64,000 nt of DNA from an uncultured Alphaproteobacteria bacterium (GTDB taxonomy: Bacteria > Pseudomonadota > Alphaproteobacteria > Rhodobacterales > Rhodobacteraceae). Shown piece after piece: positions 1 to 64,000 of this stretch. The first letter of the stretch is position 1. Every line of letters begins with the position of its first letter. Both the position numbers and the translations under genes were made by a program. Under the pieces are notes generated by a model, which saw only the letters and a program-made list of their open reading frames with translations, searched no databases and was not told the DNA's origin. Location of the stretch: positions 62,001 through 126,000 of the forward strand of contig CACBAM010000007.1 in NCBI GenBank assembly GCA_902537215.1. The letters run 5' to 3'.

Positions 1-2
1 AG

Positions 3-749
3 GCTAGAGGTTTAAGCTGGGATATATCTTGTTTCAGAATAATAAATGAAACTGAAGAAGAAAAAGCTGGGGATATCAGTGCCCTTTTGTGTGGGAACGG
101 TGAAGCAGATATCCTTATGAAGGGGGATTTGCATTCAGATACTTTCATGAGATCTGTAATTGCGAAAAAAAATAATCTGAGAACAAAAAACAAGATTGTT
201 CACCAATTTTATATAACTAATGACGATATGAATACAGGAATTATGGTCTCAGATGCAGCAGTAAACATCAAACCTAGTGAGAAAACTCTAAAAACAGTGA
301 TTGAAATAATGGTTAAAAGCTTGAAAACACTGGGTATAAAAACCCCAAAAATTGCATTTTTATCTGCTAGTGAGATTGTTATGGAAAATATGGAGTCAAC
401 TATAACTGCTCATAACTTGAAGGAATGGGCCACAGAAAATATTAAAGAAGCATTGTTTTCTGGCCCTCTAGCTCTTGACCTTATAATTAGTAGAGATGCT
501 GCAATTAAAAAAGGATTGGGGAATGACCCCGTTGCGGGCCAATCGAATGGGATCGTAGTACCAGAAATTGTATCCGGTAATACTCTTTACAAGTCACTTG
601 TATATTTTGCTGGAGGGTGCGCAGCAGGCATAGTTCTAGGAGCTAAAGTACCTGTTCTACTCACAAGTCGAGCAGATCCACCGGAAGCAAGGCTTGCTTC
701 TATAGCACTAGCCAGCATCTTGAGTGATGACAGGGCCCAACATGGCTAA
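3..749 (+). CDS. Phosphate acetyl/butyryltransferase family protein, 5' end cut by window
   Basis: The reading frame is open from base 3, so the gene begins upstream; the TTG at 87 is internal. The family transfers acyl groups between CoA and phosphate in the cytoplasm, linking acyl-CoA to acyl-phosphate. Visible family segments are ADILMKGDLHSD near the start of the visible part, GPLALDLIISRDAA in the middle, and DPVAGQSNGIVVPE followed by a glycine-rich GCAAGIVLGAKVPV helix near the C-terminus. In Alphaproteobacteria this domain is often preceded by a MaoC hydratase domain, which would lie outside the window. No acetate kinase follows. The stop overlaps the end of the convergent protease gene by four bases. 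Acetyl versus butyryl specificity cannot be told from this part. Confidence 0.8.
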   Translation, partial: ARGLSWDISCFRIINETEEEKAGDISALLCGNGEADILMKGDLHSDTFMRSVIAKKNNLRTKNKIVHQFYITNDDMNTGIMVSDAAVNIKPSEKTLKTVIEIMVKSLKTLGIKTPKIAFLSASEIVMENMESTITAHNLKEWATENIKEALFSGPLALDLIISRDAAIKKGLGNDPVAGQSNGIVVPEIVSGNTLYKSLVYFAGGCAAGIVLGAKVPVLLTSRADPPEARLASIALASILSDDRAQHG

Positions 750-3601
750 ACATTATGAATAGATAAACCAAGATCTTTAATCTCTTTTTCAAAATGCTTT
801 CCGGAAATCACGGATCTCTTAGGTTTGCCAGTCAAATATTTGTTTGACACTTCTACAAGTCTTTCAACTGAACAATTAATAACACGGCTCCTGAAAATTT
901 TTCTTTTGGATTGGTCTATTCCTCTTATATTTTGATTAAAATCCGCTCTTGCCTCGCCAGCGGGTGAGCCGGGTTTGTCAATCGAAGAGATAACACCTAA
1001 TATTCCTTCTTCCAATTTTTCTGAGTTTATAGATTTCAATGACCATTCAATAGATTCATTGAATGCGTTAAAAGTCTCCTTGCAATTTGGGTCTCGATAT
1101 GAAAAAAACCTAAAGGAACGAGATGCAGAATCCTGCTGAGCACCTGAGCCGTAAGCTCCTCCCTTTTCCCTTATTGCAGAGTGAAGAAATCCATTTCGTA
1201 AAACAGCTCCTAAGACAGTAAGTATCGGTGCATCTGGATGATCATAACCGACGGTGGGGAATGCCTGAGCACAAAAATTTACATCCGATCCAGTAATCCA
1301 CGCAATTTCCTCAGATTGCAAGTCTACACCATTTAGAACGTCTAAGGTTTCTAAACCGGTTTTGGTTGTAGTTTCCTTATCAAAATTTTGATTACTTGCA
1401 CTTATAACTACCTCTATTTTTGAAGCAGGATTAATGAAGCTCTTTAACTTTGAAAATGACTCGAGCAACACTTCCATTTTTATTTTTCCGTTTGAATCTC
1501 GTAGCGTTTTGAGATTATGTATAGACGACACGCCGCCGACATATTCTGACACAGCACCAAACTTTGAGATTTGAGCTGACGCACCATTCATCGCTAGTAT
1601 GTGGCCACTCTGAGTAATTGATTTTTCTTTTCCAGCGATTTCGAATTGTGTAAGTTCTTCCAATCTCTTTATTTCATCAAGTCGAAATCCATGGATAGTA
1701 TCGTTCATTAAACTTTCAAGCTTCGAAAAGTTTTTTTTAAGGGCACTACCATGCAAACCAGCACTGAGGAGAAATTTATTACCTGAACTATCCGGAAGAA
1801 CATTGAAACTTAATCCTATTCCACCAGTACTTAGTGACTGTTCTTTTTGAACTTTTTCATAATCTTTCTCTCCTACGCCTACGCTTGTCACAACATCTGA
1901 GAAAAAATTACTATATCTAAGATCATCCAAATTTGCTGACTTTAAGGAGAACACTTTTGTAGTGTAATCTATCCCATTCGTTCCAGCATGGTAAAGATAT
2001 TTGATCTTATTGCCATCTTCTTGTTTGCAGCCAGTGGTATAAAATCTTTCTTTCTCAATATCATTAACAGTTACACAGGGAAGCAAACTAGGATCATCTT
2101 TTGAGTTCTGCCTTATTTCTAATTTTGTAGTAAGATCACGGATATTGTCTTTCTGTGTACTTGATAAGGACTTATTTTTTTCAGATAGTAACTTCTCAAG
2201 TTTCTCCATCTTATTTTTATCGTAATCAGTGTTCGGGATCAGTTGAAAGGTTACCCTGTGTTTATTTTCAATAAAGAATTTTTCAACAAGTCTCTCTAAA
2301 TGATTAGGTTCTTCCAATCTTTTCTTTAATTTTAAAAGAGATCCTTCAAGATCAAGAACTTCTAATGGATTGGAGTCATGCAAAATTGAAGGCATTGTCC
2401 CGAGCAAAAGTTGCAAACCATATGGCATACCACCTGATATCTCCCTTTGTGATATTTCGATTTGATGTAAGGAAGCCTCTATCAAATCTTTCTCTACACC
2501 ATTTAGAACTAGATCCCTGAAAACACTTAAGACTAACTCCTCAACAGCTTTCTCTTTTCCCTTTTTAACTCCCTCTAAACCGGCAACGAAAGCCATTTGT
2601 TTCTGTTCCGTTTCCATAAAGGTTATAGGAGATGGCGCTTTTCCTAAATCAGTGCTCTCAAGAGCTTTTCTCAGAGGTGAAGAAGAATTATCAAGCAAAA
2701 TATTTTCTAACAAACAAGCCTCTAAATGATCAACAGGATCTTTTGTAGAGTCTAGCAACCAGGCGACCACTACGTGATGATTGTTTTCATCGTCAGGAAG
2801 TGGGTTGTAATATGAATGACTATATTGTTCGACTTCGAAGGCAGGCTCTGGATTTACCCTAAGATTATCAAGCTTTGGAGTAAACTTTTTTAAGACTGAG
2901 TCTTCAATTTCTTGCTGTAGTTCATTTGCATCAATATTTCCATAAGAAAAAAACACAGCATTTGAAGGATGATAATACTTTTTGTGAAAGTTTTTTAGAT
3001 CTGCGTAGGTCAGATCAGGAATGAAATCAGGATCTCCACCAGAGTTAAACCCATAAGTTGTTGTGGGATATAGTGACTTTGAAACCCCATGCCATAATTG
3101 CCGTGGAACAGAACTCATAGCACCTTTCATCTCGTTATATACAACTCCTTTAAGGGCAAGCTTTTCTTTATCGCCATCTTTAATTAATTCAAACCTATGG
3201 CCTTCCTGCATGAAGTCGAGCTCATCTATATTTGGGAAAAAAGCAGCGTCTAAATATACCGACAGAAGATTCCTGTAATCCTTGTCGTTCAAAGTCGCAA
3301 ATGGGTAAGCAGTTATATCTGGATAGGTCATTGCATTCATAAAAGTGCTTAATGAGCGTCTCGTCATCATAAAAAATGGATCTCTCACTGGAAATTTTTC
3401 TGATCCACATAACACCGTATGCTCCAAAATATGCGCTATGCCACTGTGATCTTTAGGAATAGTCCTAAAAGCAACCGAAAAAGCTTTTTCTGTACTGTCA
3501 CAATCTAAATGTAGATGGGTGCATCCAAATTTTGAATGTTTAAACACGTGAGCATTTACCCTGAGCAATGGGATTTCTTTGGTATTTTGTAATTCGAACA
3601 T
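746..3601 (-). CDS. M16C family metalloprotease, presequence-protease (PreP/Cym1) type
   Basis: A 951-residue zinc peptidase of the insulinase superfamily. The inverted zinc motif HxxEH is at residues 57-61 (HILEH), and the distal zinc-ligand glutamate is most likely E157 in VVYNEMKG, the PreP spacing. Length and the two-half layout (N-terminal catalytic half, C-terminal half with a GGAYGSGA segment near residue 820) fit the M16C subfamily, which encloses and degrades short unfolded peptides. No signal peptide is evident, so a cytoplasmic peptide-scavenging role is likely by analogy with organellar PreP. It is transcribed alone, convergent with the acyltransferase gene and divergent from alanine dehydrogenase. 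Confidence 0.92.
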   Translation of the reverse strand: MFELQNTKEIPLLRVNAHVFKHSKFGCTHLHLDCDSTEKAFSVAFRTIPKDHSGIAHILEHTVLCGSEKFPVRDPFFMMTRRSLSTFMNAMTYPDITAYPFATLNDKDYRNLLSVYLDAAFFPNIDELDFMQEGHRFELIKDGDKEKLALKGVVYNEMKGAMSSVPRQLWHGVSKSLYPTTTYGFNSGGDPDFIPDLTYADLKNFHKKYYHPSNAVFFSYGNIDANELQQEIEDSVLKKFTPKLDNLRVNPEPAFEVEQYSHSYYNPLPDDENNHHVVVAWLLDSTKDPVDHLEACLLENILLDNSSSPLRKALESTDLGKAPSPITFMETEQKQMAFVAGLEGVKKGKEKAVEELVLSVFRDLVLNGVEKDLIEASLHQIEISQREISGGMPYGLQLLLGTMPSILHDSNPLEVLDLEGSLLKLKKRLEEPNHLERLVEKFFIENKHRVTFQLIPNTDYDKNKMEKLEKLLSEKNKSLSSTQKDNIRDLTTKLEIRQNSKDDPSLLPCVTVNDIEKERFYTTGCKQEDGNKIKYLYHAGTNGIDYTTKVFSLKSANLDDLRYSNFFSDVVTSVGVGEKDYEKVQKEQSLSTGGIGLSFNVLPDSSGNKFLLSAGLHGSALKKNFSKLESLMNDTIHGFRLDEIKRLEELTQFEIAGKEKSITQSGHILAMNGASAQISKFGAVSEYVGGVSSIHNLKTLRDSNGKIKMEVLLESFSKLKSFINPASKIEVVISASNQNFDKETTTKTGLETLDVLNGVDLQSEEIAWITGSDVNFCAQAFPTVGYDHPDAPILTVLGAVLRNGFLHSAIREKGGAYGSGAQQDSASRSFRFFSYRDPNCKETFNAFNESIEWSLKSINSEKLEEGILGVISSIDKPGSPAGEARADFNQNIRGIDQSKRKIFRSRVINCSVERLVEVSNKYLTGKPKRSVISGKHFEKEIKDLGLSIHNV

Positions 3602-3721
3602 GTTTGGAAGATAATACCTTTGAATTCGAATACAAGCTAAATAACACCCAAACTACTAAAAATTATATTTTTAATACTTTGGGTAACACTCTGGATTGTG
3701 ATATTATTAACTATAATTTTT

Positions 3722-3730
3722 AAAGGGGGA
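3722..3730 (+). promoter_or_regulatory. Strong ribosome binding site of alanine dehydrogenase
   Basis: The run AAAGGGGGA lies five bases before the ATG at 3736. It is one of the clearest Shine-Dalgarno sequences in the window and fixes the start. The 134-base divergent region 3602-3735 must hold the promoters of both this gene and the protease; an AT-rich TATAAT-like stretch is present around 3713 but no convincing -35 element could be paired with it. Confidence 0.6.
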
Positions 3731-3735
3731 TTTTA

Positions 3736-4833
3736 ATGATAATTGGAGTGCCTAAGGAAATTAAACCAAGTGAATATAGGGTTGGTATCACACCCTCAAC
3801 TGCTTCACGATTAATCGAAGAAAACCATACTGTACTTGTTCAAAAAAATAGCGGTGAAGGTATTGGCGCTACTGATGACGACTATGTAAAAGTGGGAGTA
3901 AATGTTGTTGACGGACCTGAAGAGATTTTTAAAAACAGCAATATGATCGTGAAAGTAAAAGAACCTCAAGAATCTGAATGGAAAATGCTCAAAGAAGAAC
4001 AAATTCTTTTCACTTACCTTCATTTAGCCGCAGATCCAAAACAAGCAAAAGGCTTAATGGATGCAAAATGCCACGCAATTGCATATGAAACAATTACTGA
4101 CAACAAAGGCGCATTACCCCTTTTAGCACCTATGAGTGAAATTGCTGGAAGATTAGCAGTTTTTGAAGGTGCTTATCACTTAAAAAAGACCTGTGGAGGA
4201 CCTGGCTCTTTAATATCTGGTGTTCCAGGTGTAAAGCCTGCGAGAGTGATAATTTTAGGCGGCGGTATGGTTGGAACAAATGCAGCTCAAATGGCAATTG
4301 GAGTGGGGGCCGACGTCACAATCTTCGATAAATCTATTGAAAGATTAAGATACCTAAATGATATCTTCGGTAATTCAGCTAAGGTTCTTTACTCAGAACC
4401 TCTGGAACTTAAAAGCCAACTGGTTGACGCAGATCTAGTGATAGGTGCTGTATTGATACCTGGTGCAAGCGCTCCAAAACTAATTGAAAAGTCATTTCTA
4501 TCCAAAATGAAAAATAATTCTGTTTTAGTTGATGTTGCTATTGATCAAGGTGGATGCTTTGAAACATCAAAACCAACAACGCACCAAAATCCGATCTACT
4601 ATGAAGACGGTGTTTTACATTATTGTGTAGCAAATATGCCAGGCTCTGTGCCGAAGACAGCATCTTACGCTCTCAATAATGTTACAGCTAACTACATTTC
4701 AAAAATAGCAAGTTTGGGACTAGAGGCTTTAGAGCAAGATCAAAATTTAGCGATGGGATTGAATGTCTCAAAGGGACAGATCACTCATTCCGCGGTAAAG
4801 GAAGCATTGCTGGAGACTGTAAGCTGTAGCTAA
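3736..4833 (+). CDS. ald: Alanine dehydrogenase
   Basis: NAD-dependent enzyme interconverting L-alanine and pyruvate plus ammonia. The 365-residue length is typical. The start MIIGVPKEIK is the canonical family N-terminus. Substrate-binding R15, catalytic K75 (VKVKEP) and H96 (YLHLAAD) sit at the family positions. A Rossmann motif VIILGGGMVGTNAA near residue 170 and the C-terminal segment NMPGSVPKTAS also match. The upstream ribosome site is strong. The 17-base gap to the next gene suggests cotranscription with the vinyl-reductase homologue. In a heterotroph the usual role is alanine catabolism or nitrogen assimilation. Confidence 0.96.
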   Translation: MIIGVPKEIKPSEYRVGITPSTASRLIEENHTVLVQKNSGEGIGATDDDYVKVGVNVVDGPEEIFKNSNMIVKVKEPQESEWKMLKEEQILFTYLHLAADPKQAKGLMDAKCHAIAYETITDNKGALPLLAPMSEIAGRLAVFEGAYHLKKTCGGPGSLISGVPGVKPARVIILGGGMVGTNAAQMAIGVGADVTIFDKSIERLRYLNDIFGNSAKVLYSEPLELKSQLVDADLVIGAVLIPGASAPKLIEKSFLSKMKNNSVLVDVAIDQGGCFETSKPTTHQNPIYYEDGVLHYCVANMPGSVPKTASYALNNVTANYISKIASLGLEALEQDQNLAMGLNVSKGQITHSAVKEALLETVSCS

Positions 4834-4850
4834 AAAGTTGAGGTTTCAAG

Positions 4851-5816
4851 ATGAATGTGGACTTAGTTAATACTAAAGTTTTACTTTTAGGGAATACGGG
4901 CTATATCGGCACAACCCTTGCGAAAGTTTTGTTAGAAAAAAAGATTCAGATTATTTGCCCAATACGAAACAAAAAGAATCTTGAGAAAAAGAAAAATATT
5001 GTTTTTGTAGATATCTCTCAAATTGAAAGTTTTCTAGAAACATTAAGCGTAAAACCTACTACTATTATTTCCTGTATTGCTTCAAGAAGAGGAGGAATTA
5101 CAGATTCATGGAATGTTGAATACTCTCTAAATAAATTCTTTTTGGATTTATCTATAAGGGTAGGCATAAAGAGATTTATTCTTATATCTGCAATATGTGT
5201 TCAGAAGCCTAATCTAGAATTTCAAAAGGCGAAATTAGCCTTTGAACATCTTTTACAAAATTCAAGTCTTGAATATGAAATAATAAGACCTACCGCATTT
5301 TTCAAAAGTCTCTCTGGACAGATTGATAGAGTTAAAAAAGGAAAAAGCTTTTTAATTTTTGGTAATGGCGAATTAACATCTTGCAAGCCAATCTCTGCAC
5401 GTGATTTAAGCAAATTCATTATCCCGCTTGTTACTAGAAGTCAGTCTGAGAACAAAATTCATATAATAGGTGGCCCAGGCCCGCCCATCTCCCCTAAACG
5501 CCAAGCCGAGTTATTATTTGAGCTATGCAAAAAAGAAAAAAAATTTACTCACATATCTCCTAAGCTTTTCCTTGTGATCACCTATGCTCTCATCCCCTTA
5601 TCAATAGTCTCAAAAAAAATACGAGATTTAAGGGAATTCTTTAAGATTGCTTATTACTACGCGACGGAGTCTATGTTATTCTGGGATGAAAAAATTGGTT
5701 CTTATAGCTCCAATAAAACACCAGAATACGGTAATGAATCGTTAGAAGAATATTACAAAAAAATACTTAAGAACGATGTGGTTTATAAAGAATTAAAGGA
5801 TCAAAAACTATTTTAG
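4851..5816 (+). CDS. Divinyl chlorophyllide a 8-vinyl-reductase-like (BciA/DVR) SDR protein
   Basis: Atypical short-chain dehydrogenase of 321 residues with an N-terminal nucleotide-binding motif G14xxG17xxG20. Three segments resemble the BciA/DVR family as I remember it: SAICVQKPNLEFQKAK, RPTAFFKSLSGQI and SCKPISARDLSKF. That family reduces the 8-vinyl group of divinyl chlorophyllide with NADPH. No other pigment gene is in the window. The gene sits between alanine dehydrogenase and a GMC oxidoreductase whose start overlaps its end. Either the organism makes bacteriochlorophyll elsewhere, or this is a repurposed relative; the general NmrA-like or complex I NDUFA9-like groups are less likely alternatives. 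Confidence 0.72.
   Translation: MNVDLVNTKVLLLGNTGYIGTTLAKVLLEKKIQIICPIRNKKNLEKKKNIVFVDISQIESFLETLSVKPTTIISCIASRRGGITDSWNVEYSLNKFFLDLSIRVGIKRFILISAICVQKPNLEFQKAKLAFEHLLQNSSLEYEIIRPTAFFKSLSGQIDRVKKGKSFLIFGNGELTSCKPISARDLSKFIIPLVTRSQSENKIHIIGGPGPPISPKRQAELLFELCKKEKKFTHISPKLFLVITYALIPLSIVSKKIRDLREFFKIAYYYATESMLFWDEKIGSYSSNKTPEYGNESLEEYYKKILKNDVVYKELKDQKLF
5795..5812 (+). promoter_or_regulatory. Ribosome site AAAGGA followed by a candidate ATT start codon
   Basis: AAAGGA at 5795-5800 is followed, after nine bases, by ATT at 5810-5812, in frame with the GMC oxidoreductase. No ATG, GTG or TTG exists in this frame between the upstream stop at 5786 and the GTG at 5864, which lies inside the FAD-binding fold. 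The ATT would overlap the end of the preceding gene by seven bases. This is the best-supported start I can find; initiation at ATT is known for infC. Confidence 0.45.
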
Positions 5817-7468
5817 ATAAAAAAAATATTAATCATTTTGCTGGCGACTTTGACTACATTGTTGTGGGTGCGGGCTCTTCTGGTTCGGCAATAGCGTACA
5901 GATTAGCGCAAGAAAACAATATGAAAGTTCTATTAATTGAATATGGGGGACAAAACACATCGGTATTTATAGATATGCCAGCGGCTCTATCATACCCTAT
6001 GAATTTGCAAAAATATAACTGGGGTTATAGAACAGAACCAGAACCAAACTTGTATGGAAGATCATTAATCTGTCCCAGAGGAAAAGGTTTAGGTGGATCA
6101 TCTTCAATCAATGGAATGATTTATGTACGAGGTCATCCTCAAGATTTCGATAATTGGAGCACCAAAGGGGCCTCAAGTTGGTCATTTGCAGATGTTCTCC
6201 CTTACTTCAAAAAAATGGAGTGTTGTGAAAGTAGACAATCAGCTTGGAGAGGAAAAAATGGCCCTATCCGTATAAAAACTGCAGAACAAAAAAACATATT
6301 GCATAAAGTTTTTTCAGATGCAGCTATGCAATGTGGTTACTCTTTTACTGAAGATTATAATGGCTATAAGCAAGAAGGCATTGGAGCTGCAGAAATGACT
6401 GTATATAAAGGCAAGAGATGGTCTACTGCCCAAGGCTATTTGAAAAATATAACAAAACAAAAAAACATTTGCATAATGACTTCATGTTTAGTTGATAAGC
6501 TATTGTTTTTAAATAATAAATGTAATGGAATCGTTTTTAAAAAGAAATCTGAAACTTTTTCTGTGCTATGCAAAAGAGGTGTCATATTAGCCGCTGGCCC
6601 CATTGGCAATCCCTGTATTTTACAGAGATCTGGAATAGGAGATTCAAAACATATTGCGGGCATTGGTATAAAACCTTTTCTGGATTTAAAAGGTGTTGGA
6701 AATAATTTACAGGATCATCTTGAGCTATATTTTCAAGTGAAATGCACTCAACCCGTTACTCTTTTTAGAAATACTAGCTTATTTTCAAAAGCTAAAATTT
6801 TCTTACAATGGTATATGTTCAAAAATGGGTTAGGAATATCAAATCAATTTGAAACTCTTGGCTTTCTTAAAACAGATAGACAACAAAAGTACCCTAACCT
6901 GCAGTATCACTTTTTACCTCTAGCAATAAATTATGACGGATCATCACCACACAGAGGGGATGGCTTTCAGTTCCATGTAGGGACGATGCGGTCAAAATCT
7001 AGGGGATTTGTTGCCATTAAGAATGCAGATCCACAAATCTCTCCTATTATAAAGTTTAACTATCTTAGTCACTCTGATGACCTGAAGGATTTTCGAAATG
7101 CAATTAGAATAACAAGAAATATTCTAAATCAGCCTGCTTTTATAGATTATGCGGGCCAAGAAATTCAACCAAAGCCAACTTTGAAGTCGAATAGGGAGTT
7201 GGATGAGTTCATAAAGGCGAGCGTTGAGTCAGCGTTTCACCCTTGTGGTACCTGCAAAATGGGGGATCCTGCTGATAAAGAAACAGTTGTAACACCCGAA
7301 TGCAAAGTAAATGGTGTAGAAAATCTTTTTTGTGCAGATTCTTCAATTTTTCCTTCGATAACGAATGGCAACCTCAACGCCCCTAGCATTATGGTAGGAG
7401 AAAAAGCAGTAGACCATATTTTGAATAAGCCTTTATTACCAAAGGAGAATTTAGTTCCTTATAACTAG
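5810..7468 (+). CDS. GMC family FAD-dependent alcohol/choline dehydrogenase-like oxidoreductase
   Basis: FAD oxidoreductase of the glucose-methanol-choline family, about 552 residues. The ADP-binding segment FDYIVVGAGSSGSAIA is complete only if translation starts upstream of the GTG at 5864, hence the ATT at 5810 used here. Further GMC marks are the glycine-rich GKGLGGSSSINGMIYVRG near residue 100, the PROSITE-2-like GPIGNPCILQRSG, and the C-terminal catalytic stretch FHPCGTCKMG (active-site His) with a second conserved position in NGNLNAPSIM. The substrate is probably a primary alcohol or choline-like compound but cannot be fixed. It overlaps the BciA-like gene and is probably translationally coupled to it. 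Confidence 0.88.
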   Translation: MLDKKNINHFAGDFDYIVVGAGSSGSAIAYRLAQENNMKVLLIEYGGQNTSVFIDMPAALSYPMNLQKYNWGYRTEPEPNLYGRSLICPRGKGLGGSSSINGMIYVRGHPQDFDNWSTKGASSWSFADVLPYFKKMECCESRQSAWRGKNGPIRIKTAEQKNILHKVFSDAAMQCGYSFTEDYNGYKQEGIGAAEMTVYKGKRWSTAQGYLKNITKQKNICIMTSCLVDKLLFLNNKCNGIVFKKKSETFSVLCKRGVILAAGPIGNPCILQRSGIGDSKHIAGIGIKPFLDLKGVGNNLQDHLELYFQVKCTQPVTLFRNTSLFSKAKIFLQWYMFKNGLGISNQFETLGFLKTDRQQKYPNLQYHFLPLAINYDGSSPHRGDGFQFHVGTMRSKSRGFVAIKNADPQISPIIKFNYLSHSDDLKDFRNAIRITRNILNQPAFIDYAGQEIQPKPTLKSNRELDEFIKASVESAFHPCGTCKMGDPADKETVVTPECKVNGVENLFCADSSIFPSITNGNLNAPSIMVGEKAVDHILNKPLLPKENLVPYN

Positions 7469-7484
7469 ATCCTCATATACCTTA

Positions 7485-7502
7485 GATATAATTCGTTATA
7501 TT
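7485..7502. other. Small hairpin with TTCG loop between convergent genes
   Basis: ATATAA (7486-7491), loop TTCG, TTATAT (7496-7501), with a possible G-T closing pair. It lies between the end of the GMC gene and the end of the Nudix gene. A UUCG tetraloop is unusually stable, but the stem is all A-T and no T-run follows, so a terminator role is only possible. Confidence 0.25.
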
Positions 7503-7534
7503 GCTAAAATCACCCTTCCCTACAAATTTTTTGG

Positions 7535-7924
7535 TCAGAGATAATTTAAAATATGTCTATCACCATCAATATATGTAAAGTTTTTCAGTTGAGTATGTGG
7601 CACCCATTTAAACTCTGAATGAACATTTAGACTGATTTGACCAGATAATATAATTGCATAATAATAGTGGACATAAATATTTTTATCTGTCTTATTCAAG
7701 TCAATAGTTGCTATCATATTACCAACTTTGATATTCAGAGAAAGTTCTTCTTTAATTTCCCTTATCAGAGCAGAAGTGAAAGTCTCGTTTTCTTCGACTT
7801 TTCCCCCTGGAAACTCCCATATTCCCTGGGAATTATCTTCAAAACTTCTGTTTGCAATAAGAAATAAATCATTTTTCATAATCACTGCCGCAACTACATC
7901 AATGCTCGCTTTATGTATAGACAT
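7535..7924 (-). CDS. MutT-type Nudix hydrolase
   Basis: A 129-residue Nudix protein. The Nudix box is seen as GGKVEENETF followed by REIKEEL (about residues 40-61), with all signature glutamates. Preceding it is the WEFPGGK segment usual in MutT-type (d)NTP diphosphatases that remove oxidised nucleotides such as 8-oxo-dGTP. It starts two bases after the stop of the MFS gene, so both probably share one mRNA. Substrate is not proven by the motif alone; other nucleoside diphosphate derivatives are possible. Confidence 0.88.
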   Translation of the reverse strand: MSIHKASIDVVAAVIMKNDLFLIANRSFEDNSQGIWEFPGGKVEENETFTSALIREIKEELSLNIKVGNMIATIDLNKTDKNIYVHYYYAIILSGQISLNVHSEFKWVPHTQLKNFTYIDGDRHILNYL

Positions 7925-7926
7925 CT

Positions 7927-9105
7927 TTAAAACCTTGTTTTCATTTTAAAGATAAAGAGCAATGAAAAAAAAGGACATACAGACAAAGCTAACAAAAAAA
8001 TAATTAAACTATTCATATTTTCGTGAAATATTCCTGATAAAAAAGGCGCACATGCCATCCCCAGCGCAGTAGGAGCCCATATGTATCCTTTAACTCTCCC
8101 AATAACTTGTGGCTCAAAAAATAAATTTGGGACATATCCACCTGTTACAGTCAGCAAGCCATGACCCATACCAAAAAGAGCCATAGCGATAATACATACA
8201 TAGAAGTTGGGTATAAGTATTATGATTAATGATAACGGTACAATTGCGCTAGCTACTAGGCCTGTAAGTCTAGCATCAAGAAATGTGGCAAACTTCATCT
8301 CTAAAAAGCGACCTACTAGCTGAAACGGTCCATATACACTCGCTAATACGATTGCAATTGAAGGATCATTAAAATTTGAGTTAAAAAACTGAATTAATGA
8401 CAGCGCAGTGGTAGAAAAAATTAAATATTCTGTAAACCCAAAAATCATCAAAATAGTAATTATGACTTTTTCTTTTTTAGACAATCTTAAGGGAACAAGA
8501 TCTATGATTGGTTTTTTAGCCTCATTTTTCTTCTCATCGTTTTTAAAGTTTAAATTTATAAAAAAATATACCGCCATTAGAAATAAAGATAACGACAGAA
8601 GCAAAAATATTGAATCCAGCCCACAATAGTTGCGTAAAAAACCGATAGTCAACCAACAGACTGAACTTGCGATAGCGCCATAAAATGTGATTATGGTAAT
8701 ATTCTTTCGTGAGTTTTGGTCATTTAGTTGAATTGCCGTGCTAAAAGCTACGTTATAAGTCGCTGAACTGAAACTTATTCCTATCAGCAGCATTGAAAAC
8801 AAAAATCCTAATAAGTCCTTAGTAAAATAAAGCGAGATAAACCCTATTGATCCTATAAAGAGCCCAGTCGAAAGAACTTTCAACCCTCCAGATCTGTCAA
8901 TTAAATAACCAACATAACTGGAAATAAGTACATTTATAAACAAAGATAGACTGACTATCATGGTAGTCGTCTCAAGGGACATCCCCAGTTTTTCAGCTAA
9001 CTCTACTTTGATTTGCGCAAAAGAATAAAACATCGCACCGTAGGCAATGATCTGACTTATACCCAGACTATGAACTGGAACAAAGCCTCCCAAGGTACGT
9101 TTCAT
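7927..9105 (-). CDS. MFS transporter
   Basis: A 392-residue inner-membrane protein with about twelve hydrophobic segments and the major facilitator layout. An MFS loop-2/3 motif occurs as GYLIDRSGGLKVL near residue 62. Residue 190 onward is a charged cytoplasmic loop (KNDEKKNEAKK), dividing two six-helix halves. It resembles monocarboxylate/OFA-like carriers but no substrate can be named. It is the first gene of a pair with the Nudix hydrolase and is preceded by the GFA gene 18 bases upstream on the same strand. Confidence 0.85.
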   Translation of the reverse strand: MKRTLGGFVPVHSLGISQIIAYGAMFYSFAQIKVELAEKLGMSLETTTMIVSLSLFINVLISSYVGYLIDRSGGLKVLSTGLFIGSIGFISLYFTKDLLGFLFSMLLIGISFSSATYNVAFSTAIQLNDQNSRKNITIITFYGAIASSVCWLTIGFLRNYCGLDSIFLLLSLSLFLMAVYFFINLNFKNDEKKNEAKKPIIDLVPLRLSKKEKVIITILMIFGFTEYLIFSTTALSLIQFFNSNFNDPSIAIVLASVYGPFQLVGRFLEMKFATFLDARLTGLVASAIVPLSLIIILIPNFYVCIIAMALFGMGHGLLTVTGGYVPNLFFEPQVIGRVKGYIWAPTALGMACAPFLSGIFHENMNSLIIFLLALSVCPFFSLLFIFKMKTRF

Positions 9106-9123
9106 TCCTGTAATATTTTTAGT

Positions 9124-9537
9124 TTAGTTTTTCTTAGGGGGTCTTTTATCAAAGGAAGTTAAATGTTCAGGAATGTGGTGATAGTCTTTGATATCACAAG
9201 TAAATATTGCGAAATCGGGAGAAAAGACTTCAGGTGTATCAAGAGTACCCACCTTAACAATAAATGAGCCTGGTCTCGAGGGACTAATGCTTCCAAAACC
9301 AGTTCCACACTTATCGCAAAAAAACCTCTTAACTGGTGTTTCTAGATCTTTTCTAGCGAAGACCGAGGGTTTTCCTTTTGTAAACTGGAAATCATCCTCT
9401 GAAAAAACCATAACAATATTTGCATTTCCACCGGTTATATACTGGCACTCACGACAGTGACATTGGAAACTAGCTTGCAATTCTCCATTAATTTCATATT
9501 GAATATCACCACAATAGCATTTTCCACTAAGTTCCAT
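9124..9537 (-). CDS. GFA (glutathione-dependent formaldehyde-activating) family protein
   Basis: Small 137-residue zinc protein. Cysteines C7, C9, C26, C28 and C31 (CYC, then CHCREC) and a later CDKCG pair form the CENP-V/GFA zinc-binding pattern. Family members bind glutathione or its S-hydroxymethyl adduct, but many have unproven activity. The gene lies first in a same-strand run with the MFS and Nudix genes. It could be a detoxification enzyme for aldehydes produced by the many demethylating flavoproteins; that is inference. Confidence 0.85.
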   Translation of the reverse strand: MELSGKCYCGDIQYEINGELQASFQCHCRECQYITGGNANIVMVFSEDDFQFTKGKPSVFARKDLETPVKRFFCDKCGTGFGSISPSRPGSFIVKVGTLDTPEVFSPDFAIFTCDIKDYHHIPEHLTSFDKRPPKKN

Positions 9538-9576
9538 AACGGACTCCCCTCGTTGCCTAATAAGACTTTAAGTCTA

Positions 9577-10908
9577 TCACTCTATAAAGGCTCTAGCAAT
9601 AGCCCCAATTGAACAGTAAAAAACGTCTCTTTCCCAACCAGGAGAAAGAAACATGCCATTTGCTGTCGTACTCTCTGTAGGCACCCTTCCTTTTTCTTCG
9701 CCGGTAATTGTATCGAAAACGACAATATTGTCATAGCCGGTACGAAAGTCATTCACTGCAATCTCCCTCGTATCGCTGTACATTACCATTTGCATAGAAA
9801 TTCTAGTAGGCTTTTCCCATAATTTCTTAAAACCCAGATCTTTTGAGTAATTCAAACCCGCTAGCAAGCCATTTCCTGTGTCAAACGCTATTGCGACTTT
9901 ATGAATGGGATCAAATGCTGGGGGGCTAAAAATGCTTCCTCGTTGTTTATCAAAAGGCTGTACAAACTCTAATTTTTTATCATTTTTTATATCAACTCGA
10001 AATAATTTTTGTGGCGATGATGATAACCCTTGAAAAACAGACCCTCTAGCTGGAAGGTCTTGACCAAATGGTCTTGTAGAAAATATAGTCACATTAGCTC
10101 TATTATCGCCATTATCTAAAAACCAACATCCGCCATCACTTATACAGCTATCCCAACTAAAACTTTGTTCCTCATAATTGAGTGTTCTATATTTTGGCAT
10201 CCAACTCTGATCTAAAGTCAAGCTCCCTTTTTCGTATTTGTATCTAAAGAAAGTGTCTCGCCCTGGAACATATATCCATTGTGTTCCCTGTGTATCAATA
10301 TCCATGGCTATTCTACCCATCGAGTTTTCATCAATGGCAATTTCATCTGCAACCTGATTAAGAAACTCTGGTTCTAAAATAACAAATTTTGACTTTGCAT
10401 CCCATGCATGCTCGATATTTTTCATGACAAGGTTTCCATCTTTCATAATCAAAAAACTGTTATATGCAGAGTTTTGTGGTAATTTTTTTGAAGATACCAC
10501 TTTACAATCTGGATCCAGTTTATAACAATAATTTCCGTTATTGAGATAGAGATAGCCATTTTCATGCACAACAACACCACCACACCAAGTATGGCCTCCA
10601 GATGGTAAATTAGGTGAACGCGAGATACATTCTAGAGAATGAGGATCTATCTTTTCTAAAAAGCCATATTTTTCAGTAGAATTAATATGGTTGTTTCCCA
10701 TCAAAAAAACTTCTCCAGGATCTCTAAGAACCATCATTACATTCCATTCACCATTTGCCCTTGTTTTTTGAGATAAATATTCGCCGTTGCTAATATTTAA
10801 TCCAGGTGATCTAGGTATTTTTTGTCTTCTAGGACCGCCACATTCAGCGGGCCAAGGGCTATCATAGTACCCTTTTATTTTTTCGTTTGAGTCTAAATTT
10901 AAGTGCAT
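9577..10908 (-). CDS. Unrecognised 443-residue protein, probable beta-propeller
   Basis: I do not recognise a named family. The sequence has repeated strand-turn units with aspartate/glycine turns (for example VHENGYLYLNNGN, IDTQGTQWIYVPG, DTITGEEKG) such as occur in quinoprotein- or SMP30-like beta-propellers. There is no signal peptide, so it appears cytoplasmic. Tryptophan- and cysteine-containing segments GGHTWCGGVV and SWDSCISDGGCWF may lie at the active face. Its ATG directly abuts the TAA of the acyl-CoA ligase upstream (TAAATG), so the two are translationally coupled and probably act together on one acid or acyl-CoA. Confidence 0.7.
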   Translation of the reverse strand: MHLNLDSNEKIKGYYDSPWPAECGGPRRQKIPRSPGLNISNGEYLSQKTRANGEWNVMMVLRDPGEVFLMGNNHINSTEKYGFLEKIDPHSLECISRSPNLPSGGHTWCGGVVVHENGYLYLNNGNYCYKLDPDCKVVSSKKLPQNSAYNSFLIMKDGNLVMKNIEHAWDAKSKFVILEPEFLNQVADEIAIDENSMGRIAMDIDTQGTQWIYVPGRDTFFRYKYEKGSLTLDQSWMPKYRTLNYEEQSFSWDSCISDGGCWFLDNGDNRANVTIFSTRPFGQDLPARGSVFQGLSSSPQKLFRVDIKNDKKLEFVQPFDKQRGSIFSPPAFDPIHKVAIAFDTGNGLLAGLNYSKDLGFKKLWEKPTRISMQMVMYSDTREIAVNDFRTGYDNIVVFDTITGEEKGRVPTESTTANGMFLSPGWERDVFYCSIGAIARAFIE

Positions 10909-12450
10909 TTATTTCCCAAGATATGCATATTTGTCTCGCAAGACATGTTTTGTAATCTTACCTCCAGCGTTTCGTGGCAGGCTATCTACGACGTGAAATG
11001 TTTTTGGTATTTTAAAACCAGCCAACTGCGACCTCAAAGATGACCTCACCTCTATCTCTGAAAAATTATCGCTATTAACGATGACTAGAGCTATAACAGC
11101 TTCTCCCCACTTGGGGTCTGAAACCCCAATTACAGCACAGTCGATAATGGAAGGTTGCAACATTAAAGCATTTTCAACTTCTGCAGGATAAACATTTTCT
11201 CCACCTGTTATAATAAGATCTTTTATCCGATCTCTGATAAACAGATATCCCTCTTCATCGAGATACCCAGCATCACCTGTGTAAAACCAGCCATCATTTA
11301 TTGCCTCGTTAGTCGCCTTTTCTCTGTTAAAGTAGCCATCCATTATTTGATCGGTACGGCATATAATCTCCCCGATAGTTTTGGCAGGAACTTCATTATC
11401 ATGAGCATCAACTATTTTTATCTCTGAGTTGCTGAAACATTTTCCACATGATTCTAGCCTTCTGTTTGCTTTTAATTCGCTCGGGTCTAAAGACATAAAC
11501 ATGCCAGTTGTTTCAGTCATTCCATAGACGTGAGTAAAATTTGAGTTCGGAAATATTATTTGCGCACGCTTTAACGTATCAACAGCCATTGGTGATGCAC
11601 CAAAAACAATGTTTTTAACATTTTCAAATACTTTATTATTTTTTTCAGCAGCTATAACTACCATTTGAATTACAGCTGGAACCATCAGAGTGGTTGCTAC
11701 ATTATAGTTCTCAATAATATCCAAAATCTTCTCAGGATTTATATCTACCAGTAAAATATTTTCACATCCTGATGCAAGCCCAAAGAAAAGCCACGCACTT
11801 CCCGCTATATGAAACAGTGGCATACAAACAAGATTAACAGCGTTGGGATCGAATGGCCCTAAGTTATTCATTCCATTAGCAATTAAAGACATAATTCCTT
11901 TTTGAGAAATCAAAGCGCCTTTGGGATTACCTGTTGTACCCGAAGTATACATTTGAAAAAGTGGGGTTTTAGTAGCTTTATTTACAGATAATGATACATC
12001 AAATTCACCTGGACTTTTCGACTTTAATAAATTTCTTAGTTCACTTATTCCAAAAGAAAGGTGTAAGTCAGTTTTGTCGGCATTAAGTTTTTCTACTAGC
12101 TCTTTAAATTCCTCACCAAAAATAATAATTTTTGAGCCAGAGTCTTGTACTATGAACTTTACTTCTTCATACGCAAGCCTGAAATTTATTGGAACCATAA
12201 CAAGTTCAAGAATGGATGAAGCGTACATTAGCTCTATAAATTCAGAAGAATTTTTTGCCAAAAAAGCTATTCGGTCGCCAGATGTAACTTTATTTTTTTT
12301 TAATAATCCAACAAAAGATAATACTTTTGATAATATGTCAGAGTTTGTATAGCTTATACCATCTATCGATAGAGACACATTGTCTGGATTATTTTTTACG
12401 TGATAATCTAAAATTTTATGGACTTGAGCAAGCTTTTTTATCTCTTCCAT
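10909..12450 (-). CDS. Acyl-CoA synthetase / acid-CoA ligase (AMP-forming)
   Basis: A 513-residue ANL-superfamily ligase that would activate a carboxylic acid to acyl-AMP and then acyl-CoA. The P-loop YTSGTTGNPKGA is near residue 170, the A5 motif YGMTETTG near 320, the A7-A8 region YTGDAGYLDEEG with RDRIKDLIITGGEN near 400-425, and the catalytic lysine in GGKITK near residue 500. Length fits medium- or long-chain fatty acid, or aromatic acid, ligases; the substrate is not readable. It is the upstream partner of the coupled unknown beta-propeller gene. Confidence 0.9.
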   Translation of the reverse strand: MEEIKKLAQVHKILDYHVKNNPDNVSLSIDGISYTNSDILSKVLSFVGLLKKNKVTSGDRIAFLAKNSSEFIELMYASSILELVMVPINFRLAYEEVKFIVQDSGSKIIIFGEEFKELVEKLNADKTDLHLSFGISELRNLLKSKSPGEFDVSLSVNKATKTPLFQMYTSGTTGNPKGALISQKGIMSLIANGMNNLGPFDPNAVNLVCMPLFHIAGSAWLFFGLASGCENILLVDINPEKILDIIENYNVATTLMVPAVIQMVVIAAEKNNKVFENVKNIVFGASPMAVDTLKRAQIIFPNSNFTHVYGMTETTGMFMSLDPSELKANRRLESCGKCFSNSEIKIVDAHDNEVPAKTIGEIICRTDQIMDGYFNREKATNEAINDGWFYTGDAGYLDEEGYLFIRDRIKDLIITGGENVYPAEVENALMLQPSIIDCAVIGVSDPKWGEAVIALVIVNSDNFSEIEVRSSLRSQLAGFKIPKTFHVVDSLPRNAGGKITKHVLRDKYAYLGK

Positions 12451-12479
12451 AGTTTACCCAAAGATTATAAGGAGCGCAT

Positions 12480-12800
12480 TTAGTTAACTGAAAGCTCGGT
12501 AGATGTAATTTCCGAGTCATAATTATAAACAAAAATTCCAGAAAAATTGGTCTCCTTGTAAACAAAGGTATCCTTTAGCTCACTAAAAAACCCTGTCGAA
12601 TGCTCTTCAAATTTTTTTAAATCGCCTCCAGTTTCAAATTTTAGTGATATAGAAACACTTCCGCATTGACCGATCGAAATATTTAATGATCTAATATTGA
12701 AAGCTACTATTTTTTTTCCAAGGTTTTCCGAACAAAAAGTTGCAGCAACCTTTGCTTCACTAAGGCCTGGGAATTTTAAATTGTACACTTTTGCATACAT
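12480..12800 (-). CDS. Hypothetical protein, 106 residues
   Basis: No family recognised. The protein is soluble, with alternating beta segments (MYAKVYNLKF, VSISLKFETG) and one helix (GLSEAKVAATFCSENLG), which could make a ferredoxin-like alpha-beta fold. It starts four bases after the GAF protein ends, and 29 bases precede the ligase start, so it belongs to the same transcript as both. Its function may be tied to the GAF sensor. Confidence 0.65.
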   Translation of the reverse strand: MYAKVYNLKFPGLSEAKVAATFCSENLGKKIVAFNIRSLNISIGQCGSVSISLKFETGGDLKKFEEHSTGFFSELKDTFVYKETNFSGIFVYNYDSEITSTELSVN

Positions 12801-12804
12801 TGCT

Positions 12805-13626
12805 CTAATTTAACTCCTTCATCATTTCGTCTATCATTACGCTGGCATCATCACCAGTTATTTTAACCTTTTTCATCAGCCTTGCCTCAAGCCGCATATC
12901 TCTCTGTAACTCAATGCCCTTTGATGTCATTTGAATATCTCCGGAAGTATCAAACTTGCATAGCCCGGCTGCTTCAAGAGGTTTAACACTTGAATCGGCT
13001 AAATTCAGACCAGCTGACAAAGACACAAATGACTCAAAATCATCTATGTTTAAAGCTTCATCGAATTTCTTAAACTTCGCTACAGCTTCTAGCATATTTT
13101 GCGATGTCATTTGCTTTTGTTCGGTCTTTACATCCAGTAAATGAGCAATACTACTACTGATTTTCTTAATGAGTTGAACCTGTCCTTCGTTTAGGGACTT
13201 GGGCCCACTCCTATCAAACATACAAAGGGTTCCCAGTGCAAAATTATCTTTGTTGACTACTGGAAATCCTGCATATCCCCAAGATTCAGCCTTTGGATGA
13301 GATTTCCAAACAGGATCTTTTGAAATATCATGCATCAATAATGGCTCAGTATCTAGTAAAACAAATGAACATATATTGTGCTCCGTACGCAAATTTTTGC
13401 TCCCTGGCTTGAAATCATCGGTTTCTCTTCCCGTCATTGCGATAGCGCACTGCATCTCTCCATCATATAAGCTGAAAGTTGCGTCTGTAAAACCTGTGAT
13501 GTCTTTTGCCAAATCACAATATACCTGAAATAAATCTGGATTGGGGCTTTCGATTAAACCCGTTTTCACAACTGCCTTCGCTCTCTGTTCTTCATTTGCG
13601 GGTCTCGGCGCTAATCCTATTGACAT
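12805..13626 (-). CDS. GAF domain protein with a C-terminal winged-helix-like region
   Basis: A 273-residue soluble protein. A GAF domain covers about residues 25-165, with the motifs TEHNICSF, DISKDPVW, WGYAGFPVVN and ALGTLCMFD, close to GAF domains in cytosolic sensor proteins. The remainder (about 170-273) has helices followed by LCKFDTSGDIQMTSKG, which reads like the wing of a winged helix; DNA binding is therefore possible but inferred. It heads the operon running through the 106-residue protein, the acyl-CoA ligase and the propeller, and a palindrome lies just upstream, so it could be a ligand-responsive regulator of that operon. Confidence 0.75.
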   Translation of the reverse strand: MSIGLAPRPANEEQRAKAVVKTGLIESPNPDLFQVYCDLAKDITGFTDATFSLYDGEMQCAIAMTGRETDDFKPGSKNLRTEHNICSFVLLDTEPLLMHDISKDPVWKSHPKAESWGYAGFPVVNKDNFALGTLCMFDRSGPKSLNEGQVQLIKKISSSIAHLLDVKTEQKQMTSQNMLEAVAKFKKFDEALNIDDFESFVSLSAGLNLADSSVKPLEAAGLCKFDTSGDIQMTSKGIELQRDMRLEARLMKKVKITGDDASVMIDEMMKELN

Positions 13627-13644
13627 TGTTCTCTCCTTTATAAC

Positions 13645-13661
13645 AGTTTATATTGTAAACT
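13645..13661. promoter_or_regulatory. Palindrome in divergent intergenic region, candidate operator
   Basis: AGTTTA (13645-13650), five-base spacer, TAAACT (13656-13661), an exact inverted repeat. It lies 19 bases upstream of the GAF gene start and about 93 bases upstream of the DUF1330 gene, where an operator for either promoter would be expected. A second short dyad GTTG-TT-CAAC follows within 20 bases. Binding is not demonstrated. Confidence 0.35.
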
Positions 13662-13754
13662 AAAAAACTGGTTGTTCAACTTTATCTTAAAGTATTAGTA
13701 TACAAAGTTCGATATTGTTCTTAAATTCAAACAAACAATTTTTTAGAGGATAAA

Positions 13755-14051
13755 ATGTCAAAAAAAATCTATCAAGTAGTTATCTACAAATCAATTTCTG
13801 ATGAAGAAAAGTTGGCGAAATACGCAGCTTTGGCAGGACCAGCAATTAAAGGAGCCGGGGGCAAGTTTCTTGCTAGAGGAATTCCTGTTATGACAAAAGA
13901 AAGTGGTGAAAAAACGCGGACAGTTGTTTTGGAGTGGGAAAGCTTAGAGCACGCAGAAAATGGCTATAATAGCGAAGGATACCAAGAAGCATTAAGAGCT
14001 TTGGATGGGGCAGCCATCCGTGAATTTAGATATGTCGAGGCGGCAGAATAA
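13755..14051 (+). CDS. DUF1330 family protein
   Basis: A 98-residue protein of the dimeric alpha-beta barrel type. Family features are KYAALAGPAIKGAGGKFLARG in the middle region, read here in two parts around residue 30, then VVLEWESLEHAENGYNS and REFRYVEA at the end. No enzyme activity is established for most members. It begins after a clear TTAGAGGA ribosome site. It is followed by a MATE exporter 43 bases downstream on the same strand. Confidence 0.88.
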   Translation: MSKKIYQVVIYKSISDEEKLAKYAALAGPAIKGAGGKFLARGIPVMTKESGEKTRTVVLEWESLEHAENGYNSEGYQEALRALDGAAIREFRYVEAAE

Positions 14052-14071
14052 GTCATTTTCTTAATCTATTT

Positions 14072-14077
14072 TATAAT
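14072..14077 (+). promoter_or_regulatory. Candidate -10 box TATAAT ahead of the MATE gene
   Basis: A perfect TATAAT lies 17 bases before the TTG start at 14095. No good -35 box was found. If used, the mRNA leader would be only about ten bases and have no ribosome site, consistent with the absence of a visible Shine-Dalgarno before this gene. Confidence 0.25.
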
Positions 14078-14094
14078 ACAATTGTGACACGCAA

Positions 14095-15453
14095 TTGAGA
14101 GAACATCTACTATCAACTTTTAAGCTTTCTTTACCATTAATAATCGCACAAATAGCTCAGTTAGGCTTAGGGCTAACCGACGTTGCGATGATTGGTTGGT
14201 ATGGGACCAGTGAATTAGCTGCCTTAACCCTCGGACATACATGCCTCTTCTTTATATATATAACTCTCACTGGCTTTTCACTTGCTGTTATTACAAATGT
14301 ATCAAGAGCTTTTGGTAAGGAAAATACAGAAGCACTTAGAATTAATTTCAGAATGGGTCTGTGGCTAATTTTTGCCTTTTCCCTGTTTGGTTTGGCTTTA
14401 GTGAGCAAAACTTCAGCATTTCTTACATTTTTAGAACAGGATGAATACATTGTTGAAATAGTATCTGAATATATTCAAATAGTTCAGTGGATGATGCCAT
14501 TTTTACTACTCACATATGTAATAAAGGCATTTTTGATATCTGTAAAAAAGCAGCAGGTTGTTCTTTTCATTTCTATCTTGGGCTTAATCACGAACTTTAT
14601 ATTTAATTATCTATTTATCTTTGGCAACTTTGGACTCCCGGAATTAGGGATCACTGGCGTCGCGTGTTCTTCACTTTTAACCAGTATTTGCATGATGCTC
14701 TCTGGGCTTTTGTACATTCATCTTTCTGATTTGAAAGAAAAGCAAATTTTTAAAGATTTTTTTGTTTTCGATAATGAAATCTTTAAAAATCTTTTCAAAC
14801 TCGGTTGGCCGATATGTTTGACAATAATGGCCGAAAGTGGAATGTTTTCATTTGCTTCTATTTTAATGGGTTGGATTGGAGACGTAGAATTAGCAGCCCA
14901 CGGTATTTCCATAACGGTATTCGCACTTTTTTTCATGATACCACTAGGAATCTCCCAAGCTGGCACGGTCATTATTGCCAAAACAATAGGAGCCAATGAG
15001 TTAAGCAAGTTGGACCAAGCAGCTTCCTCTGTCTATTTTCTTGGCCTTGGGTGGGCACTTCTCAATACCTTCCTAATAATATTTTTTGGTGATTTTATAA
15101 TCTCTTTATTTTTGAATAGTAATGATTTAAATGTTGAAAAGGTTGCGTTTTATGCAGGAATTTTTCTCTTCGTTGGTTGTTTTTTCCATTTAGCTGACAG
15201 TGGACAAATACTTTTTGCTGCACTCTTGAGAGGATTCTCAGATACAAAGAAACCCTTCATAATTTCTTTTTTTTCTTATTGGACTATAGGTATCCCTGCT
15301 GCATATTTTCTTTCTCAAAAAACTTCATTGGCCGGCTCAGGAGTTTATTACGGCATTGGACTAGGTTTATTAGTTTGTTCTATCCTTCTTTTTTTTAGAT
15401 TTGTTAAAATTAAGGGTGAAAAGAAATCTACTTTGGAACGTTTAAAGATATGA
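14095..15453 (+). CDS. MATE family efflux transporter
   Basis: A 452-residue inner-membrane protein with twelve predicted helices in two similar halves. The first helix LIIAQIAQLGLGLTDVAMIG is typical of the NorM/DinF group, and the second half repeats it as ICLTIMAESGMFSFASILMG around residue 240. Such proteins export cationic or amphipathic compounds in exchange for Na+ or H+. The start is TTG; no ATG or GTG is available before the first helix, and no ribosome site is obvious. Substrate unknown. Confidence 0.9.
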   Translation: MREHLLSTFKLSLPLIIAQIAQLGLGLTDVAMIGWYGTSELAALTLGHTCLFFIYITLTGFSLAVITNVSRAFGKENTEALRINFRMGLWLIFAFSLFGLALVSKTSAFLTFLEQDEYIVEIVSEYIQIVQWMMPFLLLTYVIKAFLISVKKQQVVLFISILGLITNFIFNYLFIFGNFGLPELGITGVACSSLLTSICMMLSGLLYIHLSDLKEKQIFKDFFVFDNEIFKNLFKLGWPICLTIMAESGMFSFASILMGWIGDVELAAHGISITVFALFFMIPLGISQAGTVIIAKTIGANELSKLDQAASSVYFLGLGWALLNTFLIIFFGDFIISLFLNSNDLNVEKVAFYAGIFLFVGCFFHLADSGQILFAALLRGFSDTKKPFIISFFSYWTIGIPAAYFLSQKTSLAGSGVYYGIGLGLLVCSILLFFRFVKIKGEKKSTLERLKI

Positions 15454-15547
15454 TATTTCTCAAACTTAATTATAAAAATGTATTCTAAGTTCGTGACTTT
15501 AAGAGAAAAAAGATTAATGTATTAAAGGTATAATTTAAGGACTTAAT

Positions 15548-17380
15548 ATGGCAGAGAACGTCGTTCAATTAAATAAATCTTCTCAGCAAGACATAGACAG
15601 AAAAATCGCAGTTATTTTTGTTACTGACGTTGTTGGTTTCAGCAAATCTATGGAAATAAATGAAGAAGAAACCTTACGTAGCTTTAGAGCTTGCCAGGAA
15701 ATCTTAGATAAACTGTTTGACGAACATGGCGGGAGAATTTTTAATACGGCAGGAGATTCTGTATTAGCTGAATTTCAAAGTGCCGTCTCTGCTGTGGTTT
15801 GTGCTAATGAATTTCAAAAATTAATTAAGGAGAGAAATAAGTCAGTTTCTGAAGAATCCCAAATGAGCTTCCGGATAGGTTTGAATATGGGTGATGTGAT
15901 AATTGAAGGAGATAATCTTTACGGTGAGGGTGTAAATGTAGCCGCGAGACTTGAGGCTCTCTCACAAGCCAATGGGATATGTGTATCAAAAAGCATAGTT
16001 GACTTTGTAAATAAGAAGACAGAACTGCTATTCAATGATCTTGGTGAACAAAAGGTTAAAAACACTGAGGTCCATGCCTATGATATTGCTGATCCTGATC
16101 TTAAAGTTAGAGAAAAAAATGACAAAAAACTTGCAGAGGCTGCAGCGGAAAAAATTACAAAAACAAGTAAAGCGCCATCAGTAGCGGTACTTCCATTTTT
16201 GAATCTAAGCAATGATCCCGAGCAAGATTTCTTCGTTGATGGGATCACTGAGGACATTATTTCATATCTGTCTAAGTTAAAAACATTCCCAATTATTTCA
16301 ATTAATTCAGTAATCTCTTACAAAGATACAAAGGATCCCACTCAAAAAATAGCTTCTGAGTTAGGTGTAAGTTATTTAGTTCAAGGAAGTATTAGAAAAG
16401 GTGGCAATAAAGTTAGAATAATGGCAAAGCTTACGGATGCCGTTGAAGATACACAAATTTGGTCACAAACATGGGATCGATCATTAGATGATGTCTTTGA
16501 AGTTCAGGATGAAGTGTCACAAAAATCCGCAGCGTTAATCAGTCCAGCAATCATTAATAATGAAAGAAAAAAGTTATCTGATCGAAAGATGAATGCGCTT
16601 AGTAGCTGGGATGAGTATTTACAAGCCGTGAATTCTTACGCACTTATGAATTCTTCGAAGACTACTGAAGAAAAACTTATGCACATTTATAAATCTTTGG
16701 AACATGGGGAAAAAGCAACAGCGTTAGATCCAAATCATAGCTCTGCATTCAATTTGTTGGCCCAAGCCTATAATTTTTTGATTTTTGAATCCTCAGTTCA
16801 GGATAAAAGAGAAGAAAACGATAAAAAATTTAGAGAGTATACAGAAAAAGCATTTCAACTAGATCCTAAAAATCCGGACTCAATAATGAATATGGGTTTT
16901 ATCGCGTTTATTGACGAAGATAAGCAGAGGTTTGCTGACTATGTTAATAAAGCTCTAGAAGTCAACCCCCATCATTCAAGAACTCTGATGGCGAAGGGGA
17001 TGAATTTATTGGAGGAGAGTTCTTTCACAGCTGCAATTGATGCCTTTACTAGATCTGCTGAAATAGATGACTTAGCTGAAAATTATGGAGAGACGGTAAT
17101 ATTTCTATGTCATTTTGGTAACAAAGATTGGGAAAACGCGATTCAATCTTTAGAACGCGAAATGAGGGAAAATAATCATAGTAGATATTTTGGATTCAAA
17201 GCAGCTGTTTTAGCTCACCAAGGAAAAGTTGGAGAAAGCAAGGAATGGCTCTTGAAATATCAAGAAGAACGTCCTGAAATAAAAACTATTGAGGATTACA
17301 AAAGCGTTGCTCCCGACCTCAATAAGGAGATACAAGAATTAATGATTGAGGGAATGCGCCTAGCGGGTATGCCCGAGTAG
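15548..17380 (+). CDS. Class III adenylate/guanylate cyclase with TolB-like and TPR region
   Basis: A 610-residue soluble signalling protein. Residues about 18-190 form a class III cyclase domain with both metal aspartates, D27 (VTDVVGFS) and D70 (TAGDSVLAEF), and the transition-state pair in GEGVNVAARLEAL. A linker follows, then AVLPFLNLSNDPEQDFF and VQGSIRKGG, the TolB-like segment often fused to such cyclases, and then TPR-like helices to the end (WDEYLQA, KATALDP, KALEVNPHHSRT). This architecture is common in Alphaproteobacteria; the helical part probably senses a protein or cell-state signal. TAAGGA six bases before the ATG is the ribosome site. Confidence 0.93.
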   Translation: MAENVVQLNKSSQQDIDRKIAVIFVTDVVGFSKSMEINEEETLRSFRACQEILDKLFDEHGGRIFNTAGDSVLAEFQSAVSAVVCANEFQKLIKERNKSVSEESQMSFRIGLNMGDVIIEGDNLYGEGVNVAARLEALSQANGICVSKSIVDFVNKKTELLFNDLGEQKVKNTEVHAYDIADPDLKVREKNDKKLAEAAAEKITKTSKAPSVAVLPFLNLSNDPEQDFFVDGITEDIISYLSKLKTFPIISINSVISYKDTKDPTQKIASELGVSYLVQGSIRKGGNKVRIMAKLTDAVEDTQIWSQTWDRSLDDVFEVQDEVSQKSAALISPAIINNERKKLSDRKMNALSSWDEYLQAVNSYALMNSSKTTEEKLMHIYKSLEHGEKATALDPNHSSAFNLLAQAYNFLIFESSVQDKREENDKKFREYTEKAFQLDPKNPDSIMNMGFIAFIDEDKQRFADYVNKALEVNPHHSRTLMAKGMNLLEESSFTAAIDAFTRSAEIDDLAENYGETVIFLCHFGNKDWENAIQSLEREMRENNHSRYFGFKAAVLAHQGKVGESKEWLLKYQEERPEIKTIEDYKSVAPDLNKEIQELMIEGMRLAGMPE

Positions 17381-17389
17381 CTTCTTCAG

Positions 17390-18028
17390 TTATTTTTCCT
17401 GTACCACTACTGAGCTACATAATTTTGCAATGATATTTGGCGCTGAATTGGAAAAATAATTTACTGTGTCGTCTATGTATTGTTGATCGACTTTTAAGTC
17501 TAACCAAACAGTTAAAATAGCATCCCAAGCTGGACTTTTATCGCCCTTATAACCTGCTGTTTTTGGCAAACTTACTTTCATCCTATTTACATTTTTTTTG
17601 GAGTACTGAGAGGCCATATCAACTAATTCTTTCCTGAAGTCGGTTAGTTCAACATTACTAGATTTATTCATAAAAATTATAAGCTTGTAGTCTGAAACGT
17701 TACCTTCGACGGTTATTATATCCTCGGCAATTATTAACCTTACAGCACTACCATCTATAAAGACTTTTTCATCATCTTGGATATCTTTATATTCTTTAGT
17801 GGCAGCTAAAGAACGCATTGCGTTTGTGTCATCAAACCAAATTTCTGCAATACCATCGATAGTATCTTCAAAAGTCAATTTGTCATTATAGATTGGATGA
17901 GATTGAACATATGTTCCCACAAGTGGAGATCTAGTTACAATTTCAGCATGTTCATTTTTCCAGTAATTCTGGAACTTTTCATATGTTAGACCTTGTTTTT
18001 TCTTAATAATTGTAATTGCGTTAATCAT
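17390..18028 (-). CDS. EthD domain protein, tandem duplication
   Basis: A 212-residue protein made of two alpha-beta barrel units. The first (1-100) has the typical EthD pattern GLTYEKFQNYWKNEHAEIV; the second (110-212) is more diverged (DFRKELVDMASQYSKKN, GYKGDKSPAWDAILTVW). EthD proteins are often accessory to oxidation or degradation of small organics, with no proven general reaction. The tandem form would fold as an internal dimer. It converges with the cyclase-TPR gene, nine bases apart. Confidence 0.82.
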   Translation of the reverse strand: MINAITIIKKKQGLTYEKFQNYWKNEHAEIVTRSPLVGTYVQSHPIYNDKLTFEDTIDGIAEIWFDDTNAMRSLAATKEYKDIQDDEKVFIDGSAVRLIIAEDIITVEGNVSDYKLIIFMNKSSNVELTDFRKELVDMASQYSKKNVNRMKVSLPKTAGYKGDKSPAWDAILTVWLDLKVDQQYIDDTVNYFSNSAPNIIAKLCSSVVVQEK

Positions 18029-18428
18029 TTTTGTAATATCCTATAATGTCGCTTTCATGGTAACCCCTGACTTATTTATACTTCTATTTAAATAGTGAAA
18101 ATAAAAAATAATTGGACGAGCCTTCAGTATCTATCCGTCATCCATACCTGCATATGTTAAATAATCTACATGAACTTATTGCACATGGCATGGTCCTTCA
18201 GTCAGTTTCATTGCATACTGTAGCAAAGCAAGTTCAAATCCAGTAAAGTAATCTTGTGATTTCCTACCATATGAGAACTAAACATTTAACTTTCCCTTTA
18301 TCCTTGACAAAAAATTTAGCATTTTTCCAATTAAAGTGCCAATAACTAAAATTTTTAAATTAATGACCTGTTGAATAAAATTTCAGAAAATTTAATCTTT
18401 AAGTATAGAAAATAAAGAAGGATAGGAT
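18029..18428. other. 400-base intergenic region, no gene recognised
   Basis: This is the only non-coding stretch over 300 bases. It separates the EthD gene (minus) from the AhpD-like gene (plus), so it contains divergent promoters. On the minus strand at 18176-18277 there is a protein-like stretch between two stops (DYFTGFELALLQYAMKL) without a start codon, possibly a decayed gene remnant. The last 60 bases are AT-rich, with AAAGAAGGATAGG as the ribosome site of the next gene. No tRNA, repeat or strong hairpin was seen. Confidence 0.4.
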
Positions 18429-18764
18429 ATGGACTGGAAAAAATTAACCACCGATACCAAACAATCGTTTTCTAAATTCAAAAAGGCAACCCCAGTTACG
18501 TTTGAAGGTTTTGAAGTTATGGGTAAAGATGCAAAGAAGGATGGACACTTGAGTACGAAAACCAAGGAATTCATTGCGCTTGGTATCTCAGTTGCTGTGA
18601 GGTGTGAGAGTTGTATCGGACTACACGTCGAACATTTAGTTCATTTAGGGGCAACAAGAGAGGAATTAGTTGAAGCTTTAAGCATGAGCTCATATATGGG
18701 TGGCGGGCCTTCTTTAACTTATAGCGCAAAGGCATTGGAGGCCTTTGACCAATTATCAAATTAG
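18429..18764 (+). CDS. AhpD-like / carboxymuconolactone decarboxylase family protein
   Basis: A 111-residue all-alpha protein. The redox motif CESCIGLHVEH (about residues 58-68) is the AhpD-type CxxC with the downstream histidine; GATREELVEAL follows as in the family. AhpD-like members act as thiol reductants in peroxide defence, and others are of unknown function. AAGGATAGG nearby upstream serves as the ribosome site. It is monocistronic. Confidence 0.9.
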   Translation: MDWKKLTTDTKQSFSKFKKATPVTFEGFEVMGKDAKKDGHLSTKTKEFIALGISVAVRCESCIGLHVEHLVHLGATREELVEALSMSSYMGGGPSLTYSAKALEAFDQLSN

Positions 18765-18938
18765 GAATTGTGAAGAGTAACTCTTAGATATAAGAAATGG
18801 ATTTAGAGAAGGTCGATTGTTTACCATGCCAATCGATGACATACTATGATGGAAGGTGGAGAATTGATCCTCAATGGCTTTGAGCGCACAAAAAGTCTCT
18901 TGGAAAAATATAAAACTTTAAAGCCGTTTATAGCGTTA

Positions 18939-20249
18939 TTAGCCTAAAACGGACATGCTGCTTTCTTCATTAATTATGCGGTTACGTGAATAAAAGCCCA
19001 GATCAATTTCTCTATCAATATAATTTAATTGAAGTTTGATAGGATCCTTATCATGATCATGCCCATCTTCGCACTTCACTATCAATTCAGCCATAATTTT
19101 TCCAGCCATCGGAGCATTCTTATATTGATTTCCACTCGAGCCAACCGCCATATAAAATCCTGGCAAAGAGGATTTATCGTAAATGGGGATCCAATCATCA
19201 GATACGTCATATAAAGCCACCACACCCTTTGAATTTGATGGTATTGGCAAATCTGGGTACCTCTGTGCCTGTCTTAAAACTTGGGCTCTCCATTGCTCAG
19301 AAAAGCTTTCGTCCCATATATCAGGATCTACGAACAACCTTTCATCACATTCCGGGTCTTCACTACCGATAAGCACATTGTTTCCAATTTCAGGTCGGCT
19401 ATAACACCCTATATCGCTATCAGAAATTACAAAACCTTCTTTCTCATAATTAAATCCAGATGGAGAAGGCACATGACAAACCTCGACCTTTAAAGCTTTT
19501 GTTTTTATATTCATATCATTTTCTACGCCTGCCATTTGGTTGACCTTCATAGAGTGTGGCCCAGCAACATTCACAACAATTTTTGCGTTAATTTTCTCAC
19601 CATTTTCTAAAACAACGCCACTGACTCTCCCCTTTTCCTGAATTATCTCTTTAACGCTTGATTTAAATAGAAATTTTGCTCCTTTCTTGGAAGCTGCCAT
19701 TTGTAGATTTTGCGCAGAAAGCTGAGGATCATTTATATAACCTGCTGTGGGAAAGAAAACAGATCCCCTTAAATCATCTCCGGTTTTTGACCCAAAGCTT
19801 TTATCGCTTGTTGACTTTACAGGTCCATATTTATTGGTATCAACAATTCTTAATTTTTCTTTGATTTTTTTTGGGTCCCATAGCTCATGGGGTATATTCA
19901 GTTCTTCAGCTCTTTTAATTACTTTATCTAGATAGTTATTTTGCTCAGTTTGGTAAATCATACACCCACACTCAATAAACGTAGCCAGATTATCGTGTTC
20001 TGATGCCTCTAAATATGCCATCCAATCTTTCCAAAAGTGATAGCTCTCATAAGCAAGAGCGCAGCCATCAAACGTCGAGTAATGTACTCTAATAATTGCA
20101 CAGGATGCCGAAGTAGAGCCATAACCTGAAACGTGATTTCTATCTATGTTTAGAGTCTTCAAACCTTGTTTAGATAACTCAAAGGCAACGGCGTTGCCGA
20201 TAACACCAGCCCCAATAATGATAGCATCAAAATTTTGTTCGTTACCCAT
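18939..20249 (-). CDS. FAD-dependent oxidoreductase, DAO family
   Basis: A 436-residue flavoprotein. The N-terminal dinucleotide fold is FDAIIIGAGVIGNAVAFEL with an acidic end to strand 2, and a second FAD contact occurs as VVNVAGPHSMKVNQMAG near residue 225; the C-terminal YMAVGSSGNQYKNAPMAGK closes the FAD site. The fold is that of sarcosine, dimethylglycine or other amine and amino-acid oxidases. It is the last gene of a three-gene same-strand run (SDR, FadH-like, this), separated by 40 bases from the FadH-like gene, so its substrate may belong to that pathway. Confidence 0.88.
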   Translation of the reverse strand: MGNEQNFDAIIIGAGVIGNAVAFELSKQGLKTLNIDRNHVSGYGSTSASCAIIRVHYSTFDGCALAYESYHFWKDWMAYLEASEHDNLATFIECGCMIYQTEQNNYLDKVIKRAEELNIPHELWDPKKIKEKLRIVDTNKYGPVKSTSDKSFGSKTGDDLRGSVFFPTAGYINDPQLSAQNLQMAASKKGAKFLFKSSVKEIIQEKGRVSGVVLENGEKINAKIVVNVAGPHSMKVNQMAGVENDMNIKTKALKVEVCHVPSPSGFNYEKEGFVISDSDIGCYSRPEIGNNVLIGSEDPECDERLFVDPDIWDESFSEQWRAQVLRQAQRYPDLPIPSNSKGVVALYDVSDDWIPIYDKSSLPGFYMAVGSSGNQYKNAPMAGKIMAELIVKCEDGHDHDKDPIKLQLNYIDREIDLGFYSRNRIINEESSMSVLG

Positions 20250-20288
20250 CTGCTTCCTTTCATAATTGTAAAAATTATACTTTAAAAA

Positions 20289-22322
20289 CTAAATAACTGC
20301 TGCTAATTGCGAAGCTTGCTTAATTGCCACCTTTGCATCTAATTCTCTAGCCTCATAAGCACCCCCGACCAGGTGCATGCGAAATTCAGTATTATTTGCC
20401 GAGTTAAAAAATGAACGGTCTGGCTCCTGTCCAGCACAAACAATAATGTTATCGCATTCAATAAACTGATCCTCATCATTAATAGAGATGTAAATACCAT
20501 TTTTTGCAATCTTTTTATAGGTAACTCCCTTAAGCATCTTTATTTCTTTTTTCCTCAAACTTAACCTATGAGTCCATCCGGTGGTTTTACCTAGTGCAAT
20601 CCCTAATGGCGTTACTTTTCTTTGCAATAAATAGATTTCACGCTCAGATTTACTTGCTTTAGCCATAACACCCGTTACACCTCCTCTCGGATGATTGGTA
20701 AAATCTATACCCCATTGCTCAGCAAAGTCGTCTATATTGGTGGAGGGGTTCTTTTTACCGTGAGATAAGAGTTCAGCCATATCAAACCCTATACCCCCAG
20801 CCCCAATTAGAACCACCTTTTTCCCAATTTTATCTATGTTTCTTATTGCATCTATATACGAAATTACTATGTCTTCATCAGAACCAGGAATATCAAGAGA
20901 CCTTGGATATACTCCCGTCGATACAATAACTTCATCATAATTTTTATCCATTAAATCAATAGGTTGAACCTTTTTATTTAAGTATAATTTAACACCATTT
21001 TTTTTAAGCATGGTGGAAAAATAGCGGATTGTTTCATGAAACTCCTCTTTACCGGGTATTTGTTTGGCCAAATTAAACTGACCCCCTATCTGATCACTTG
21101 CCTCAAATAATTCAACATGATGCCCTCTTGAAGCTGCAATTTCAGAAAAAGCGAGTCCTGCTGGGCCAGCACCAATGACGGCAATAGTTTTTTTATTGGT
21201 AGTTGGTAAATAGTTCAGGTTGGTTTCATTACATGCTCTCGGATTCACTAGACATGATATTTCTTTTTTATCAAAGGCATGATCTAAGCAAGCTTGGTTA
21301 CAAGCTATGCATGTGTTTATTTCGTCTTCCCTGCCCTCTTTAATTTTTTCAAAAATTTTACCATCTGCAAGAAATGGTCTTGCCATCGAAACTAAGTCTG
21401 CATCACCATTCGCCAAAACTGTCTCTGCGACATCCGGCATATTTATTCTGTTTGATGTAATTACCGGAACATTAATAACACTTTTTAAGCGTTTAGTCAC
21501 TGAAGTAAAAGCTGCTCTTGGAACCATAGTTGCAATGGTTGGAACAGGGCTTTCATGCCATGAAAAATGAGTAGACACTATCGAAACACCTGAATTTTCT
21601 AAGGCCTGCCCTAAAGTACAGATCTCTTCCCATGACATTCCTCCCTCAAGCATATCCATTGCTGGTATTCTGAATATAATCAAAAAATCTTCACCAACAG
21701 ATTTACGAATTCCTTCCACAATTTCTGTTGCAATTCTTATTTTATTAGGGAAACATCCTCCATATTCGTCTGTTCTCAGATTTGTTTTGTTAACGAAAAA
21801 AGTAGAAATAAAATATCCAGCTGAACCAATGATTTCCACTCCATCATAATTAGCTTTTTTACATAATTCTGCACACTTGATAAAATCACCAATTTGCTTT
21901 CTGAGCACCTCTAGTGACATTTCGTTAGGAACAAGACGACCAATTCTAGATCGTACTGGACTAGCGGCAACTAATTCCTTACTAATTGCCAACGGACCCG
22001 AATGTAAAATCTGCATACAAATTTTTGTATCTACATTCGCATTGTGCACCGCATCTGTTACAAGCTTATGTCTTGCGATTTGACTTTGTTGGTTAAAAAT
22101 AGCTCCGTCAAGAGCACCTTCTTCATTGGGGGAAATACCTCCTGTTATTATAAGACCAACGCCTGTGGATGCCCTTTCAGCAAAATATTCTCCCATTCTA
22201 GAAAAGTCGTCTTGTCCTCCCTCTTCTAAGCCTGTGTGCATAGATCCCATTATAATTCTATTTTTTATAATATGGTTGCCGACTATCAGTGGTTCAAAAA
22301 TATGCCTATACTTATTTTTCAT
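20289..22322 (-). CDS. fadH: 2,4-dienoyl-CoA reductase-like (FadH) old yellow enzyme
   Basis: A 677-residue iron-sulfur flavoenzyme. Residues 1-340 form the FMN TIM barrel; a tyrosine in GSAGYF and a histidine in FSWHESPVPTIAT correspond to the catalytic pair of E. coli FadH. The [4Fe-4S] cysteines are in CIACNQACLDHAF followed by SCLVNPRAC, almost the FadH pattern. An FAD site (AVIGAGPAGLAFSEIAA) and an NADPH site (VVLIGAGGIGFDMAELL) follow. FadH removes double bonds during unsaturated fatty acid oxidation. The operon with an SDR and a DAO flavoprotein is unusual for FadH, so a related reductase or demethylase (TMADH-type) is the alternative. Confidence 0.82.
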   Translation of the reverse strand: MKNKYRHIFEPLIVGNHIIKNRIIMGSMHTGLEEGGQDDFSRMGEYFAERASTGVGLIITGGISPNEEGALDGAIFNQQSQIARHKLVTDAVHNANVDTKICMQILHSGPLAISKELVAASPVRSRIGRLVPNEMSLEVLRKQIGDFIKCAELCKKANYDGVEIIGSAGYFISTFFVNKTNLRTDEYGGCFPNKIRIATEIVEGIRKSVGEDFLIIFRIPAMDMLEGGMSWEEICTLGQALENSGVSIVSTHFSWHESPVPTIATMVPRAAFTSVTKRLKSVINVPVITSNRINMPDVAETVLANGDADLVSMARPFLADGKIFEKIKEGREDEINTCIACNQACLDHAFDKKEISCLVNPRACNETNLNYLPTTNKKTIAVIGAGPAGLAFSEIAASRGHHVELFEASDQIGGQFNLAKQIPGKEEFHETIRYFSTMLKKNGVKLYLNKKVQPIDLMDKNYDEVIVSTGVYPRSLDIPGSDEDIVISYIDAIRNIDKIGKKVVLIGAGGIGFDMAELLSHGKKNPSTNIDDFAEQWGIDFTNHPRGGVTGVMAKASKSEREIYLLQRKVTPLGIALGKTTGWTHRLSLRKKEIKMLKGVTYKKIAKNGIYISINDEDQFIECDNIIVCAGQEPDRSFFNSANNTEFRMHLVGGAYEARELDAKVAIKQASQLAAVI

Positions 22323-22368
22323 TTTATTTCCTACTTTCTTAAAATTCTTTACTCAAGACGACAACCAA

Positions 22369-23094
22369 TCAACTAGCAGACCATCCTCCATCGATAATAT
22401 GCTCTTGCCCCGTGACAAATTTACTTTCATCAGATGCCAAATAAACTGCTAGATCAGCAATTTCATCTGCCAATCCAAGTCTTCCCATGGGTTGCCTATT
22501 AACAAAGTCATTCATAGCCTTATCATAATCACCAGTCGCTTCCAGCCTTTCATGCAATGATGGGGTATCAACAGTACCTGGGCATATACAATTACATCTA
22601 ATTCCCTCTTTAACAAAATCTACCGCTACAGACTTGGTTAAACCGATTACTGCAGCTTTTGACAAACCATAAATACAACGATTTGGTGCGCCAATTACAG
22701 ATGAAACCACGGAACCAATATTAATTATACTTCCACCACCTTTATTCTGCATAAAAGGGATAGCAGCTTTTATAGTGCGATACATAGACTTGATATTTAA
22801 ATCAATTGCGTCATCAAACTCCTCTTCTTTAGATATAAGTATTGTACCTGAATGAACTATACCTGCACAATTTATCAATATGTCTGGCTCAAAATCTTTT
22901 ATCACTTTAAGGATAGCTTCAGCATCTCTTACATCTACACAAAGAGACTTGGAGACTTTTAATTGCGTTAAATTATCATCGTTTATGTCAACGGCCAGCA
23001 CGTCGGAACCAAAATGGAAGAATTTCTCTGCTATAGCTTTACCAATTCCCTGACCGGCGGCAGTTACGAAAGCTTTTTTGTTTTTGAGTCGCAT
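22369..23094 (-). CDS. Short-chain dehydrogenase, BDH2 / sugar-acid dehydrogenase type
   Basis: A 241-residue classical SDR. Cofactor motif TAAGQGIGKAIA near residue 11, LAVDIND (the acidic residue suggests NAD), NCAG near 80, catalytic Ser in INIGSV, and YGLSK (Tyr and Lys) near 142-146. The C-terminus TGQEHIIDGGWSAS is typical. Closest by eye are the human BDH2/DHRS6 type and bacterial 2-keto-3-deoxy-L-fuconate dehydrogenases; which substrate applies is not visible. It is first in the operon with the FadH-like and DAO genes. Confidence 0.9.
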   Translation of the reverse strand: MRLKNKKAFVTAAGQGIGKAIAEKFFHFGSDVLAVDINDDNLTQLKVSKSLCVDVRDAEAILKVIKDFEPDILINCAGIVHSGTILISKEEEFDDAIDLNIKSMYRTIKAAIPFMQNKGGGSIINIGSVVSSVIGAPNRCIYGLSKAAVIGLTKSVAVDFVKEGIRCNCICPGTVDTPSLHERLEATGDYDKAMNDFVNRQPMGRLGLADEIADLAVYLASDESKFVTGQEHIIDGGWSAS

Positions 23095-23161
23095 TATTCT
23101 GGAAAATTGTTAATTTATCTTGAATAATTAAAATAAAAATATTTTTGATCGAGGTCAATAA

Positions 23162-23317
23162 TTGGAACTTTTTTTTCTAGGCATAATTGGCTTTTTACTT
23201 CTTTTTGGCTTCAGACCCATATTAAAAATACTCAAACTTTTCATGGTAGGATCTAGCTTAATTTGGTTAGTCATAATAGGTAGTATTGCTTTTGGTATAA
23301 TGATATATGTGGTCTAG
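23162..23317 (+). CDS. Small membrane protein, 51 residues, coupled to the next flavoprotein
   Basis: Translation from TTG at 23162 gives 51 residues with two hydrophobic helices, LFFLGIIGFLLLFGF and IWLVIIGSIAFGIMIYVV, separated by a short basic loop (RPILKILK). GAGG at 23151-23154 is a well-placed ribosome site. The TAG stop at 23315-23317 overlaps the GTG start of the flavoprotein by one base, a typical coupling arrangement. I do not recognise a family. A role as membrane anchor or partner of the soluble flavoprotein is a reasonable inference. Confidence 0.6.
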   Translation: MELFFLGIIGFLLLFGFRPILKILKLFMVGSSLIWLVIIGSIAFGIMIYVV

Positions 23318-24408
23318 TGAATGAGATTCAGATGGTAGATATATTAGTAGTTGGTGGTGGAATTGCTGGTCTCTCAGTTGCAGGCAGACTAAGTAAATCA
23401 GCGAAGGTAACTTTGCTAGAAGCCGAAGGAAATCTTGGGTACCACTCATCAAGTAGATCCGCTGCTGCATTTATCGAAGACTACGGAAACGAAATTATTC
23501 GGGAATTCAATAGTGCAAGTAAAAGCTTTCTTTCTAAGGATGGCGTAGATGTCCTGTCCCCAAGGGGCAGCCTAATTTTAGGAAAAAAAGATGAAAAATA
23601 TGCATTTAAAGAGCAATGTTCAGGTTTTGCCCACAATGAAATATCTGTCAGCGATGCGCGTAACCTAATTGAAATAATCAATAATAAATCTGTAAAATAT
23701 GCTGGATACAAAGAGGACATTTACGATATTGACACAGATAAACTATTACAACATTTTACAAAAGATATAAAAGCCAACGGGTCAGAAATTTATACCGACT
23801 CCAAAGTAATTGCTGCTGAGTATAAAGAAGGGAAGTGGCACATTACAACGGATAAAAAAACATTTATTTGTGATATCATTGTAAATGCAGCAGGAGCTTG
23901 GGTAGATGAATTAGCATTGAAATGTGGCATCGAACCTTTAGGCTTTTTACCTCTTAAAAGATCTATGGCTAGAGTGCCTGCTCCTGATGATAGTGGTAAT
24001 CATAAAAGTTGGCCAATGGCTTTTGGACTAAATGAATCTTTTTACGCAAAACCTGATGCAGGAGAAATGATTGTCTCCCCATCGGAAGAAACCAAGTCTT
24101 TTCCTCATGACGCGTATGCAAATGATGAGGACTTAGCAAAAGGCATTTTCAATTTTGAGAAAGTAGTAAGCTATTCTGTTAAAAGAATTACGTCAAGCTG
24201 GGCGGGCCTTCGAACTTTTGCGCCTGATCGCACCCTTGTTATTGGTTTTGATAGTATTGTTCCCAGTTTCTTTTGGCTTGCAGGTCAAGGAGGATATGGC
24301 TTTCAAACGTCAGCTGCAGCAAGCAAAATGGCTAGCGAGATTATTCTAGGGGAAAAATCAAGCTTTGGACAGTTGCAAAAGAGAGTCTCCCCAAATAGAT
24401 TTAAGTAG
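23317..24408 (+). CDS. FAD-dependent oxidoreductase, DAO family (glycine/hydroxyacid oxidase-like)
   Basis: A 363-residue flavoprotein with the N-terminal FAD fold VDILVVGGGIAGLSVAGRL, a HSSSRSAAAF segment that lies over the flavin, a second FAD contact in IVNAAGAWVDEL near residue 190 and the closing motif WLAGQGGYGFQTS near 330. It is closest by eye to D-amino-acid dehydrogenase, glycine oxidase or L-2-hydroxyglutarate-type oxidases. The GTG start overlaps the preceding membrane peptide; ATG at 23332 is the alternative start. The final helix is amphipathic, so membrane attachment would rely on the small upstream protein. Confidence 0.88.
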   Translation: MNEIQMVDILVVGGGIAGLSVAGRLSKSAKVTLLEAEGNLGYHSSSRSAAAFIEDYGNEIIREFNSASKSFLSKDGVDVLSPRGSLILGKKDEKYAFKEQCSGFAHNEISVSDARNLIEIINNKSVKYAGYKEDIYDIDTDKLLQHFTKDIKANGSEIYTDSKVIAAEYKEGKWHITTDKKTFICDIIVNAAGAWVDELALKCGIEPLGFLPLKRSMARVPAPDDSGNHKSWPMAFGLNESFYAKPDAGEMIVSPSEETKSFPHDAYANDEDLAKGIFNFEKVVSYSVKRITSSWAGLRTFAPDRTLVIGFDSIVPSFFWLAGQGGYGFQTSAAASKMASEIILGEKSSFGQLQKRVSPNRFK

Positions 24409-24424
24409 CTTTAGAGCGTTATTA

Positions 24425-25234
24425 CTAATCTTGGATTGATACTTCGTATATAGAATTCCAAAATTTTCCAGTTACAAAAATTCGGTCTTCAACTTTATCA
24501 TAAGCTATCCCATTCAATACATCTTCTGTTCCAGTTCTTTCACTTATTGATGAAAAATCAATCCATCTGACTAATTCACCGGTAGCACTATCGATACATG
24601 CTACTAAGTCAGACTTCCATATATTGGCCCAAATCTCATTTCCAACGAACTCTAACTCATTAAGATTGTCTACAGGTAATCCATTGAAGGTAATTGCTAC
24701 TGACTTTATGACCTGAAGGGTGTTCGGATCACGAAATTTTAAAATGTTACTCCCATCACTCATTACTAAATATTTGTTGTTACTAGTAAGCCCCCAACCC
24801 TCTCCATTATACGACAAAATTTTTATTATCTTGAAAGTAGTTTTATCGTATACGAACATTACTCCCGATTTCCAAGTCAGTTGATAAAGCCTACCATTGA
24901 ATAAAGTAAGTCCTTCAGCAAAAAACTTATCCTCCAATGATATTTTTTTTATCAATTTTTCAGAGTGTGTATTATATCTTCTAAGACTTGAATTTCCATA
25001 TAGACCGGTACTTTCATAAAATATTCCTTCGTCTACAATGAAACCCTGAGTAAAAGCCTTACTATCATGGGCAATTTTTCTTATGATCTTAGGGGTAACT
25101 GTTTCCTGAGCATAAGAATGAAAAACGTTTAGGAAAAAAACAAAAAGATACAGTATATAGACACGACTTTTTATTATCGATAAAAGTCTTGTAAAGAATA
25201 AAAGAGCAGACAAAAACTTGCATGTTGAGGTCAT
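24425..25234 (-). CDS. Glutamine cyclotransferase (glutaminyl-peptide cyclase) family, secreted
   Basis: A 269-residue protein with an N-terminal hydrophobic segment (about residues 24-42) ending SYAQE, a likely signal peptide cut. The mature part is a five-bladed beta-propeller of the plant/bacterial glutaminyl cyclase family, marked by AFTQGF, ESTGLYGNSSLRRY, AEGLTL, YNGEGWGLT and LNELEFVGNEIWAN. The enzyme converts N-terminal glutamine of peptides to pyroglutamate, probably in the periplasm. It is divergent from the aminotransferase with only about 48 bases between them, leaving little room for two promoters. Confidence 0.87.
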   Translation of the reverse strand: MTSTCKFLSALLFFTRLLSIIKSRVYILYLFVFFLNVFHSYAQETVTPKIIRKIAHDSKAFTQGFIVDEGIFYESTGLYGNSSLRRYNTHSEKLIKKISLEDKFFAEGLTLFNGRLYQLTWKSGVMFVYDKTTFKIIKILSYNGEGWGLTSNNKYLVMSDGSNILKFRDPNTLQVIKSVAITFNGLPVDNLNELEFVGNEIWANIWKSDLVACIDSATGELVRWIDFSSISERTGTEDVLNGIAYDKVEDRIFVTGKFWNSIYEVSIQD

Positions 25235-25282
25235 GTCTTTTAGAAAATAGTGTATTTTTTTGTTAAAAGGAATTTAAATATC

Positions 25283-26467
25283 GTGCAATTTGCATCAATA
25301 ACAAAAAGAGTAGCAAAATTAGGCTCTGAAAAATGGATGCCCCATTTGAAAGCAAAGAAAATGGCGGAAATTGATCCTGATGTAATTTTGTTAACCATAG
25401 GCCAGCCTGATATTTCCGTTTCAGACGAGCTTGCCAACATTACGATCAAGGCCATTAAAGAAGGAAGAACAGGTTATTCCAATGGAAGAGGAGAACAAAA
25501 CTTAGTTTCCAGCCTAGTAAATAAGTATAATGACGAATGTGGGCTTAATATAACCGAAAAAAATGTCTTGTGTTTCCCCGGCACTCAAACCTCACTTTTT
25601 GCATCGATTATGGGCCTTGTAAATGAAGGCGATGAGGTTCTTTTAGGAGATCCGCTATACGCTACTTATGAAGGCGTTGTAGCCGCTGCAGGCGGAACGA
25701 TAAAAAGAATTGAACTAAAAAAAGAAAATAGTTTTCGAATGAACCCTAGTGACTTAGCCAACTCTGTAACAAGCAAAAGCAAAGTTCTTCTTTTGAATAA
25801 TCCACATAATCCATCTGGAGCATTATTGACTAAAAAAGAAATAGAAGAAATTGTTAAAGTTTGTCTCCAAAACGATTTGTGGATCATCTCAGACGAAGTG
25901 TATGCATCCCTAATTTATGATTTTGATAACAAAACGGAATTTTACTCACCACTAAATGTTCGAGACGCATCGCATCGTACTATTGTTGTCTCAAGTATAT
26001 CGAAATCACATGCAGCGCCAGGGTTTAGAAGTGGATGGCTGGTTGGTCCTAAAAACTTTTGCGATGCGGTTTTGCCCCTCTCTGAAACAATGCTATTTGG
26101 CAACCAACCATTCATAGCAGATATGACTGCATATGCGCTAGAAAATGATTTTCGTACTGCAAAAAAAATGAGGGATTCATATTATCATAGGGCCGTAAAT
26201 ATTTATGAAGTTTTAAAAAAAACAAATAAAGTGGAGCCAATAATGCCGCAGTCAGGAATGTTCCTACTTGCCGATATATCTAAAACAGGACTAAGTAGCG
26301 ACGCTTTTGTTAAACAACTTCTAGAGGAAGAAAAATTGGCGCTCATGCCAGGCGCATCATTTGGAGAAAATGCCCACCATCTTGTACGCATAAGTTTAAC
26401 GGTGCCTGATAAGATGATAAACCTATCTTGCGAAAGGCTAAAACGTTTTATAAACCGAATAATTTAG
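25283..26467 (+). CDS. Class I/II PLP-dependent aminotransferase (aspartate aminotransferase type)
   Basis: About 394 residues from the GTG at 25283, which has AAGGA 11 bases upstream and gives the family N-terminus QFASITKRVAKLGSEKW. A GTG at 25250 in the same frame would add an unlikely hydrophobic leader. Conserved positions are LTIGQPDI near residue 38, GRTGYSNGRG, NNPHNPSGA (Asn for PLP), SDEVYASL (Asp and Tyr) and SISKSHAAPGFRSGW with the Schiff-base lysine and a phosphate-binding arginine. It transfers amino groups between amino acids and 2-oxoacids; the amino acid is not defined. Confidence 0.9.
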   Translation: MQFASITKRVAKLGSEKWMPHLKAKKMAEIDPDVILLTIGQPDISVSDELANITIKAIKEGRTGYSNGRGEQNLVSSLVNKYNDECGLNITEKNVLCFPGTQTSLFASIMGLVNEGDEVLLGDPLYATYEGVVAAAGGTIKRIELKKENSFRMNPSDLANSVTSKSKVLLLNNPHNPSGALLTKKEIEEIVKVCLQNDLWIISDEVYASLIYDFDNKTEFYSPLNVRDASHRTIVVSSISKSHAAPGFRSGWLVGPKNFCDAVLPLSETMLFGNQPFIADMTAYALENDFRTAKKMRDSYYHRAVNIYEVLKKTNKVEPIMPQSGMFLLADISKTGLSSDAFVKQLLEEEKLALMPGASFGENAHHLVRISLTVPDKMINLSCERLKRFINRII

Positions 26468-26487
26468 ACTTTTTCTGAAGGTAGAAG

Positions 26488-27660
26488 CTATATTGCTTTT
26501 AAAGCTCTTTCAATAGAGGCTACTAATTCATTTGGATCTTCAAGACCAACAGATACTCTGAAAAAGCCTTCGGATATACCAAGCTCCTTACGAGCATTTA
26601 GATTAAGGTATCTATGTGAACTACTTCCGGGATGCGATATTGTAGTTCCAATATCTCCTAATGTGGGAGCAAACGCTATACCCTCTATATTTTCAATAAA
26701 TTTATTTGCATCTATCCTATTATCACCGATTTCAAAGCTTACCATATTGCAGCCATTTCCCTTTAAGAGTTGCTTTGCAAGTGATATATCAGGGTGCTCT
26801 GACATGGTGGGGTAAAGTACTTTTTTAATCTTGCTATTTTTCTTCAAGGCTTCAGCAAGGACTTCTGCGTTTTTTTGAGCTTTTTCAAATCTTAATTCAA
26901 ATGTAGCAAGACCTCTTTCAGCCAGCCAACAATCAAAAGGACTTGGAGTTGCACCAATTGAAACAGAAAAGTTGTAAATTGCCTCCATCTTGTTTTGATC
27001 TTTTGATGAAATATACCCTAATGTGGTATCGGAGTGACCAGATAACAATTTAGTAATAGAATGAACAACAAAATCAGCGCCATACTCAAAAGGCTTAATG
27101 CATGCAGGTGTTGTAAATGTATTATCAACAGCCAATAAAATATTGTTTCTTTTACATAAATTTGCGATACCCTCTATGTCGGCAACCCTAAGTGTTGGGT
27201 TAGACACACACTCAATTAAGATCATTTTTGTATTTTTTCTAATCTCAGTTTTAAATGAGTCAATATTTGTTGGATCAGCGAATGACGTTTGAATACCAAA
27301 TCTAGGCAGATCTTCACGCATCAGTCTCAATGTACGACCATATAATTGGCTACCTCCTAAAACATGGTCGCCCAAAGACAAGGTACCCATAATAAGAGAC
27401 GAAATGGCTGCCATTCCAGAACTTACAACTAAACCGGTGGAACTCCCTTCAAGGTTATCAATCAAACGAGCTAAGATTTCTGCATTAGGATGCCCTTCTC
27501 TTGCGTATGTATAACCTTTTTGCTTGCCTTCATATTGTTCATCGAGCGCATTTGGAGATTGAGAAGCATAAACAACCGATGGCATAATAGGGGTTGCAAC
27601 CTGCTCTGATATAGAATTTGGCACCCCGTTTGGCCTTATTATAGTGCGTTTCATTTTCAT
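26488..27660 (-). CDS. Cys/Met metabolism PLP enzyme (cystathionine synthase/lyase or methionine lyase type)
   Basis: A 390-residue fold-type I PLP enzyme. Motifs include YTYAREGHPNAEIL near residue 50, SSGMAAISSLIMGTL, LYGRTLRLM (active-site Tyr), ECVSNPTL, AVDNTFTTP (Asp under the pyridine) and HSITKLLSGHSDTTLG with the PLP lysine near 200. The C-terminal EGFFRVSVGLEDPNEL binds the substrate carboxylate. Within the family, gamma-synthase, gamma- or beta-lyase and O-acylhomoserine sulfhydrylase cannot be told apart here. It converges with the aminotransferase gene. Two nearby ATG codons (residues 1 and 3) are possible starts. Confidence 0.9.
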   Translation of the reverse strand: MKMKRTIIRPNGVPNSISEQVATPIMPSVVYASQSPNALDEQYEGKQKGYTYAREGHPNAEILARLIDNLEGSSTGLVVSSGMAAISSLIMGTLSLGDHVLGGSQLYGRTLRLMREDLPRFGIQTSFADPTNIDSFKTEIRKNTKMILIECVSNPTLRVADIEGIANLCKRNNILLAVDNTFTTPACIKPFEYGADFVVHSITKLLSGHSDTTLGYISSKDQNKMEAIYNFSVSIGATPSPFDCWLAERGLATFELRFEKAQKNAEVLAEALKKNSKIKKVLYPTMSEHPDISLAKQLLKGNGCNMVSFEIGDNRIDANKFIENIEGIAFAPTLGDIGTTISHPGSSSHRYLNLNARKELGISEGFFRVSVGLEDPNELVASIERALKAI

Positions 27661-27669
27661 TCTAAATTA

Positions 27670-28128
27670 TTAAGCTCCTGTAACCCTTAAGCATTTTAAA
27701 CCCATCTCCTTCCACATTTCAACAACCGTAATTTTATCTTCAAATACCAATACTGGATTAAATCCATCAAAAATCATTCTTTTATAAAGATCCCTTTTTA
27801 CCATAAAATCTTTTCTGAAATCACCTTGTGGTCTCATATACAAGCAACTATCTATATCAATATTTTTACTACCTTTTAATATTTTATTAATCTGTTCAAT
27901 TGTTTTTTCTCTATAGTCCTCAACCCTACCAGTACAAAAAATTATTTGGTTTGTGTCATCTTTAAGCAAAGACTTCAACAAAGCACAAACTTCTTCGATC
28001 GGTCGATCTTTATCCATATTGCTATAAAAGTTTTTCCAGTCTTTGGGGTCCTGCAAAACAAACTTTACTCTATGCGAGATATCTAAAATAGTTCCATCAA
28101 TATCAAAAATTATATCTATGGTTTTTAT
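27670..28128 (-). CDS. HAD phosphatase resembling T4 Pnkp 3'-phosphatase domain, no standard start codon
   Basis: The frame opens right after the TAA of endonuclease III (28135-28137) and in the same frame. The first residues are IDIIFDIDGTILD, the HAD motif I with the catalytic DxDGT, so it must be translated, yet no ATG, GTG or TTG lies before the TTG at 28056, which is downstream of the motif. ATA at 28128, 28119 or 28113, or ATT at 28110, are the only near-cognate starts; 28128 is given here as the outer limit. Later motifs FCTGR, LYMRPQGDFRKDFMVKR and VVEMWKEMGLKCLRV closely follow the phosphatase domain of T4 polynucleotide kinase. It may clean 3'-phosphates of nucleic acid ends. Confidence 0.7.
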   Translation of the reverse strand: MKTIDIIFDIDGTILDISHRVKFVLQDPKDWKNFYSNMDKDRPIEEVCALLKSLLKDDTNQIIFCTGRVEDYREKTIEQINKILKGSKNIDIDSCLYMRPQGDFRKDFMVKRDLYKRMIFDGFNPVLVFEDKITVVEMWKEMGLKCLRVTGA

Positions 28129-28134
28129 CCAGTA

Positions 28135-28788
28135 TTATGGTTTCTTTGCCTTAAAAGGTTTTTTTCTTCGGGGAAAGCATGTCTTGCATATCTCGCATAC
28201 AGTTCCATCGCAACCCCTTGCTGTGCAGTGAGACCTGCCATAAAAAATTATCTGTAGGTGTAATTTGTTCCACTTTTCTTCAGGGAAAAGCTTTTTTAAA
28301 TCTTTTTCAGTTTGCGTTACGTTTTTTCCGTTGGTTAAGCCCCAACGCTGTGCGAGTCTATGAATATGTGTATCAACTGGAAAAGCTGGGTACCCAAATC
28401 CCTGAGACATTACTACACTTGCAGTTTTATGTCCCACGCCAGGCAGTCGCTCGAGATCTTCAAAGTTTGAGGGAACCAGACCCTGATGTTTTTCAATAAT
28501 CATGATAGACAATTTAGAGATATTTGCAGATTTTTGTGGTGCAAGACCACATGGCCTTATGATTTCATAAATTTTTTCTGTTTGTAATTTACTCATAGCC
28601 AACGGATTGTCTGCAAGCGAGAAAAGGTGTGGGGTAACCTGATTAACCCTCTCATCAGTACACTGTGCACTAAGCAAAACGGCAATAAGTAGTTCAAATT
28701 TACTCTTATGATTCAGAGGCACTGGTGTCTCGGGATAAATTTCATCCAACCGGTCCACCACATAGGCTGCTCTATCAATCTTTTTCAA
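28135..28788 (-). CDS. nth: Endonuclease III
   Basis: A 217-residue base-excision repair glycosylase/AP lyase. The helix-hairpin-helix LPGVGHKTASVV near residue 110 holds the catalytic lysine, and VDTHIHRLAQRWG the catalytic aspartate. SAQCTDERVN near residue 40 matches the family. The C-terminal cysteines are CTARGCDGTVCEICKTC, which does not show the usual C-x6-C-x2-C-x5-C spacing of the [4Fe-4S] loop, though five cysteines are present. The next gene continues in the same frame after the stop, suggesting joint expression of two repair activities. Confidence 0.93.
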   Translation of the reverse strand: MKKIDRAAYVVDRLDEIYPETPVPLNHKSKFELLIAVLLSAQCTDERVNQVTPHLFSLADNPLAMSKLQTEKIYEIIRPCGLAPQKSANISKLSIMIIEKHQGLVPSNFEDLERLPGVGHKTASVVMSQGFGYPAFPVDTHIHRLAQRWGLTNGKNVTQTEKDLKKLFPEEKWNKLHLQIIFYGRSHCTARGCDGTVCEICKTCFPRRKKPFKAKKP

Positions 28789-28875
28789 GTCACTAACCTT
28801 TCAAATTAGCCAAACGTTCAATTTTCACACATTTTCCTTTTTTGCAGCAAAGAACTATGGAATATTGGTACCGTT

Positions 28876-29532
28876 ATGAGCAAGACAGAAAAAAATGCGA
28901 TGGATCTTCTTAAGGGAGCTTACAACCTAATAACTCCAGATGACAACAAGAAATACTATGAAGGTTTTGCACCTTTCTACGACAGTGTTTTTGTAAAAGA
29001 TCTTGGTTACACTTACCCTACTATAGTGGCAAATCTTCTAGTTGAAAAGTTTACAATAGATGGACCTATCTGTGATATCGGCTGTGGCACTGGATTAGTT
29101 GCAAATGAAATTAAAAAGAAAGCTCCAAATGCTGTCATAGACGGAGTTGATATATCACAAGATATGATACAAATATCTAGAGAAAAAAACTTATATCGAA
29201 ATTTGCTTGAACTTAATCTTGAAGACCCTCTTGACCCATTATTACAAGATTATTCAGCTGTAGTAAGCGCGGGGACATTTACACACGGGCACCTGGGTTC
29301 AGAAACACTGAAGCGCTTAATTTCTCATTTTAATTCAGGCACCAAATTTGTAATTGGAATTAATTTTGACCACTACCATTCAAAAGGCTTTGAAAAACAG
29401 TTCAAAGCTCTTAACGAAAGCAATATTATTGATTGCTTTGAGCTAAATGAAGTCAAGGTCTATAATAAAGAAAATAAGAATCTTAATATAAAAAATGGTA
29501 AAGCCTGTGTTGGTTTGTTTTCCAAATCTTGA
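28876..29532 (+). CDS. Class I SAM-dependent methyltransferase
   Basis: A 218-residue Rossmann methyltransferase. Motif I is ICDIGCGTGLVANEI near residue 60, followed by the acidic residue of motif II in DGVDISQDMIQ. The later AVVSAGTFTHGHLG is motif IV-like. It is short and lacks an obvious substrate domain; the N-terminal YYEGFAPFYDSVF is common in small-molecule methyltransferases of the UbiE/WBSCR27-like type. It is not clearly in an operon. Substrate unknown. Confidence 0.85.
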   Translation: MSKTEKNAMDLLKGAYNLITPDDNKKYYEGFAPFYDSVFVKDLGYTYPTIVANLLVEKFTIDGPICDIGCGTGLVANEIKKKAPNAVIDGVDISQDMIQISREKNLYRNLLELNLEDPLDPLLQDYSAVVSAGTFTHGHLGSETLKRLISHFNSGTKFVIGINFDHYHSKGFEKQFKALNESNIIDCFELNEVKVYNKENKNLNIKNGKACVGLFSKS

Positions 29533-29682
29533 TTAAAAGCTATTTACATTAATTGATATAGTGGAAGCGTATTACTTCTGTTTGAACCATAAAATCTTTT
29601 ACATACTAATTTTTGTTATCTTGTTTTAGAGTAAAGATTATAATAAATATACGTCACGAACAAAACTATGTAGGCATTAAAA

Positions 29683-31533
29683 ATGAGAAACTCAAAAACA
29701 GTATTAATTGATAAAAATCCGGGAAGAAATTCTCAAACTTTTGGAATTGCAAGAGAACTGGGAACAGATGTTGACCTAATACATGAACCCTCGGTTGGTG
29801 TTGTTGGAAACAAGGGTGACTCGCAATGCTACATAGGTGTTTCTAGCAAAGTAGAAAAAATTCACGAGATTTTAAAGAATAGAATAGGAACAGATCCAGA
29901 GAAATTATCAATGAGGTTAGTGCAACCCGAGTTTACTATAGCTACTTCAGATGGAATACGCAATGGAACTAAGGAAATGAGATATTCCTTAATTGGAAGA
30001 GAAGTAACAAATGATTCAATGTGTGAACACTTAAGCGCTTCAGGATTAGAAGGAGTTATTGCAGTAGTAGCGTGTGACAAACCACCAGTAGGAACACTCG
30101 CTGCAGTTTTAGAACATAACAGACCAGCTATTATCATGTCAGACGGATCTATACGACCAGGGAAAGACTCAAAAACTGGTGAGCCTATTGATATAATTTC
30201 CAGTTACCAAATTGCTGGCAATCCAGATGAAGAGTTTAAAAAACGAATTGCGTTAGAAGCGTGCCCAGGATTTGGGAGTTGCGGAGGAATGTTCACCTAT
30301 AATACCATGCAAACATTTATTGGTGTCGTAGGCATGCAGCCTTTGCACATGGTATCTCCTGCATCACAGGACAGCAGAAGACTTGATGAATTTCCACAAC
30401 AGCTTGTTGAGTTTCTTGAAAAAATGATAGAAAAAAACATTACTCCTAGAGATATCGTAACAAGAGAGTCAATTAGAAATGCCATAATTGTTTCCATGGC
30501 TGTTGGAGGCTCAACAAATGTAATGCTACATGCTCCAGAGATCGCCAGAGCTGCAGGCTACAAAAATTTTTCTCAAGACATTATGAGTTCAGAAGAATTT
30601 AACCATTTATCAAAAAATGTTGTGCCAGTTATTGTAGACGCCAGACCTTTTGGGAAATATTCGATGGTGGATATTGACACGAAGGGAGGCGTACAAGTTA
30701 TAGTTAAAAACCTATTGGAAGCAGGCTTGTTGAATGGAGATACCATGACCTGCACAGGTGAAACCCTTTCTGAACAAATTAAAAGATTGTCGCCACCTAA
30801 TCCAGATAATAAGGTAATATATAGTGTTTCATCACCCTATAAACCGACCGGTGGACTGCGTGTCTTGGGTGGGAATTTGTCTCCCGAATATAGCTCAATT
30901 TTAAAACTTGCTGGAGTAGAAGGAGGGCTTGAAAATAATGTATTTAAAGGACAGGCTAAAATATTTGATGGAGAACAAGCTTTATTAGATACCTTGGACA
31001 AAAGGCCAGAGGTTTTTGAAAACTTTGATATGATAGTTGTCAGATATGAGGGACCAGTAGGAGGACCTGGAATGCCTGAAATGCTGGACTCAACTTCACG
31101 AATAACAACACTTTGTAGAGAAAAAAACATCGTAGTTGCACTTATGACGGATGGCCGCTTTTCGGGTGGCTCAGTTGGTTTAGTAATTGGGCATGTAGGT
31201 CCCGAAGCAGCAGTGGGAGGCCCAATCGCGCTCATTGAAGAAGGTGATCAAATAATCGTTGATCTAAATAAGAATGAAATTAATTGTGTTGAACTTGAAA
31301 ACAAAAATACCTACGACGAGAGAATGAAAGATTGGCATAGAAAAGTGAATGAAAACAATGGCATCCATCCCGCTGTTGGAAATGCTGATACGCGTTTATT
31401 GCATAAGATGAGGTATTCAGCTGTTTCTGCTGTATTTGGAGCGGGAATGCATCCGGAACGAAAGATCTTTGTTACTGATCCAAGAGAAGGAGTGAAATCT
31501 TCGTTCACTCCTCAAAATAAGTTTAGAACATAG
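29683..31533 (+). CDS. IlvD/Edd family dehydratase (dihydroxy-acid or sugar-acid dehydratase)
   Basis: A 616-residue iron-sulfur dehydratase. Candidate cluster cysteines are in GDSQCYIG (about residue 48), VACDKPPVG (about 129) and GFGSCGGMFTYNTM (about 206). C-terminal MTDGRFSGGSVGLVIGHVGPEA is the family signature. The N-terminal third diverges from standard IlvD: the usual CDKxTPG is CDKPPVG and the GR-containing start is changed. It could be the branched-chain enzyme, but a sugar-acid dehydratase is equally possible. It converges with threonine synthase, with an 11-base overlap of the ends. Confidence 0.85.
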   Translation: MRNSKTVLIDKNPGRNSQTFGIARELGTDVDLIHEPSVGVVGNKGDSQCYIGVSSKVEKIHEILKNRIGTDPEKLSMRLVQPEFTIATSDGIRNGTKEMRYSLIGREVTNDSMCEHLSASGLEGVIAVVACDKPPVGTLAAVLEHNRPAIIMSDGSIRPGKDSKTGEPIDIISSYQIAGNPDEEFKKRIALEACPGFGSCGGMFTYNTMQTFIGVVGMQPLHMVSPASQDSRRLDEFPQQLVEFLEKMIEKNITPRDIVTRESIRNAIIVSMAVGGSTNVMLHAPEIARAAGYKNFSQDIMSSEEFNHLSKNVVPVIVDARPFGKYSMVDIDTKGGVQVIVKNLLEAGLLNGDTMTCTGETLSEQIKRLSPPNPDNKVIYSVSSPYKPTGGLRVLGGNLSPEYSSILKLAGVEGGLENNVFKGQAKIFDGEQALLDTLDKRPEVFENFDMIVVRYEGPVGGPGMPEMLDSTSRITTLCREKNIVVALMTDGRFSGGSVGLVIGHVGPEAAVGGPIALIEEGDQIIVDLNKNEINCVELENKNTYDERMKDWHRKVNENNGIHPAVGNADTRLLHKMRYSAVSAVFGAGMHPERKIFVTDPREGVKSSFTPQNKFRT

Positions 31534-32743
31534 AATAATCTACAGATTGATCTTTGTTTAATGTATTTTTTACTTCAGGTAGAGAATATTTCAAACCGGA
31601 CGCGCAATTAAATAGGACAACACGATCATTATTTGAAACCAGCCCTTCGCTTAAAGATTTTTCAAATGCGGCGAGAGTAGCTGCTCCTTCTGGACATAAT
31701 AAAGTTCCTTCGGTTTTCGAGACGAAATCTCTTGCTTCTACAATCTCATTATCACTTACGGAAATTGCAAAGCCGTTACTTTCATTAACAGCTCTGATTA
31801 TCAAAAAGTCTCCCACGGCAACTGGCACCCGTATCCCTGCTGCTATGGTATTAGCATTTTCCCATAACTCCGCGGTCTCTTTGCCTTGCCGCCATGCATC
31901 GACAATCGGAGCACACCCGTCAGCTTGTACTGCCACCATACGAGGCAATTTTTTTTCAACCCATCCTAGCTTTTGTAGCTCTGAAAACGCTTTCCACATC
32001 CCTATTAAACCAGTTCCACCTCCAGTTGGGTAAAAAATAACATCTGGCAACTCCCAGTTTAGTTGCTCAGCTAACTCTAAACCCATTGTCTTCTTGCCTT
32101 CAATGCGATACGGCTCCTTCAAAGTTGAAACGTCAAACCACCCTACTTCATCCTTGCCCTCACGTACTATTTTTCCACAATCATTGATAAGACCATTGAC
32201 TTTAAAGATTTCAGCTCCAAGTCGACTTATTTCTCTGATATTTATCTCAGGAGTGTCGTCTGGGCAGAATACCGTACATTTTATTCCAGCCTTTGCTCCG
32301 TAGGCTGCCATCGCAGCACCGGCATTACCATTCGATGGAATTGCCAAATGACGTATGCCAAATTGTTTTGCCATTGATACAGCAACACCTAAGCCACGTG
32401 CTTTAAAAGAAGAAGTAGGTAGTAAGCCTTCGTCTTTAACCAATAAATCTTTCTTTTGATTTAGTTTTTTGGCTACATTATCAAGTGAGAGCAAAGGAGT
32501 TAAAACCTCTCCCAGTGATATTATGTTTGATGTCTCAACCGGCAACAGAAATGAATAACGCCAAAAACCGTTTTTATCCGTTTTTTTTATGTAGTCCTTT
32601 GAAAATAATTCTTTAATTTTCTCCAGATCATATCGAACTAACAATGGCTTTCCTTTATCCGACAAACCATGAACGAGATCTTTTTCATACCGTTCACCAG
32701 AAATGGAGCATTCAAGATGTGTAACAAAAGTGTTTTTTTTCAT
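31523..32743 (-). CDS. thrC: Threonine synthase
   Basis: A 406-residue fold-type II PLP enzyme that converts O-phosphohomoserine to threonine. The start HLECSISGERY is the short zinc-less N-terminal part of class I/II threonine synthases. The PLP lysine is in LPTSSFKARGLG near residue 115, the phosphate-binding NGNAGAAMAAY near 140, and PTGGGTGLIGMW near 235. Length and motifs fit the archaeal/plant-like ThrC; a pathway-specific aminoacrylate lyase is less likely. The gene ends overlapping the dehydratase. Confidence 0.88.
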   Translation of the reverse strand: MKKNTFVTHLECSISGERYEKDLVHGLSDKGKPLLVRYDLEKIKELFSKDYIKKTDKNGFWRYSFLLPVETSNIISLGEVLTPLLSLDNVAKKLNQKKDLLVKDEGLLPTSSFKARGLGVAVSMAKQFGIRHLAIPSNGNAGAAMAAYGAKAGIKCTVFCPDDTPEINIREISRLGAEIFKVNGLINDCGKIVREGKDEVGWFDVSTLKEPYRIEGKKTMGLELAEQLNWELPDVIFYPTGGGTGLIGMWKAFSELQKLGWVEKKLPRMVAVQADGCAPIVDAWRQGKETAELWENANTIAAGIRVPVAVGDFLIIRAVNESNGFAISVSDNEIVEARDFVSKTEGTLLCPEGAATLAAFEKSLSEGLVSNNDRVVLFNCASGLKYSLPEVKNTLNKDQSVDYSMF

Positions 32744-32782
32744 ATAATTAAATAGAAAACATAAAGTGGATAGAAAAATTTT

Positions 32783-33742
32783 TTAATTTTCTTGAGCTTG
32801 AATATTATCAATTGCAGTCTTTATTTGAGTATATTCTTGCTGTGTAAGTTTTTCCTTATCTATTAAAATATTGTAACCGTTTCCAGTTAAGGTAATAATT
32901 TGGTTATTATCTACTTTGGTATCTCGATCGAGCTCATAATATTTTATTTTTCTTAAGTATCCTTTTACGTCTATCTCTTTTGGGTCATGAAATTTGAAGA
33001 AAGAATTCACCAAAAGATATGTCTCTTCTGATATACAAATAGAGCCCGAGTTTGCAACACTCTCAAGTCTGGAGGCAAGATTAACAGTTCCACCAACAGC
33101 TGTATAATCTAATCTTTCATTGCTCCCAAAGTTGCCAACAGTGCAATACCCTGTATTAATACCAATCCGTATTTCAAGATCATTTCTCAATGAAAAGTTT
33201 TTTCCCCAAGAACCTTTTAGTTCATCCATTTTTTCAAGCATCTCAACAGCCATTTCAACACAAAGCTTAGCATCTTCTTCTGGCCCCTTTGTTGTTGGGT
33301 CTCCAAAGAAAATCATAATAGAGTCACCAATAAACTTGTCTATAGTACCACCATATTTGAGAGCAATAATAGACATTTCGTTTAGATAAAAATTGATTAA
33401 GCTTGTGATTTCCTCAGACTCCAATTCATCTGAAATACTTGTAAAGCCTACGATATCAGAGAAAAAAAGAGTCAATTTTTTACGAGAACTTGTTACCTCT
33501 GCACTTTGCTTTCCACTGAAAATCTGTTCATGGATCTGAGGAGATAGATACTTAGCTAATTTGCCAGAAATTCCTTCCAATTCTTCTGATTTTTTTAAAG
33601 CTTCTTCTTTTGCCTGATCAGCAATTTTCTTTTGTGCCTCAAGCTGAGTTGAAAGAGATTTTCGTAAATTAGCCTCAAGCTTTAACTTAGAAAGCTCTCG
33701 TTTTAATTGGGTCAATTCCTCTTCGGGACTCAAATCATTCAC
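32783..33742 (-). CDS. Soluble class III adenylate/guanylate cyclase with N-terminal coiled coil
   Basis: A 319-residue protein. Residues 1-60 are a Lys/Glu-rich coiled coil (LTQLKRELSKLKLEANLRK), and about 88-260 form a class III cyclase domain. Both metal aspartates are visible, in FFSDIVGFTSI and KFIGDSIMIFF, and the catalytic Asn/Arg in GGTVNLASRLE. A small C-terminal domain begins near residue 275. No membrane segment is present. It follows the zinc-ribbon gene by five bases, so the two share one transcript. This is one of three apparently active cyclases in the window. Confidence 0.93.
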   Translation of the reverse strand: MNDLSPEEELTQLKRELSKLKLEANLRKSLSTQLEAQKKIADQAKEEALKKSEELEGISGKLAKYLSPQIHEQIFSGKQSAEVTSSRKKLTLFFSDIVGFTSISDELESEEITSLINFYLNEMSIIALKYGGTIDKFIGDSIMIFFGDPTTKGPEEDAKLCVEMAVEMLEKMDELKGSWGKNFSLRNDLEIRIGINTGYCTVGNFGSNERLDYTAVGGTVNLASRLESVANSGSICISEETYLLVNSFFKFHDPKEIDVKGYLRKIKYYELDRDTKVDNNQIITLTGNGYNILIDKEKLTQQEYTQIKTAIDNIQAQEN

Positions 33743-33747
33743 CTAGA

Positions 33748-33939
33748 TTAACCCTTACAATCCATGTCAGCACCACAACAAGTGGGTGACTTTATCTTTC
33801 CATGGCCATTTGGACAGACTGACACTTGTATTTTTTTTCCTTCATCACTGGTAACAAAGTCATTCTCTAGCGCAGTTTCACATTTAGCACAAAAAGCATT
33901 TACTGCCATTCCACATTTAGCACATTCATAAGTTGCCAT
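33748..33939 (-). CDS. Small zinc-ribbon protein, 63 residues
   Basis: A cysteine-rich protein with YECAKCGM, AFCAKCET, SVCPNGHGKI and TCCGADMDC. Two CxxC knuckles at the N-terminus and a C-terminal cysteine/histidine cluster would bind one or two zinc ions. I do not recognise a named family. It is the first gene of a pair with the soluble cyclase just downstream, and is divergent from the RidA gene. Partner or redox role with the cyclase is inference. Confidence 0.75.
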   Translation of the reverse strand: MATYECAKCGMAVNAFCAKCETALENDFVTSDEGKKIQVSVCPNGHGKIKSPTCCGADMDCKG

Positions 33940-34102
33940 AATTTTAATACCCTATAAAGCTAACACTATAATAACTTTAGTTCTTTTGGCTTTTCAAAGT
34001 CAAGGTCTCAGAAATGTCGTCATGTCGAAGTTTATTTAATTTCATGCAAGTTGTTATTACGATATCATAATCAAGCTAATGATAACTAATAAGGCTTACC
34101 AA

Positions 34103-34492
34103 ATGACGATTACCTTCCTTGATCCATCCAACGCACCAAAACCTGCTGCTAATTACTCAAATGTCGCTATTATACCGGCAGAAAAAAAATTGTTATCAAT
34201 ATCTGGACAAATTGGAAACGATATGGAGGGTAATGTTGCAGAAGGTCTAGAGGATCAATATCGATTAGCATTACAAAACATAAATTTGATTGTTGAATCA
34301 CAAGGTGGCACGAAAGAAGATATAGCAAAAATCACTGTTTTCATGACCGATGAACCTGACTGGGTAAAGATTAAGTCTGCTGCCAATGAATTTTTAGCTT
34401 CGCCAAGGCCCTCAATGTCATTTATTTATGTAAAAGGACTTTTCAGAGCAGATATAAAAGTAGAGATTGAAGCCTTGGCTGCCGTTGACTAG
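34103..34492 (+). CDS. ridA: RidA family enamine/imine deaminase
   Basis: About 129 residues from the ATG at 34103, which follows AAGG with good spacing and gives the usual N-terminus. An upstream ATG at 34079 in frame would add eight residues and has no clear ribosome site. Family features are SGQIGND, ALQNINLIVESQGG, KITVFMTDE and the carboxylate-binding arginine in FRADIKVEIEA. RidA hydrolyses reactive enamine/imine intermediates produced by PLP enzymes and amine oxidases. The reductase DpkA follows 14 bases downstream, so both would handle imines in one transcript. Confidence 0.85.
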   Translation: MTITFLDPSNAPKPAANYSNVAIIPAEKKLLSISGQIGNDMEGNVAEGLEDQYRLALQNINLIVESQGGTKEDIAKITVFMTDEPDWVKIKSAANEFLASPRPSMSFIYVKGLFRADIKVEIEALAAVD

Positions 34493-34506
34493 AAAGGATT
34501 ATTCAA

Positions 34507-35517
34507 ATGAGTAATATAGAGATAGAGGCACTTACTGTTGAACAGATATATGATTTAGCATTTAATGTGTTGAGTAAATTTGGCTGTAATAAAAAGAATG
34601 CAAACGCTATAGCAACAACTGTCGCAACAGCGGAAAGAGATGGGTCATTGTCACATGGCCTCTTCAGAATTCCTGGCTACGTTGCATCCTTGAAATCGGG
34701 CAAAGTAAATGGAGAGGCAGAGCCAAAAATTACCTCTAGCCTGCCATCTGTTATAACCGTTGACGGAAATTTAGGTTATGCCCCATATTCGCTTGAAAAA
34801 AGCTTACCAGTACTGTCGGAAGCGGCTCTAAAGCATGGCATAGCTGTAATGCGCCTTATAAATAGTTTTCATTTTGCAGCTCTTTGGCCAGAGACTGAGT
34901 ACTTGGCTGAACGAGGATTATCGGGTATTGCTTGTACAGTTTACAAGCCTTCTGTTGCACCAGCTGGCGCAACAGAACCATTTTTTGGAACAAACCCCAT
35001 TTCCTTTGCTTGGCCAAGAAAGAATTCAACCCCTTTAGTTTTTGATATGGCTACTTCAACACTTGCAATGGGCGATGTTCAAATCGCAGCTAGAGACGGA
35101 CACTCTGTTCCTCATGGAACAGGTCTTGGACCTGATGGAACTCCATCTGATGATCCAAAAGAAATATTAAAGGGAGTGTTATTACCTTTTGGAGGATATA
35201 AAGGGTCAGCTATATCTATGATGATCGAACTATTTTCTGCAGGATTAACAGGAGACAATTTTTCTTTTGAAGCAGCAAAAACTGATAATAATGATGGCGG
35301 CCCTGCAAAGGGAGGCGAACTAGTCCTGGCTATTAACCCTGAGCTTATAGCTGGACCAGACTGGGATAGTCATAGCGAAGGATTCTTCAAGGAAATTAAA
35401 CAGTTGAAAGGAATACGGCTTCCTGGTGAGAGACGACATCAAAATAGACTGGATAACAGCCCTAGAAAGATAAATAAGGAGCTCTTAGAAAAAATTAAAG
35501 GACTATCGAAGAGCTAA
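34507..35517 (+). CDS. Ldh/YlbC family reductase, Delta1-piperideine-2-carboxylate reductase (DpkA) type
   Basis: A 336-residue malate/L-lactate dehydrogenase-fold oxidoreductase (type 2). Markers are HGLFRIPGY near residue 47 (His acid), NSFHFAALWPE near 115, PFFGTNPISFAWP, VFDMATSTLAMGD and PFGGYKGSAISMM. By eye it is closest to DpkA/NMAADH, which reduces cyclic imines such as piperideine-2-carboxylate and makes N-methyl amino acids with NADPH. An AAAGGA ribosome site precedes the ATG. Cotranscribed with RidA. A malate or ureidoglycolate dehydrogenase is less likely. Confidence 0.85.
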   Translation: MSNIEIEALTVEQIYDLAFNVLSKFGCNKKNANAIATTVATAERDGSLSHGLFRIPGYVASLKSGKVNGEAEPKITSSLPSVITVDGNLGYAPYSLEKSLPVLSEAALKHGIAVMRLINSFHFAALWPETEYLAERGLSGIACTVYKPSVAPAGATEPFFGTNPISFAWPRKNSTPLVFDMATSTLAMGDVQIAARDGHSVPHGTGLGPDGTPSDDPKEILKGVLLPFGGYKGSAISMMIELFSAGLTGDNFSFEAAKTDNNDGGPAKGGELVLAINPELIAGPDWDSHSEGFFKEIKQLKGIRLPGERRHQNRLDNSPRKINKELLEKIKGLSKS

Positions 35518-35533
35518 AAAGCCGTACAGAACT

Positions 35534-36835
35534 CTAAATATCCAAAGTATTTCTTTTTTCCCATTCTGAAAAATGTGCAGTGTAAGAATGCCATTCCTCC
35601 ATTTTGAGCTTAATAAATGAATCAGAAAAGAGTTTTCCTAGTCCCTCTTTAAAGCTTTTATCCTTATCAAAGGCACGCAACGCATCAAGTAGGTTTAATG
35701 GCAACTTTTCAGCCTTGGCAATTGCTTTTGCATCTTCATACATATTTGTATTTGAACGTTCCCCTGGATCTAATTTTTTTTCAACGCCATTTAAGCCCGC
35801 AGTAATGATGGCTGCCTGCAATAAATAGGGATTAGTAGCACCGTCTGGAAGCCTGAGTTCGAATCTTCCCGCATCGGGTACTCTTACCATGTGAGTTCTA
35901 TTGTTTTCTGTCCAAGTAATAGTATTTGGAGCCCAACTTGCTCCACTTAAAGTCCTTGGAGCGTTAATTCGTTTATAGGAATTTACAGTCGGGTTTGTAA
36001 TCGCAGCCATGGCCTTAGCGTGGCTAATGATACCTCCAAGAAAGTGTAGACCCTCTTTTGACAAACCAATATCTGACTTCTTACTAGCAAAAACATTTTT
36101 TTTAGCTTTTAAATCCCAAACTGATATATGAGCGTGACAACCATTACCTGTTAAACTTTCAATTGGTTTAGGCATAAAAGTCGCTCTAAGACCATGCTTC
36201 TCAGCAACGGATTTAACCATGAACTTGAAGAAAGAATGCTTATCTGCGGTTCGTAAAGCATCATCAAATTCAAAATTCATTTCAAATTGACCATTGGCAT
36301 CTTCATGATCATTTTGATACGGACCCCAACCCAATGCGCCAAGATAATCACAAATTTCGGCTATCACATCGTATCGGCGCATCAGAGCCTGTTGATCATA
36401 ACAAGGTTTTTCAGCATTATCGTATGGATCAGAAATAGCTGATCCATCAGGCGTCAAGAGAAAAAACTCAGCCTCTACGCCGGTCCTCACCCGCATGTTA
36501 CTCTTTTTTGCTCTATCAATAGCTTTGTTTAGAACATTTCTTGGTGCCTGCTCGACCAATTTGCCCTCCATCATGCAGTTACTTGCAAGCCAAGCAACAT
36601 CCTTTTTCCAAGGAAGTTTTATAACGCTCTGAGGGTCGGGCACTGCTAGCATATCTGGGTACGCAGGGGTCATATCTAGCCAACTAGCAAAGCCGGCAAA
36701 ACCGGCTCCATCTTTTTGCATATCAGATATAGCTGATGCAGGAACAAGCTTTGCTCTCTGTACCCCAAAAAGATCAGTATAAGTAACCATAAAGTATTTT
36801 ATTTTTTCTTTTTTTGCGTAATTCTTTAAATCCAT
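35534..36835 (-). CDS. Glutamine synthetase-like ligase, GlnT / gamma-glutamylmethylamide synthetase type
   Basis: A 433-residue glutamine-synthetase-fold ligase. It has the N-terminal beta-grasp part (VTYTDLFGVQRAKLVPA), metal-binding VEAEFFLL and DANGQFEMNF segments, the GNGCHAHIS motif (His for the gamma-carboxylate) and the NSYKRINAP and GRFELRLPD stretches. It lacks the adenylylation segment of GlnA. The length and WLDMTPAYPD region fit the GlnT group, which includes methylamine-using GMAS and type III glutamate-ammonia ligases. None of the other methylamine oxidation genes (mgs, mgd) are adjacent, so the amine is uncertain. Confidence 0.87.
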   Translation of the reverse strand: MDLKNYAKKEKIKYFMVTYTDLFGVQRAKLVPASAISDMQKDGAGFAGFASWLDMTPAYPDMLAVPDPQSVIKLPWKKDVAWLASNCMMEGKLVEQAPRNVLNKAIDRAKKSNMRVRTGVEAEFFLLTPDGSAISDPYDNAEKPCYDQQALMRRYDVIAEICDYLGALGWGPYQNDHEDANGQFEMNFEFDDALRTADKHSFFKFMVKSVAEKHGLRATFMPKPIESLTGNGCHAHISVWDLKAKKNVFASKKSDIGLSKEGLHFLGGIISHAKAMAAITNPTVNSYKRINAPRTLSGASWAPNTITWTENNRTHMVRVPDAGRFELRLPDGATNPYLLQAAIITAGLNGVEKKLDPGERSNTNMYEDAKAIAKAEKLPLNLLDALRAFDKDKSFKEGLGKLFSDSFIKLKMEEWHSYTAHFSEWEKRNTLDI

Positions 36836-36922
36836 TGTTTGTCTCCATTCATTACTTGAGGTAAGAACCTAATTTTTCTTACAAATCAACCTTATACCGC
36901 CAATAACATTTTCAGCAAAACA

Positions 36923-37705
36923 CTACGCAGCGGTTTTATAGAATTCTTCAATTGTAATATACCCTTCAACACCGTGAATTTTTTCGTGTTTGTTTCTATT
37001 AGCTTGAAGCAACTTCAATCGTTCATTTGTAAAACTTTCCCAGTCTGATGACATATCCTTATGCTCAACAATTTCAAAACCAACGTTAGCACAGGTATCT
37101 AAATAATCAGAATATTTTTCCAATGAATTTGCAAAGAGTTTCTTTTCTAACATTTCCTTATGAGAGCTCTCAAACCCGCTCCCAAAAGTAAGGTCTTCAA
37201 TGAAGAGCATCCCATTTTTATTCAACAAGTTAAAAAGTTTGTCAGTATATTTCTTTCGATAAGGAATATGGTATAAGGCTAACCAAGAAACAATTTTATT
37301 AAAACAAGCACTCTTTTGGGAAAAATTTAGAAAATCTTGGTTTATGTGTGTGACGAATCTTTGAAGGCCTGTTCTAAGTGTCAACTCCTTCCCGACCTCT
37401 GAATAATCTTGCTGTAGTTCCAAAGCGGAAACATACGCTCTTGTTTTATAAGCAATGTATCGAGATGGGCCTCCCCAGCCAGCCCCTACCTCCAAGACAT
37501 TATCATTTTCCTGAATATTAATAGTCTCTATAGCCTCTTGAACGCTTAACGTGCCATGATAGTGCAATTGGTCAAATTGATTTACGTCCTCTAGACTAAG
37601 CTTATCGTCCTCCGCATAACCGAGCGCTTTCAAATCTTTGAATATTCTGTAAGCATCAGAATAAAGTTTCATTTCTTTTATGTTATTCATATTAAATAAC
37701 AGCAC
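36923..37705 (-). CDS. SAM-dependent methyltransferase, phosphoethanolamine/sarcosine N-methyltransferase-like
   Basis: A 260-residue methyltransferase with motif I VLEVGAGWGGPSRYIA near residue 75 and an acidic residue in VSALELQQDY. Later features are NKIVSWLALYHIPYR and MLFIEDLTFG. The Tyr-rich N-terminal and FDQLHYHGTLSV region just before motif I recalls dimethylglycine/sarcosine- or phosphoethanolamine-type N-methyltransferases. It starts seven bases after the stop of the CMD gene and forms a same-strand run with it and the GST. Substrate is inferred only. Confidence 0.8.
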   Translation of the reverse strand: MLLFNMNNIKEMKLYSDAYRIFKDLKALGYAEDDKLSLEDVNQFDQLHYHGTLSVQEAIETINIQENDNVLEVGAGWGGPSRYIAYKTRAYVSALELQQDYSEVGKELTLRTGLQRFVTHINQDFLNFSQKSACFNKIVSWLALYHIPYRKKYTDKLFNLLNKNGMLFIEDLTFGSGFESSHKEMLEKKLFANSLEKYSDYLDTCANVGFEIVEHKDMSSDWESFTNERLKLLQANRNKHEKIHGVEGYITIEEFYKTAA

Positions 37706-37712
37706 TATTTCT

Positions 37713-38102
37713 TTAAATTAAATTCTCTTCTTCTAAAACCTTTCTTGCTACCCTAAAGCATTCCACAGCTTGTGGTACACCGCAATAAATACCAATAACG
37801 TGTATAATTGCCCGCAATTCATTTTTAGAAACTCCATTTTTTATGGCTCCTCTAAAATGTGTTTCCCACTCTGTCATTTTTCCAAGAGCACCAATCATTG
37901 AAAGATTCATCATTGATCGTGTTTTTGCGTCAATTGCTTCATCGCCCCAACCAAAACCCCAACACCAGGCTGTCATTGCTTCTTGAAAAGGTCGGGAGAA
38001 TTCGTCTGCTTCTTCCAGGTTTTTCTTTACATAATCCTCTCCAACCGTCGATACTCTCTGCTTTATACCCTTTTCAAATAGGTCCTCAGTAAAAATAGAC
38101 AT
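37713..38102 (-). CDS. Carboxymuconolactone decarboxylase family protein
   Basis: A 129-residue CMD/AhpD fold protein (all helical). The family region is AIDAKTRSMMNLSMIGALGK with ELRAIIHVIGIYCGVPQAVE. There is no CxxC motif, so it is not an AhpD-type reductant; it is nearer to PcaC-like decarboxylases or proteins of unknown function. A strong AAGGAGA ribosome site precedes the ATG. It is in a same-strand run with the GST (upstream) and methyltransferase (downstream). Confidence 0.85.
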   Translation of the reverse strand: MSIFTEDLFEKGIKQRVSTVGEDYVKKNLEEADEFSRPFQEAMTAWCWGFGWGDEAIDAKTRSMMNLSMIGALGKMTEWETHFRGAIKNGVSKNELRAIIHVIGIYCGVPQAVECFRVARKVLEEENLI

Positions 38103-38153
38103 AAATATTCTCCTTTTTATATAATTTTTATGGCACTTCTTGCTAACTGAAAT

Positions 38154-38762
38154 TCATAGCTTGTGAGATGATAACACTTTCTTTACCGCATCATCTTCTT
38201 TCATGTGAGAAATAAATTTACCTAAATTATCTTTATCATTAAGTAAATTATCTATACTAGGGTCCCATCGCGTTACCATATACAAATAATAATCCACTGC
38301 TGATTTGTTTTCCCCTAATAAATAAGGATTAAGTTTCATATTTATATAATTGTAAGCGGTTTCACGGTCTTGAGCGGCTAGCTTTCCAACATCCTCTGCA
38401 ACATCTTTAGGTGCATAACGGTGGGAGTAAAACTGTCTATGATATCCTGCATATATTGACGTCGCTATCATTGCTAAATACTGCCATAAAAGGTTACGCT
38501 GAGACGAGGAGCTGTGAGGAGCCAATTGAGGGAACTTTTCTATCAAATGGGTCACAATTGCTACTGTTTCAAATATGGTTTGCCCGTCTGGACAGACTAA
38601 AACTGGAATTTTTGAAAAAGGACTTATACTCTTAAATTCATCCTGCTGTGCCTCTTCGATAGATATATTTTTAAACTCATACTCAACATTTGCAGCAGTT
38701 AACAAAAACTCAGCGATCAATGATCCTGCCCTCGGACGCCCTATTACTACGTATTTTTTCAT
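38154..38762 (-). CDS. Glutathione S-transferase-like protein
   Basis: A 202-residue protein with the thioredoxin-like N-terminal domain (YVVIGRPRAGSLIAEFLL; KIPVLVCPDGQTIFETVAIV, the cis-Pro and glutathione-binding region) and a helical C-terminal domain. A Ser rather than Tyr occupies the likely catalytic position after the first strand (GRPRAGS). Conjugation or isomerisation of a small substrate is possible. It heads the run with CMD and methyltransferase genes and is divergent from the next operon. Confidence 0.85.
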   Translation of the reverse strand: MKKYVVIGRPRAGSLIAEFLLTAANVEYEFKNISIEEAQQDEFKSISPFSKIPVLVCPDGQTIFETVAIVTHLIEKFPQLAPHSSSSQRNLLWQYLAMIATSIYAGYHRQFYSHRYAPKDVAEDVGKLAAQDRETAYNYINMKLNPYLLGENKSAVDYYLYMVTRWDPSIDNLLNDKDNLGKFISHMKEDDAVKKVLSSHKL

Positions 38763-38846
38763 ACAATATTCCTTTCAGGGTGGTATTAATTTAAAGTATA
38801 TAAAGCAATTAAATATTAGAGTATAAAATCAGAAGATTATTAAAAG

Positions 38847-40145
38847 ATGTTTTTATATAATGAAGTTCAAAAAAAAGAAGCTAATCAAGAACGGGTAAGG
38901 GTTGGACTAATTGGCGCCGGTAAATTTGGATCCATGTTTTTATCTCAAGCACCGTTCACCATTGGTTTAGAAGTTAGTTCAATTGTCGATATCAGCGTAG
39001 AAAATGCTAAAAAAAATTGCAGAGATGTAGGCTGGACTGAAGAACAGATAGAGTCAGTATTATTTTTTGATAATTTGAAAAAGATGATCTCTCAGACCAA
39101 AATAGATGTATTGGTAGAAGCTACCGGAGATCCTGTAGAGGGAACAAAACATGCACTTATTGCTATAGAGCAAGGGTTGGATATTGTTATGGTAAATGTT
39201 GAGGCTGATGTGTTGAGCGGACCATATTTAACAAAAGAAGCGGAGAAGGCTGGTATTGTTTATTCTATGGCTTATGGCGATCAACCTGCTCTTACTACAG
39301 AACTCGTTGAATGGGCACGTGCTTCTGGGTTTCACGTGGTAGCAGCAGGCAAAGGAACAAAATATCTACCTGAATATCATTATAGTACACCCGATACCGT
39401 TTGGGATTACTATGGGTTAAATAGAGAAGAGGCTTTATCTGCCGGAATGAATAGTAGAATGTTTAATTCTTTTTTGGATGGAACAAAATCTGCCTTGGAA
39501 ATGGCTGCAATAAGCAACGCTACATTATTAAAACCACCTTCCAATGGCCTACAGTTTCCTCCAGCTGGAATGGACCATCTCTCTCATGTTTTGAGACCTC
39601 AAGTTGATGGAGGTATTTTAGAGTCATCTGGCACAGTTGAAGTCGTATCTTCTTTAGAAAGAGATGGAAGACCAGTTTCTAAAGACCTTAGGTGGGGCGT
39701 TTATGTAGTGCTTGAAGCAGCAAATGAATATGCAGCAAAATGTTTTACTCAATACGGAATGAATACAGATGATACAGGACGATATTCTTCAATGTACAAG
39801 CCATTTCATCTTATAGGCATGGAATTGAACACATCGATCTTCTCCGCTGCTATTTTAAAGAAAGCTACTGGATTCACGAAAGAATTTTCTGGAGATGTAA
39901 TTGCGACTGCAAAACAAAATCTAAAAAAAGGGCAATTATTGGATGGTGAAGGAGGGTTTACTGTTTGGGGAAAACTTTACCAAGCAAATTTTGCAAAACA
40001 AATAAATGGGCTACCGATAGGTCTCGCTAATAATGTTAAATTAAAGAGGAACATTGAAAAAGATAAACCAGTATGTTGGTCGGATGTCGACGTTGATATA
40101 AACTGTCCAGCGGTTAAGATACGAGAAAAAATAAAATTAAGCTGA
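38847..40145 (+). CDS. NAD(P)-dependent oxidoreductase of the homoserine-dehydrogenase-like/SAF group
   Basis: A 432-residue protein. The N-terminal Rossmann domain has VGLIGAGKFGSMFL near residue 20 and EATGDPVEGTKHAL near 95, as in Gfo/Idh or homoserine dehydrogenase-type enzymes. The central part has VNVEADVLSGPYL and AYGDQPAL; the C-terminal 70 residues contain a SAF-like fold (GDVIATAKQNLKKGQLL, GLANNVKLKRNI). Such proteins are annotated as SAF-domain dehydrogenases of unknown substrate. It starts a plus-strand run with two SDRs and an MFS carrier, which would suit a carbohydrate or hydroxyacid pathway. Confidence 0.8.
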   Translation: MFLYNEVQKKEANQERVRVGLIGAGKFGSMFLSQAPFTIGLEVSSIVDISVENAKKNCRDVGWTEEQIESVLFFDNLKKMISQTKIDVLVEATGDPVEGTKHALIAIEQGLDIVMVNVEADVLSGPYLTKEAEKAGIVYSMAYGDQPALTTELVEWARASGFHVVAAGKGTKYLPEYHYSTPDTVWDYYGLNREEALSAGMNSRMFNSFLDGTKSALEMAAISNATLLKPPSNGLQFPPAGMDHLSHVLRPQVDGGILESSGTVEVVSSLERDGRPVSKDLRWGVYVVLEAANEYAAKCFTQYGMNTDDTGRYSSMYKPFHLIGMELNTSIFSAAILKKATGFTKEFSGDVIATAKQNLKKGQLLDGEGGFTVWGKLYQANFAKQINGLPIGLANNVKLKRNIEKDKPVCWSDVDVDINCPAVKIREKIKLS

Positions 40146-40213
40146 AATAAAGATTACCTAAGCGCTAATTAATAAGTATCATTAAATATATTATAATTAC
40201 TAAGGGAGCTTTT

Positions 40214-40906
40214 ATGGCAGGGTCGGTATTGATTGTGGGCGTTGGTTTAGGCCTAAGCGCTTCATTAGCGCGACTGTTTCATTCTGAAAAGAAAACTATT
40301 TGTTTAGCATCAAGAAATACAGAAAAATTAGCATCACTTAAAGAGGAAACAAATGCTAACGTTTATACTTGTGATGCTTCTGACCCAATTCATGTAGAGG
40401 AGTTATTCAAGAAAACTGACGAGGTAATAGGAACTCCGGAAATTGTAATCTACAACCCTTCGGCTCGGGTTAGAGGGTCTATTGTAGACTTGGACCCTCA
40501 TGAAACTAAAAAAGCTATTGAAACAACGTGCTACGGAGGCTTTCTAGTTGCACAGCAAGCTGCAAAAAGAATGTTAAAAAAAGGAGAAGGAAATATCTTC
40601 TTAACCAGTGCATCAGCAGCAGTTAAGGGCTTCCCTCTCTCTTCAGTGTTTGCAATGGGAAAGTTTGGATTGAGAGGCCTAGCACAATCATTAGCAAGAG
40701 AACTGCATCCCCAAAACATACACATAGGCCATTTCGTTATTGATGGGGGCATAAGTGCAGCCCATCGTGAAGAGAGACAAGAAGACGGCTCTTACAAATT
40801 TTTAGATCCTGACGAAATCGCAAAAAGCTATTTGCATTTTTATCAACAACATAAAAGCTCCTGGTCTTGGGAAATTGAGTTGCGACCTTGGGTTGAAAAA
40901 TTTTAG
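40214..40906 (+). CDS. SDR-family protein with the catalytic tyrosine replaced
   Basis: A 230-residue short-chain dehydrogenase-fold protein. The cofactor loop is VGVGLGLSASLARL rather than TGxxxGIG, and the active-site segment reads SSVFAMGKFGL: K150 is kept, the YxxxK tyrosine is F146, with serine 132 or 134 upstream. A conventional SDR reaction is therefore doubtful; a relative that binds or acts with a different acid is possible. GGGAG six bases before the ATG is the ribosome site. It is followed by a regular SDR and an MFS carrier. Confidence 0.87.
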   Translation: MAGSVLIVGVGLGLSASLARLFHSEKKTICLASRNTEKLASLKEETNANVYTCDASDPIHVEELFKKTDEVIGTPEIVIYNPSARVRGSIVDLDPHETKKAIETTCYGGFLVAQQAAKRMLKKGEGNIFLTSASAAVKGFPLSSVFAMGKFGLRGLAQSLARELHPQNIHIGHFVIDGGISAAHREERQEDGSYKFLDPDEIAKSYLHFYQQHKSSWSWEIELRPWVEKF

Positions 40907-40928
40907 TTGCAATTAAAAAGTAAAAGAA

Positions 40929-41714
40929 GTGTCAGAGAATTTTAAAAAGAAAATATGCCTAATTACTGGGGCTCGAACGGGGATTGGTTTATCAATTGGT
41001 ATAACGCTAGCCAAAAATGGTTATAGAGTGATATTTTCGGGTCGGAAGCTAAATGATTGTAAAGACACCGTAAATCAGCTTGTGACAGACGGCTTTCAAG
41101 CAGTTGAATCTCCAATAAATTTATCAAACCTTTCTTCTTTGAAAGAGCAAACGGAGATGGCCTTATCAATTTGGGGAACTGTTGATATTTTAATCAATAA
41201 TGGTGCGGTAATTGAACCTATTACTTCGTTAGAAAAAATAGAATTACAAGACTTTGAGAAAGCAGTTAGGGTGAATTATTTAGCTCCGTCATTATTAATA
41301 TCATATTGTTGGAACAACCTTCTGAAAAATAGAGGAAAAGTCATAAATGTACTATCAGGCGCATCAATAAACGCAATAGAGGGTTGGACAGCCTATTGCT
41401 CAACAAAAGCCGCACTTCATATGATTAATCAACAAACACATCTTGAAGGTAACCAGTATGGTATCTCATCAATTGGACTAAGCCCTGGAATGGTTGACAC
41501 CGATATGCAAGGTAAAATTAGAGCTAGTGGGATAAATAGAGTCTCAAAAGTAAGAAAAGAAGACCTTATAAACTCAAAAAAAACGGGCTTATTTGCTTTA
41601 TGGTGTACTTCAAGTAACGCCAATGAATTTTCTGGGAAAATGATATCAGAGAATGATCAGATTGTTAGCGCTAAATACAATGCTTGGATAAATGCACAGA
41701 ATCTTAAGTTGTAA
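40929..41714 (+). CDS. Short-chain dehydrogenase (SDR)
   Basis: A 261-residue classical SDR starting at GTG. It has ITGARTGIGLSIG near residue 14, the NADP-type SGRKLNDCKD (arginine after strand 2), NNGAV near 93, Ser in VLSGAS, and YCSTK (Tyr and Lys) near 158-162. C-terminal SPGMVDTDM region is normal. It follows the tyrosine-less SDR by 22 bases, so the two may form a pair. Substrate unknown. The ribosome site is weak (AAAAGAA). Confidence 0.9.
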   Translation: MSENFKKKICLITGARTGIGLSIGITLAKNGYRVIFSGRKLNDCKDTVNQLVTDGFQAVESPINLSNLSSLKEQTEMALSIWGTVDILINNGAVIEPITSLEKIELQDFEKAVRVNYLAPSLLISYCWNNLLKNRGKVINVLSGASINAIEGWTAYCSTKAALHMINQQTHLEGNQYGISSIGLSPGMVDTDMQGKIRASGINRVSKVRKEDLINSKKTGLFALWCTSSNANEFSGKMISENDQIVSAKYNAWINAQNLKL

Positions 41715-41825
41715 CTTTTACATTAAGCACTTAAAATTTGACCATGGTGCCTTGCCTATCAATGGGCATACAATGTCTTGAGCCTTTTTAAATTGTGCAG
41801 AAAAGACTGTTTTAAAGGATAGAAA

Positions 41826-43040
41826 TTGAGCAGCGAAAATAGTGTAGCTAGAGATCCCCTTTATGGATGGGTAATGGTCATTTCTGTCTTTACTCTAACC
41901 GCTCTTTCATTTGGCACAATGGGTTCAATATCTGTTTTTTTAAAACCATTATCGAATGAATTCGGGTGGACACGCGCAAATACAGCTTTTGGCTACACTG
42001 TTGCGTCTTTAGGATCTGCATTTTTTGGTATAATTTGGGGTTATATTGCCGATAAATATGGAACAAGGCTTTTTGGCTTTTTTGCTACCTTCTTTATGGT
42101 CTCTTGCTTATTTTTATTGGGCAAGCAGAGTAGTATTCTCCATTTTTATACATTATATTTTTGTTTTGGTGCTTTTGGGAATGCTGTTGTTGGCTCCCCT
42201 CTTTATGCCAATGTGGGCTTTTGGTTTAAGAAAAATCCTGGCTTAGCAATTGGAATAACTGCGGCGGGTGGGGCAGCTGGCCAAGGGTTAATTCCTTTAT
42301 TGTCAACATATCTAATCAAGGCTTACGGATGGCAAGATGCGTATATGTATCTGTCCTACATATATCTTTTGATAATGGCTCCTTTTTCTTTCATGATCAA
42401 GGAGTCGCCATGGCGAGAAAGAGCTCGTATTGCCATAAAAGATGACTTCAGGGATTTTCCACTTAGTGAAAAAGAAGTTATTACCTGGATTTCGTGTGCT
42501 GTGATTTTTTGCTGTATATGCATGTCGGTACCTATCGTTCATTTAATACCCTTACTTACGGACGCTTCATTCTCAGAGGACTTTGCCGCGAGCGTTTTCC
42601 TTGTTCTAATGGTCTTTGGAATAGTTGGACGTATAATTAGTGGAAAACTTGGAGATATTTTTGGTGCCCTACCTACATATATTCTAATGTCTATCGGCCA
42701 AACAATTACGGTTCTTGGCTTCCCATACATAGATTTAAAAGTTGGCTTATTTATTCTTGCCGCAGCTTTTGGTTTTACATATTCCGGTGTAATGTCAGCA
42801 ATATTAGTCTGTGCAAGAATGATGGTATCGGCAAAGTTAGCTGGCAGAGCAATGGCCCTAGGTTCTTTTTTTGGTTGGGTAGGTATGGGCTTAGGTGGGT
42901 ATTTTGGAGGGTTACTTTTTGATATAAAAGGCGATTATACTTGGTCATTCCAGTTTGCATCGCTTATGGGGTCTGTTAATCTTTTAATTCTCTGGCAATT
43001 TCACTTACGAATAAAGGCTAAGCAAGTAGTGATCGCTTGA
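41826..43040 (+). CDS. MFS transporter, monocarboxylate/OFA type
   Basis: A 404-residue inner-membrane carrier with about twelve helices. GYIADKYGTRLFG near residue 70 is the MFS loop motif, and ISGKLGDIFGALP near 270 its repeat in the second half. The N-terminal WTRANTAFGYTVASLG is common in OFA/monocarboxylate porters. The start is TTG, supported by AAAGGAT just upstream. It follows two SDRs and a SAF-domain dehydrogenase and is likely to import their substrate. The M24 peptidase converges three bases downstream. Confidence 0.88.
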   Translation: MSSENSVARDPLYGWVMVISVFTLTALSFGTMGSISVFLKPLSNEFGWTRANTAFGYTVASLGSAFFGIIWGYIADKYGTRLFGFFATFFMVSCLFLLGKQSSILHFYTLYFCFGAFGNAVVGSPLYANVGFWFKKNPGLAIGITAAGGAAGQGLIPLLSTYLIKAYGWQDAYMYLSYIYLLIMAPFSFMIKESPWRERARIAIKDDFRDFPLSEKEVITWISCAVIFCCICMSVPIVHLIPLLTDASFSEDFAASVFLVLMVFGIVGRIISGKLGDIFGALPTYILMSIGQTITVLGFPYIDLKVGLFILAAAFGFTYSGVMSAILVCARMMVSAKLAGRAMALGSFFGWVGMGLGGYFGGLLFDIKGDYTWSFQFASLMGSVNLLILWQFHLRIKAKQVVIA

Positions 43041-43042
43041 AA

Positions 43043-44215
43043 TTAACTTATTACCGGCAACTCTTTTGTTGCTCTTTTTGTTAATAGAACTGGTCCATCC
43101 TTTGAAACAAAAATATTTTCTTCATGAACTATAATTTTTCCAGGTTTATACTCCATCGACGGCTCGATAGTGAGAACCATATTTTCCTGAATAATAGAGT
43201 TATCAAAAGATGAGATTGATGGTGGCTCGGTTAGTTGTAGCCCAACTCCATGACCATATCTACCTTCACCTTTAACCATAAAACCAAAGTCTTCAATTTT
43301 TTTGTTTATTTTTTTCCATACATCTTGTGTCTTTGCACCTGGCACTAAATTTTTAATGCCTTCCTCTGTTGCATGCCATAAGATTTCATGTGTTCTTTTG
43401 AGTTCGTCGGATACGGTTCCAATTGTAAAGTTTCTGTCAAAATCACAAAAATAACCATCATATGTTGCACCTGTATCTATAAAAAGGAAGTCTCCTGAAG
43501 AAATTAATTTATGTGTTGGATTTCCTATAATCTGAGAGACACCTCCTTTCCCCGACACAACCGGCAAATAGGGAATATTATCCGCTCCCCTCTTGAGAAT
43601 TTCTCTCTTCACTTTAATTGATGCACTCCGCTCGCTGTCGTTCACGGATATGATTGTGGGTAATATTTCAAACACTTCACTAACGATTTGCGCTACTTTT
43701 TCTATTTTTTTTATTTCATTAAAAGACTTAACCGTTCGAAGTGCCCAGATCAACGAGGTTCCATCAACAATATTAAACTTAAAGTTATTTCGGAGAAGAC
43801 CAAAATCTAATACCGGCATTCTGATACTCATCTCTTTTCCTAATTCCGCACCAATTGCTCCAAAACGACTTGGAAGAGACTCTAAGAGAGATTTTAAGGG
43901 AGAAATGTCATCTCCGTTGAAATTGGGAGATGCCCATGTATGAATATCTTCGACAAACGTTTTTTTGAAAATATTTTCACCAATATCAGGTATTATAGCT
44001 ATAGGAGTTCCAGAAAGTGGTAAGACTAGAAACCATGGTCTGGTAGGACTCTCCCAGAAGTTAGTATCAATACCAGTAAAATATCTTAGGTTTGATGGAA
44101 TGGTAATTAATAGAGCGTCGAGTTTATTTTGGTATAAAAGTTCTTGAGCTCTTTGAAGACGAATTTCAAATTCCTCATTTGAAAAACCATACTCTAGTGT
44201 TTTGGCATTTCTCAT
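43043..44215 (-). CDS. M24 family metallopeptidase (Xaa-Pro aminopeptidase-like)
   Basis: A 390-residue pita-bread metalloenzyme with an N-terminal creatinase-like domain (1-160; SNLRYFTGID) and a catalytic domain. The five metal ligands are visible: two aspartates in FIDTGATYDGYFCDFD, His in GRYGHGVGL, Glu in TIEPSME and Glu in VHEENI. The family includes Xaa-Pro aminopeptidases, creatinase, ectoine hydrolase and DMSP lyase DddP; I see no feature that fixes one of these. It lies upstream of nothing in the same operon except convergent MFS, and follows the amine-oxidising flavoprotein by 54 bases. Confidence 0.85.
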   Translation of the reverse strand: MRNAKTLEYGFSNEEFEIRLQRAQELLYQNKLDALLITIPSNLRYFTGIDTNFWESPTRPWFLVLPLSGTPIAIIPDIGENIFKKTFVEDIHTWASPNFNGDDISPLKSLLESLPSRFGAIGAELGKEMSIRMPVLDFGLLRNNFKFNIVDGTSLIWALRTVKSFNEIKKIEKVAQIVSEVFEILPTIISVNDSERSASIKVKREILKRGADNIPYLPVVSGKGGVSQIIGNPTHKLISSGDFLFIDTGATYDGYFCDFDRNFTIGTVSDELKRTHEILWHATEEGIKNLVPGAKTQDVWKKINKKIEDFGFMVKGEGRYGHGVGLQLTEPPSISSFDNSIIQENMVLTIEPSMEYKPGKIIVHEENIFVSKDGPVLLTKRATKELPVIS

Positions 44216-44269
44216 TCCCTAAGTTTAGATAAAAAATTATTCAATTGTCGATTAACTTTTACTTTTTAA

Positions 44270-45568
44270 TTAAGCGACGTCAAAATAATCTTTCATCTGC
44301 AGATATTTATACTTCATCTCAGCGATATAGGGACCAATTAAACCACCGTTCCATTTTCTTCTAAATCTATTAAAAACTTCATACTTATTATTTTTTCCAA
44401 GGATAAAATCGGCAAGAACCATAGCAGACCCCGGCGCTGTATTCATTCCATGTCCTCCAAATCCCATAAGGGTAAATACATTTTTTTCTTCATTTCCGAT
44501 CTTAGTAGAGCCAACATATGGCATATAATGACTTGCATAGGCCATATTCCCAGACCAAACATAATCTATTTCTACATTTCTTAATTCAGGAAAAAAATAG
44601 TTTATTTCTTTTGAAATTGCTCTTTTTAAATTTGAATAAGTAAATTTTCCGACTGCTGATATACCCCTTCCCCATGAGAGCCTATTTTCAGGCAGAACGC
44701 GGTAGTAATTTCCAGCCCTTCGGTTATCACTAAATCCTAACGGTTTCTTTAGCACGGATTGCAGTTCATTCCCTATTGGCTTCGTTACACCTATGAAGGT
44801 TTTTATGGGTAACCAGTAACTTTTTAGATCCTTTATTTCTTTTCCACCATAGCCACCTGTGGCAAATACTATCTTTTCAGATTGAATATTTACCATTTCA
44901 TTCTCATTGAAAACACTAGAATTTATCTTTGCACCATCCATTTGGTAGCTGACAAACTTACAATTTTCAAAAATAGATGCTCCCATTTTACTACAATCCT
45001 TGGCAAGCGCATGCATAAAGTTTAAAGGGTGAAATTGAAAGGAATCCTGCCTAAAAACGCCACAAGTATATTTATCAGAACACACATACTTATTAAGGTT
45101 TTCCTTATTAAGGAACTCCTCATTTTGATGAAATAATTTATTCTGAGCAATTACATGTTTCTTTACTTTTTCAATATTATTTGTGAGAAAACATTTTAGA
45201 ACACCCGATTGAAGATTGGTGTGTTCATATCCCTTTGAAAGACACTTTTTTTTCATCCATTTTACACCAGAAGCTGCGATCTTTTCCAATGTGACCACCT
45301 CTTCCTTTGATAAGTACTTCAATAATACATCATAGTCCTGTGCCCAACCGGAGAGGCAAAAGCCACCATTTCGTCCGGACGCTCCACTACCAATATGGTT
45401 TTCTTCGATTAATACTGCATCAACGTTATTTTTCTTTAGTTTATATAGTAGACTGAGACCAGCAAGACCTCCCCCTACTATCAGAACAGCACATTTATAG
45501 TTATTTGTAAGATGCTCGTTCGGTCCAAACCTATTAATTAAGGTGTCATCATACCAAGTATTATTCAT
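44270..45568 (-). CDS. DAO-family FAD oxidoreductase, gamma-glutamylputrescine oxidase (PuuB)-like
   Basis: A 432-residue flavoprotein with VLIVGGGLAGLSLLYKL near residue 28, then the GSGASGRNGGFCLSGW segment over the flavin that is seen in PuuB-type oxidases, and FTLMGFGGHGMNTAPGSA at the C-terminus. These enzymes oxidise secondary amines such as gamma-glutamylputrescine, producing an aldehyde and hydrogen peroxide or passing electrons on. It is on the same strand as the following M24 gene and the membrane cyclase upstream (30 bases away). Exact amine unknown. Confidence 0.87.
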   Translation of the reverse strand: MNNTWYDDTLINRFGPNEHLTNNYKCAVLIVGGGLAGLSLLYKLKKNNVDAVLIEENHIGSGASGRNGGFCLSGWAQDYDVLLKYLSKEEVVTLEKIAASGVKWMKKKCLSKGYEHTNLQSGVLKCFLTNNIEKVKKHVIAQNKLFHQNEEFLNKENLNKYVCSDKYTCGVFRQDSFQFHPLNFMHALAKDCSKMGASIFENCKFVSYQMDGAKINSSVFNENEMVNIQSEKIVFATGGYGGKEIKDLKSYWLPIKTFIGVTKPIGNELQSVLKKPLGFSDNRRAGNYYRVLPENRLSWGRGISAVGKFTYSNLKRAISKEINYFFPELRNVEIDYVWSGNMAYASHYMPYVGSTKIGNEEKNVFTLMGFGGHGMNTAPGSAMVLADFILGKNNKYEVFNRFRRKWNGGLIGPYIAEMKYKYLQMKDYFDVA

Positions 45569-45598
45569 ATAATGATATTATATAGTTATATCAAAAAT

Positions 45599-47332
45599 TT
45601 AAACAGGAATATCGGCAGCCTTTTCAAAGGTGAAAACTTCAAGCACCTCTTTTCTGCCACGAATGTCCACAGTTTTAGGTTTCATCTTTTTGGTATCTAT
45701 ATTTGCCTTATCAGCCACGTATTTTGATACAACTAACTCGCACTTATATGTCTTTGTCAATTCTTCTAACCTTGCCGCGATATTAACATTATCTCCTACT
45801 GCGGTCTCTGTAACAGTTTTGCCATATCCCATCATTCCAACGATCATACTTCCAGCATGAATCCCCATTCCAAACCTCATATCTTCAGAGAAATCAGTTT
45901 TCATCTCAGAATTCAAAGTTTTCATACTTTTAGAAATCGCATTAGCTGACACAAGCGCATTTTTGGAATTTACATTAGGGTCAGAACTAATATCAAAGAT
46001 TGCCATGATGCCATCTCCGATGAATTTATCAAGGCGACCACCATTTTTTTCAATTATCTCGCCACAGACCGCGTAATATTTATTCAGAATATATACTACA
46101 TCATATGGTAGCTTCTTCTCAGATAACTTTGTGAAATCTCTTAGATCAACAAAGAGAACAACAGTTTCTTGTTCTTTACCAGTAAGCGCTCGGGCACTTC
46201 TTACAGTTTCAAGCGTGTTTTCTGGGTTTAATAGTGGCTGTACTGAAATATTAGTTGTCGGCCTCAATTGACAGGCTAGTCTAACGTTATCGTCAAGCCC
46301 CACCCGCTCAATCGCTTTAATTTCGTGTGCACTTGGGGAAGTTAATGTTCCTTCATTAGCAGTAACCTTTACACGACACGTCGTACATCGACCACGACCA
46401 CCACATACCGATTGATGAGGAATTTTACCCTTGCGACTAGCCTCTAAAACGGACGTCCCTTTTGGAATTGAAACGGTTTCTCCTCCAGGATAAGAAACAA
46501 TAATTCTCCCAAAAAATCGTGCTCTTATTACGTTAAAGATACAGACTAAAATGACAAAAAGGACAAATATTGGATAGTATTTCATGACAATCGGCTCGAT
46601 TTGCAAGAGCACAGGAAATGCTTCTTGAGGTACAAATTTGAAAATAATTGACCCAAGATAGTTTGGAATAGGCATATCCAATTCAAAAGATTGTATTTGG
46701 GCAATAAAACTCATATTTCTTAAACCTGAAAGCCACCCAAGCACTGCGCCAATTGGAACCACCCAATAGATAAAGCGAAATAGAGAAGGAAATCTTAAAT
46801 AAAAACCAAACCTATTATGATGAACGGCCTGTTGCTTCAAATAGGCATCGAGGCCAATAACCCCGTGAACCCAAATGAATATAGTCATCAAAGAAAATAG
46901 AATCGCGCCGATTATAATTTCACTTGCAGGATCTGTATTCATTACCGCAAAAAGTAAAGAGTAACTTTCCTCTCCTCCAAAAATTTTTGTTATCGCAAAA
47001 CTTGCCGCGATGTGTTGTAGTAAAAACAAAAGAGCTAAAACGGGAAAAATGATTTGTATCCAGTCTTTCGCTTTCATCTTGAAAGACTTTCGCGTCAAGA
47101 TTGATGAAAATCCTAAAATCATGTGGGCAACAAAAGACCCATATAGAAGAACAAGACCCACAGGATTTTGCCAAACCGGGTGAAAGTAACTGCTTCTAAC
47201 CGCATCAGCTAAATCTATTGAGAAGATGTTTATCGAATGGTTAAGCAAATGCATGATAACATAAGCAAATAAAATCGAACCACTAATAATTCTTATCTTT
47301 CTTATTATTGTACTAAAATCTTCTCTAACCAC
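45599..47332 (-). CDS. Membrane adenylate cyclase with heme-type anchor and [2Fe-2S] ferredoxin domain (CyaC-like)
   Basis: A 577-residue protein in three parts. Residues 1-270 hold six hydrophobic helices with histidines H28, H32, H70, H107 and H156 placed inside them, like a cytochrome-b anchor of succinate dehydrogenase. About 275-360 is a plant-type ferredoxin domain with cysteines in SVCGGRGRCTTCRV (C-x5-C-x2-C) and a fourth in RLACQL. About 375-560 is a class III cyclase with FVDLRDFTKL, FIGDGIMAIF and GDNVNIAARLEEL. This matches the redox-regulated CyaC of Sinorhizobium meliloti, with a diheme-B anchor. It would couple quinone or electron flow to cAMP production. Confidence 0.9.
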   Translation of the reverse strand: MVREDFSTIIRKIRIISGSILFAYVIMHLLNHSINIFSIDLADAVRSSYFHPVWQNPVGLVLLYGSFVAHMILGFSSILTRKSFKMKAKDWIQIIFPVLALLFLLQHIAASFAITKIFGGEESYSLLFAVMNTDPASEIIIGAILFSLMTIFIWVHGVIGLDAYLKQQAVHHNRFGFYLRFPSLFRFIYWVVPIGAVLGWLSGLRNMSFIAQIQSFELDMPIPNYLGSIIFKFVPQEAFPVLLQIEPIVMKYYPIFVLFVILVCIFNVIRARFFGRIIVSYPGGETVSIPKGTSVLEASRKGKIPHQSVCGGRGRCTTCRVKVTANEGTLTSPSAHEIKAIERVGLDDNVRLACQLRPTTNISVQPLLNPENTLETVRSARALTGKEQETVVLFVDLRDFTKLSEKKLPYDVVYILNKYYAVCGEIIEKNGGRLDKFIGDGIMAIFDISSDPNVNSKNALVSANAISKSMKTLNSEMKTDFSEDMRFGMGIHAGSMIVGMMGYGKTVTETAVGDNVNIAARLEELTKTYKCELVVSKYVADKANIDTKKMKPKTVDIRGRKEVLEVFTFEKAADIPV

Positions 47333-47460
47333 CGGTTTTGCTCCTTAAGAGTTTATAAATTGAACTAAATATAGCCATATTTCCCATTAAATGACAAAGT
47401 TTTTGTTCACCAATCGTCATTTCGTTATATTCTACACGCAAACCTGAGCGGAGTATAGCC

Positions 47461-48687
47461 TTGAACAAAAAAAGTAATTCAAATCCTCCCAATACCGGAC
47501 CTCTAAAAGGTGTGAAGGTTCTAGATATGTCTAGGATACTTGCTGGTCCCACTTGCACCCAATTATTAGGAGACTACGGAGCAGACATAATCAAAGTAGA
47601 AAAACCAGGAAATGGTGACGACACAAGAAATTGGGGTCCTCCTTTTATGAAAAATGATAGAGGGCAGGACTCTAATGAAAGTGGCTACTTTTTGGCATCA
47701 AACCGCAATAAAAGATCTCTTAGCCTTGATATATCTAAAGAGGAAAATGTAGAAATTATAAAAACTCTTCTAAAAGACTGTGATGTGTTTATAGAAAATT
47801 TCAAAGTAGGTAGCCTTAAGAAATATGGCTTAGACTATCAATCGCTCTCAAAAGACTTTCCAAAACTTATTTATTGCTCGATTACGGGCTACGGGCAAAA
47901 TGGCCCTAATTCCCACAAAGCAGGATATGATTTGATTGCGCAAGGTTATGGAGGATTAATGAGCATAACGGGAGGCCCTAATGAAGAGCCCGTTAAGGTT
48001 GGCGTTGCAGTTGCAGATCTTTTGTGTGGACTTTATGCGTGTACCGCTATTCTTGCTGCCATTAATCATAGAACGAACTCGGGGCTAGGGCAAAATATTG
48101 ATATAGCTTTAGTAGATGCTCAAATAGCTTCTCTCGTAAATATGGGCACCAATTATCTCCTTTCAAAAGAAGATCCAGATCGTGTTGGCAACGAGCATGC
48201 TAATATCGTGCCTTATCAAGTCTTTGAAGTCTATGATGGGCATCTTAATGTAGCCATAGGAAATGACCAACAATTCAAGAAATTTTGCGAAATTATCAAC
48301 CGATCAGATTTAAGTGAAAACCAGAAATATGCTACAAATATTATGCGTGTCTCTAACAGGTCTCAGTTGATCCCAATCTTAAAACGGGAACTAAAAAAGC
48401 ATAAGAAAGACTATTTAGTTGATTTGATGGAAAAGATGAAGGTCCCTGGAGGTCCCATAAATAAATTATCGGAGGTTTTTGCTTCAAATCAGGTATCTGC
48501 ACGTAAGATGAAAATTCAAATGGAGAATAAAAATTCTGGTAAAGGATTTGTTGAATTAATTGGGAACCCTGTGAAATTTAGCAAAACTCCTGTAAGCTAC
48601 AGGCACCCTCCACCATCTTGCGGAGAACAGTCTGACGAAATATTGAATGAAATTATGTCCAAAAAGGATAATAATGAAATCAAATGA
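47461..48687 (+). CDS. CaiB/BaiF CoA-transferase, succinyl-CoA:glutarate CoA-transferase (SUGCT)-like
   Basis: A 408-residue family III CoA-transferase. Family marks are VKVLDMSRILAGP near residue 18, the GADIIKVEKPGNGDDTRNWG loop near 40-60, NRNKRSLSLDI, and GYGQNGPNSHKAGYDL near 155-170 with the catalytic aspartate. These stretches and NIVPYQVFEVYDG resemble human SUGCT, which makes glutaryl-CoA. The TTG start and a four-base ATGA overlap with the following saccharopine dehydrogenase imply one operon. In that context glutarate or 2-oxoadipate-derived acid is a sensible substrate, by inference. Confidence 0.85.
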   Translation: MNKKSNSNPPNTGPLKGVKVLDMSRILAGPTCTQLLGDYGADIIKVEKPGNGDDTRNWGPPFMKNDRGQDSNESGYFLASNRNKRSLSLDISKEENVEIIKTLLKDCDVFIENFKVGSLKKYGLDYQSLSKDFPKLIYCSITGYGQNGPNSHKAGYDLIAQGYGGLMSITGGPNEEPVKVGVAVADLLCGLYACTAILAAINHRTNSGLGQNIDIALVDAQIASLVNMGTNYLLSKEDPDRVGNEHANIVPYQVFEVYDGHLNVAIGNDQQFKKFCEIINRSDLSENQKYATNIMRVSNRSQLIPILKRELKKHKKDYLVDLMEKMKVPGGPINKLSEVFASNQVSARKMKIQMENKNSGKGFVELIGNPVKFSKTPVSYRHPPPSCGEQSDEILNEIMSKKDNNEIK

Positions 48688-49736
48688 AACATTTATGGCT
48701 AAGAGCAGAACATCGTGAAAACGAAAAACGGGTTGGTCTTACTCCTCAAGGCGCCACTCAATTAATTAAGAAAGGTATAAGAGTATCTGTTGAGGCAAGC
48801 GATACGAGGATAATTTCAACAAAAGACTATAAAGATGCCGGATGCGAAATTGTTTCTGCAGGTTCTTGGGAAAATGCACCAGAAGATGTAATTATATTTG
48901 GTCTAAAGGAACTACCAAATAATGATACTCCGTTGAAACACTCGCACATAATGTTTGGACATGCTTTCAAGGGCCAAGTATCTGGGAAGAAATTATTGAA
49001 AAAATTTAAAAGTGGTGGTGGAACCCTCTATGATATTGAGTATTTAACACAAGACACAGGAAAAAGAGTTGCTGCCTTTGGTTATTGGGCTGGATTTGCA
49101 GGAGCTTACGTTTCGCTAAAGGTTTGGATAAGCCAATTAAAAAAAGAAGAGTGCCCTCCTTTATCTGCCTTTAATGACAAACGAAATTTATTAAAAGACA
49201 TTTCTAACGAAATCAATTCGATAAAAACTCTTCCATCTGCCATTGTAATTGGTTCATTGGGTCGGGTTGGTACAGGGGTATGTGATTTTTGCGAGGAGTC
49301 GTCTTTAAATATTAAAAAATGGGATTTAGTTGAAACATCGTCCGGTGGGCCCTTCCCCGAAGTCCTTAATCATGAGATATTATTTAACTGCGTGGTCGCG
49401 ACTCCAAACACTCCTGTTTTTTTTCAACCAAATTACATTGACTCAAAGCGAAAACTGAGAGTAATAGGTGACATAGCATGTGATCCTGATAGCGATTATA
49501 ACCCCATTCCCATTTATAGCGAACCGACCACATGGACTAACCCAGGTTTAAAAATAGCCAATGATCCACCATTGGATATAATGGCAATCGACAACTTACC
49601 TTCCCTACTGCCAAAAGAAAGCTCAATTGACTTTGCAGAACAAATTTTTCCCTACTTAATGCAGTTAGTTGATAAAAATTATGGCGTTTGGCAAAGAGCA
49701 AAGCAAGTGTTTAAATCAAAACTATTAGAGGTGTAA
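48684..49736 (+). CDS. Saccharopine dehydrogenase, NAD+, L-lysine-forming (LYS1 type)
   Basis: A 350-residue enzyme of the alanine-dehydrogenase-like fold family. It starts MKHLWLRAEHRENEKRVGL, typical of lysine-forming saccharopine dehydrogenase. Further marks are GHAFKGQVSG, YDIEYLTQDTGKRVAAFG, AIVIGSLGRVGTGV near residue 190 and the C-terminal IDNLPSLLPKESS. The reaction joins lysine and 2-oxoglutarate to saccharopine (reversible). The ATG overlaps the stop of the CoA-transferase gene by four bases, and the LYS9-type partner follows one base later. The pair allows conversion of lysine to 2-aminoadipate semialdehyde. Confidence 0.92.
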   Translation: MKHLWLRAEHRENEKRVGLTPQGATQLIKKGIRVSVEASDTRIISTKDYKDAGCEIVSAGSWENAPEDVIIFGLKELPNNDTPLKHSHIMFGHAFKGQVSGKKLLKKFKSGGGTLYDIEYLTQDTGKRVAAFGYWAGFAGAYVSLKVWISQLKKEECPPLSAFNDKRNLLKDISNEINSIKTLPSAIVIGSLGRVGTGVCDFCEESSLNIKKWDLVETSSGGPFPEVLNHEILFNCVVATPNTPVFFQPNYIDSKRKLRVIGDIACDPDSDYNPIPIYSEPTTWTNPGLKIANDPPLDIMAIDNLPSLLPKESSIDFAEQIFPYLMQLVDKNYGVWQRAKQVFKSKLLEV

Positions 49737-49737
49737 C

Positions 49738-50889
49738 ATGGCAGTACATTGGTGCGGAACAGGATTATCAGCGATCCCTGGATTGAAAAAACTCATTTTG
49801 GATGGCAATAATGTTATTGTTTGGAACAGAACAGTTAGCAAAGCTAGAAAAGCTTTAGAAGGTGTTCAAGTAACAATTTATGAATTCGATATTAAATCTT
49901 TAGAGGAAAAGTTAGCCCCTACGGACATAATTGTATCAATGCTGCCAGGAGACTGGCATGTTCCTCTGGCAAAATTAGCAATTTCAAAAAAGGCTCACTT
50001 TGTTAGTTCATCATATATTTCCCCTGAGATGAAAAATCTCCATAATGCTGCACTCAAAGCGGGGGTTTCGTTGGTGAATGAAATAGGCTTAGACCCGGGC
50101 ATAGACCATCTGATGGCTCATAAGCTTGTCAACGAGCTCAAAAAGTCAGAGCTAATGAACGCAGAGACTGAGGTTTCTTTTCTATCATACTGTGGGGGAG
50201 TTCCTAAAGTTCCAAACGAATTCAAATATAAATTCAGTTGGTCGCCTCTTGGTGTATTGAAAGCTTTGAAATCTCCTTCAAGGTCAATAAAAGATTTTGA
50301 AAATTTTGAGGTAAGCCGACCTTGGGATGCTATAACTTCTTATAACGCACCGCTGAATAATCCAGAAGAATTTGAGGTCTATCCGAACAGAGACTCACTA
50401 CCCTTTATTGAGCAGTACATTTTTGATAGTAATTGGAAAATTAAGCAGTTCGTAAGAGGCACTTTAAGACTAAAAGGATGGGCCCAGGCTTGGGCAAGTA
50501 TTTTTAACGAGATAGAAACATTAAATGGACAAGCTGGGGAAAAGCGGTTAATCGAAATGTCCGAACAGTTTTGGCGGGATAACGCTTATGCTGATAATGA
50601 ACCGGATCGTGTAATTCTGTGCGTAGATCTTAAAGCTGAACAAGACAACCACGTGATATGGCATAAAACCTATAAAATGGATGCATGGGGTGATACAAGG
50701 GGAACAGCTATGGCAAGACTTGTGTCGTATCCTGTCTCATTCGCAGTTAAAGCAATAATTGATAACGACACTGACCAAGGCGTTAGCGCGGCTTCAAGTA
50801 AGTCTTATTTAGTAGACAATTGGCTTGAAGATATTTCAAACCTAGCTCAGGAATTTGATATTATTGATCATCTTTCCTTAAATTTATGA
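49738..50889 (+). CDS. Saccharopine dehydrogenase, L-glutamate-forming (LYS9 type)
   Basis: A 383-residue saccharopine dehydrogenase that would split saccharopine to glutamate and 2-aminoadipate 6-semialdehyde. It has an N-terminal Rossmann part (HWCGTGLSAIPGLKKL), IIVSMLPGDWHVPLA, SSYISPEMKNLHNAA, VNEIGLDPGIDHLMA near residue 115 and SYCGGVPKVPNEF near 150. The first glycine-rich loop is shortened (WCGTGLSA rather than GxGxxG), so cofactor binding should be checked. It is one base downstream of the LYS1-type gene, completing a lysine-to-semialdehyde module. Confidence 0.92.
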   Translation: MAVHWCGTGLSAIPGLKKLILDGNNVIVWNRTVSKARKALEGVQVTIYEFDIKSLEEKLAPTDIIVSMLPGDWHVPLAKLAISKKAHFVSSSYISPEMKNLHNAALKAGVSLVNEIGLDPGIDHLMAHKLVNELKKSELMNAETEVSFLSYCGGVPKVPNEFKYKFSWSPLGVLKALKSPSRSIKDFENFEVSRPWDAITSYNAPLNNPEEFEVYPNRDSLPFIEQYIFDSNWKIKQFVRGTLRLKGWAQAWASIFNEIETLNGQAGEKRLIEMSEQFWRDNAYADNEPDRVILCVDLKAEQDNHVIWHKTYKMDAWGDTRGTAMARLVSYPVSFAVKAIIDNDTDQGVSAASSKSYLVDNWLEDISNLAQEFDIIDHLSLNL

Positions 50890-51038
50890 GCACCAAATAA
50901 GCAAAATATAAGTATAGATATTTCTTCTATGTGGTGATCTGGTGATAAATTAAAATTTTCTTAATTCAATAAATTAGCTCTGCGTCACAAATTCTGTTAT
51001 TGTCTAATGTAGAATATAATCTTGCAAGGGTTAAATTT

Positions 51039-51407
51039 ATGCTGGATGTAGCCGAAAAGTTTTTTTGGCCCTGTGATGAAGGCAAAGGTTGGGAGGCTTG
51101 CAAAGAATATTGCCATCCCAACGCTACATTCAAAACAGATGCCGATACTCTTGTGTACCTTGATAGGCTTGAGGATTATGTCGAATGGATGAAAGACGCG
51201 CATTCCATGTTTGCTAATGCTAAATTTGAAATTAAATCCATTGCAGAAGATAAAAAGCGAAGAATGGTTTTGCTCTATGCCATTATTTATGCCGACAATA
51301 TTTTAGGTGAAGTGCCGCAGCCAATTGAAACTGAATATGTTTATGTGATGAAAATTGAAGAAAATAAAATTAAACACATTACAAAAATCTGGTATTTAAA
51401 TCTCTAA
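51039..51407 (+). CDS. SnoaL/NTF2-like protein, about 122 residues
   Basis: A small alpha-beta barrel protein of the SnoaL/NTF2-like superfamily, with WEACKEYCHPNATF near the N-terminus and KIEENKIKHITKIWYL at the end. The start is uncertain: ATG at 51039 has AAGGG eight bases upstream, whereas a TTG at 51000 would add 13 residues and lacks a ribosome site. No catalytic residues can be assigned. The gene lies between the lysine operon and the degenerate cyclase-like gene and is transcribed from the same strand. Function unknown. Confidence 0.7.
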   Translation: MLDVAEKFFWPCDEGKGWEACKEYCHPNATFKTDADTLVYLDRLEDYVEWMKDAHSMFANAKFEIKSIAEDKKRRMVLLYAIIYADNILGEVPQPIETEYVYVMKIEENKIKHITKIWYLNL

Positions 51408-51511
51408 AGGCTTGCACAAAACTTAAATCCAACTGCATTTAACAAAAATAGACTACTATATGTTAAGAGCATTAACCATCGCACTAAAAGGTCTTTTTAA
51501 GTTTAAAAAAA

Positions 51512-51539
51512 TTGACATTCCTATGTAAAAAAATATCTA
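51512..51539 (+). promoter_or_regulatory. Sigma-70-type promoter of the DUF2652 gene
   Basis: A perfect -35 box TTGACA (51512-51517) is followed 16 bases later by TATCTA (51534-51539). The start site would fall near 51546, giving a short leader with AGGTGG (51549-51554) before the ATG at 51564. It is the best promoter-like match I noticed in the window. Confidence 0.5.
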
Positions 51540-51563
51540 ATCTGTAGTAGGTGGAATAACTTT

Positions 51564-52289
51564 ATGTCAGAAAACGGCTTTTTACTAATTGCAGACATCA
51601 GTGGCTATACAGAATTCGTTAAGCTACATAATTTATCTAAAAAGCCAATTTTTGGTGCTGCCTTGGCAAAGGGATTTGAGTCCCATGCGACTACAATAGT
51701 AGCAGATCTTTTAGAGACAGTTATAGATGAGGTAGAGCCCACCTTAAGATTAAATAAGCTTGAAGGAGATGCCGCTTTTTTCTTCAGTAGCAACAAAATA
51801 GGCTCAACATCAGGAGATGATATTGTTGAAATCATGGCAAGAGCAAATGCGGCATTTAATAAAAAGCTATCAGATTTGGCCTTTGTACAAGCATGTGGCT
51901 GTGAACCATGTACGCAGTCGAAAAACTTAAGATTAAAGATTTGCGCTCACAAAGGAAATTTCTCTTTGAATACTATTAGAAATTTTGAAGAACTTTCAGG
52001 AGAAGATGTTATTTTAACTCATCGCATGCTTAAAAACGATATCGAAAGCTCAGAATATTGGCTTGTAACTGACCCTTTTCACAAGACACTTAATTCTGAG
52101 AATAGGAAAAAATTTACCAAAATAACGCAAAATCTAGAGAGCTTTGATAAAGTAAAGCTCAACTATTTAGAACTAGGTTCTCCTGAGCCACGTAACGAAA
52201 GTGTAGAGAAAAGATCAAGAGCCTACAATTGGATACGTCAGGCTGGATACTTTAGTTCCGCAATGTTTAGGAAAAAAAGAGCTAGGTAA
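51564..52289 (+). CDS. DUF2652 protein, degenerate class III cyclase relative
   Basis: A 241-residue protein of the DUF2652 family. D11 (IADISGYT) and D69 (LEGDAAFF) align with the two metal aspartates of class III cyclases. The position of the catalytic asparagine (NVNIAARL in intact cyclases) reads DVILTHRM, so Asn is replaced while Arg is kept. Between them is a cysteine cluster CGCEPC with a later cysteine and histidine, possibly metal binding. It is therefore probably a nucleotide or metal sensor rather than an active cyclase. It has its own promoter and precedes the M20 amidohydrolase by 27 bases. Confidence 0.82.
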   Translation: MSENGFLLIADISGYTEFVKLHNLSKKPIFGAALAKGFESHATTIVADLLETVIDEVEPTLRLNKLEGDAAFFFSSNKIGSTSGDDIVEIMARANAAFNKKLSDLAFVQACGCEPCTQSKNLRLKICAHKGNFSLNTIRNFEELSGEDVILTHRMLKNDIESSEYWLVTDPFHKTLNSENRKKFTKITQNLESFDKVKLNYLELGSPEPRNESVEKRSRAYNWIRQAGYFSSAMFRKKRAR

Positions 52290-52316
52290 ACTAATTCTTC
52301 AAAGGTTCAAATTCAT

Positions 52317-53741
52317 ATGAAAACCAATAAACACGTCATTTGGGACTTTGTATCAAAAAATCAAAAAAGATTTCAAGAGCTAGCTGACAAAGTTTGGTCA
52401 ACTCCTGAAACATGCTACTCTGAGCAAAACTCTATGAGTGCCCATTTTGATGAGTTAATATATCATGGTTTCTCTGTGACAAAGGGTATAGCTAACATAC
52501 CAACTGCTGTCGTAGGAGAATATGGTACTGACGGCCCAATAATTGCGTTTCTGGGAGAGTACGATGCGTTGGCGGGCCTTAGCCAAAAGGCAGATGTCTT
52601 TCATCAAGACCCAGTCAAAAAAGGTGAGAATGGGCATGGCTGCGGTCATAATCTTTTGGGCTCAGCATCCATGCAAGCGGCGGTCGCTCTAAAGGATTGG
52701 TTAAAAGACTCAAATTTACCTGGAGTCGTTAGATATTATGGCTGCCCGGCCGAAGAAGGCGGTGCAGCAAAAACATTTATGGTTCGTGACAAAATATTTA
52801 AAGATGTAGACGTGGCAATTACGTGGCACCCGGGTTGCTTACCGGGGATTGTTAAAGGGTCCAGCCTTGCAAACTGTCGTGTAGACTTCACGTTTGAAGG
52901 TAAGGCTAGCCATGCAGCTGTTTCTCCTCACCTTGGACGCTCAGCTTTGGATGCAATAGAGTTAATGAACGTTGGTGTTAACTATATGAGAGAACATATG
53001 CCTGATAAAGCTCGCATTCACTACGCTCTGATTGATGGTGGGGGCATTTCTCCTAACGTGGTCCAAGCAAAAGCAAAAGTCAGGTATGTTGTACGAGATG
53101 AAACTACACCTAAAATGATGGAATTACTTGAAAGAGTAAAAGAAATAGCAAAAGGTGCAGCTCTTATGACTCAAACAAAAGTCAAGACCAAGATATTAGC
53201 TGGTGTCTCTAATCTACTTTATAACGAAACACTTGGGAATATTATGCAAGGTAACTTAGACCAATTAGGTGCTCCAGAATTCAGTAAAGAAGAGCATTTA
53301 TACGCGAAGAAGTATCAAGACACATTAACGAGAAAAGATATAGAAAGTGCTTATTCTCACGCTGGCATAGATCTAGTTGAGGGGCAAGTTTTGGCAGCAA
53401 CAGTAGTAGCAGGTGATGTGAAGCCAGTCGACATGGGGGGTTCTACAGACGTCGCTGATGTTAGCTGGGTTGTTCCCACGGTGTCACTGTGGGGAGCAAA
53501 CTATGCTATTGGTACACCTTTCCATTCATGGCAAATGACAGCGCAAGGCAAATCATCTATAGCCATTAAAGGAATGACCCACGCCGCAATGGTAATGGCA
53601 GCTACTGGTTCTGATTTAATATTAAATAAAACGATTCTTGATGATGCTTGGAGCGAGCATAATAAAACAATTGAAAAAGAAGGCTACGTGTTACCTATTT
53701 CGCTTTCCGCGTCACCCCCAATCAAGGATATGGCTCCCTAA
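52317..53741 (+). CDS. M20 amidohydrolase, p-aminobenzoyl-glutamate hydrolase subunit B (AbgB)-like
   Basis: A 474-residue zinc peptidase-fold enzyme. Metal-ligand segments are GENGHGCGHNLLG near residue 105, CPAEEGGAAK near 145, ITWHPGC near 172 and GTPFHSWQM near 400. A dimerisation domain insert has KASHAAVSPHLGRSALDA. Length and the APPEFS-like C-terminal part fit AbgB/aminoacylase relatives that cleave amide bonds of folate breakdown products or similar N-acyl amino acids. It sits between the DUF2652 and GST genes on one strand. The substrate is not certain. Confidence 0.87.
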   Translation: MKTNKHVIWDFVSKNQKRFQELADKVWSTPETCYSEQNSMSAHFDELIYHGFSVTKGIANIPTAVVGEYGTDGPIIAFLGEYDALAGLSQKADVFHQDPVKKGENGHGCGHNLLGSASMQAAVALKDWLKDSNLPGVVRYYGCPAEEGGAAKTFMVRDKIFKDVDVAITWHPGCLPGIVKGSSLANCRVDFTFEGKASHAAVSPHLGRSALDAIELMNVGVNYMREHMPDKARIHYALIDGGGISPNVVQAKAKVRYVVRDETTPKMMELLERVKEIAKGAALMTQTKVKTKILAGVSNLLYNETLGNIMQGNLDQLGAPEFSKEEHLYAKKYQDTLTRKDIESAYSHAGIDLVEGQVLAATVVAGDVKPVDMGGSTDVADVSWVVPTVSLWGANYAIGTPFHSWQMTAQGKSSIAIKGMTHAAMVMAATGSDLILNKTILDDAWSEHNKTIEKEGYVLPISLSASPPIKDMAP

Positions 53742-53819
53742 AAAAAATACACAAGTTTTCATTTTGAACTTCTTTTAAATTATAATATCATTAAATATTA
53801 AATAATCGTGGGGGAAAAT

Positions 53820-54533
53820 ATGCCAGAAATAGATATTGCTTACTTACCTATAGTGGGTCGCGGAGAACAAATTAATATTGTATGCGCAATGCATGGCATT
53901 AAAGTGAACCTTAAAATGTCAAAGCCTATGGGTGAAGATTTCGATAAAGACAGTGAAGCACCTTTTGGAACAGTGCCGTGGATGAAGGACCATTCCAACG
54001 GTCTAGAGCTTAATGACTCTATGGCTATCGTTCAGTATTTAGTTACAAAATATGAAGGGCCATTGACACCAAAGTCACCTGATCAGGCGGCAATAATAGG
54101 AAACTACTGGGCTTGGTGCCAAGATTATTATTCTTTTGTACTATCACCTTTTCATGACATCATAACTGGGCATAATGAACCGTTTTGGCGAAATTTAAGG
54201 CTTACTGATACTCTTGCCGAAGGAGGTAAAGAAACAGGAATCAAAAACTTAACTGAACTTCATGGCAAAAGAGCAGAAAGACTTGAGCAAGACCTAAAGA
54301 GATCGTCTTCAGGACCATTTCTTACAGGAGAAGACTGTTCATACGCAGATATATTTTTGTATACTTGCGTTCGGACAACGCAAAAAACAGGAGGCTTTGG
54401 GATACTTAGGGAAGTTTGTGGAGATAATCCTTTTCAATCATATCCTAAAATTTTGGAAGTATGTAATGCAGTTGAAAAAATTGAAAAAGTTAAGGAAACT
54501 GTGGGAAGTAAATTTTCTGACTGTCCAATCTAG
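53820..54533 (+). CDS. Glutathione S-transferase
   Basis: About 237 residues from the ATG at 53820; GGGGGAAA just before it is the ribosome site, so the GTG at 53808 inside it is not the start. The N-terminal thioredoxin domain has IAYLPIVGRGEQINIV (GR-containing, Tyr at the likely catalytic position) and LELNDSMAIVQYL (glutathione site, Asp/Ser). The C-terminal helical domain has LTGEDCSYADIFLYT. Sigma/alpha-type features suggest a small-molecule conjugating enzyme. A hypothetical protein follows 32 bases downstream. Confidence 0.85.
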   Translation: MPEIDIAYLPIVGRGEQINIVCAMHGIKVNLKMSKPMGEDFDKDSEAPFGTVPWMKDHSNGLELNDSMAIVQYLVTKYEGPLTPKSPDQAAIIGNYWAWCQDYYSFVLSPFHDIITGHNEPFWRNLRLTDTLAEGGKETGIKNLTELHGKRAERLEQDLKRSSSGPFLTGEDCSYADIFLYTCVRTTQKTGGFGILREVCGDNPFQSYPKILEVCNAVEKIEKVKETVGSKFSDCPI

Positions 54534-54565
54534 TAAAGAAAAGACTAAAGCATAATATAGATGTC

Positions 54566-54859
54566 ATGAAAATTTCATTGATTGAAAGCTATCAAGTTCA
54601 AGACGTAAGGCACTATGAACTGGATGAAACTAAAATTGAGGCTGATTTTGGTTCAACAGAGAATTTTGAAGAATCTCTTTTTTCTTCTGAATGGAGAGAA
54701 GACACGCATTTTTTAAATCTGTTACATAAGTACGGGAAAGAAGTAAATTTTAAACAAAATCAGCAACAGTGGAGTGATTTCTCAATTCAAGCAGGACATA
54801 TAAAAACAGATGGTAAGGGTAATAAAGTTAAAGAAGATGGGACTTCCGAAAAATTATAA
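54566..54859 (+). CDS. Hypothetical protein, 97 residues
   Basis: No family recognised. It is acidic and soluble, with WREDTHFLNLLHKYG and QQWSDFSIQAGHI segments that suggest helices, and a charged tail KGNKVKEDGTSEKL. It is preceded by GST and followed by an AEC carrier on the same strand, but the gap of 61 bases to the carrier contains a TTGACA box, so transcription of the carrier may be separate. Confidence 0.6.
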   Translation: MKISLIESYQVQDVRHYELDETKIEADFGSTENFEESLFSSEWREDTHFLNLLHKYGKEVNFKQNQQQWSDFSIQAGHIKTDGKGNKVKEDGTSEKL

Positions 54860-54920
54860 AAAATTGACACTGCCAAATTTACCAAAAAATACCATAACTT
54901 CTGTTTTTCTATAAATAATA

Positions 54921-55853
54921 ATGATCAGTTCTCTTTCAGGACTTGCTCCCTTTCCTCTTTTAATTCTACTGGGTATGTTTTTCGGTGTATTCAAGATTTT
55001 CGGTCTTGAAAATGCTCGAACCTTTAACCTATTTATTTTTTATGTTGCCATTCCTTGCGTAATCTTTGAGGCAGTTACTAAAAGCAATCAGGAGAATATA
55101 AACTTTGGTCTTTTAGCATCGTATTTTGTAATGCAAACGATAGCTGGTTTACTAGCTTTTTACGTAACACATAAATTTTTTCTCAGAACCAAAACTGAAG
55201 CAATCATTTGGGGTCTATCTGTTGCCCTATCAAATCATGTGTTGATTATATTACCTCTTTCACAGATTTTTTTTGATGACAGTATATCACTCCATGTTTC
55301 TAGCATAATCGTAATGGACTCTGTAATACTTATATCTATCGTGACGCTTGGCCTTGAATATGTAAGTAAAATCAAAATTGATTTACGAAAATATTCTAAA
55401 GATTTATTAAAAAACCCTCTGGTAATAGCAGTACTCTTGTCTGTTATTGTAAAGTCTTCGGGAATAAATTTAAATAATAGTATTGCTGAAACTATTACAT
55501 CTAAGCTTGCCCAGACTACAATGCCGATAGGTTTGATATCAATGGGGATAATTTTATCGCATTATTTAAACAGAGTATTAACAAGCCTCACCGTTACTAT
55601 TTCTTTTCTTAAGTTACTTTTTGCGCCTTTAGCATTACTAATAATAACCGGTTTTTTCTACCAATTTAATTATCCAAACAATTTTTTAGGAACATTTTTA
55701 GTATCACTTGGCCCATGCGGGGCCTTTTCTTTAGCCCTATGTGCAGCTTATAATGTAAATCCAAGCGAAATAGTTAAGGCAATTTTTGTCACCACTGTTA
55801 TTTCTTTTTTCATTTTAACCCTGTTTATAGGAATTGTATTAAATAACCTGTAA
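54921..55853 (+). CDS. AEC family transporter
   Basis: A 310-residue inner-membrane protein with about ten hydrophobic helices in two five-helix repeats. Repeat marks are LGMFFGVFKIFGLENARTFN and FIFYVAIPCVIFEAVTK in the first, and TTMPIGLISMGIILSHYL and SLGPCGAFSLALCAAYNV in the second. AEC proteins carry organic anions or auxin-like compounds out of or into the cell. It is monocistronic; two inverted repeats lie in the region to the next gene. Substrate unknown. Confidence 0.87.
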   Translation: MISSLSGLAPFPLLILLGMFFGVFKIFGLENARTFNLFIFYVAIPCVIFEAVTKSNQENINFGLLASYFVMQTIAGLLAFYVTHKFFLRTKTEAIIWGLSVALSNHVLIILPLSQIFFDDSISLHVSSIIVMDSVILISIVTLGLEYVSKIKIDLRKYSKDLLKNPLVIAVLLSVIVKSSGINLNNSIAETITSKLAQTTMPIGLISMGIILSHYLNRVLTSLTVTISFLKLLFAPLALLIITGFFYQFNYPNNFLGTFLVSLGPCGAFSLALCAAYNVNPSEIVKAIFVTTVISFFILTLFIGIVLNNL

Positions 55854-55900
55854 TGTTTTTTTTAATAGCGCTCCAGGAACAAGATTAATTTTACACAAAC

Positions 55901-55915
55901 ACCATTATGAATGGT
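55901..55915. other. Inverted repeat ACCATT-ATG-AATGGT
   Basis: Exact six-base arms (55901-55906 and 55910-55915) around ATG, about 48 bases after the end of the AEC gene. The hairpin loop is short and no T-run follows, so a terminator is only weakly supported; an operator for the pirin gene is the alternative. Confidence 0.25.
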
Positions 55916-55928
55916 CTTGGAATTACGA

Positions 55929-55945
55929 GATATAGGCACTATATC
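55929..55945. promoter_or_regulatory. Palindrome GATATAG-GCA-CTATATC, candidate operator of the pirin gene
   Basis: Exact seven-base arms (55929-55935 and 55939-55945) with three bases between. It lies 73 bases before the pirin start, in the gap after the AEC gene, and looks like a dimeric regulator site. The AT-rich stretch that follows (TTCAGTTATATTATAC) could be the promoter. Confidence 0.35.
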
Positions 55946-56017
55946 ATAATTCAAAATAGTTCAGTTATATTATACAACTTACAATAAAGCAGATTTGCGA
56001 TTTTTAAGGAACACACC

Positions 56018-56929
56018 ATGTCTTTCAGACCTATAAAGGAAAAAAAATTAGCTCAACCATTCACCGAAGGAGCAGGAGTAAGTCTCTTTAGAGCATTTGG
56101 TTTTAGTGACCCAGATGAATGTGACCCTTTTCTTATGCTAGACGACTTCAGAAATGATGATCCTGAAAAATTTAAGGCTGGTTTTCCATGGCATCCTCAT
56201 AGAGGAATAGAAACAATTACATATGTACTTGATGGAACTGTGGAACACCAAGACAGTCTTGGAAATAGGGGTAGCTTGATTGGTGGAGACGTACAGTGGA
56301 TGACAGCCGGTTCAGGTATATTGCATCAGGAAATGCCGCTCGGTAACAAAAACGGCCAAATGCATGGGTTTCAGCTTTGGGCTAACCTCCCCTCTTCTCA
56401 AAAAATGGTGGCTCCTCGTTATCAGGACGTCAGCGGCTCAGATATTCCATTGATCGAGGAGGATGATGGCTCAAAAATAAAAATAATTGTTGGTGATTAC
56501 AAGGGCATTAAGGGACCAGTTGACGGCATTGCAGCAGAACCACAATACTTTGATGTTTATATTCCCCCTTTTACTAAAAAAGAGATAAATATCGATACAT
56601 ATAGAAATTGCTTTGCCTATGTTTTTCAGGGAAGTGCTGATTTTGCATATTCTTCTAAACCTATAGGTATTAGAATAGAAAAAGAACTAAAAGGTGAAGA
56701 GTTGAATATTAGGGATTTATCAGGAAACAGAACATTAATTCGGTTCGACACTGGTGACTCGGTCTCTTTAATATCTGGAAAAGATGGAGTTCGGTTCTTA
56801 TTAATATCAGGAAAACCCATTCAAGAACCTGTAGCGTGGCATGGCCCTATAGTGATGAACACGCAAGCGGAGTTAGCACAAGCTTTTAACGAACTTAGAA
56901 ATGGGACTTTCATTAAACCTTTACATTAG
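56018..56929 (+). CDS. Pirin family protein
   Basis: A 303-residue bicupin. The N-terminal cupin has the metal-binding set HPHRGIETITY (His, His), later histidine in LDGTVEHQDS and Glu in SGILHQEMP. Motifs DPFLMLDDFR and HGFQLWANLP are family hallmarks. Bacterial pirins include quercetinase-type dioxygenases and regulators that bind pyruvate dehydrogenase, so activity is uncertain. AAGGAACA before the ATG is the ribosome site. It stands alone, convergent with the LIV operon. Confidence 0.93.
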   Translation: MSFRPIKEKKLAQPFTEGAGVSLFRAFGFSDPDECDPFLMLDDFRNDDPEKFKAGFPWHPHRGIETITYVLDGTVEHQDSLGNRGSLIGGDVQWMTAGSGILHQEMPLGNKNGQMHGFQLWANLPSSQKMVAPRYQDVSGSDIPLIEEDDGSKIKIIVGDYKGIKGPVDGIAAEPQYFDVYIPPFTKKEINIDTYRNCFAYVFQGSADFAYSSKPIGIRIEKELKGEELNIRDLSGNRTLIRFDTGDSVSLISGKDGVRFLLISGKPIQEPVAWHGPIVMNTQAELAQAFNELRNGTFIKPLH

Positions 56930-56969
56930 TATTTTAAATATTTGTTTTTAAAGGATAATAACTGATATA

Positions 56970-57656
56970 TTAAATTAACAAATAGCTCTTTATTAGCTTG
57001 TCATTTAGCTGATTGTATTTGCCGCTCCACGCTATTTTCCCCTTCACTAAAAAGTAAAAATGGTCCGCTAATGTAGAAAGTTTCTCTAAGGATTTATCTA
57101 CTATAATAATGGATAAGCCCGACTTCTTTAAAGTTGCCAGAACATTCCAAATCTCTTTTTGTATCAAAGGGGAAAGCCCCTCAGTTGCCTCATCTAAAAT
57201 CAATAATTTTGGGTTTGTCATTAGTGCCCGCCCAATTGATAGCATTTGCTGCTCGCCTCCAGACAAGGAACCACCTAATTGATACTTTCTATCAAGCAGT
57301 CTTGGGAACAGCTCATAAATTTTTTTTTGATCCCATTCCCCCTCTTTGGCGCTTACCAACAAATTTTCATGAACAGTAAGGTTTGAAAATATTCTTCTTC
57401 CTTCTGGCACAAGACCAATGCCGAGTTTCGCTATTTGAAAATCAATCAAATCATGTATGTCGACTGAATTGAATTTTATCAATCCGCTTTTTTCACTTAT
57501 GATACCACACACACAATGAATAAGTGTGGTCTTCCCCATACCATTTCTTCCCATCAAAGCAATAACGGATCCCTCATTAACTAGAAAATCCACTTCGGAA
57601 AGAGCAATGCTTCCACTGTAAAAAGCGCTGAGATTTTTTGTTTCAAGTAAACTCAT
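56970..57656 (-). CDS. livF: Branched-chain amino acid-type ABC transporter ATPase LivF
   Basis: A 228-residue ABC ATPase. Walker A is GRNGMGKTTLIH near residue 35, the signature LSGGEQQMLSIGRAL near 135-150 and Walker B LLILDEATEGLSP. Second ATPase of the LIV transporter, at the end of the operon. Its ATG overlaps the stop of livG by four bases (ATGA), so it is coupled. It drives uptake with LivG at the cytoplasmic face. Confidence 0.95.
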   Translation of the reverse strand: MSLLETKNLSAFYSGSIALSEVDFLVNEGSVIALMGRNGMGKTTLIHCVCGIISEKSGLIKFNSVDIHDLIDFQIAKLGIGLVPEGRRIFSNLTVHENLLVSAKEGEWDQKKIYELFPRLLDRKYQLGGSLSGGEQQMLSIGRALMTNPKLLILDEATEGLSPLIQKEIWNVLATLKKSGLSIIIVDKSLEKLSTLADHFYFLVKGKIAWSGKYNQLNDKLIKSYLLI

Positions 57657-58408
57657 AAATCGCCCCCTAAATAAGCATTTTGCACTAACTTACTCCTCCT
57701 AATCTTTTCTACACTGCCACTTTCAATAATTTCTCCTTCGTTTAGCACAGAGATTTTATCTGCTAATGCAAAAACTGCTTGCATATCATGTTCTATAAGA
57801 AATATCGGCATAATTTTTTTTATGCTTTTAAGCAATTCAATTAGCTTAGAACTCTCTGCCTGATCAAGACCTGCAAAAGGTTCATCTAATAATAATATTT
57901 TTGGACGCATCGCAAGTGCCATTGCTAACTCTAGTTTTCTTTTATCTCCATGACTTAGCGTCGACGCAACTTTTGTTCCCAGGGTTTCTAAAGATAATTG
58001 ATTTAGTGTTTGATAAACAAAACTAGATTCTGATGAGTTACTTTGAAATTTTCTAAACAGCATTTTGAGAATACTTCTTTTATGTTTTACCGCTAATAAA
58101 ATATTTTCAAATACGGTCATAGACCCAATAATTGACGACACTTGGAAGCTTCTAATACATCCACGGTGAACTCTTGCAATTTCACTTAAGTGATTGACCC
58201 TTCTATCTAGAAGCGTTACCACGCCTTGGTCTGGTTTTAGCTCTCCAGATATCATTTTTATTAAAGTAGTCTTCCCTGCTCCATTAGGACCAATAAGAGC
58301 ATGTAATTGATTTGATATCACCGTCAGACTAATATCTTTTGCAACAACAACGTTACCAAAACACTTGTTAATACCAGATAGCTTTAAAATTTCTTTTTTT
58401 TCGGCCAT
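57653..58408 (-). CDS. livG: Branched-chain amino acid-type ABC transporter ATPase LivG
   Basis: A 251-residue ABC ATPase with Walker A GPNGAGKTTLIKMISG near residue 37, signature LSHGDKRKLELAMAL near 150-165, Walker B ILLLDEPFAGLDQAE and the H-loop FLIEHDMQAV near 205. The characteristic LivG signature variant LSHGDKR (rather than LSGGQ) is present. It is coupled to livF by a four-base overlap and lies four bases after livM. Confidence 0.95.
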   Translation of the reverse strand: MAEKKEILKLSGINKCFGNVVVAKDISLTVISNQLHALIGPNGAGKTTLIKMISGELKPDQGVVTLLDRRVNHLSEIARVHRGCIRSFQVSSIIGSMTVFENILLAVKHKRSILKMLFRKFQSNSSESSFVYQTLNQLSLETLGTKVASTLSHGDKRKLELAMALAMRPKILLLDEPFAGLDQAESSKLIELLKSIKKIMPIFLIEHDMQAVFALADKISVLNEGEIIESGSVEKIRRSKLVQNAYLGGDL

Positions 58409-58412
58409 TGAC

Positions 58413-59381
58413 CTAATCTTTTATAATTAAACCTGAAACACCCTTCGGAAAATAAAGAACTATTAATACTAAAATTACGCCGAGCCAAAATTGCCAATTT
58501 TCTGTTACCTCACCAAGGAATTGCTCTAACAATATAAACACTATAGCTCCTAGCAATGGCCCAAATAGCCTGGCACTTCCTCCAAGTATAACCAAAACAA
58601 TTAATTCTCCAGAAGTTTGCCAACTTAAAGATGTTGGACTAACGAACCTATTAAGATCTACATACAATGCGCCTGCTAAACCTGTTATCGCTCCAGATAT
58701 CACAAAAGCTGTTAATTTAAGCGTATATGGATTAAGACCTAACGATCTCATTTTTTCTTCATTTTCTTTACAGCCTTTTAAAAAATTTCCAAAATTCGAA
58801 TTTATAACCCAATTCAAAATAAACCAAACAACACATAAGCAAGCGAAGCAAATAATAAAAAAGTTTAACGGAAGCATTGTGTTTATTGAAAATAGATCAT
58901 TCCTTACATATGTAGACAAACCATCTTCACCACCATATTTTGTCCAGCCTACTGAAAAATAGTAAGTCATTTGCGCGAAGGCTAAAGTAATCATTATGAA
59001 ATATACACCGCTTGTTCTTATAGAAATGCTCCCAACAACGAGGGCAAAAAACATTGAAAAAATAACAGCGAGAAACCAATTGAAGAGCATTTGACTACTA
59101 CCATTAAAATCAAAAAATATTAAATCGATGGTCTCACCGTTCATGCTATGAAAAGCACTTATCGCAGCCACGTAACTCCCTATACCGAAAAACATTGCAT
59201 GACCAAAAGACACCATGCCCCCAAATCCTAATATTAAATTTAAAGCACAGCCAGCGATCCCCAAAATAACAATTTTTGTTGCAAGAGTAATGAAGTAAGG
59301 TTCATTTATTACGTAACCAATCAAGGAAAAAGCGAAGATACCAAGGACTATAATTAGATTGAACTTTTTTTCTGTGAGCAT
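58413..59381 (-). CDS. livM: Branched-chain amino acid-type ABC transporter permease LivM
   Basis: A 322-residue permease with about nine to ten hydrophobic helices. The family segment LILGFGGMVSFGHAMFFGIG is near residue 50, and the ATPase-contact loop is GNFLKGCKENEEKMRSLGLNPYTLKLTAF near 205-235 (shown in part: RSLGLNPYTLKL). Its start overlaps the stop of livH by one base (TAATG). With LivH it forms the membrane channel. Confidence 0.95.
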   Translation of the reverse strand: MLTEKKFNLIIVLGIFAFSLIGYVINEPYFITLATKIVILGIAGCALNLILGFGGMVSFGHAMFFGIGSYVAAISAFHSMNGETIDLIFFDFNGSSQMLFNWFLAVIFSMFFALVVGSISIRTSGVYFIMITLAFAQMTYYFSVGWTKYGGEDGLSTYVRNDLFSINTMLPLNFFIICFACLCVVWFILNWVINSNFGNFLKGCKENEEKMRSLGLNPYTLKLTAFVISGAITGLAGALYVDLNRFVSPTSLSWQTSGELIVLVILGGSARLFGPLLGAIVFILLEQFLGEVTENWQFWLGVILVLIVLYFPKGVSGLIIKD

Positions 59382-60298
59382 TATTTTTTTCCAAAAAGAC
59401 CAGTGGGTCTAAATATTAACACTAGTGCCATTAAGAGATATGCACTAATAGAAGCCAGTGACGAGCCTAGGGATAAGGCTTGGGAGGTCTCCATAATAAG
59501 TTCAAAAAATATTGGGAGAAACAGTCGAGCCATAGTGTCAAGAACTCCTATTAAAAGTGCTCCAATCAATGCACCTTTAATTGAACCGATTCCACCTATT
59601 ACTATTACAACAAAAGCCAATATCAATACAGGTTCTCCCATACCAACTTCAACTGATTGGATAGCACCAATTAATGCTCCAGCCAATCCTGCTAGTGCCG
59701 CTCCCATTGCAAATACTATTGTATAAAGTCTTGATATATTTATTCCTAGAACTCTTATCATTTGTCTATCGTTCTGACCGGCTTTAATTTGAATTCCTAA
59801 TAAGGTTCTATTTATTAAAAAATATAGGCCTATGGCTATAAAAAGACCTATGATTATAATTATCAACCTGTACTTGGAGTATACTATCTCACCAGGTAAT
59901 AGAATATTTCCTTGAAGTATATTTGGAATATCCAAAAAAAGTGGAAATGCGCCAAAAATGTACCTGGTTGCCTCTGAAAATATCAAAATAAGTGCAAATG
60001 TTGCTAAAACCTGGTCAAGATGGTCACGCTCATAAAGCTTTCTAATAATTGAGGACTCGACCATTATTCCAATAAGAGCTGGAAAGATTAATGAAGCCAA
60101 AATGGCTAACAAGAAATTCCCAGTCAAACCAGCAACAAAAGAAGCGCTAAAGGCTCCTATCATGAAAAAAGAGCCATGGGCCAAGTTTATCAAGCCCATA
60201 ACTCCGAAAATCAATGTCAAACCTGCCGACATCAAAAACAGCATAAATCCAAACTGTATGCCGTTTAATAACTGCTCAATAAAGAGCTGCAAAGACAT
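59381..60298 (-). CDS. livH: Branched-chain amino acid-type ABC transporter permease LivH
   Basis: A 305-residue permease with about eight helices. MSLQLFIEQLLNGIQFG at the N-terminus and LIFGVMGLINLAHGSFFMIG near residue 30 are typical of LivH, with RMIRVLGINISRLYT as the ATPase-contact loop and GGIGSIKGALIGALLIG near 235. It is the first membrane gene of the operon, 44 bases after the binding-protein gene. Confidence 0.95.
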   Translation of the reverse strand: MSLQLFIEQLLNGIQFGFMLFLMSAGLTLIFGVMGLINLAHGSFFMIGAFSASFVAGLTGNFLLAILASLIFPALIGIMVESSIIRKLYERDHLDQVLATFALILIFSEATRYIFGAFPLFLDIPNILQGNILLPGEIVYSKYRLIIIIIGLFIAIGLYFLINRTLLGIQIKAGQNDRQMIRVLGINISRLYTIVFAMGAALAGLAGALIGAIQSVEVGMGEPVLILAFVVIVIGGIGSIKGALIGALLIGVLDTMARLFLPIFFELIMETSQALSLGSSLASISAYLLMALVLIFRPTGLFGKK

Positions 60299-60342
60299 AT
60301 TTCACATTAACCAGGCTGTTGTAGAGCTAAATACCTTATCAT

Positions 60343-61482
60343 TTACATTTTACACTGGTCTACATAGAAATTTGAATGATCTACTAGACCAGAAGAAATC
60401 AATTTATTAGTAAGAGTACCATTTTCCTCTACGACTTCTCTAACATATATGTCTTGTATGGGATGGTGATTGGAAGAAAAGGCGAACTTTCCCCTTGTCG
60501 ACTTAAAACCCTGAGTTGGAGCATTTTTTAGTGCTTCTCTAAAAGCATCCATATCCTTAATACTCGCATTTGCCATTGCTGAAACTATGATTTTGCCAGT
60601 ATCATAGCCCTGAGAGGCATATAAAGATGGCAAACGCCCATAAGCTGATTGGAAGTCTTCTACAAACTTTTTATTTTCTGCATTTTCTATATCTTTTGAC
60701 CATTGGGATGTGTTTTTTACTCCTAGAGCTGCGTTTCCAACAGCTTTTAGAATACCTTGATCAAATGAAAATGCTGGTCCAACCAGTGGCAAATCTACTT
60801 GTGCCTGAGAAAACTGTTTGATGAAGGCTATTCCCATTCCTCCAGGAAGGAAGAAATAAACGCTATCCGCCTTCGACGCTCTTATCTTTGCTATTTCCGC
60901 GGCATAATCAGTTTGACCAAGCTTTGTGTACACTTCATTCTCAATAGAACCCTTAAAATAACGTTTGTATCCTGTGAGTGCATCTTTTCCTGCTGGATAG
61001 TTAGGAGCAATTATGAAACTATTTTTAAAACCAGCCGAACTAGCGTACCCTCCTGCAGCTTCATGGAGATTATCATTTTGCCAAGCTATATTGAAATAAT
61101 TCTTGTGACATTTCTTTCCAGCTAGTAACGACGGTCCTGCGTTTGGTGAAAGATAGAACTTTCCTTGATTTACCACTGCAGGGACGACGGCCATAGCCAA
61201 GTTTGACCAAACAATACCTGTAATTATGTCAACTTTGTCCGATTGTATCATTTTATCTGCAAGTTGAACGGCAATATCGGGTTTTCTCTGGTCATCACCA
61301 GAAAATATCTCTATGTTTGGCTCATCCTTAACAGCGAGGGCAAATCCATCTCGAATATCAATTCCTAGTCCAGATCCTCCTCCTGATAAAGTAGTGATCA
61401 TTCCGACTTTAACTTTATCTCCATAAGCATGTGAAATAGTAAGTAAAAATAATATAAAAGTTGAAATTGATTTTTTAAACAT
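60343..61482 (-). CDS. LIV-type ABC transporter periplasmic substrate-binding protein
   Basis: A 379-residue periplasmic protein with a signal peptide (about residues 1-21, FILFLLTISHAYG). The mature part has the type I binding fold: VKVGMITTLSGGGSGLGIDIRDG (shown in part), FSGDDQRKPDIAVQLADKMI, and SPNAGPSLLAGKKCHKNYF. GGAGLGIDIRDG differs from classic leucine-binding proteins, so the ligand may be an aromatic acid, amide or urea-like compound rather than a branched amino acid. A very strong GAGGGGGT ribosome site precedes the ATG. It heads the five-gene LIV operon. Confidence 0.92.
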   Translation of the reverse strand: MFKKSISTFILFLLTISHAYGDKVKVGMITTLSGGGSGLGIDIRDGFALAVKDEPNIEIFSGDDQRKPDIAVQLADKMIQSDKVDIITGIVWSNLAMAVVPAVVNQGKFYLSPNAGPSLLAGKKCHKNYFNIAWQNDNLHEAAGGYASSAGFKNSFIIAPNYPAGKDALTGYKRYFKGSIENEVYTKLGQTDYAAEIAKIRASKADSVYFFLPGGMGIAFIKQFSQAQVDLPLVGPAFSFDQGILKAVGNAALGVKNTSQWSKDIENAENKKFVEDFQSAYGRLPSLYASQGYDTGKIIVSAMANASIKDMDAFREALKNAPTQGFKSTRGKFAFSSNHHPIQDIYVREVVEENGTLTNKLISSGLVDHSNFYVDQCKM

Positions 61483-61559
61483 AGCACCCCCTCATCTCTA
61501 GTCAGGCCATCAGATTAGCTTTATAAAGTTAAAAATAAAAGAAAAATTTAAATATTTTT

Positions 61560-62366
61560 TTATATTTGGCTAAGAAAATGTAATACGGCCATATTAAATT
61601 CATCAGGATTTTCGATGTTAGACAAATGGCCAGCGTTGGGAATTATTTTGAAAATGCTTCCATTTATTTTACTGCAAATTTCTTTGGCCATTGACACAGG
61701 TGTTAAATTATCAAGTTCACCTACTAAAACAAGCACTGGGATATCTAACATTGGAAATATATTATAGTGGTCGGATTTAACAAAGGTATCAATTGCTTTA
61801 AGATAGGTTTCTTTATGTAATTTTTGCATTGACTCAACTAATTTATTATAAGCTAGCCTATTCGATTTTTTGCCTATCAATGTATCAGCAATATTAACAG
61901 CCATTGTCGTTAAATCCATACCGTCTTCAATTGGCTTTCTTCTCAACCTTATGAATTTATCACGCTCATTTTCAGTAAAATCTTGAAAACCCAAGGGCGC
62001 ATCACATAAAACAAGAGATTGTGTTAGATCAGGATACCTTTCATAAAAATAAAGCGAAATTTGTGCTCCCATTGACAAACCAACGACGTGACACTTTTTC
62101 TCTCCAAGATATAAAATTAACTTTTGAATATCGTCAGCGACATCCAAAAAGTTCATAGGTCCTAGAAAATCTTCACTTTCGCCATAACCACGCAAATCAA
62201 GTGCCACGACATTAAAATTTTTTGATAGAACCTCCATATTCTGATACCAGTTTTCTTTATTTCCACCTATTCCATGAATAAAAATTACCAGATCTCCAGC
62301 ACCAATTTGAGTAAAAGCTATTTTGGGACTAGTAGGTAAGAATTTTGTTATAAGATCTATTTTCAA
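61560..62366 (-). CDS. Alpha/beta hydrolase
   Basis: A 268-residue alpha/beta-hydrolase. Oxyanion-hole segment FIHGIGGNKENWYQ near residue 28, nucleophile elbow GLSMGAQIS near 95 (Ser), the catalytic acid near VLVGELDNLTP (Asp) and the His in NAGHLSNIENPDEF near 245. It is closest by eye to 3-oxoadipate enol-lactonase (PcaD)-type and general ester hydrolases. It lies 78 bases upstream of the LIV operon on the same strand, but also downstream of Anbu, so partner is uncertain. Confidence 0.9.
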   Translation of the reverse strand: MKIDLITKFLPTSPKIAFTQIGAGDLVIFIHGIGGNKENWYQNMEVLSKNFNVVALDLRGYGESEDFLGPMNFLDVADDIQKLILYLGEKKCHVVGLSMGAQISLYFYERYPDLTQSLVLCDAPLGFQDFTENERDKFIRLRRKPIEDGMDLTTMAVNIADTLIGKKSNRLAYNKLVESMQKLHKETYLKAIDTFVKSDHYNIFPMLDIPVLVLVGELDNLTPVSMAKEICSKINGSIFKIIPNAGHLSNIENPDEFNMAVLHFLSQI

Positions 62367-62442
62367 TTTATATTCAACCTTTATAAATTATAAAAAATTG
62401 CAACTATTGTTTAATTAACTCATTAAATACTTTATAAAAACA

Positions 62443-63186
62443 CTAGCGCTTCTCTAACGTTAAGTTAGGCATTGCTTTAAAAGCATTTTTCAGAGCATGA
62501 CTCCAACCACTAGAAACATCGGCTAAATATTGATCTCCAGACTCAAATCGACCGCTAGGTCCTTGAATAAAGGTATTATTTTCGTATATTTGAAAATCAA
62601 GAGGTAGGCCAACAGATAAATTGGCTTTAAGTGTGGAATCAAAAGAAAGAAGCATTAATTTAATTGTTTCCTCAAAACTTAAAAATGGATCGTAAGCTCT
62701 TACAAGTATTGGTTTTCCATACTTCGTCTCGCCTATTTGAAAAAAAGGAGCGTCTGTTGACGACTCTATGAAATTGCCCTGAGGATAAATGAGAAACAAC
62801 TTAGGTTCTTCGCCTTTAACCTGTCCTCCAAGGATTAAATTTGCATGAAATGAGGTATCCGCTTTCTGTCCTATTTCTGCATTTTGGGCAATTATCTTCT
62901 TTAATTCTTTTCCCACTTTTTTAACTAGATCAAATAAACTTAGATTCTGAAAAAAAACTTTACTTTTATCCTTATTTTTTTCCCTAAAAATATCGTTTAG
63001 AGAATTAACCAGGAACTGAGTTGTAGCTAGATTACCGGATGCGAGAATGGTGATATAAACTTTTTCTTTATAATTAAATGTGAATATTTTTTTAAAAGTT
63101 GATATGTTGTCAACGCCTGCATTAGTTCGCGTGTCAGACATAAATAGTAAACCCTTATTTATTTTGATACCTAAACAGTAAGTCAT
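62443..63186 (-). CDS. Anbu proteasome-like peptidase (HslV-related)
   Basis: A 247-residue protein of the proteasome/Ntn-hydrolase family, Anbu subtype. After removal of Met1 the new N-terminus is Thr (TYCLGIKIN), the expected catalytic nucleophile; MSDTRTNAGVDNISTF and the conserved lysine-bearing KKIFTF follow, with ILASGNLATTQ near residue 50. Anbu assembles as a ring or helical structure and its substrate is unknown. Known gene neighbours are a transglutaminase-like protein, an alpha-E domain protein and an ATP-grasp ligase; the transglutaminase is 15 bases upstream here. Confidence 0.9.
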   Translation of the reverse strand: MTYCLGIKINKGLLFMSDTRTNAGVDNISTFKKIFTFNYKEKVYITILASGNLATTQFLVNSLNDIFREKNKDKSKVFFQNLSLFDLVKKVGKELKKIIAQNAEIGQKADTSFHANLILGGQVKGEEPKLFLIYPQGNFIESSTDAPFFQIGETKYGKPILVRAYDPFLSFEETIKLMLLSFDSTLKANLSVGLPLDFQIYENNTFIQGPSGRFESGDQYLADVSSGWSHALKNAFKAMPNLTLEKR

Positions 63187-63201
63187 AATTTCCTAACATT
63201 C

Positions 63202-63999
63202 TTATTGTTGTATACTTATGGCTGTTTTTATACCGCTATTCTCGCTCTCAAATTGCAATCCGTGTATCGGTTTTGCATCCTTATAGTCAAATCCGGTTGC
63301 TAGAACAACGTAATTTTCATCTACTATAATATTATTCGACACATCAATTCCAACCCAACCTAAATTATTTACATAGACTTCGCACCAGGCATGTGTTGCC
63401 TCTTGTTCTTTTCTGTCATTAAGCTTCAAATAACCACTGACATACCGGACCGGAAAATTTAATACTCTCATGCAGGAAATATATATATGAGCAAAATCTT
63501 GACAAACCCCTTTTTTAAGTAGGAAAGCCTCTTCGGCTACCGTTTCTACTTTTGTTGAACCAATTTCATATTTTAGTGTCTGCTGGAGCTTGTTTGCAAC
63601 TTTATAAACTAAGTCTAGGTCGGACCCAGTAAAGCCAGCAAAGTCACGACAAAACTTTTTAATAGCGACTCCAGGTTTTGCTAATTCCGTATGCCTTTTA
63701 AATAGCCATTTTGGAATTAGCGAGTCTTCATTAGTTACTCCGTTTGTTTTATTTATTTCAACATCTCCCTGTGCTAATACTGAAACTGATTTAGTGTCCT
63801 TCTCGAACGTTAACAAAACACAGACATTACCATGATGATCAACGTACTCAATTTCCTTTTTTGCACCCTTTAAGATTATTTCCCAGCTTAATGTTTTTTG
63901 TCTTTCACTCTCTTTAGGTGTCATTCTAAGACGCTGAATTCCATAAGTAGGATTTGCTGTGAATTGAAACTCGACAATATTTTGAAGTGACATTTTCAT
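63202..63999 (-). CDS. Transglutaminase-like protein of the Anbu cluster
   Basis: A 265-residue protein of the bacterial transglutaminase/cysteine protease-like family. The catalytic triad is visible: Cys in KKGVCQDFAHI near residue 180, His in ATHAWCEVYV near 215 and Asp in GWVGIDVSNN near 230. Residues 1-90 are the beta-rich N-terminal domain (QRLRMTPKES). The start is near the window edge; ATG at 63999 or 63993 are both possible, and the coding frame could reach further. Companion alpha-E and ATP-grasp genes would be expected just beyond the right edge. Confidence 0.88.
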   Translation of the reverse strand: MKMSLQNIVEFQFTANPTYGIQRLRMTPKESERQKTLSWEIILKGAKKEIEYVDHHGNVCVLLTFEKDTKSVSVLAQGDVEINKTNGVTNEDSLIPKWLFKRHTELAKPGVAIKKFCRDFAGFTGSDLDLVYKVANKLQQTLKYEIGSTKVETVAEEAFLLKKGVCQDFAHIYISCMRVLNFPVRYVSGYLKLNDRKEQEATHAWCEVYVNNLGWVGIDVSNNIIVDENYVVLATGFDYKDAKPIHGLQFESENSGIKTAISIQQ

Positions 64000-64000
64000 T

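Follow-up and report, generated by a model that had tools for sequence, protein, structure and literature searches.

The window (the whole 64,000-nucleotide stretch analysed here) carries on its minus strand a run of genes that begins with a GAF gene and p106 and continues with a predicted acyl-CoA ligase and a predicted beta-propeller (Table 1). The sequence-only reading had described four nearly contiguous genes on one strand at 9577-13626, with the ligase and the 443-residue protein joined at TAAATG, and this layout was borne out: all four genes are on the minus strand, with spacings of 4 nt (GAF/p106), 29 nt (p106/ligase) and 0 nt (ligase/propeller), the propeller ATG coming directly after the ligase TAA. 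The four-gene operon itself had been drawn too short, as the run extends past the propeller through GFA, MFS and NUDIX genes on the same strand (gaps of 39, 18 and 2 nt) to position 7535; the GFA and MFS genes are likely co-transcribed with the upstream genes.

Table 1. Features of the gene run and its upstream spacer, in window coordinates
Feature	Coordinates	Strand	Details
Divergent spacer between the GAF and DUF1330 genes	13627-13754	.	presumed promoter region
GAF gene	12805-13626	-	273 aa; heads the run
p106 gene	12480-12800	-	106 aa
Predicted AMP-forming acyl-CoA ligase (ANL superfamily)	10909-12450	-	513 aa
Predicted eight-bladed beta-propeller	9577-10908	-	443 aa
GFA-family (glutathione-dependent formaldehyde-activating-like) small protein	9124-9537	-	Pfam GFA 3.1e-28
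MFS transporter	7927-9105	-	Pfam MFS_1 1.4e-20
NUDIX hydrolase	7535-7924	-	Pfam NUDIX 4.7e-17; ends the same-strand run

The palindrome reported before the GAF gene is present as an inverted repeat with arms at 13660-13684 and 13722-13746 (25 nt each, 37 nt apart), but it is imperfect (80% complementary), weak and not conserved. The best inverted repeat surpassed dinucleotide shuffles, with 0-4 of 300 reaching its score, in 4 of 14 orthologous spacers (the window, L004, L007 and L012), whereas in the other 10 it was reached by 20-208 of 300 shuffles. It is therefore not a conserved operator, and this candidate was dropped.

Families and predicted fold of the ligase and the propeller

Judged from its sequence, the window ligase is an AMP-forming acyl-CoA ligase of the ANL superfamily. 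Both Pfam domains scored above their cut-offs (AMP-binding, 1.3e-67, 228.7 versus 29.9 bits; AMP-binding_C, 8e-17, 62.4 versus 24.5 bits), and YTSGTTGxPKG, YGMTE and PRNAxGK, which we take to be the ANL ligase motifs, were invariant in a six-row alignment. The best PDB match was FadD5 (8r2q, 1.8e-75), followed by FadD13, a fatty-acyl-CoA synthase and feruloyl-CoA synthetase. The domains and motifs constitute the likeness to FadD5, FadD13 and feruloyl-CoA synthetase; the window ligase differs in scoring below the threshold set for PRK06187, the NCBIfam subfamily it matches best (455 versus 476 bits), and in the gene that follows it in the genus (see below).

The 443-aa protein matched no Pfam or NCBIfam model at E ≤ 1, those of SMP-30, PON, 6-phosphogluconolactonase and other catalogued propeller families included. 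Among 14 propeller members there were weak matches of one member each to Kelch_1 (0.048), Arylsulfotran_2 (0.16), ScyE_fam (0.082) and TolB (0.3), and no Pfam or NCBIfam family matched more than two. PDB sequence searches gave no family match (best propeller at E 0.09), and a limited literature search returned no description of the propeller or p106 family. Across Pfam, NCBIfam, PDB sequences and that literature search, the propeller thus appears to belong to no described family, in line with the sequence-only reading, and no housekeeping family was matched.

AlphaFold predicted an eight-bladed propeller (pLDDT 84, pTM 0.87) with eight four-stranded blades, the strands being assigned to blades by hand on the model, that is, an eight-bladed fold of the PQQ-like or BamB-like kind; fold matches of an earlier, low-quality model built on few sequences (pLDDT 63.7) were left out. 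The predicted fold resembles those of YxaL (Z 36.5 over 345 residues), Rv3035 (Z 35.6 over 356), the designed Cake8 (Z 31.5, 310 aligned), the eight-bladed Tako8 (Z 29.7, 311 aligned) and, comparing fold alone, tetrathionate hydrolase (Z 28.4 over 343); BamB is another eight-bladed propeller of like overall fold. Identity is 11-14% in the fold-match rows of YxaL, Rv3035 and tetrathionate hydrolase, with no sequence-family match, and, unlike these proteins and BamB, the window propeller has no hydrophobic leader visible by eye at its N-terminus and has a CoA ligase as partner in three lineages. YxaL is termed secreted in the title of PMC6483160. Such fold matches are common to many non-enzymes, among them BamB, WD40 proteins and the designed Tako8, and the 50 matches listed from a viral fold library were 6-13% identical and mostly to uncharacterised or WD/BTB proteins. 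On plasmids the propeller was not found at 1e-5, and ten stretches of viral contigs that fit a pattern included no relative. Conservation did not single out an active-site face, as top and bottom loops scored alike (0.508 and 0.485; permutation p 0.31, from 9 of 14 rows with hand-assigned loops).

Ligase-propeller pairing across lineages

Rare overall, the propeller adjoins a CoA ligase in three lineages, namely the genus of the window, one Ramlibacter MAG and an alphaproteobacterial family other than the window's, so that the conserved synteny proposed as a check does exist. The ligase precedes the propeller in all 16 named genus loci (L003-L018, taken as the 16 other genomes of the genus), and all 14 close loci (L003-L016) share the identical TAA/ATG junction. 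Ramlibacter (L019) has the order reversed: TetR, propeller, ligase and TctC genes lie between hisA and hisF as if inserted as one unit. In G505 and G1039 (L030 and L047, the latter with only the ligase end on its contig), the propeller start overlaps the ligase stop by 1 nt. Since identity between the three lineages is 31-42% for the ligases and 39-62% for the propellers, the pairing survives large divergence. All four genes are under purifying selection, with median pairwise dN/dS over the window and 11 loci of 0.018 for p106, 0.079 for the propeller, 0.146 for the ligase and 0.058 for GAF, the last being rough because its synonymous sites are almost saturated (median dS 1.36). Conservation within the genus, the junction kept in 14 of 14 loci and the low dN/dS place the four-gene block beyond chance.

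A propeller that is not an enzyme could also account for the coupled start, whether TAA/ATG or a 1-nt overlap: as the ligase's scaffold or substrate-binding partner, tethering it for instance to a transporter or to the next enzyme, it would be encoded directly after the ligase gene for that reason. Its best fold neighbours do include binding or scaffold propellers (BamB, FecB-bound Rv3035 and WD40 proteins), and its conservation is not focused on one face. We nonetheless regard this as rather unlikely, given the reversed gene order in Ramlibacter and the homologues found in other clusters with no ligase in the examined stretch; by the latter, the propeller can do without a ligase gene next to it. 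The full-length homologues without a ligase in the examined stretch number five (G402 = L031, and L043-L046).

Uptake genes accompany the pair in two of the three lineages, in the sister species and in Ramlibacter. The sister-species run reads GAF, p106, a binding protein, eight ABC genes, a YtkA-like gene and the ligase (L088, L089), and continues on the same contigs with propeller, GFA, MFS and NUDIX genes (L017, L018); a double ABC transporter thus stands between GAF+p106 and the ligase, with GAF+p106 still first. L017 and L018 have GFA in the corresponding place (78% identity) and also retain MFS (55-56%) and NUDIX (46%). An ABC transporter at 56970-61482 was considered as the orthologue of that in L088 and rejected, as the four membrane/ATPase proteins reached at most 39% and the binding protein had no match at 1e-5.

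The GAF+p106 module

The GAF protein scored 28.8 bits with Pfam GAF_2, barely above the 28.6 cut-off, and 10 of 11 GAF homologues matched the model at E ≤ 0.1 (best 4.3e-11); homologues occur in 21 of 22 genus genomes. Positions 5-147 of a profile of the 11 homologues aligned with 4zmu, a diguanylate cyclase (E 6.8e-30), and the GAF part also aligned with 4mcw, a metal-dependent phosphohydrolase (7.8e-05). In contrast to those proteins, no cyclase or phosphohydrolase output domain was found by Pfam; the C-terminal ~100 aa matched no family, and the p106 gene comes next. We classify the gene product as a predicted stand-alone GAF-domain protein and the first half of a GAF+p106 module.

The description of p106 as a small unknown protein held up in profile searches. 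The window member had no Pfam match at E ≤ 1, and its best NCBIfam match, in a search with that member, stood at 0.11; 11 members yielded two weak single-member Pfam matches (DUF915, E 0.0028; STATB_N, 0.092), and the best PDB matches had E 1.5 (profile) and 0.98 (single sequence). By eye alone, its secondary structure may be beta-alpha-beta-beta-alpha-beta. Membership in DUF1330 was rejected, with no match among the 11 members at E ≤ 1 and an hhalign probability of 0.1% (E 0.44) against the neighbouring DUF1330 proteins.

All 64 p106 copies that were scored (some places counted twice) have GAF directly upstream, and the divergence of the two is correlated (r 0.85). The two weakest p106 matches, G562 and G545 (L054, L055), have no GAF, one missing the 0.01 threshold with the final p106 profile, the other reaching 0.0082; they were rejected, taken as chance and kept outside the 64. 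The window's genome holds a second copy, other copies stand beside many unrelated genes, and in another alphaproteobacterial order, one with small genomes, 93 of 136 genomes have p106. Neither GAF nor p106 occurs in the examined stretches of the Ramlibacter (L019) and G505 (L030) ligase-propeller loci, TetR taking their place in Ramlibacter. On these sequence comparisons, GAF+p106 is best classed as an independent two-gene module, separate from ligase-propeller. A general link to photolyase was rejected because the gene, found at L090, L091 and L094, is absent from the other 24 of 27 loci by BLAST against those three photolyases.

Strict pairing, several copies per genome and varied neighbours would also suit a pair that, instead of sensing, is selfish or resembles a toxin-antitoxin system. 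We consider this highly improbable: p106 is under very strong purifying selection (dN/dS 0.018), the copy next to photolyase is found in the same place in 11 loci of the genus, and GAF is a signalling fold. A tentative reading, to which we give a good deal more room, is that in marine Alphaproteobacteria GAF+p106 forms a two-protein signalling system so far overlooked, in which the GAF sensor, having no known output domain, would pass its signal to a dedicated p106, and whose several copies per genome would each be wired to a neighbouring metabolic or repair locus, here to an acyl-CoA ligase and a new-family propeller-enzyme. p106 is one half of a strict pair common in an order with small genomes; if the pair does signal, it would represent a frequent regulatory device invisible to current annotation.

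A candidate organic-acid cassette

The independence of GAF+p106 raises the alternative that three units with nothing in common (GAF+p106, ligase-propeller and GFA-MFS-NUDIX) share a strand in this genus by coincidence. The 5' part does seem to have been exchanged separately, since L010 identities are 63% for GAF, 84% for the ligase and 97.5% for the propeller. Chance neighbourhood is nevertheless unlikely: GAF+p106 remains first in L088 and L089 despite nine transport genes before the YtkA-like gene and ligase, GFA-MFS-NUDIX is kept in place in L017 and L018, and chance would leave unexplained why three lineages have the ligase-propeller pair.

Our preferred reading, with a probability of roughly 0.5, is that ligase and propeller form a portable two-protein cassette for organic-acid catabolism, headed in the genus by GAF+p106. 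An organic compound would be imported, through the LIV-type ABC system in the sister species' run or with a TctC-type receptor in Ramlibacter; the propeller, presumably a soluble enzyme of a new family, would process it; and the ligase would convert the resulting carboxylate to a CoA thioester feeding central metabolism, both proteins presumably sharing one substrate. The likeliest propeller reaction would be a hydrolysis (ester or lactone opening) or the like, although we hold this step with considerable doubt. The stand-alone GAF sensor and its own p106 partner may adjust the expression or activity of neighbouring genes, and by extension control the window operon. Of the acid-activating pathway with its own sensor that had been proposed, the pathway gains from the lack of a propeller family, the adjoining ligase in three lineages and the uptake genes in two, but the sensor turns out to be part of an independent module.

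The ligase-free homologues, the evenly conserved faces and a fold common among non-enzymes count against the cassette; the lack of GAF+p106 at L019 and L030 and its other copies beside unrelated genes count against its role there. Apart from the ligase-linked copies, four propeller homologues, with no ligase, sit in conserved sulfatase clusters of catabolic appearance, which counts for the cassette. Two nameless protein families are now placed in testable contexts, the propeller with a CoA ligase partner and candidate transport systems.

The gene run and its two parts

The positions that the sequence-only reading had assigned to four genes, encoding a GAF protein, a 106-residue protein (p106), an AMP-forming acyl-CoA ligase of 513 residues and a 443-residue propeller, were confirmed. 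The palindrome it had placed before the GAF gene does exist, in a weak form without conservation. Across the window and 11 loci, median pairwise dN/dS was 0.018 for p106, 0.079 for the propeller, 0.146 for the ligase and 0.058 for GAF, the dS of which is near saturation; thus, all four evolve like true proteins. Going by the predicted fold and genome context, our preferred reading is that the ligase and propeller form a portable cassette for the catabolism of an organic acid or an ester of it, and that GAF and p106 are a separate sensory pair placed before it in the window's genus; substrate, catalysis and control are inferred.

Genes of the run and their divergent neighbour
Gene	Position	Strand	Placement
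GAF	13626-12805	-	first in run
p106	12800-12480	-	4 nt after GAF
Ligase	12450-10909	-	29 nt after p106
Propeller	10908-9577	-	0 nt after ligase
GFA		-	39 nt after propeller
MFS		-	18 nt after GFA
NUDIX	ends 7535	-	2 nt after MFS; last of run
DUF1330	from 13755		divergent from GAF

The ligase-propeller pair

Within the genus, the propeller is present in 17 of 22 genomes, the other five being 64-72% complete, and the ligase immediately precedes it in all 16 named loci (L003-L018), with a TAA-ATG junction common to the 14 close ones (L003-L016). In the sister species (L017/L018; propeller 77% identical to the window's), GFA, MFS and NUDIX keep their place, and ABC genes and a YtkA-like protein (by Pfam, L017) precede the ligase. 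Further upstream on the same contigs (L088 of G308, L089 of G303), the run starts with GAF, p106, a binding protein (Peripla_BP_6 in L088) and eight ABC genes, named by eye, with BLAST similarity to window ABC genes at 56970-60298 that were likewise named by eye. Although ~8 kb separates p106 from the ligase there, GAF and p106 nonetheless head the run. When another genus locus, L010 (5266-7997), was compared with window 10909-13626, identity was only 63% for GAF and 84% for the ligase, against 97.5% for the propeller next to them and 94-98% for the genes downstream; an insertion in the L010 GAF is also found in that of L089, which suggests that the 5' half of the L010 operon was exchanged between species.

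The propeller is rare. Among genomes of the order, 2 of 292 carry it (the second match, in G061, being partial, close to a contig end and at E 1.3e-4); the counts are 3/385 for the class, 1/398 for the phylum (only itself), 2/14 for the second alphaproteobacterial family (that of G505), 1/5 for the G402 family and 6/250 for the family of a Ramlibacter MAG (MAG counted, one match short), with none among plasmid records. In the MAG (L019), where the propeller is 62% identical to the window's, hisA and hisF flank a divergent TetR gene, propeller, ligase and TctC receptor. The ligase stop overlaps the propeller start by one base in both loci of the second alphaproteobacterial family (L030 and L047), and TauD, MR_MLE and UGSC genes lie next to the L030 pair. 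Between the three lineages, ligases are 31-42% and propellers 39-62% identical. No ligase was found in the available stretch around the homologues in L031 (G402), L043-L046 and the partial L032 and L048. Also near the L030 pair, two ~350-residue proteins (L030 13969-15063 and 16576-17622), related by eye, lie beside UGSC and PhyH genes; Pfam gave no match to either at E<=0.1, nor did NCBIfam to the first at 1e-10.

Four genomes of the Ramlibacter MAG's family (L043-L046) share one conserved sulfatase-propeller-metallo-beta-lactamase cluster, in which the propeller-family member is distant (33-35%). All four contain relatives of the sulfatase, DSBA-like, TetR and metallo-beta-lactamase genes found in L043. 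The DUF1254/DUF1214 and Phenol_MetA_deg genes of L043 have relatives in three (not found in L044), the L045 FGE gene in three (not found in L043) and the L045 SDR gene in two (L045, L046).

None of the 14 members of the propeller alignment gave a convincing family match. The second AlphaFold model was good (pLDDT 84.2, pTM 0.87), its predicted strands forming, by our own assignment, eight four-stranded blades; top-scoring folds included eight-bladed propellers, both designed and natural. Conservation singles out neither face and therefore points to no active site. A co-varying trio, Cys23, His106 and Cys109 (counting the first Met), is kept in ligase-linked members and G402, except for Cys109 to Phe in L047, and is Asp, Pro, Pro in the four sulfatase-cluster members.

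The GAF-p106 pair and its neighbours

The GAF part is similar to the GAF of a diguanylate cyclase; neither the protein's C-terminal part nor p106 has a convincing match. The p106 profile matches 7 of 289 class genomes (E<=0.01), including the window's own, whose second copy has a GAF gene just before it. Of these seven matches, the two weakest appear to be chance hits. The order of G420 is richer, with p106 in 93 of 136 genomes and as many as four copies in one genome; from these, we examined 30 loci and 20 longer stretches, picked by score and family spread. GAF lies directly upstream in all 30 loci (L097-L126; match ends 4-18 nt apart) and in 64/64 copies across the loci scanned, some places being counted twice and one copy having an internal stop. 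Conversely, p106 sits beside all 29 testable GAF matches in genus loci L058-L087, one further match being cut off by a contig end. GAF and p106 distances correlate (r 0.848, 58 distinct pairs; 0/2000 permutations as high), but shared species ancestry contributes to this value, which does not prove contact.

The genes next to the pair differ between loci, of which 27 were compared. Aldehyde dehydrogenase-like, aminotransferase-like and ABC genes (clusters named by eye) each turn up in 5 to 7 of them, and photolyase in 3. At the genome's own second copy (G000:C1 120314-121429; L090 5892-11924), the order is photolyase, 248-residue protein, GAF, p106, 126-residue protein and a cyclase with TPRs (10116-11924; Guanylate_cyc and TPR by Pfam). 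Related cyclases lie near GAF-p106 copies in L090 and L142, and a similar-looking one near the window's copy (15548-17380); this proximity may be chance. Among 14 genus loci with GAF copies unlike the window's kind (L074-L087; L086 is the own genome), a third kind (L079-L081) is without the photolyase and 248-residue genes, which are present in the other 11, 10 of them also with the cyclase within the available flank.
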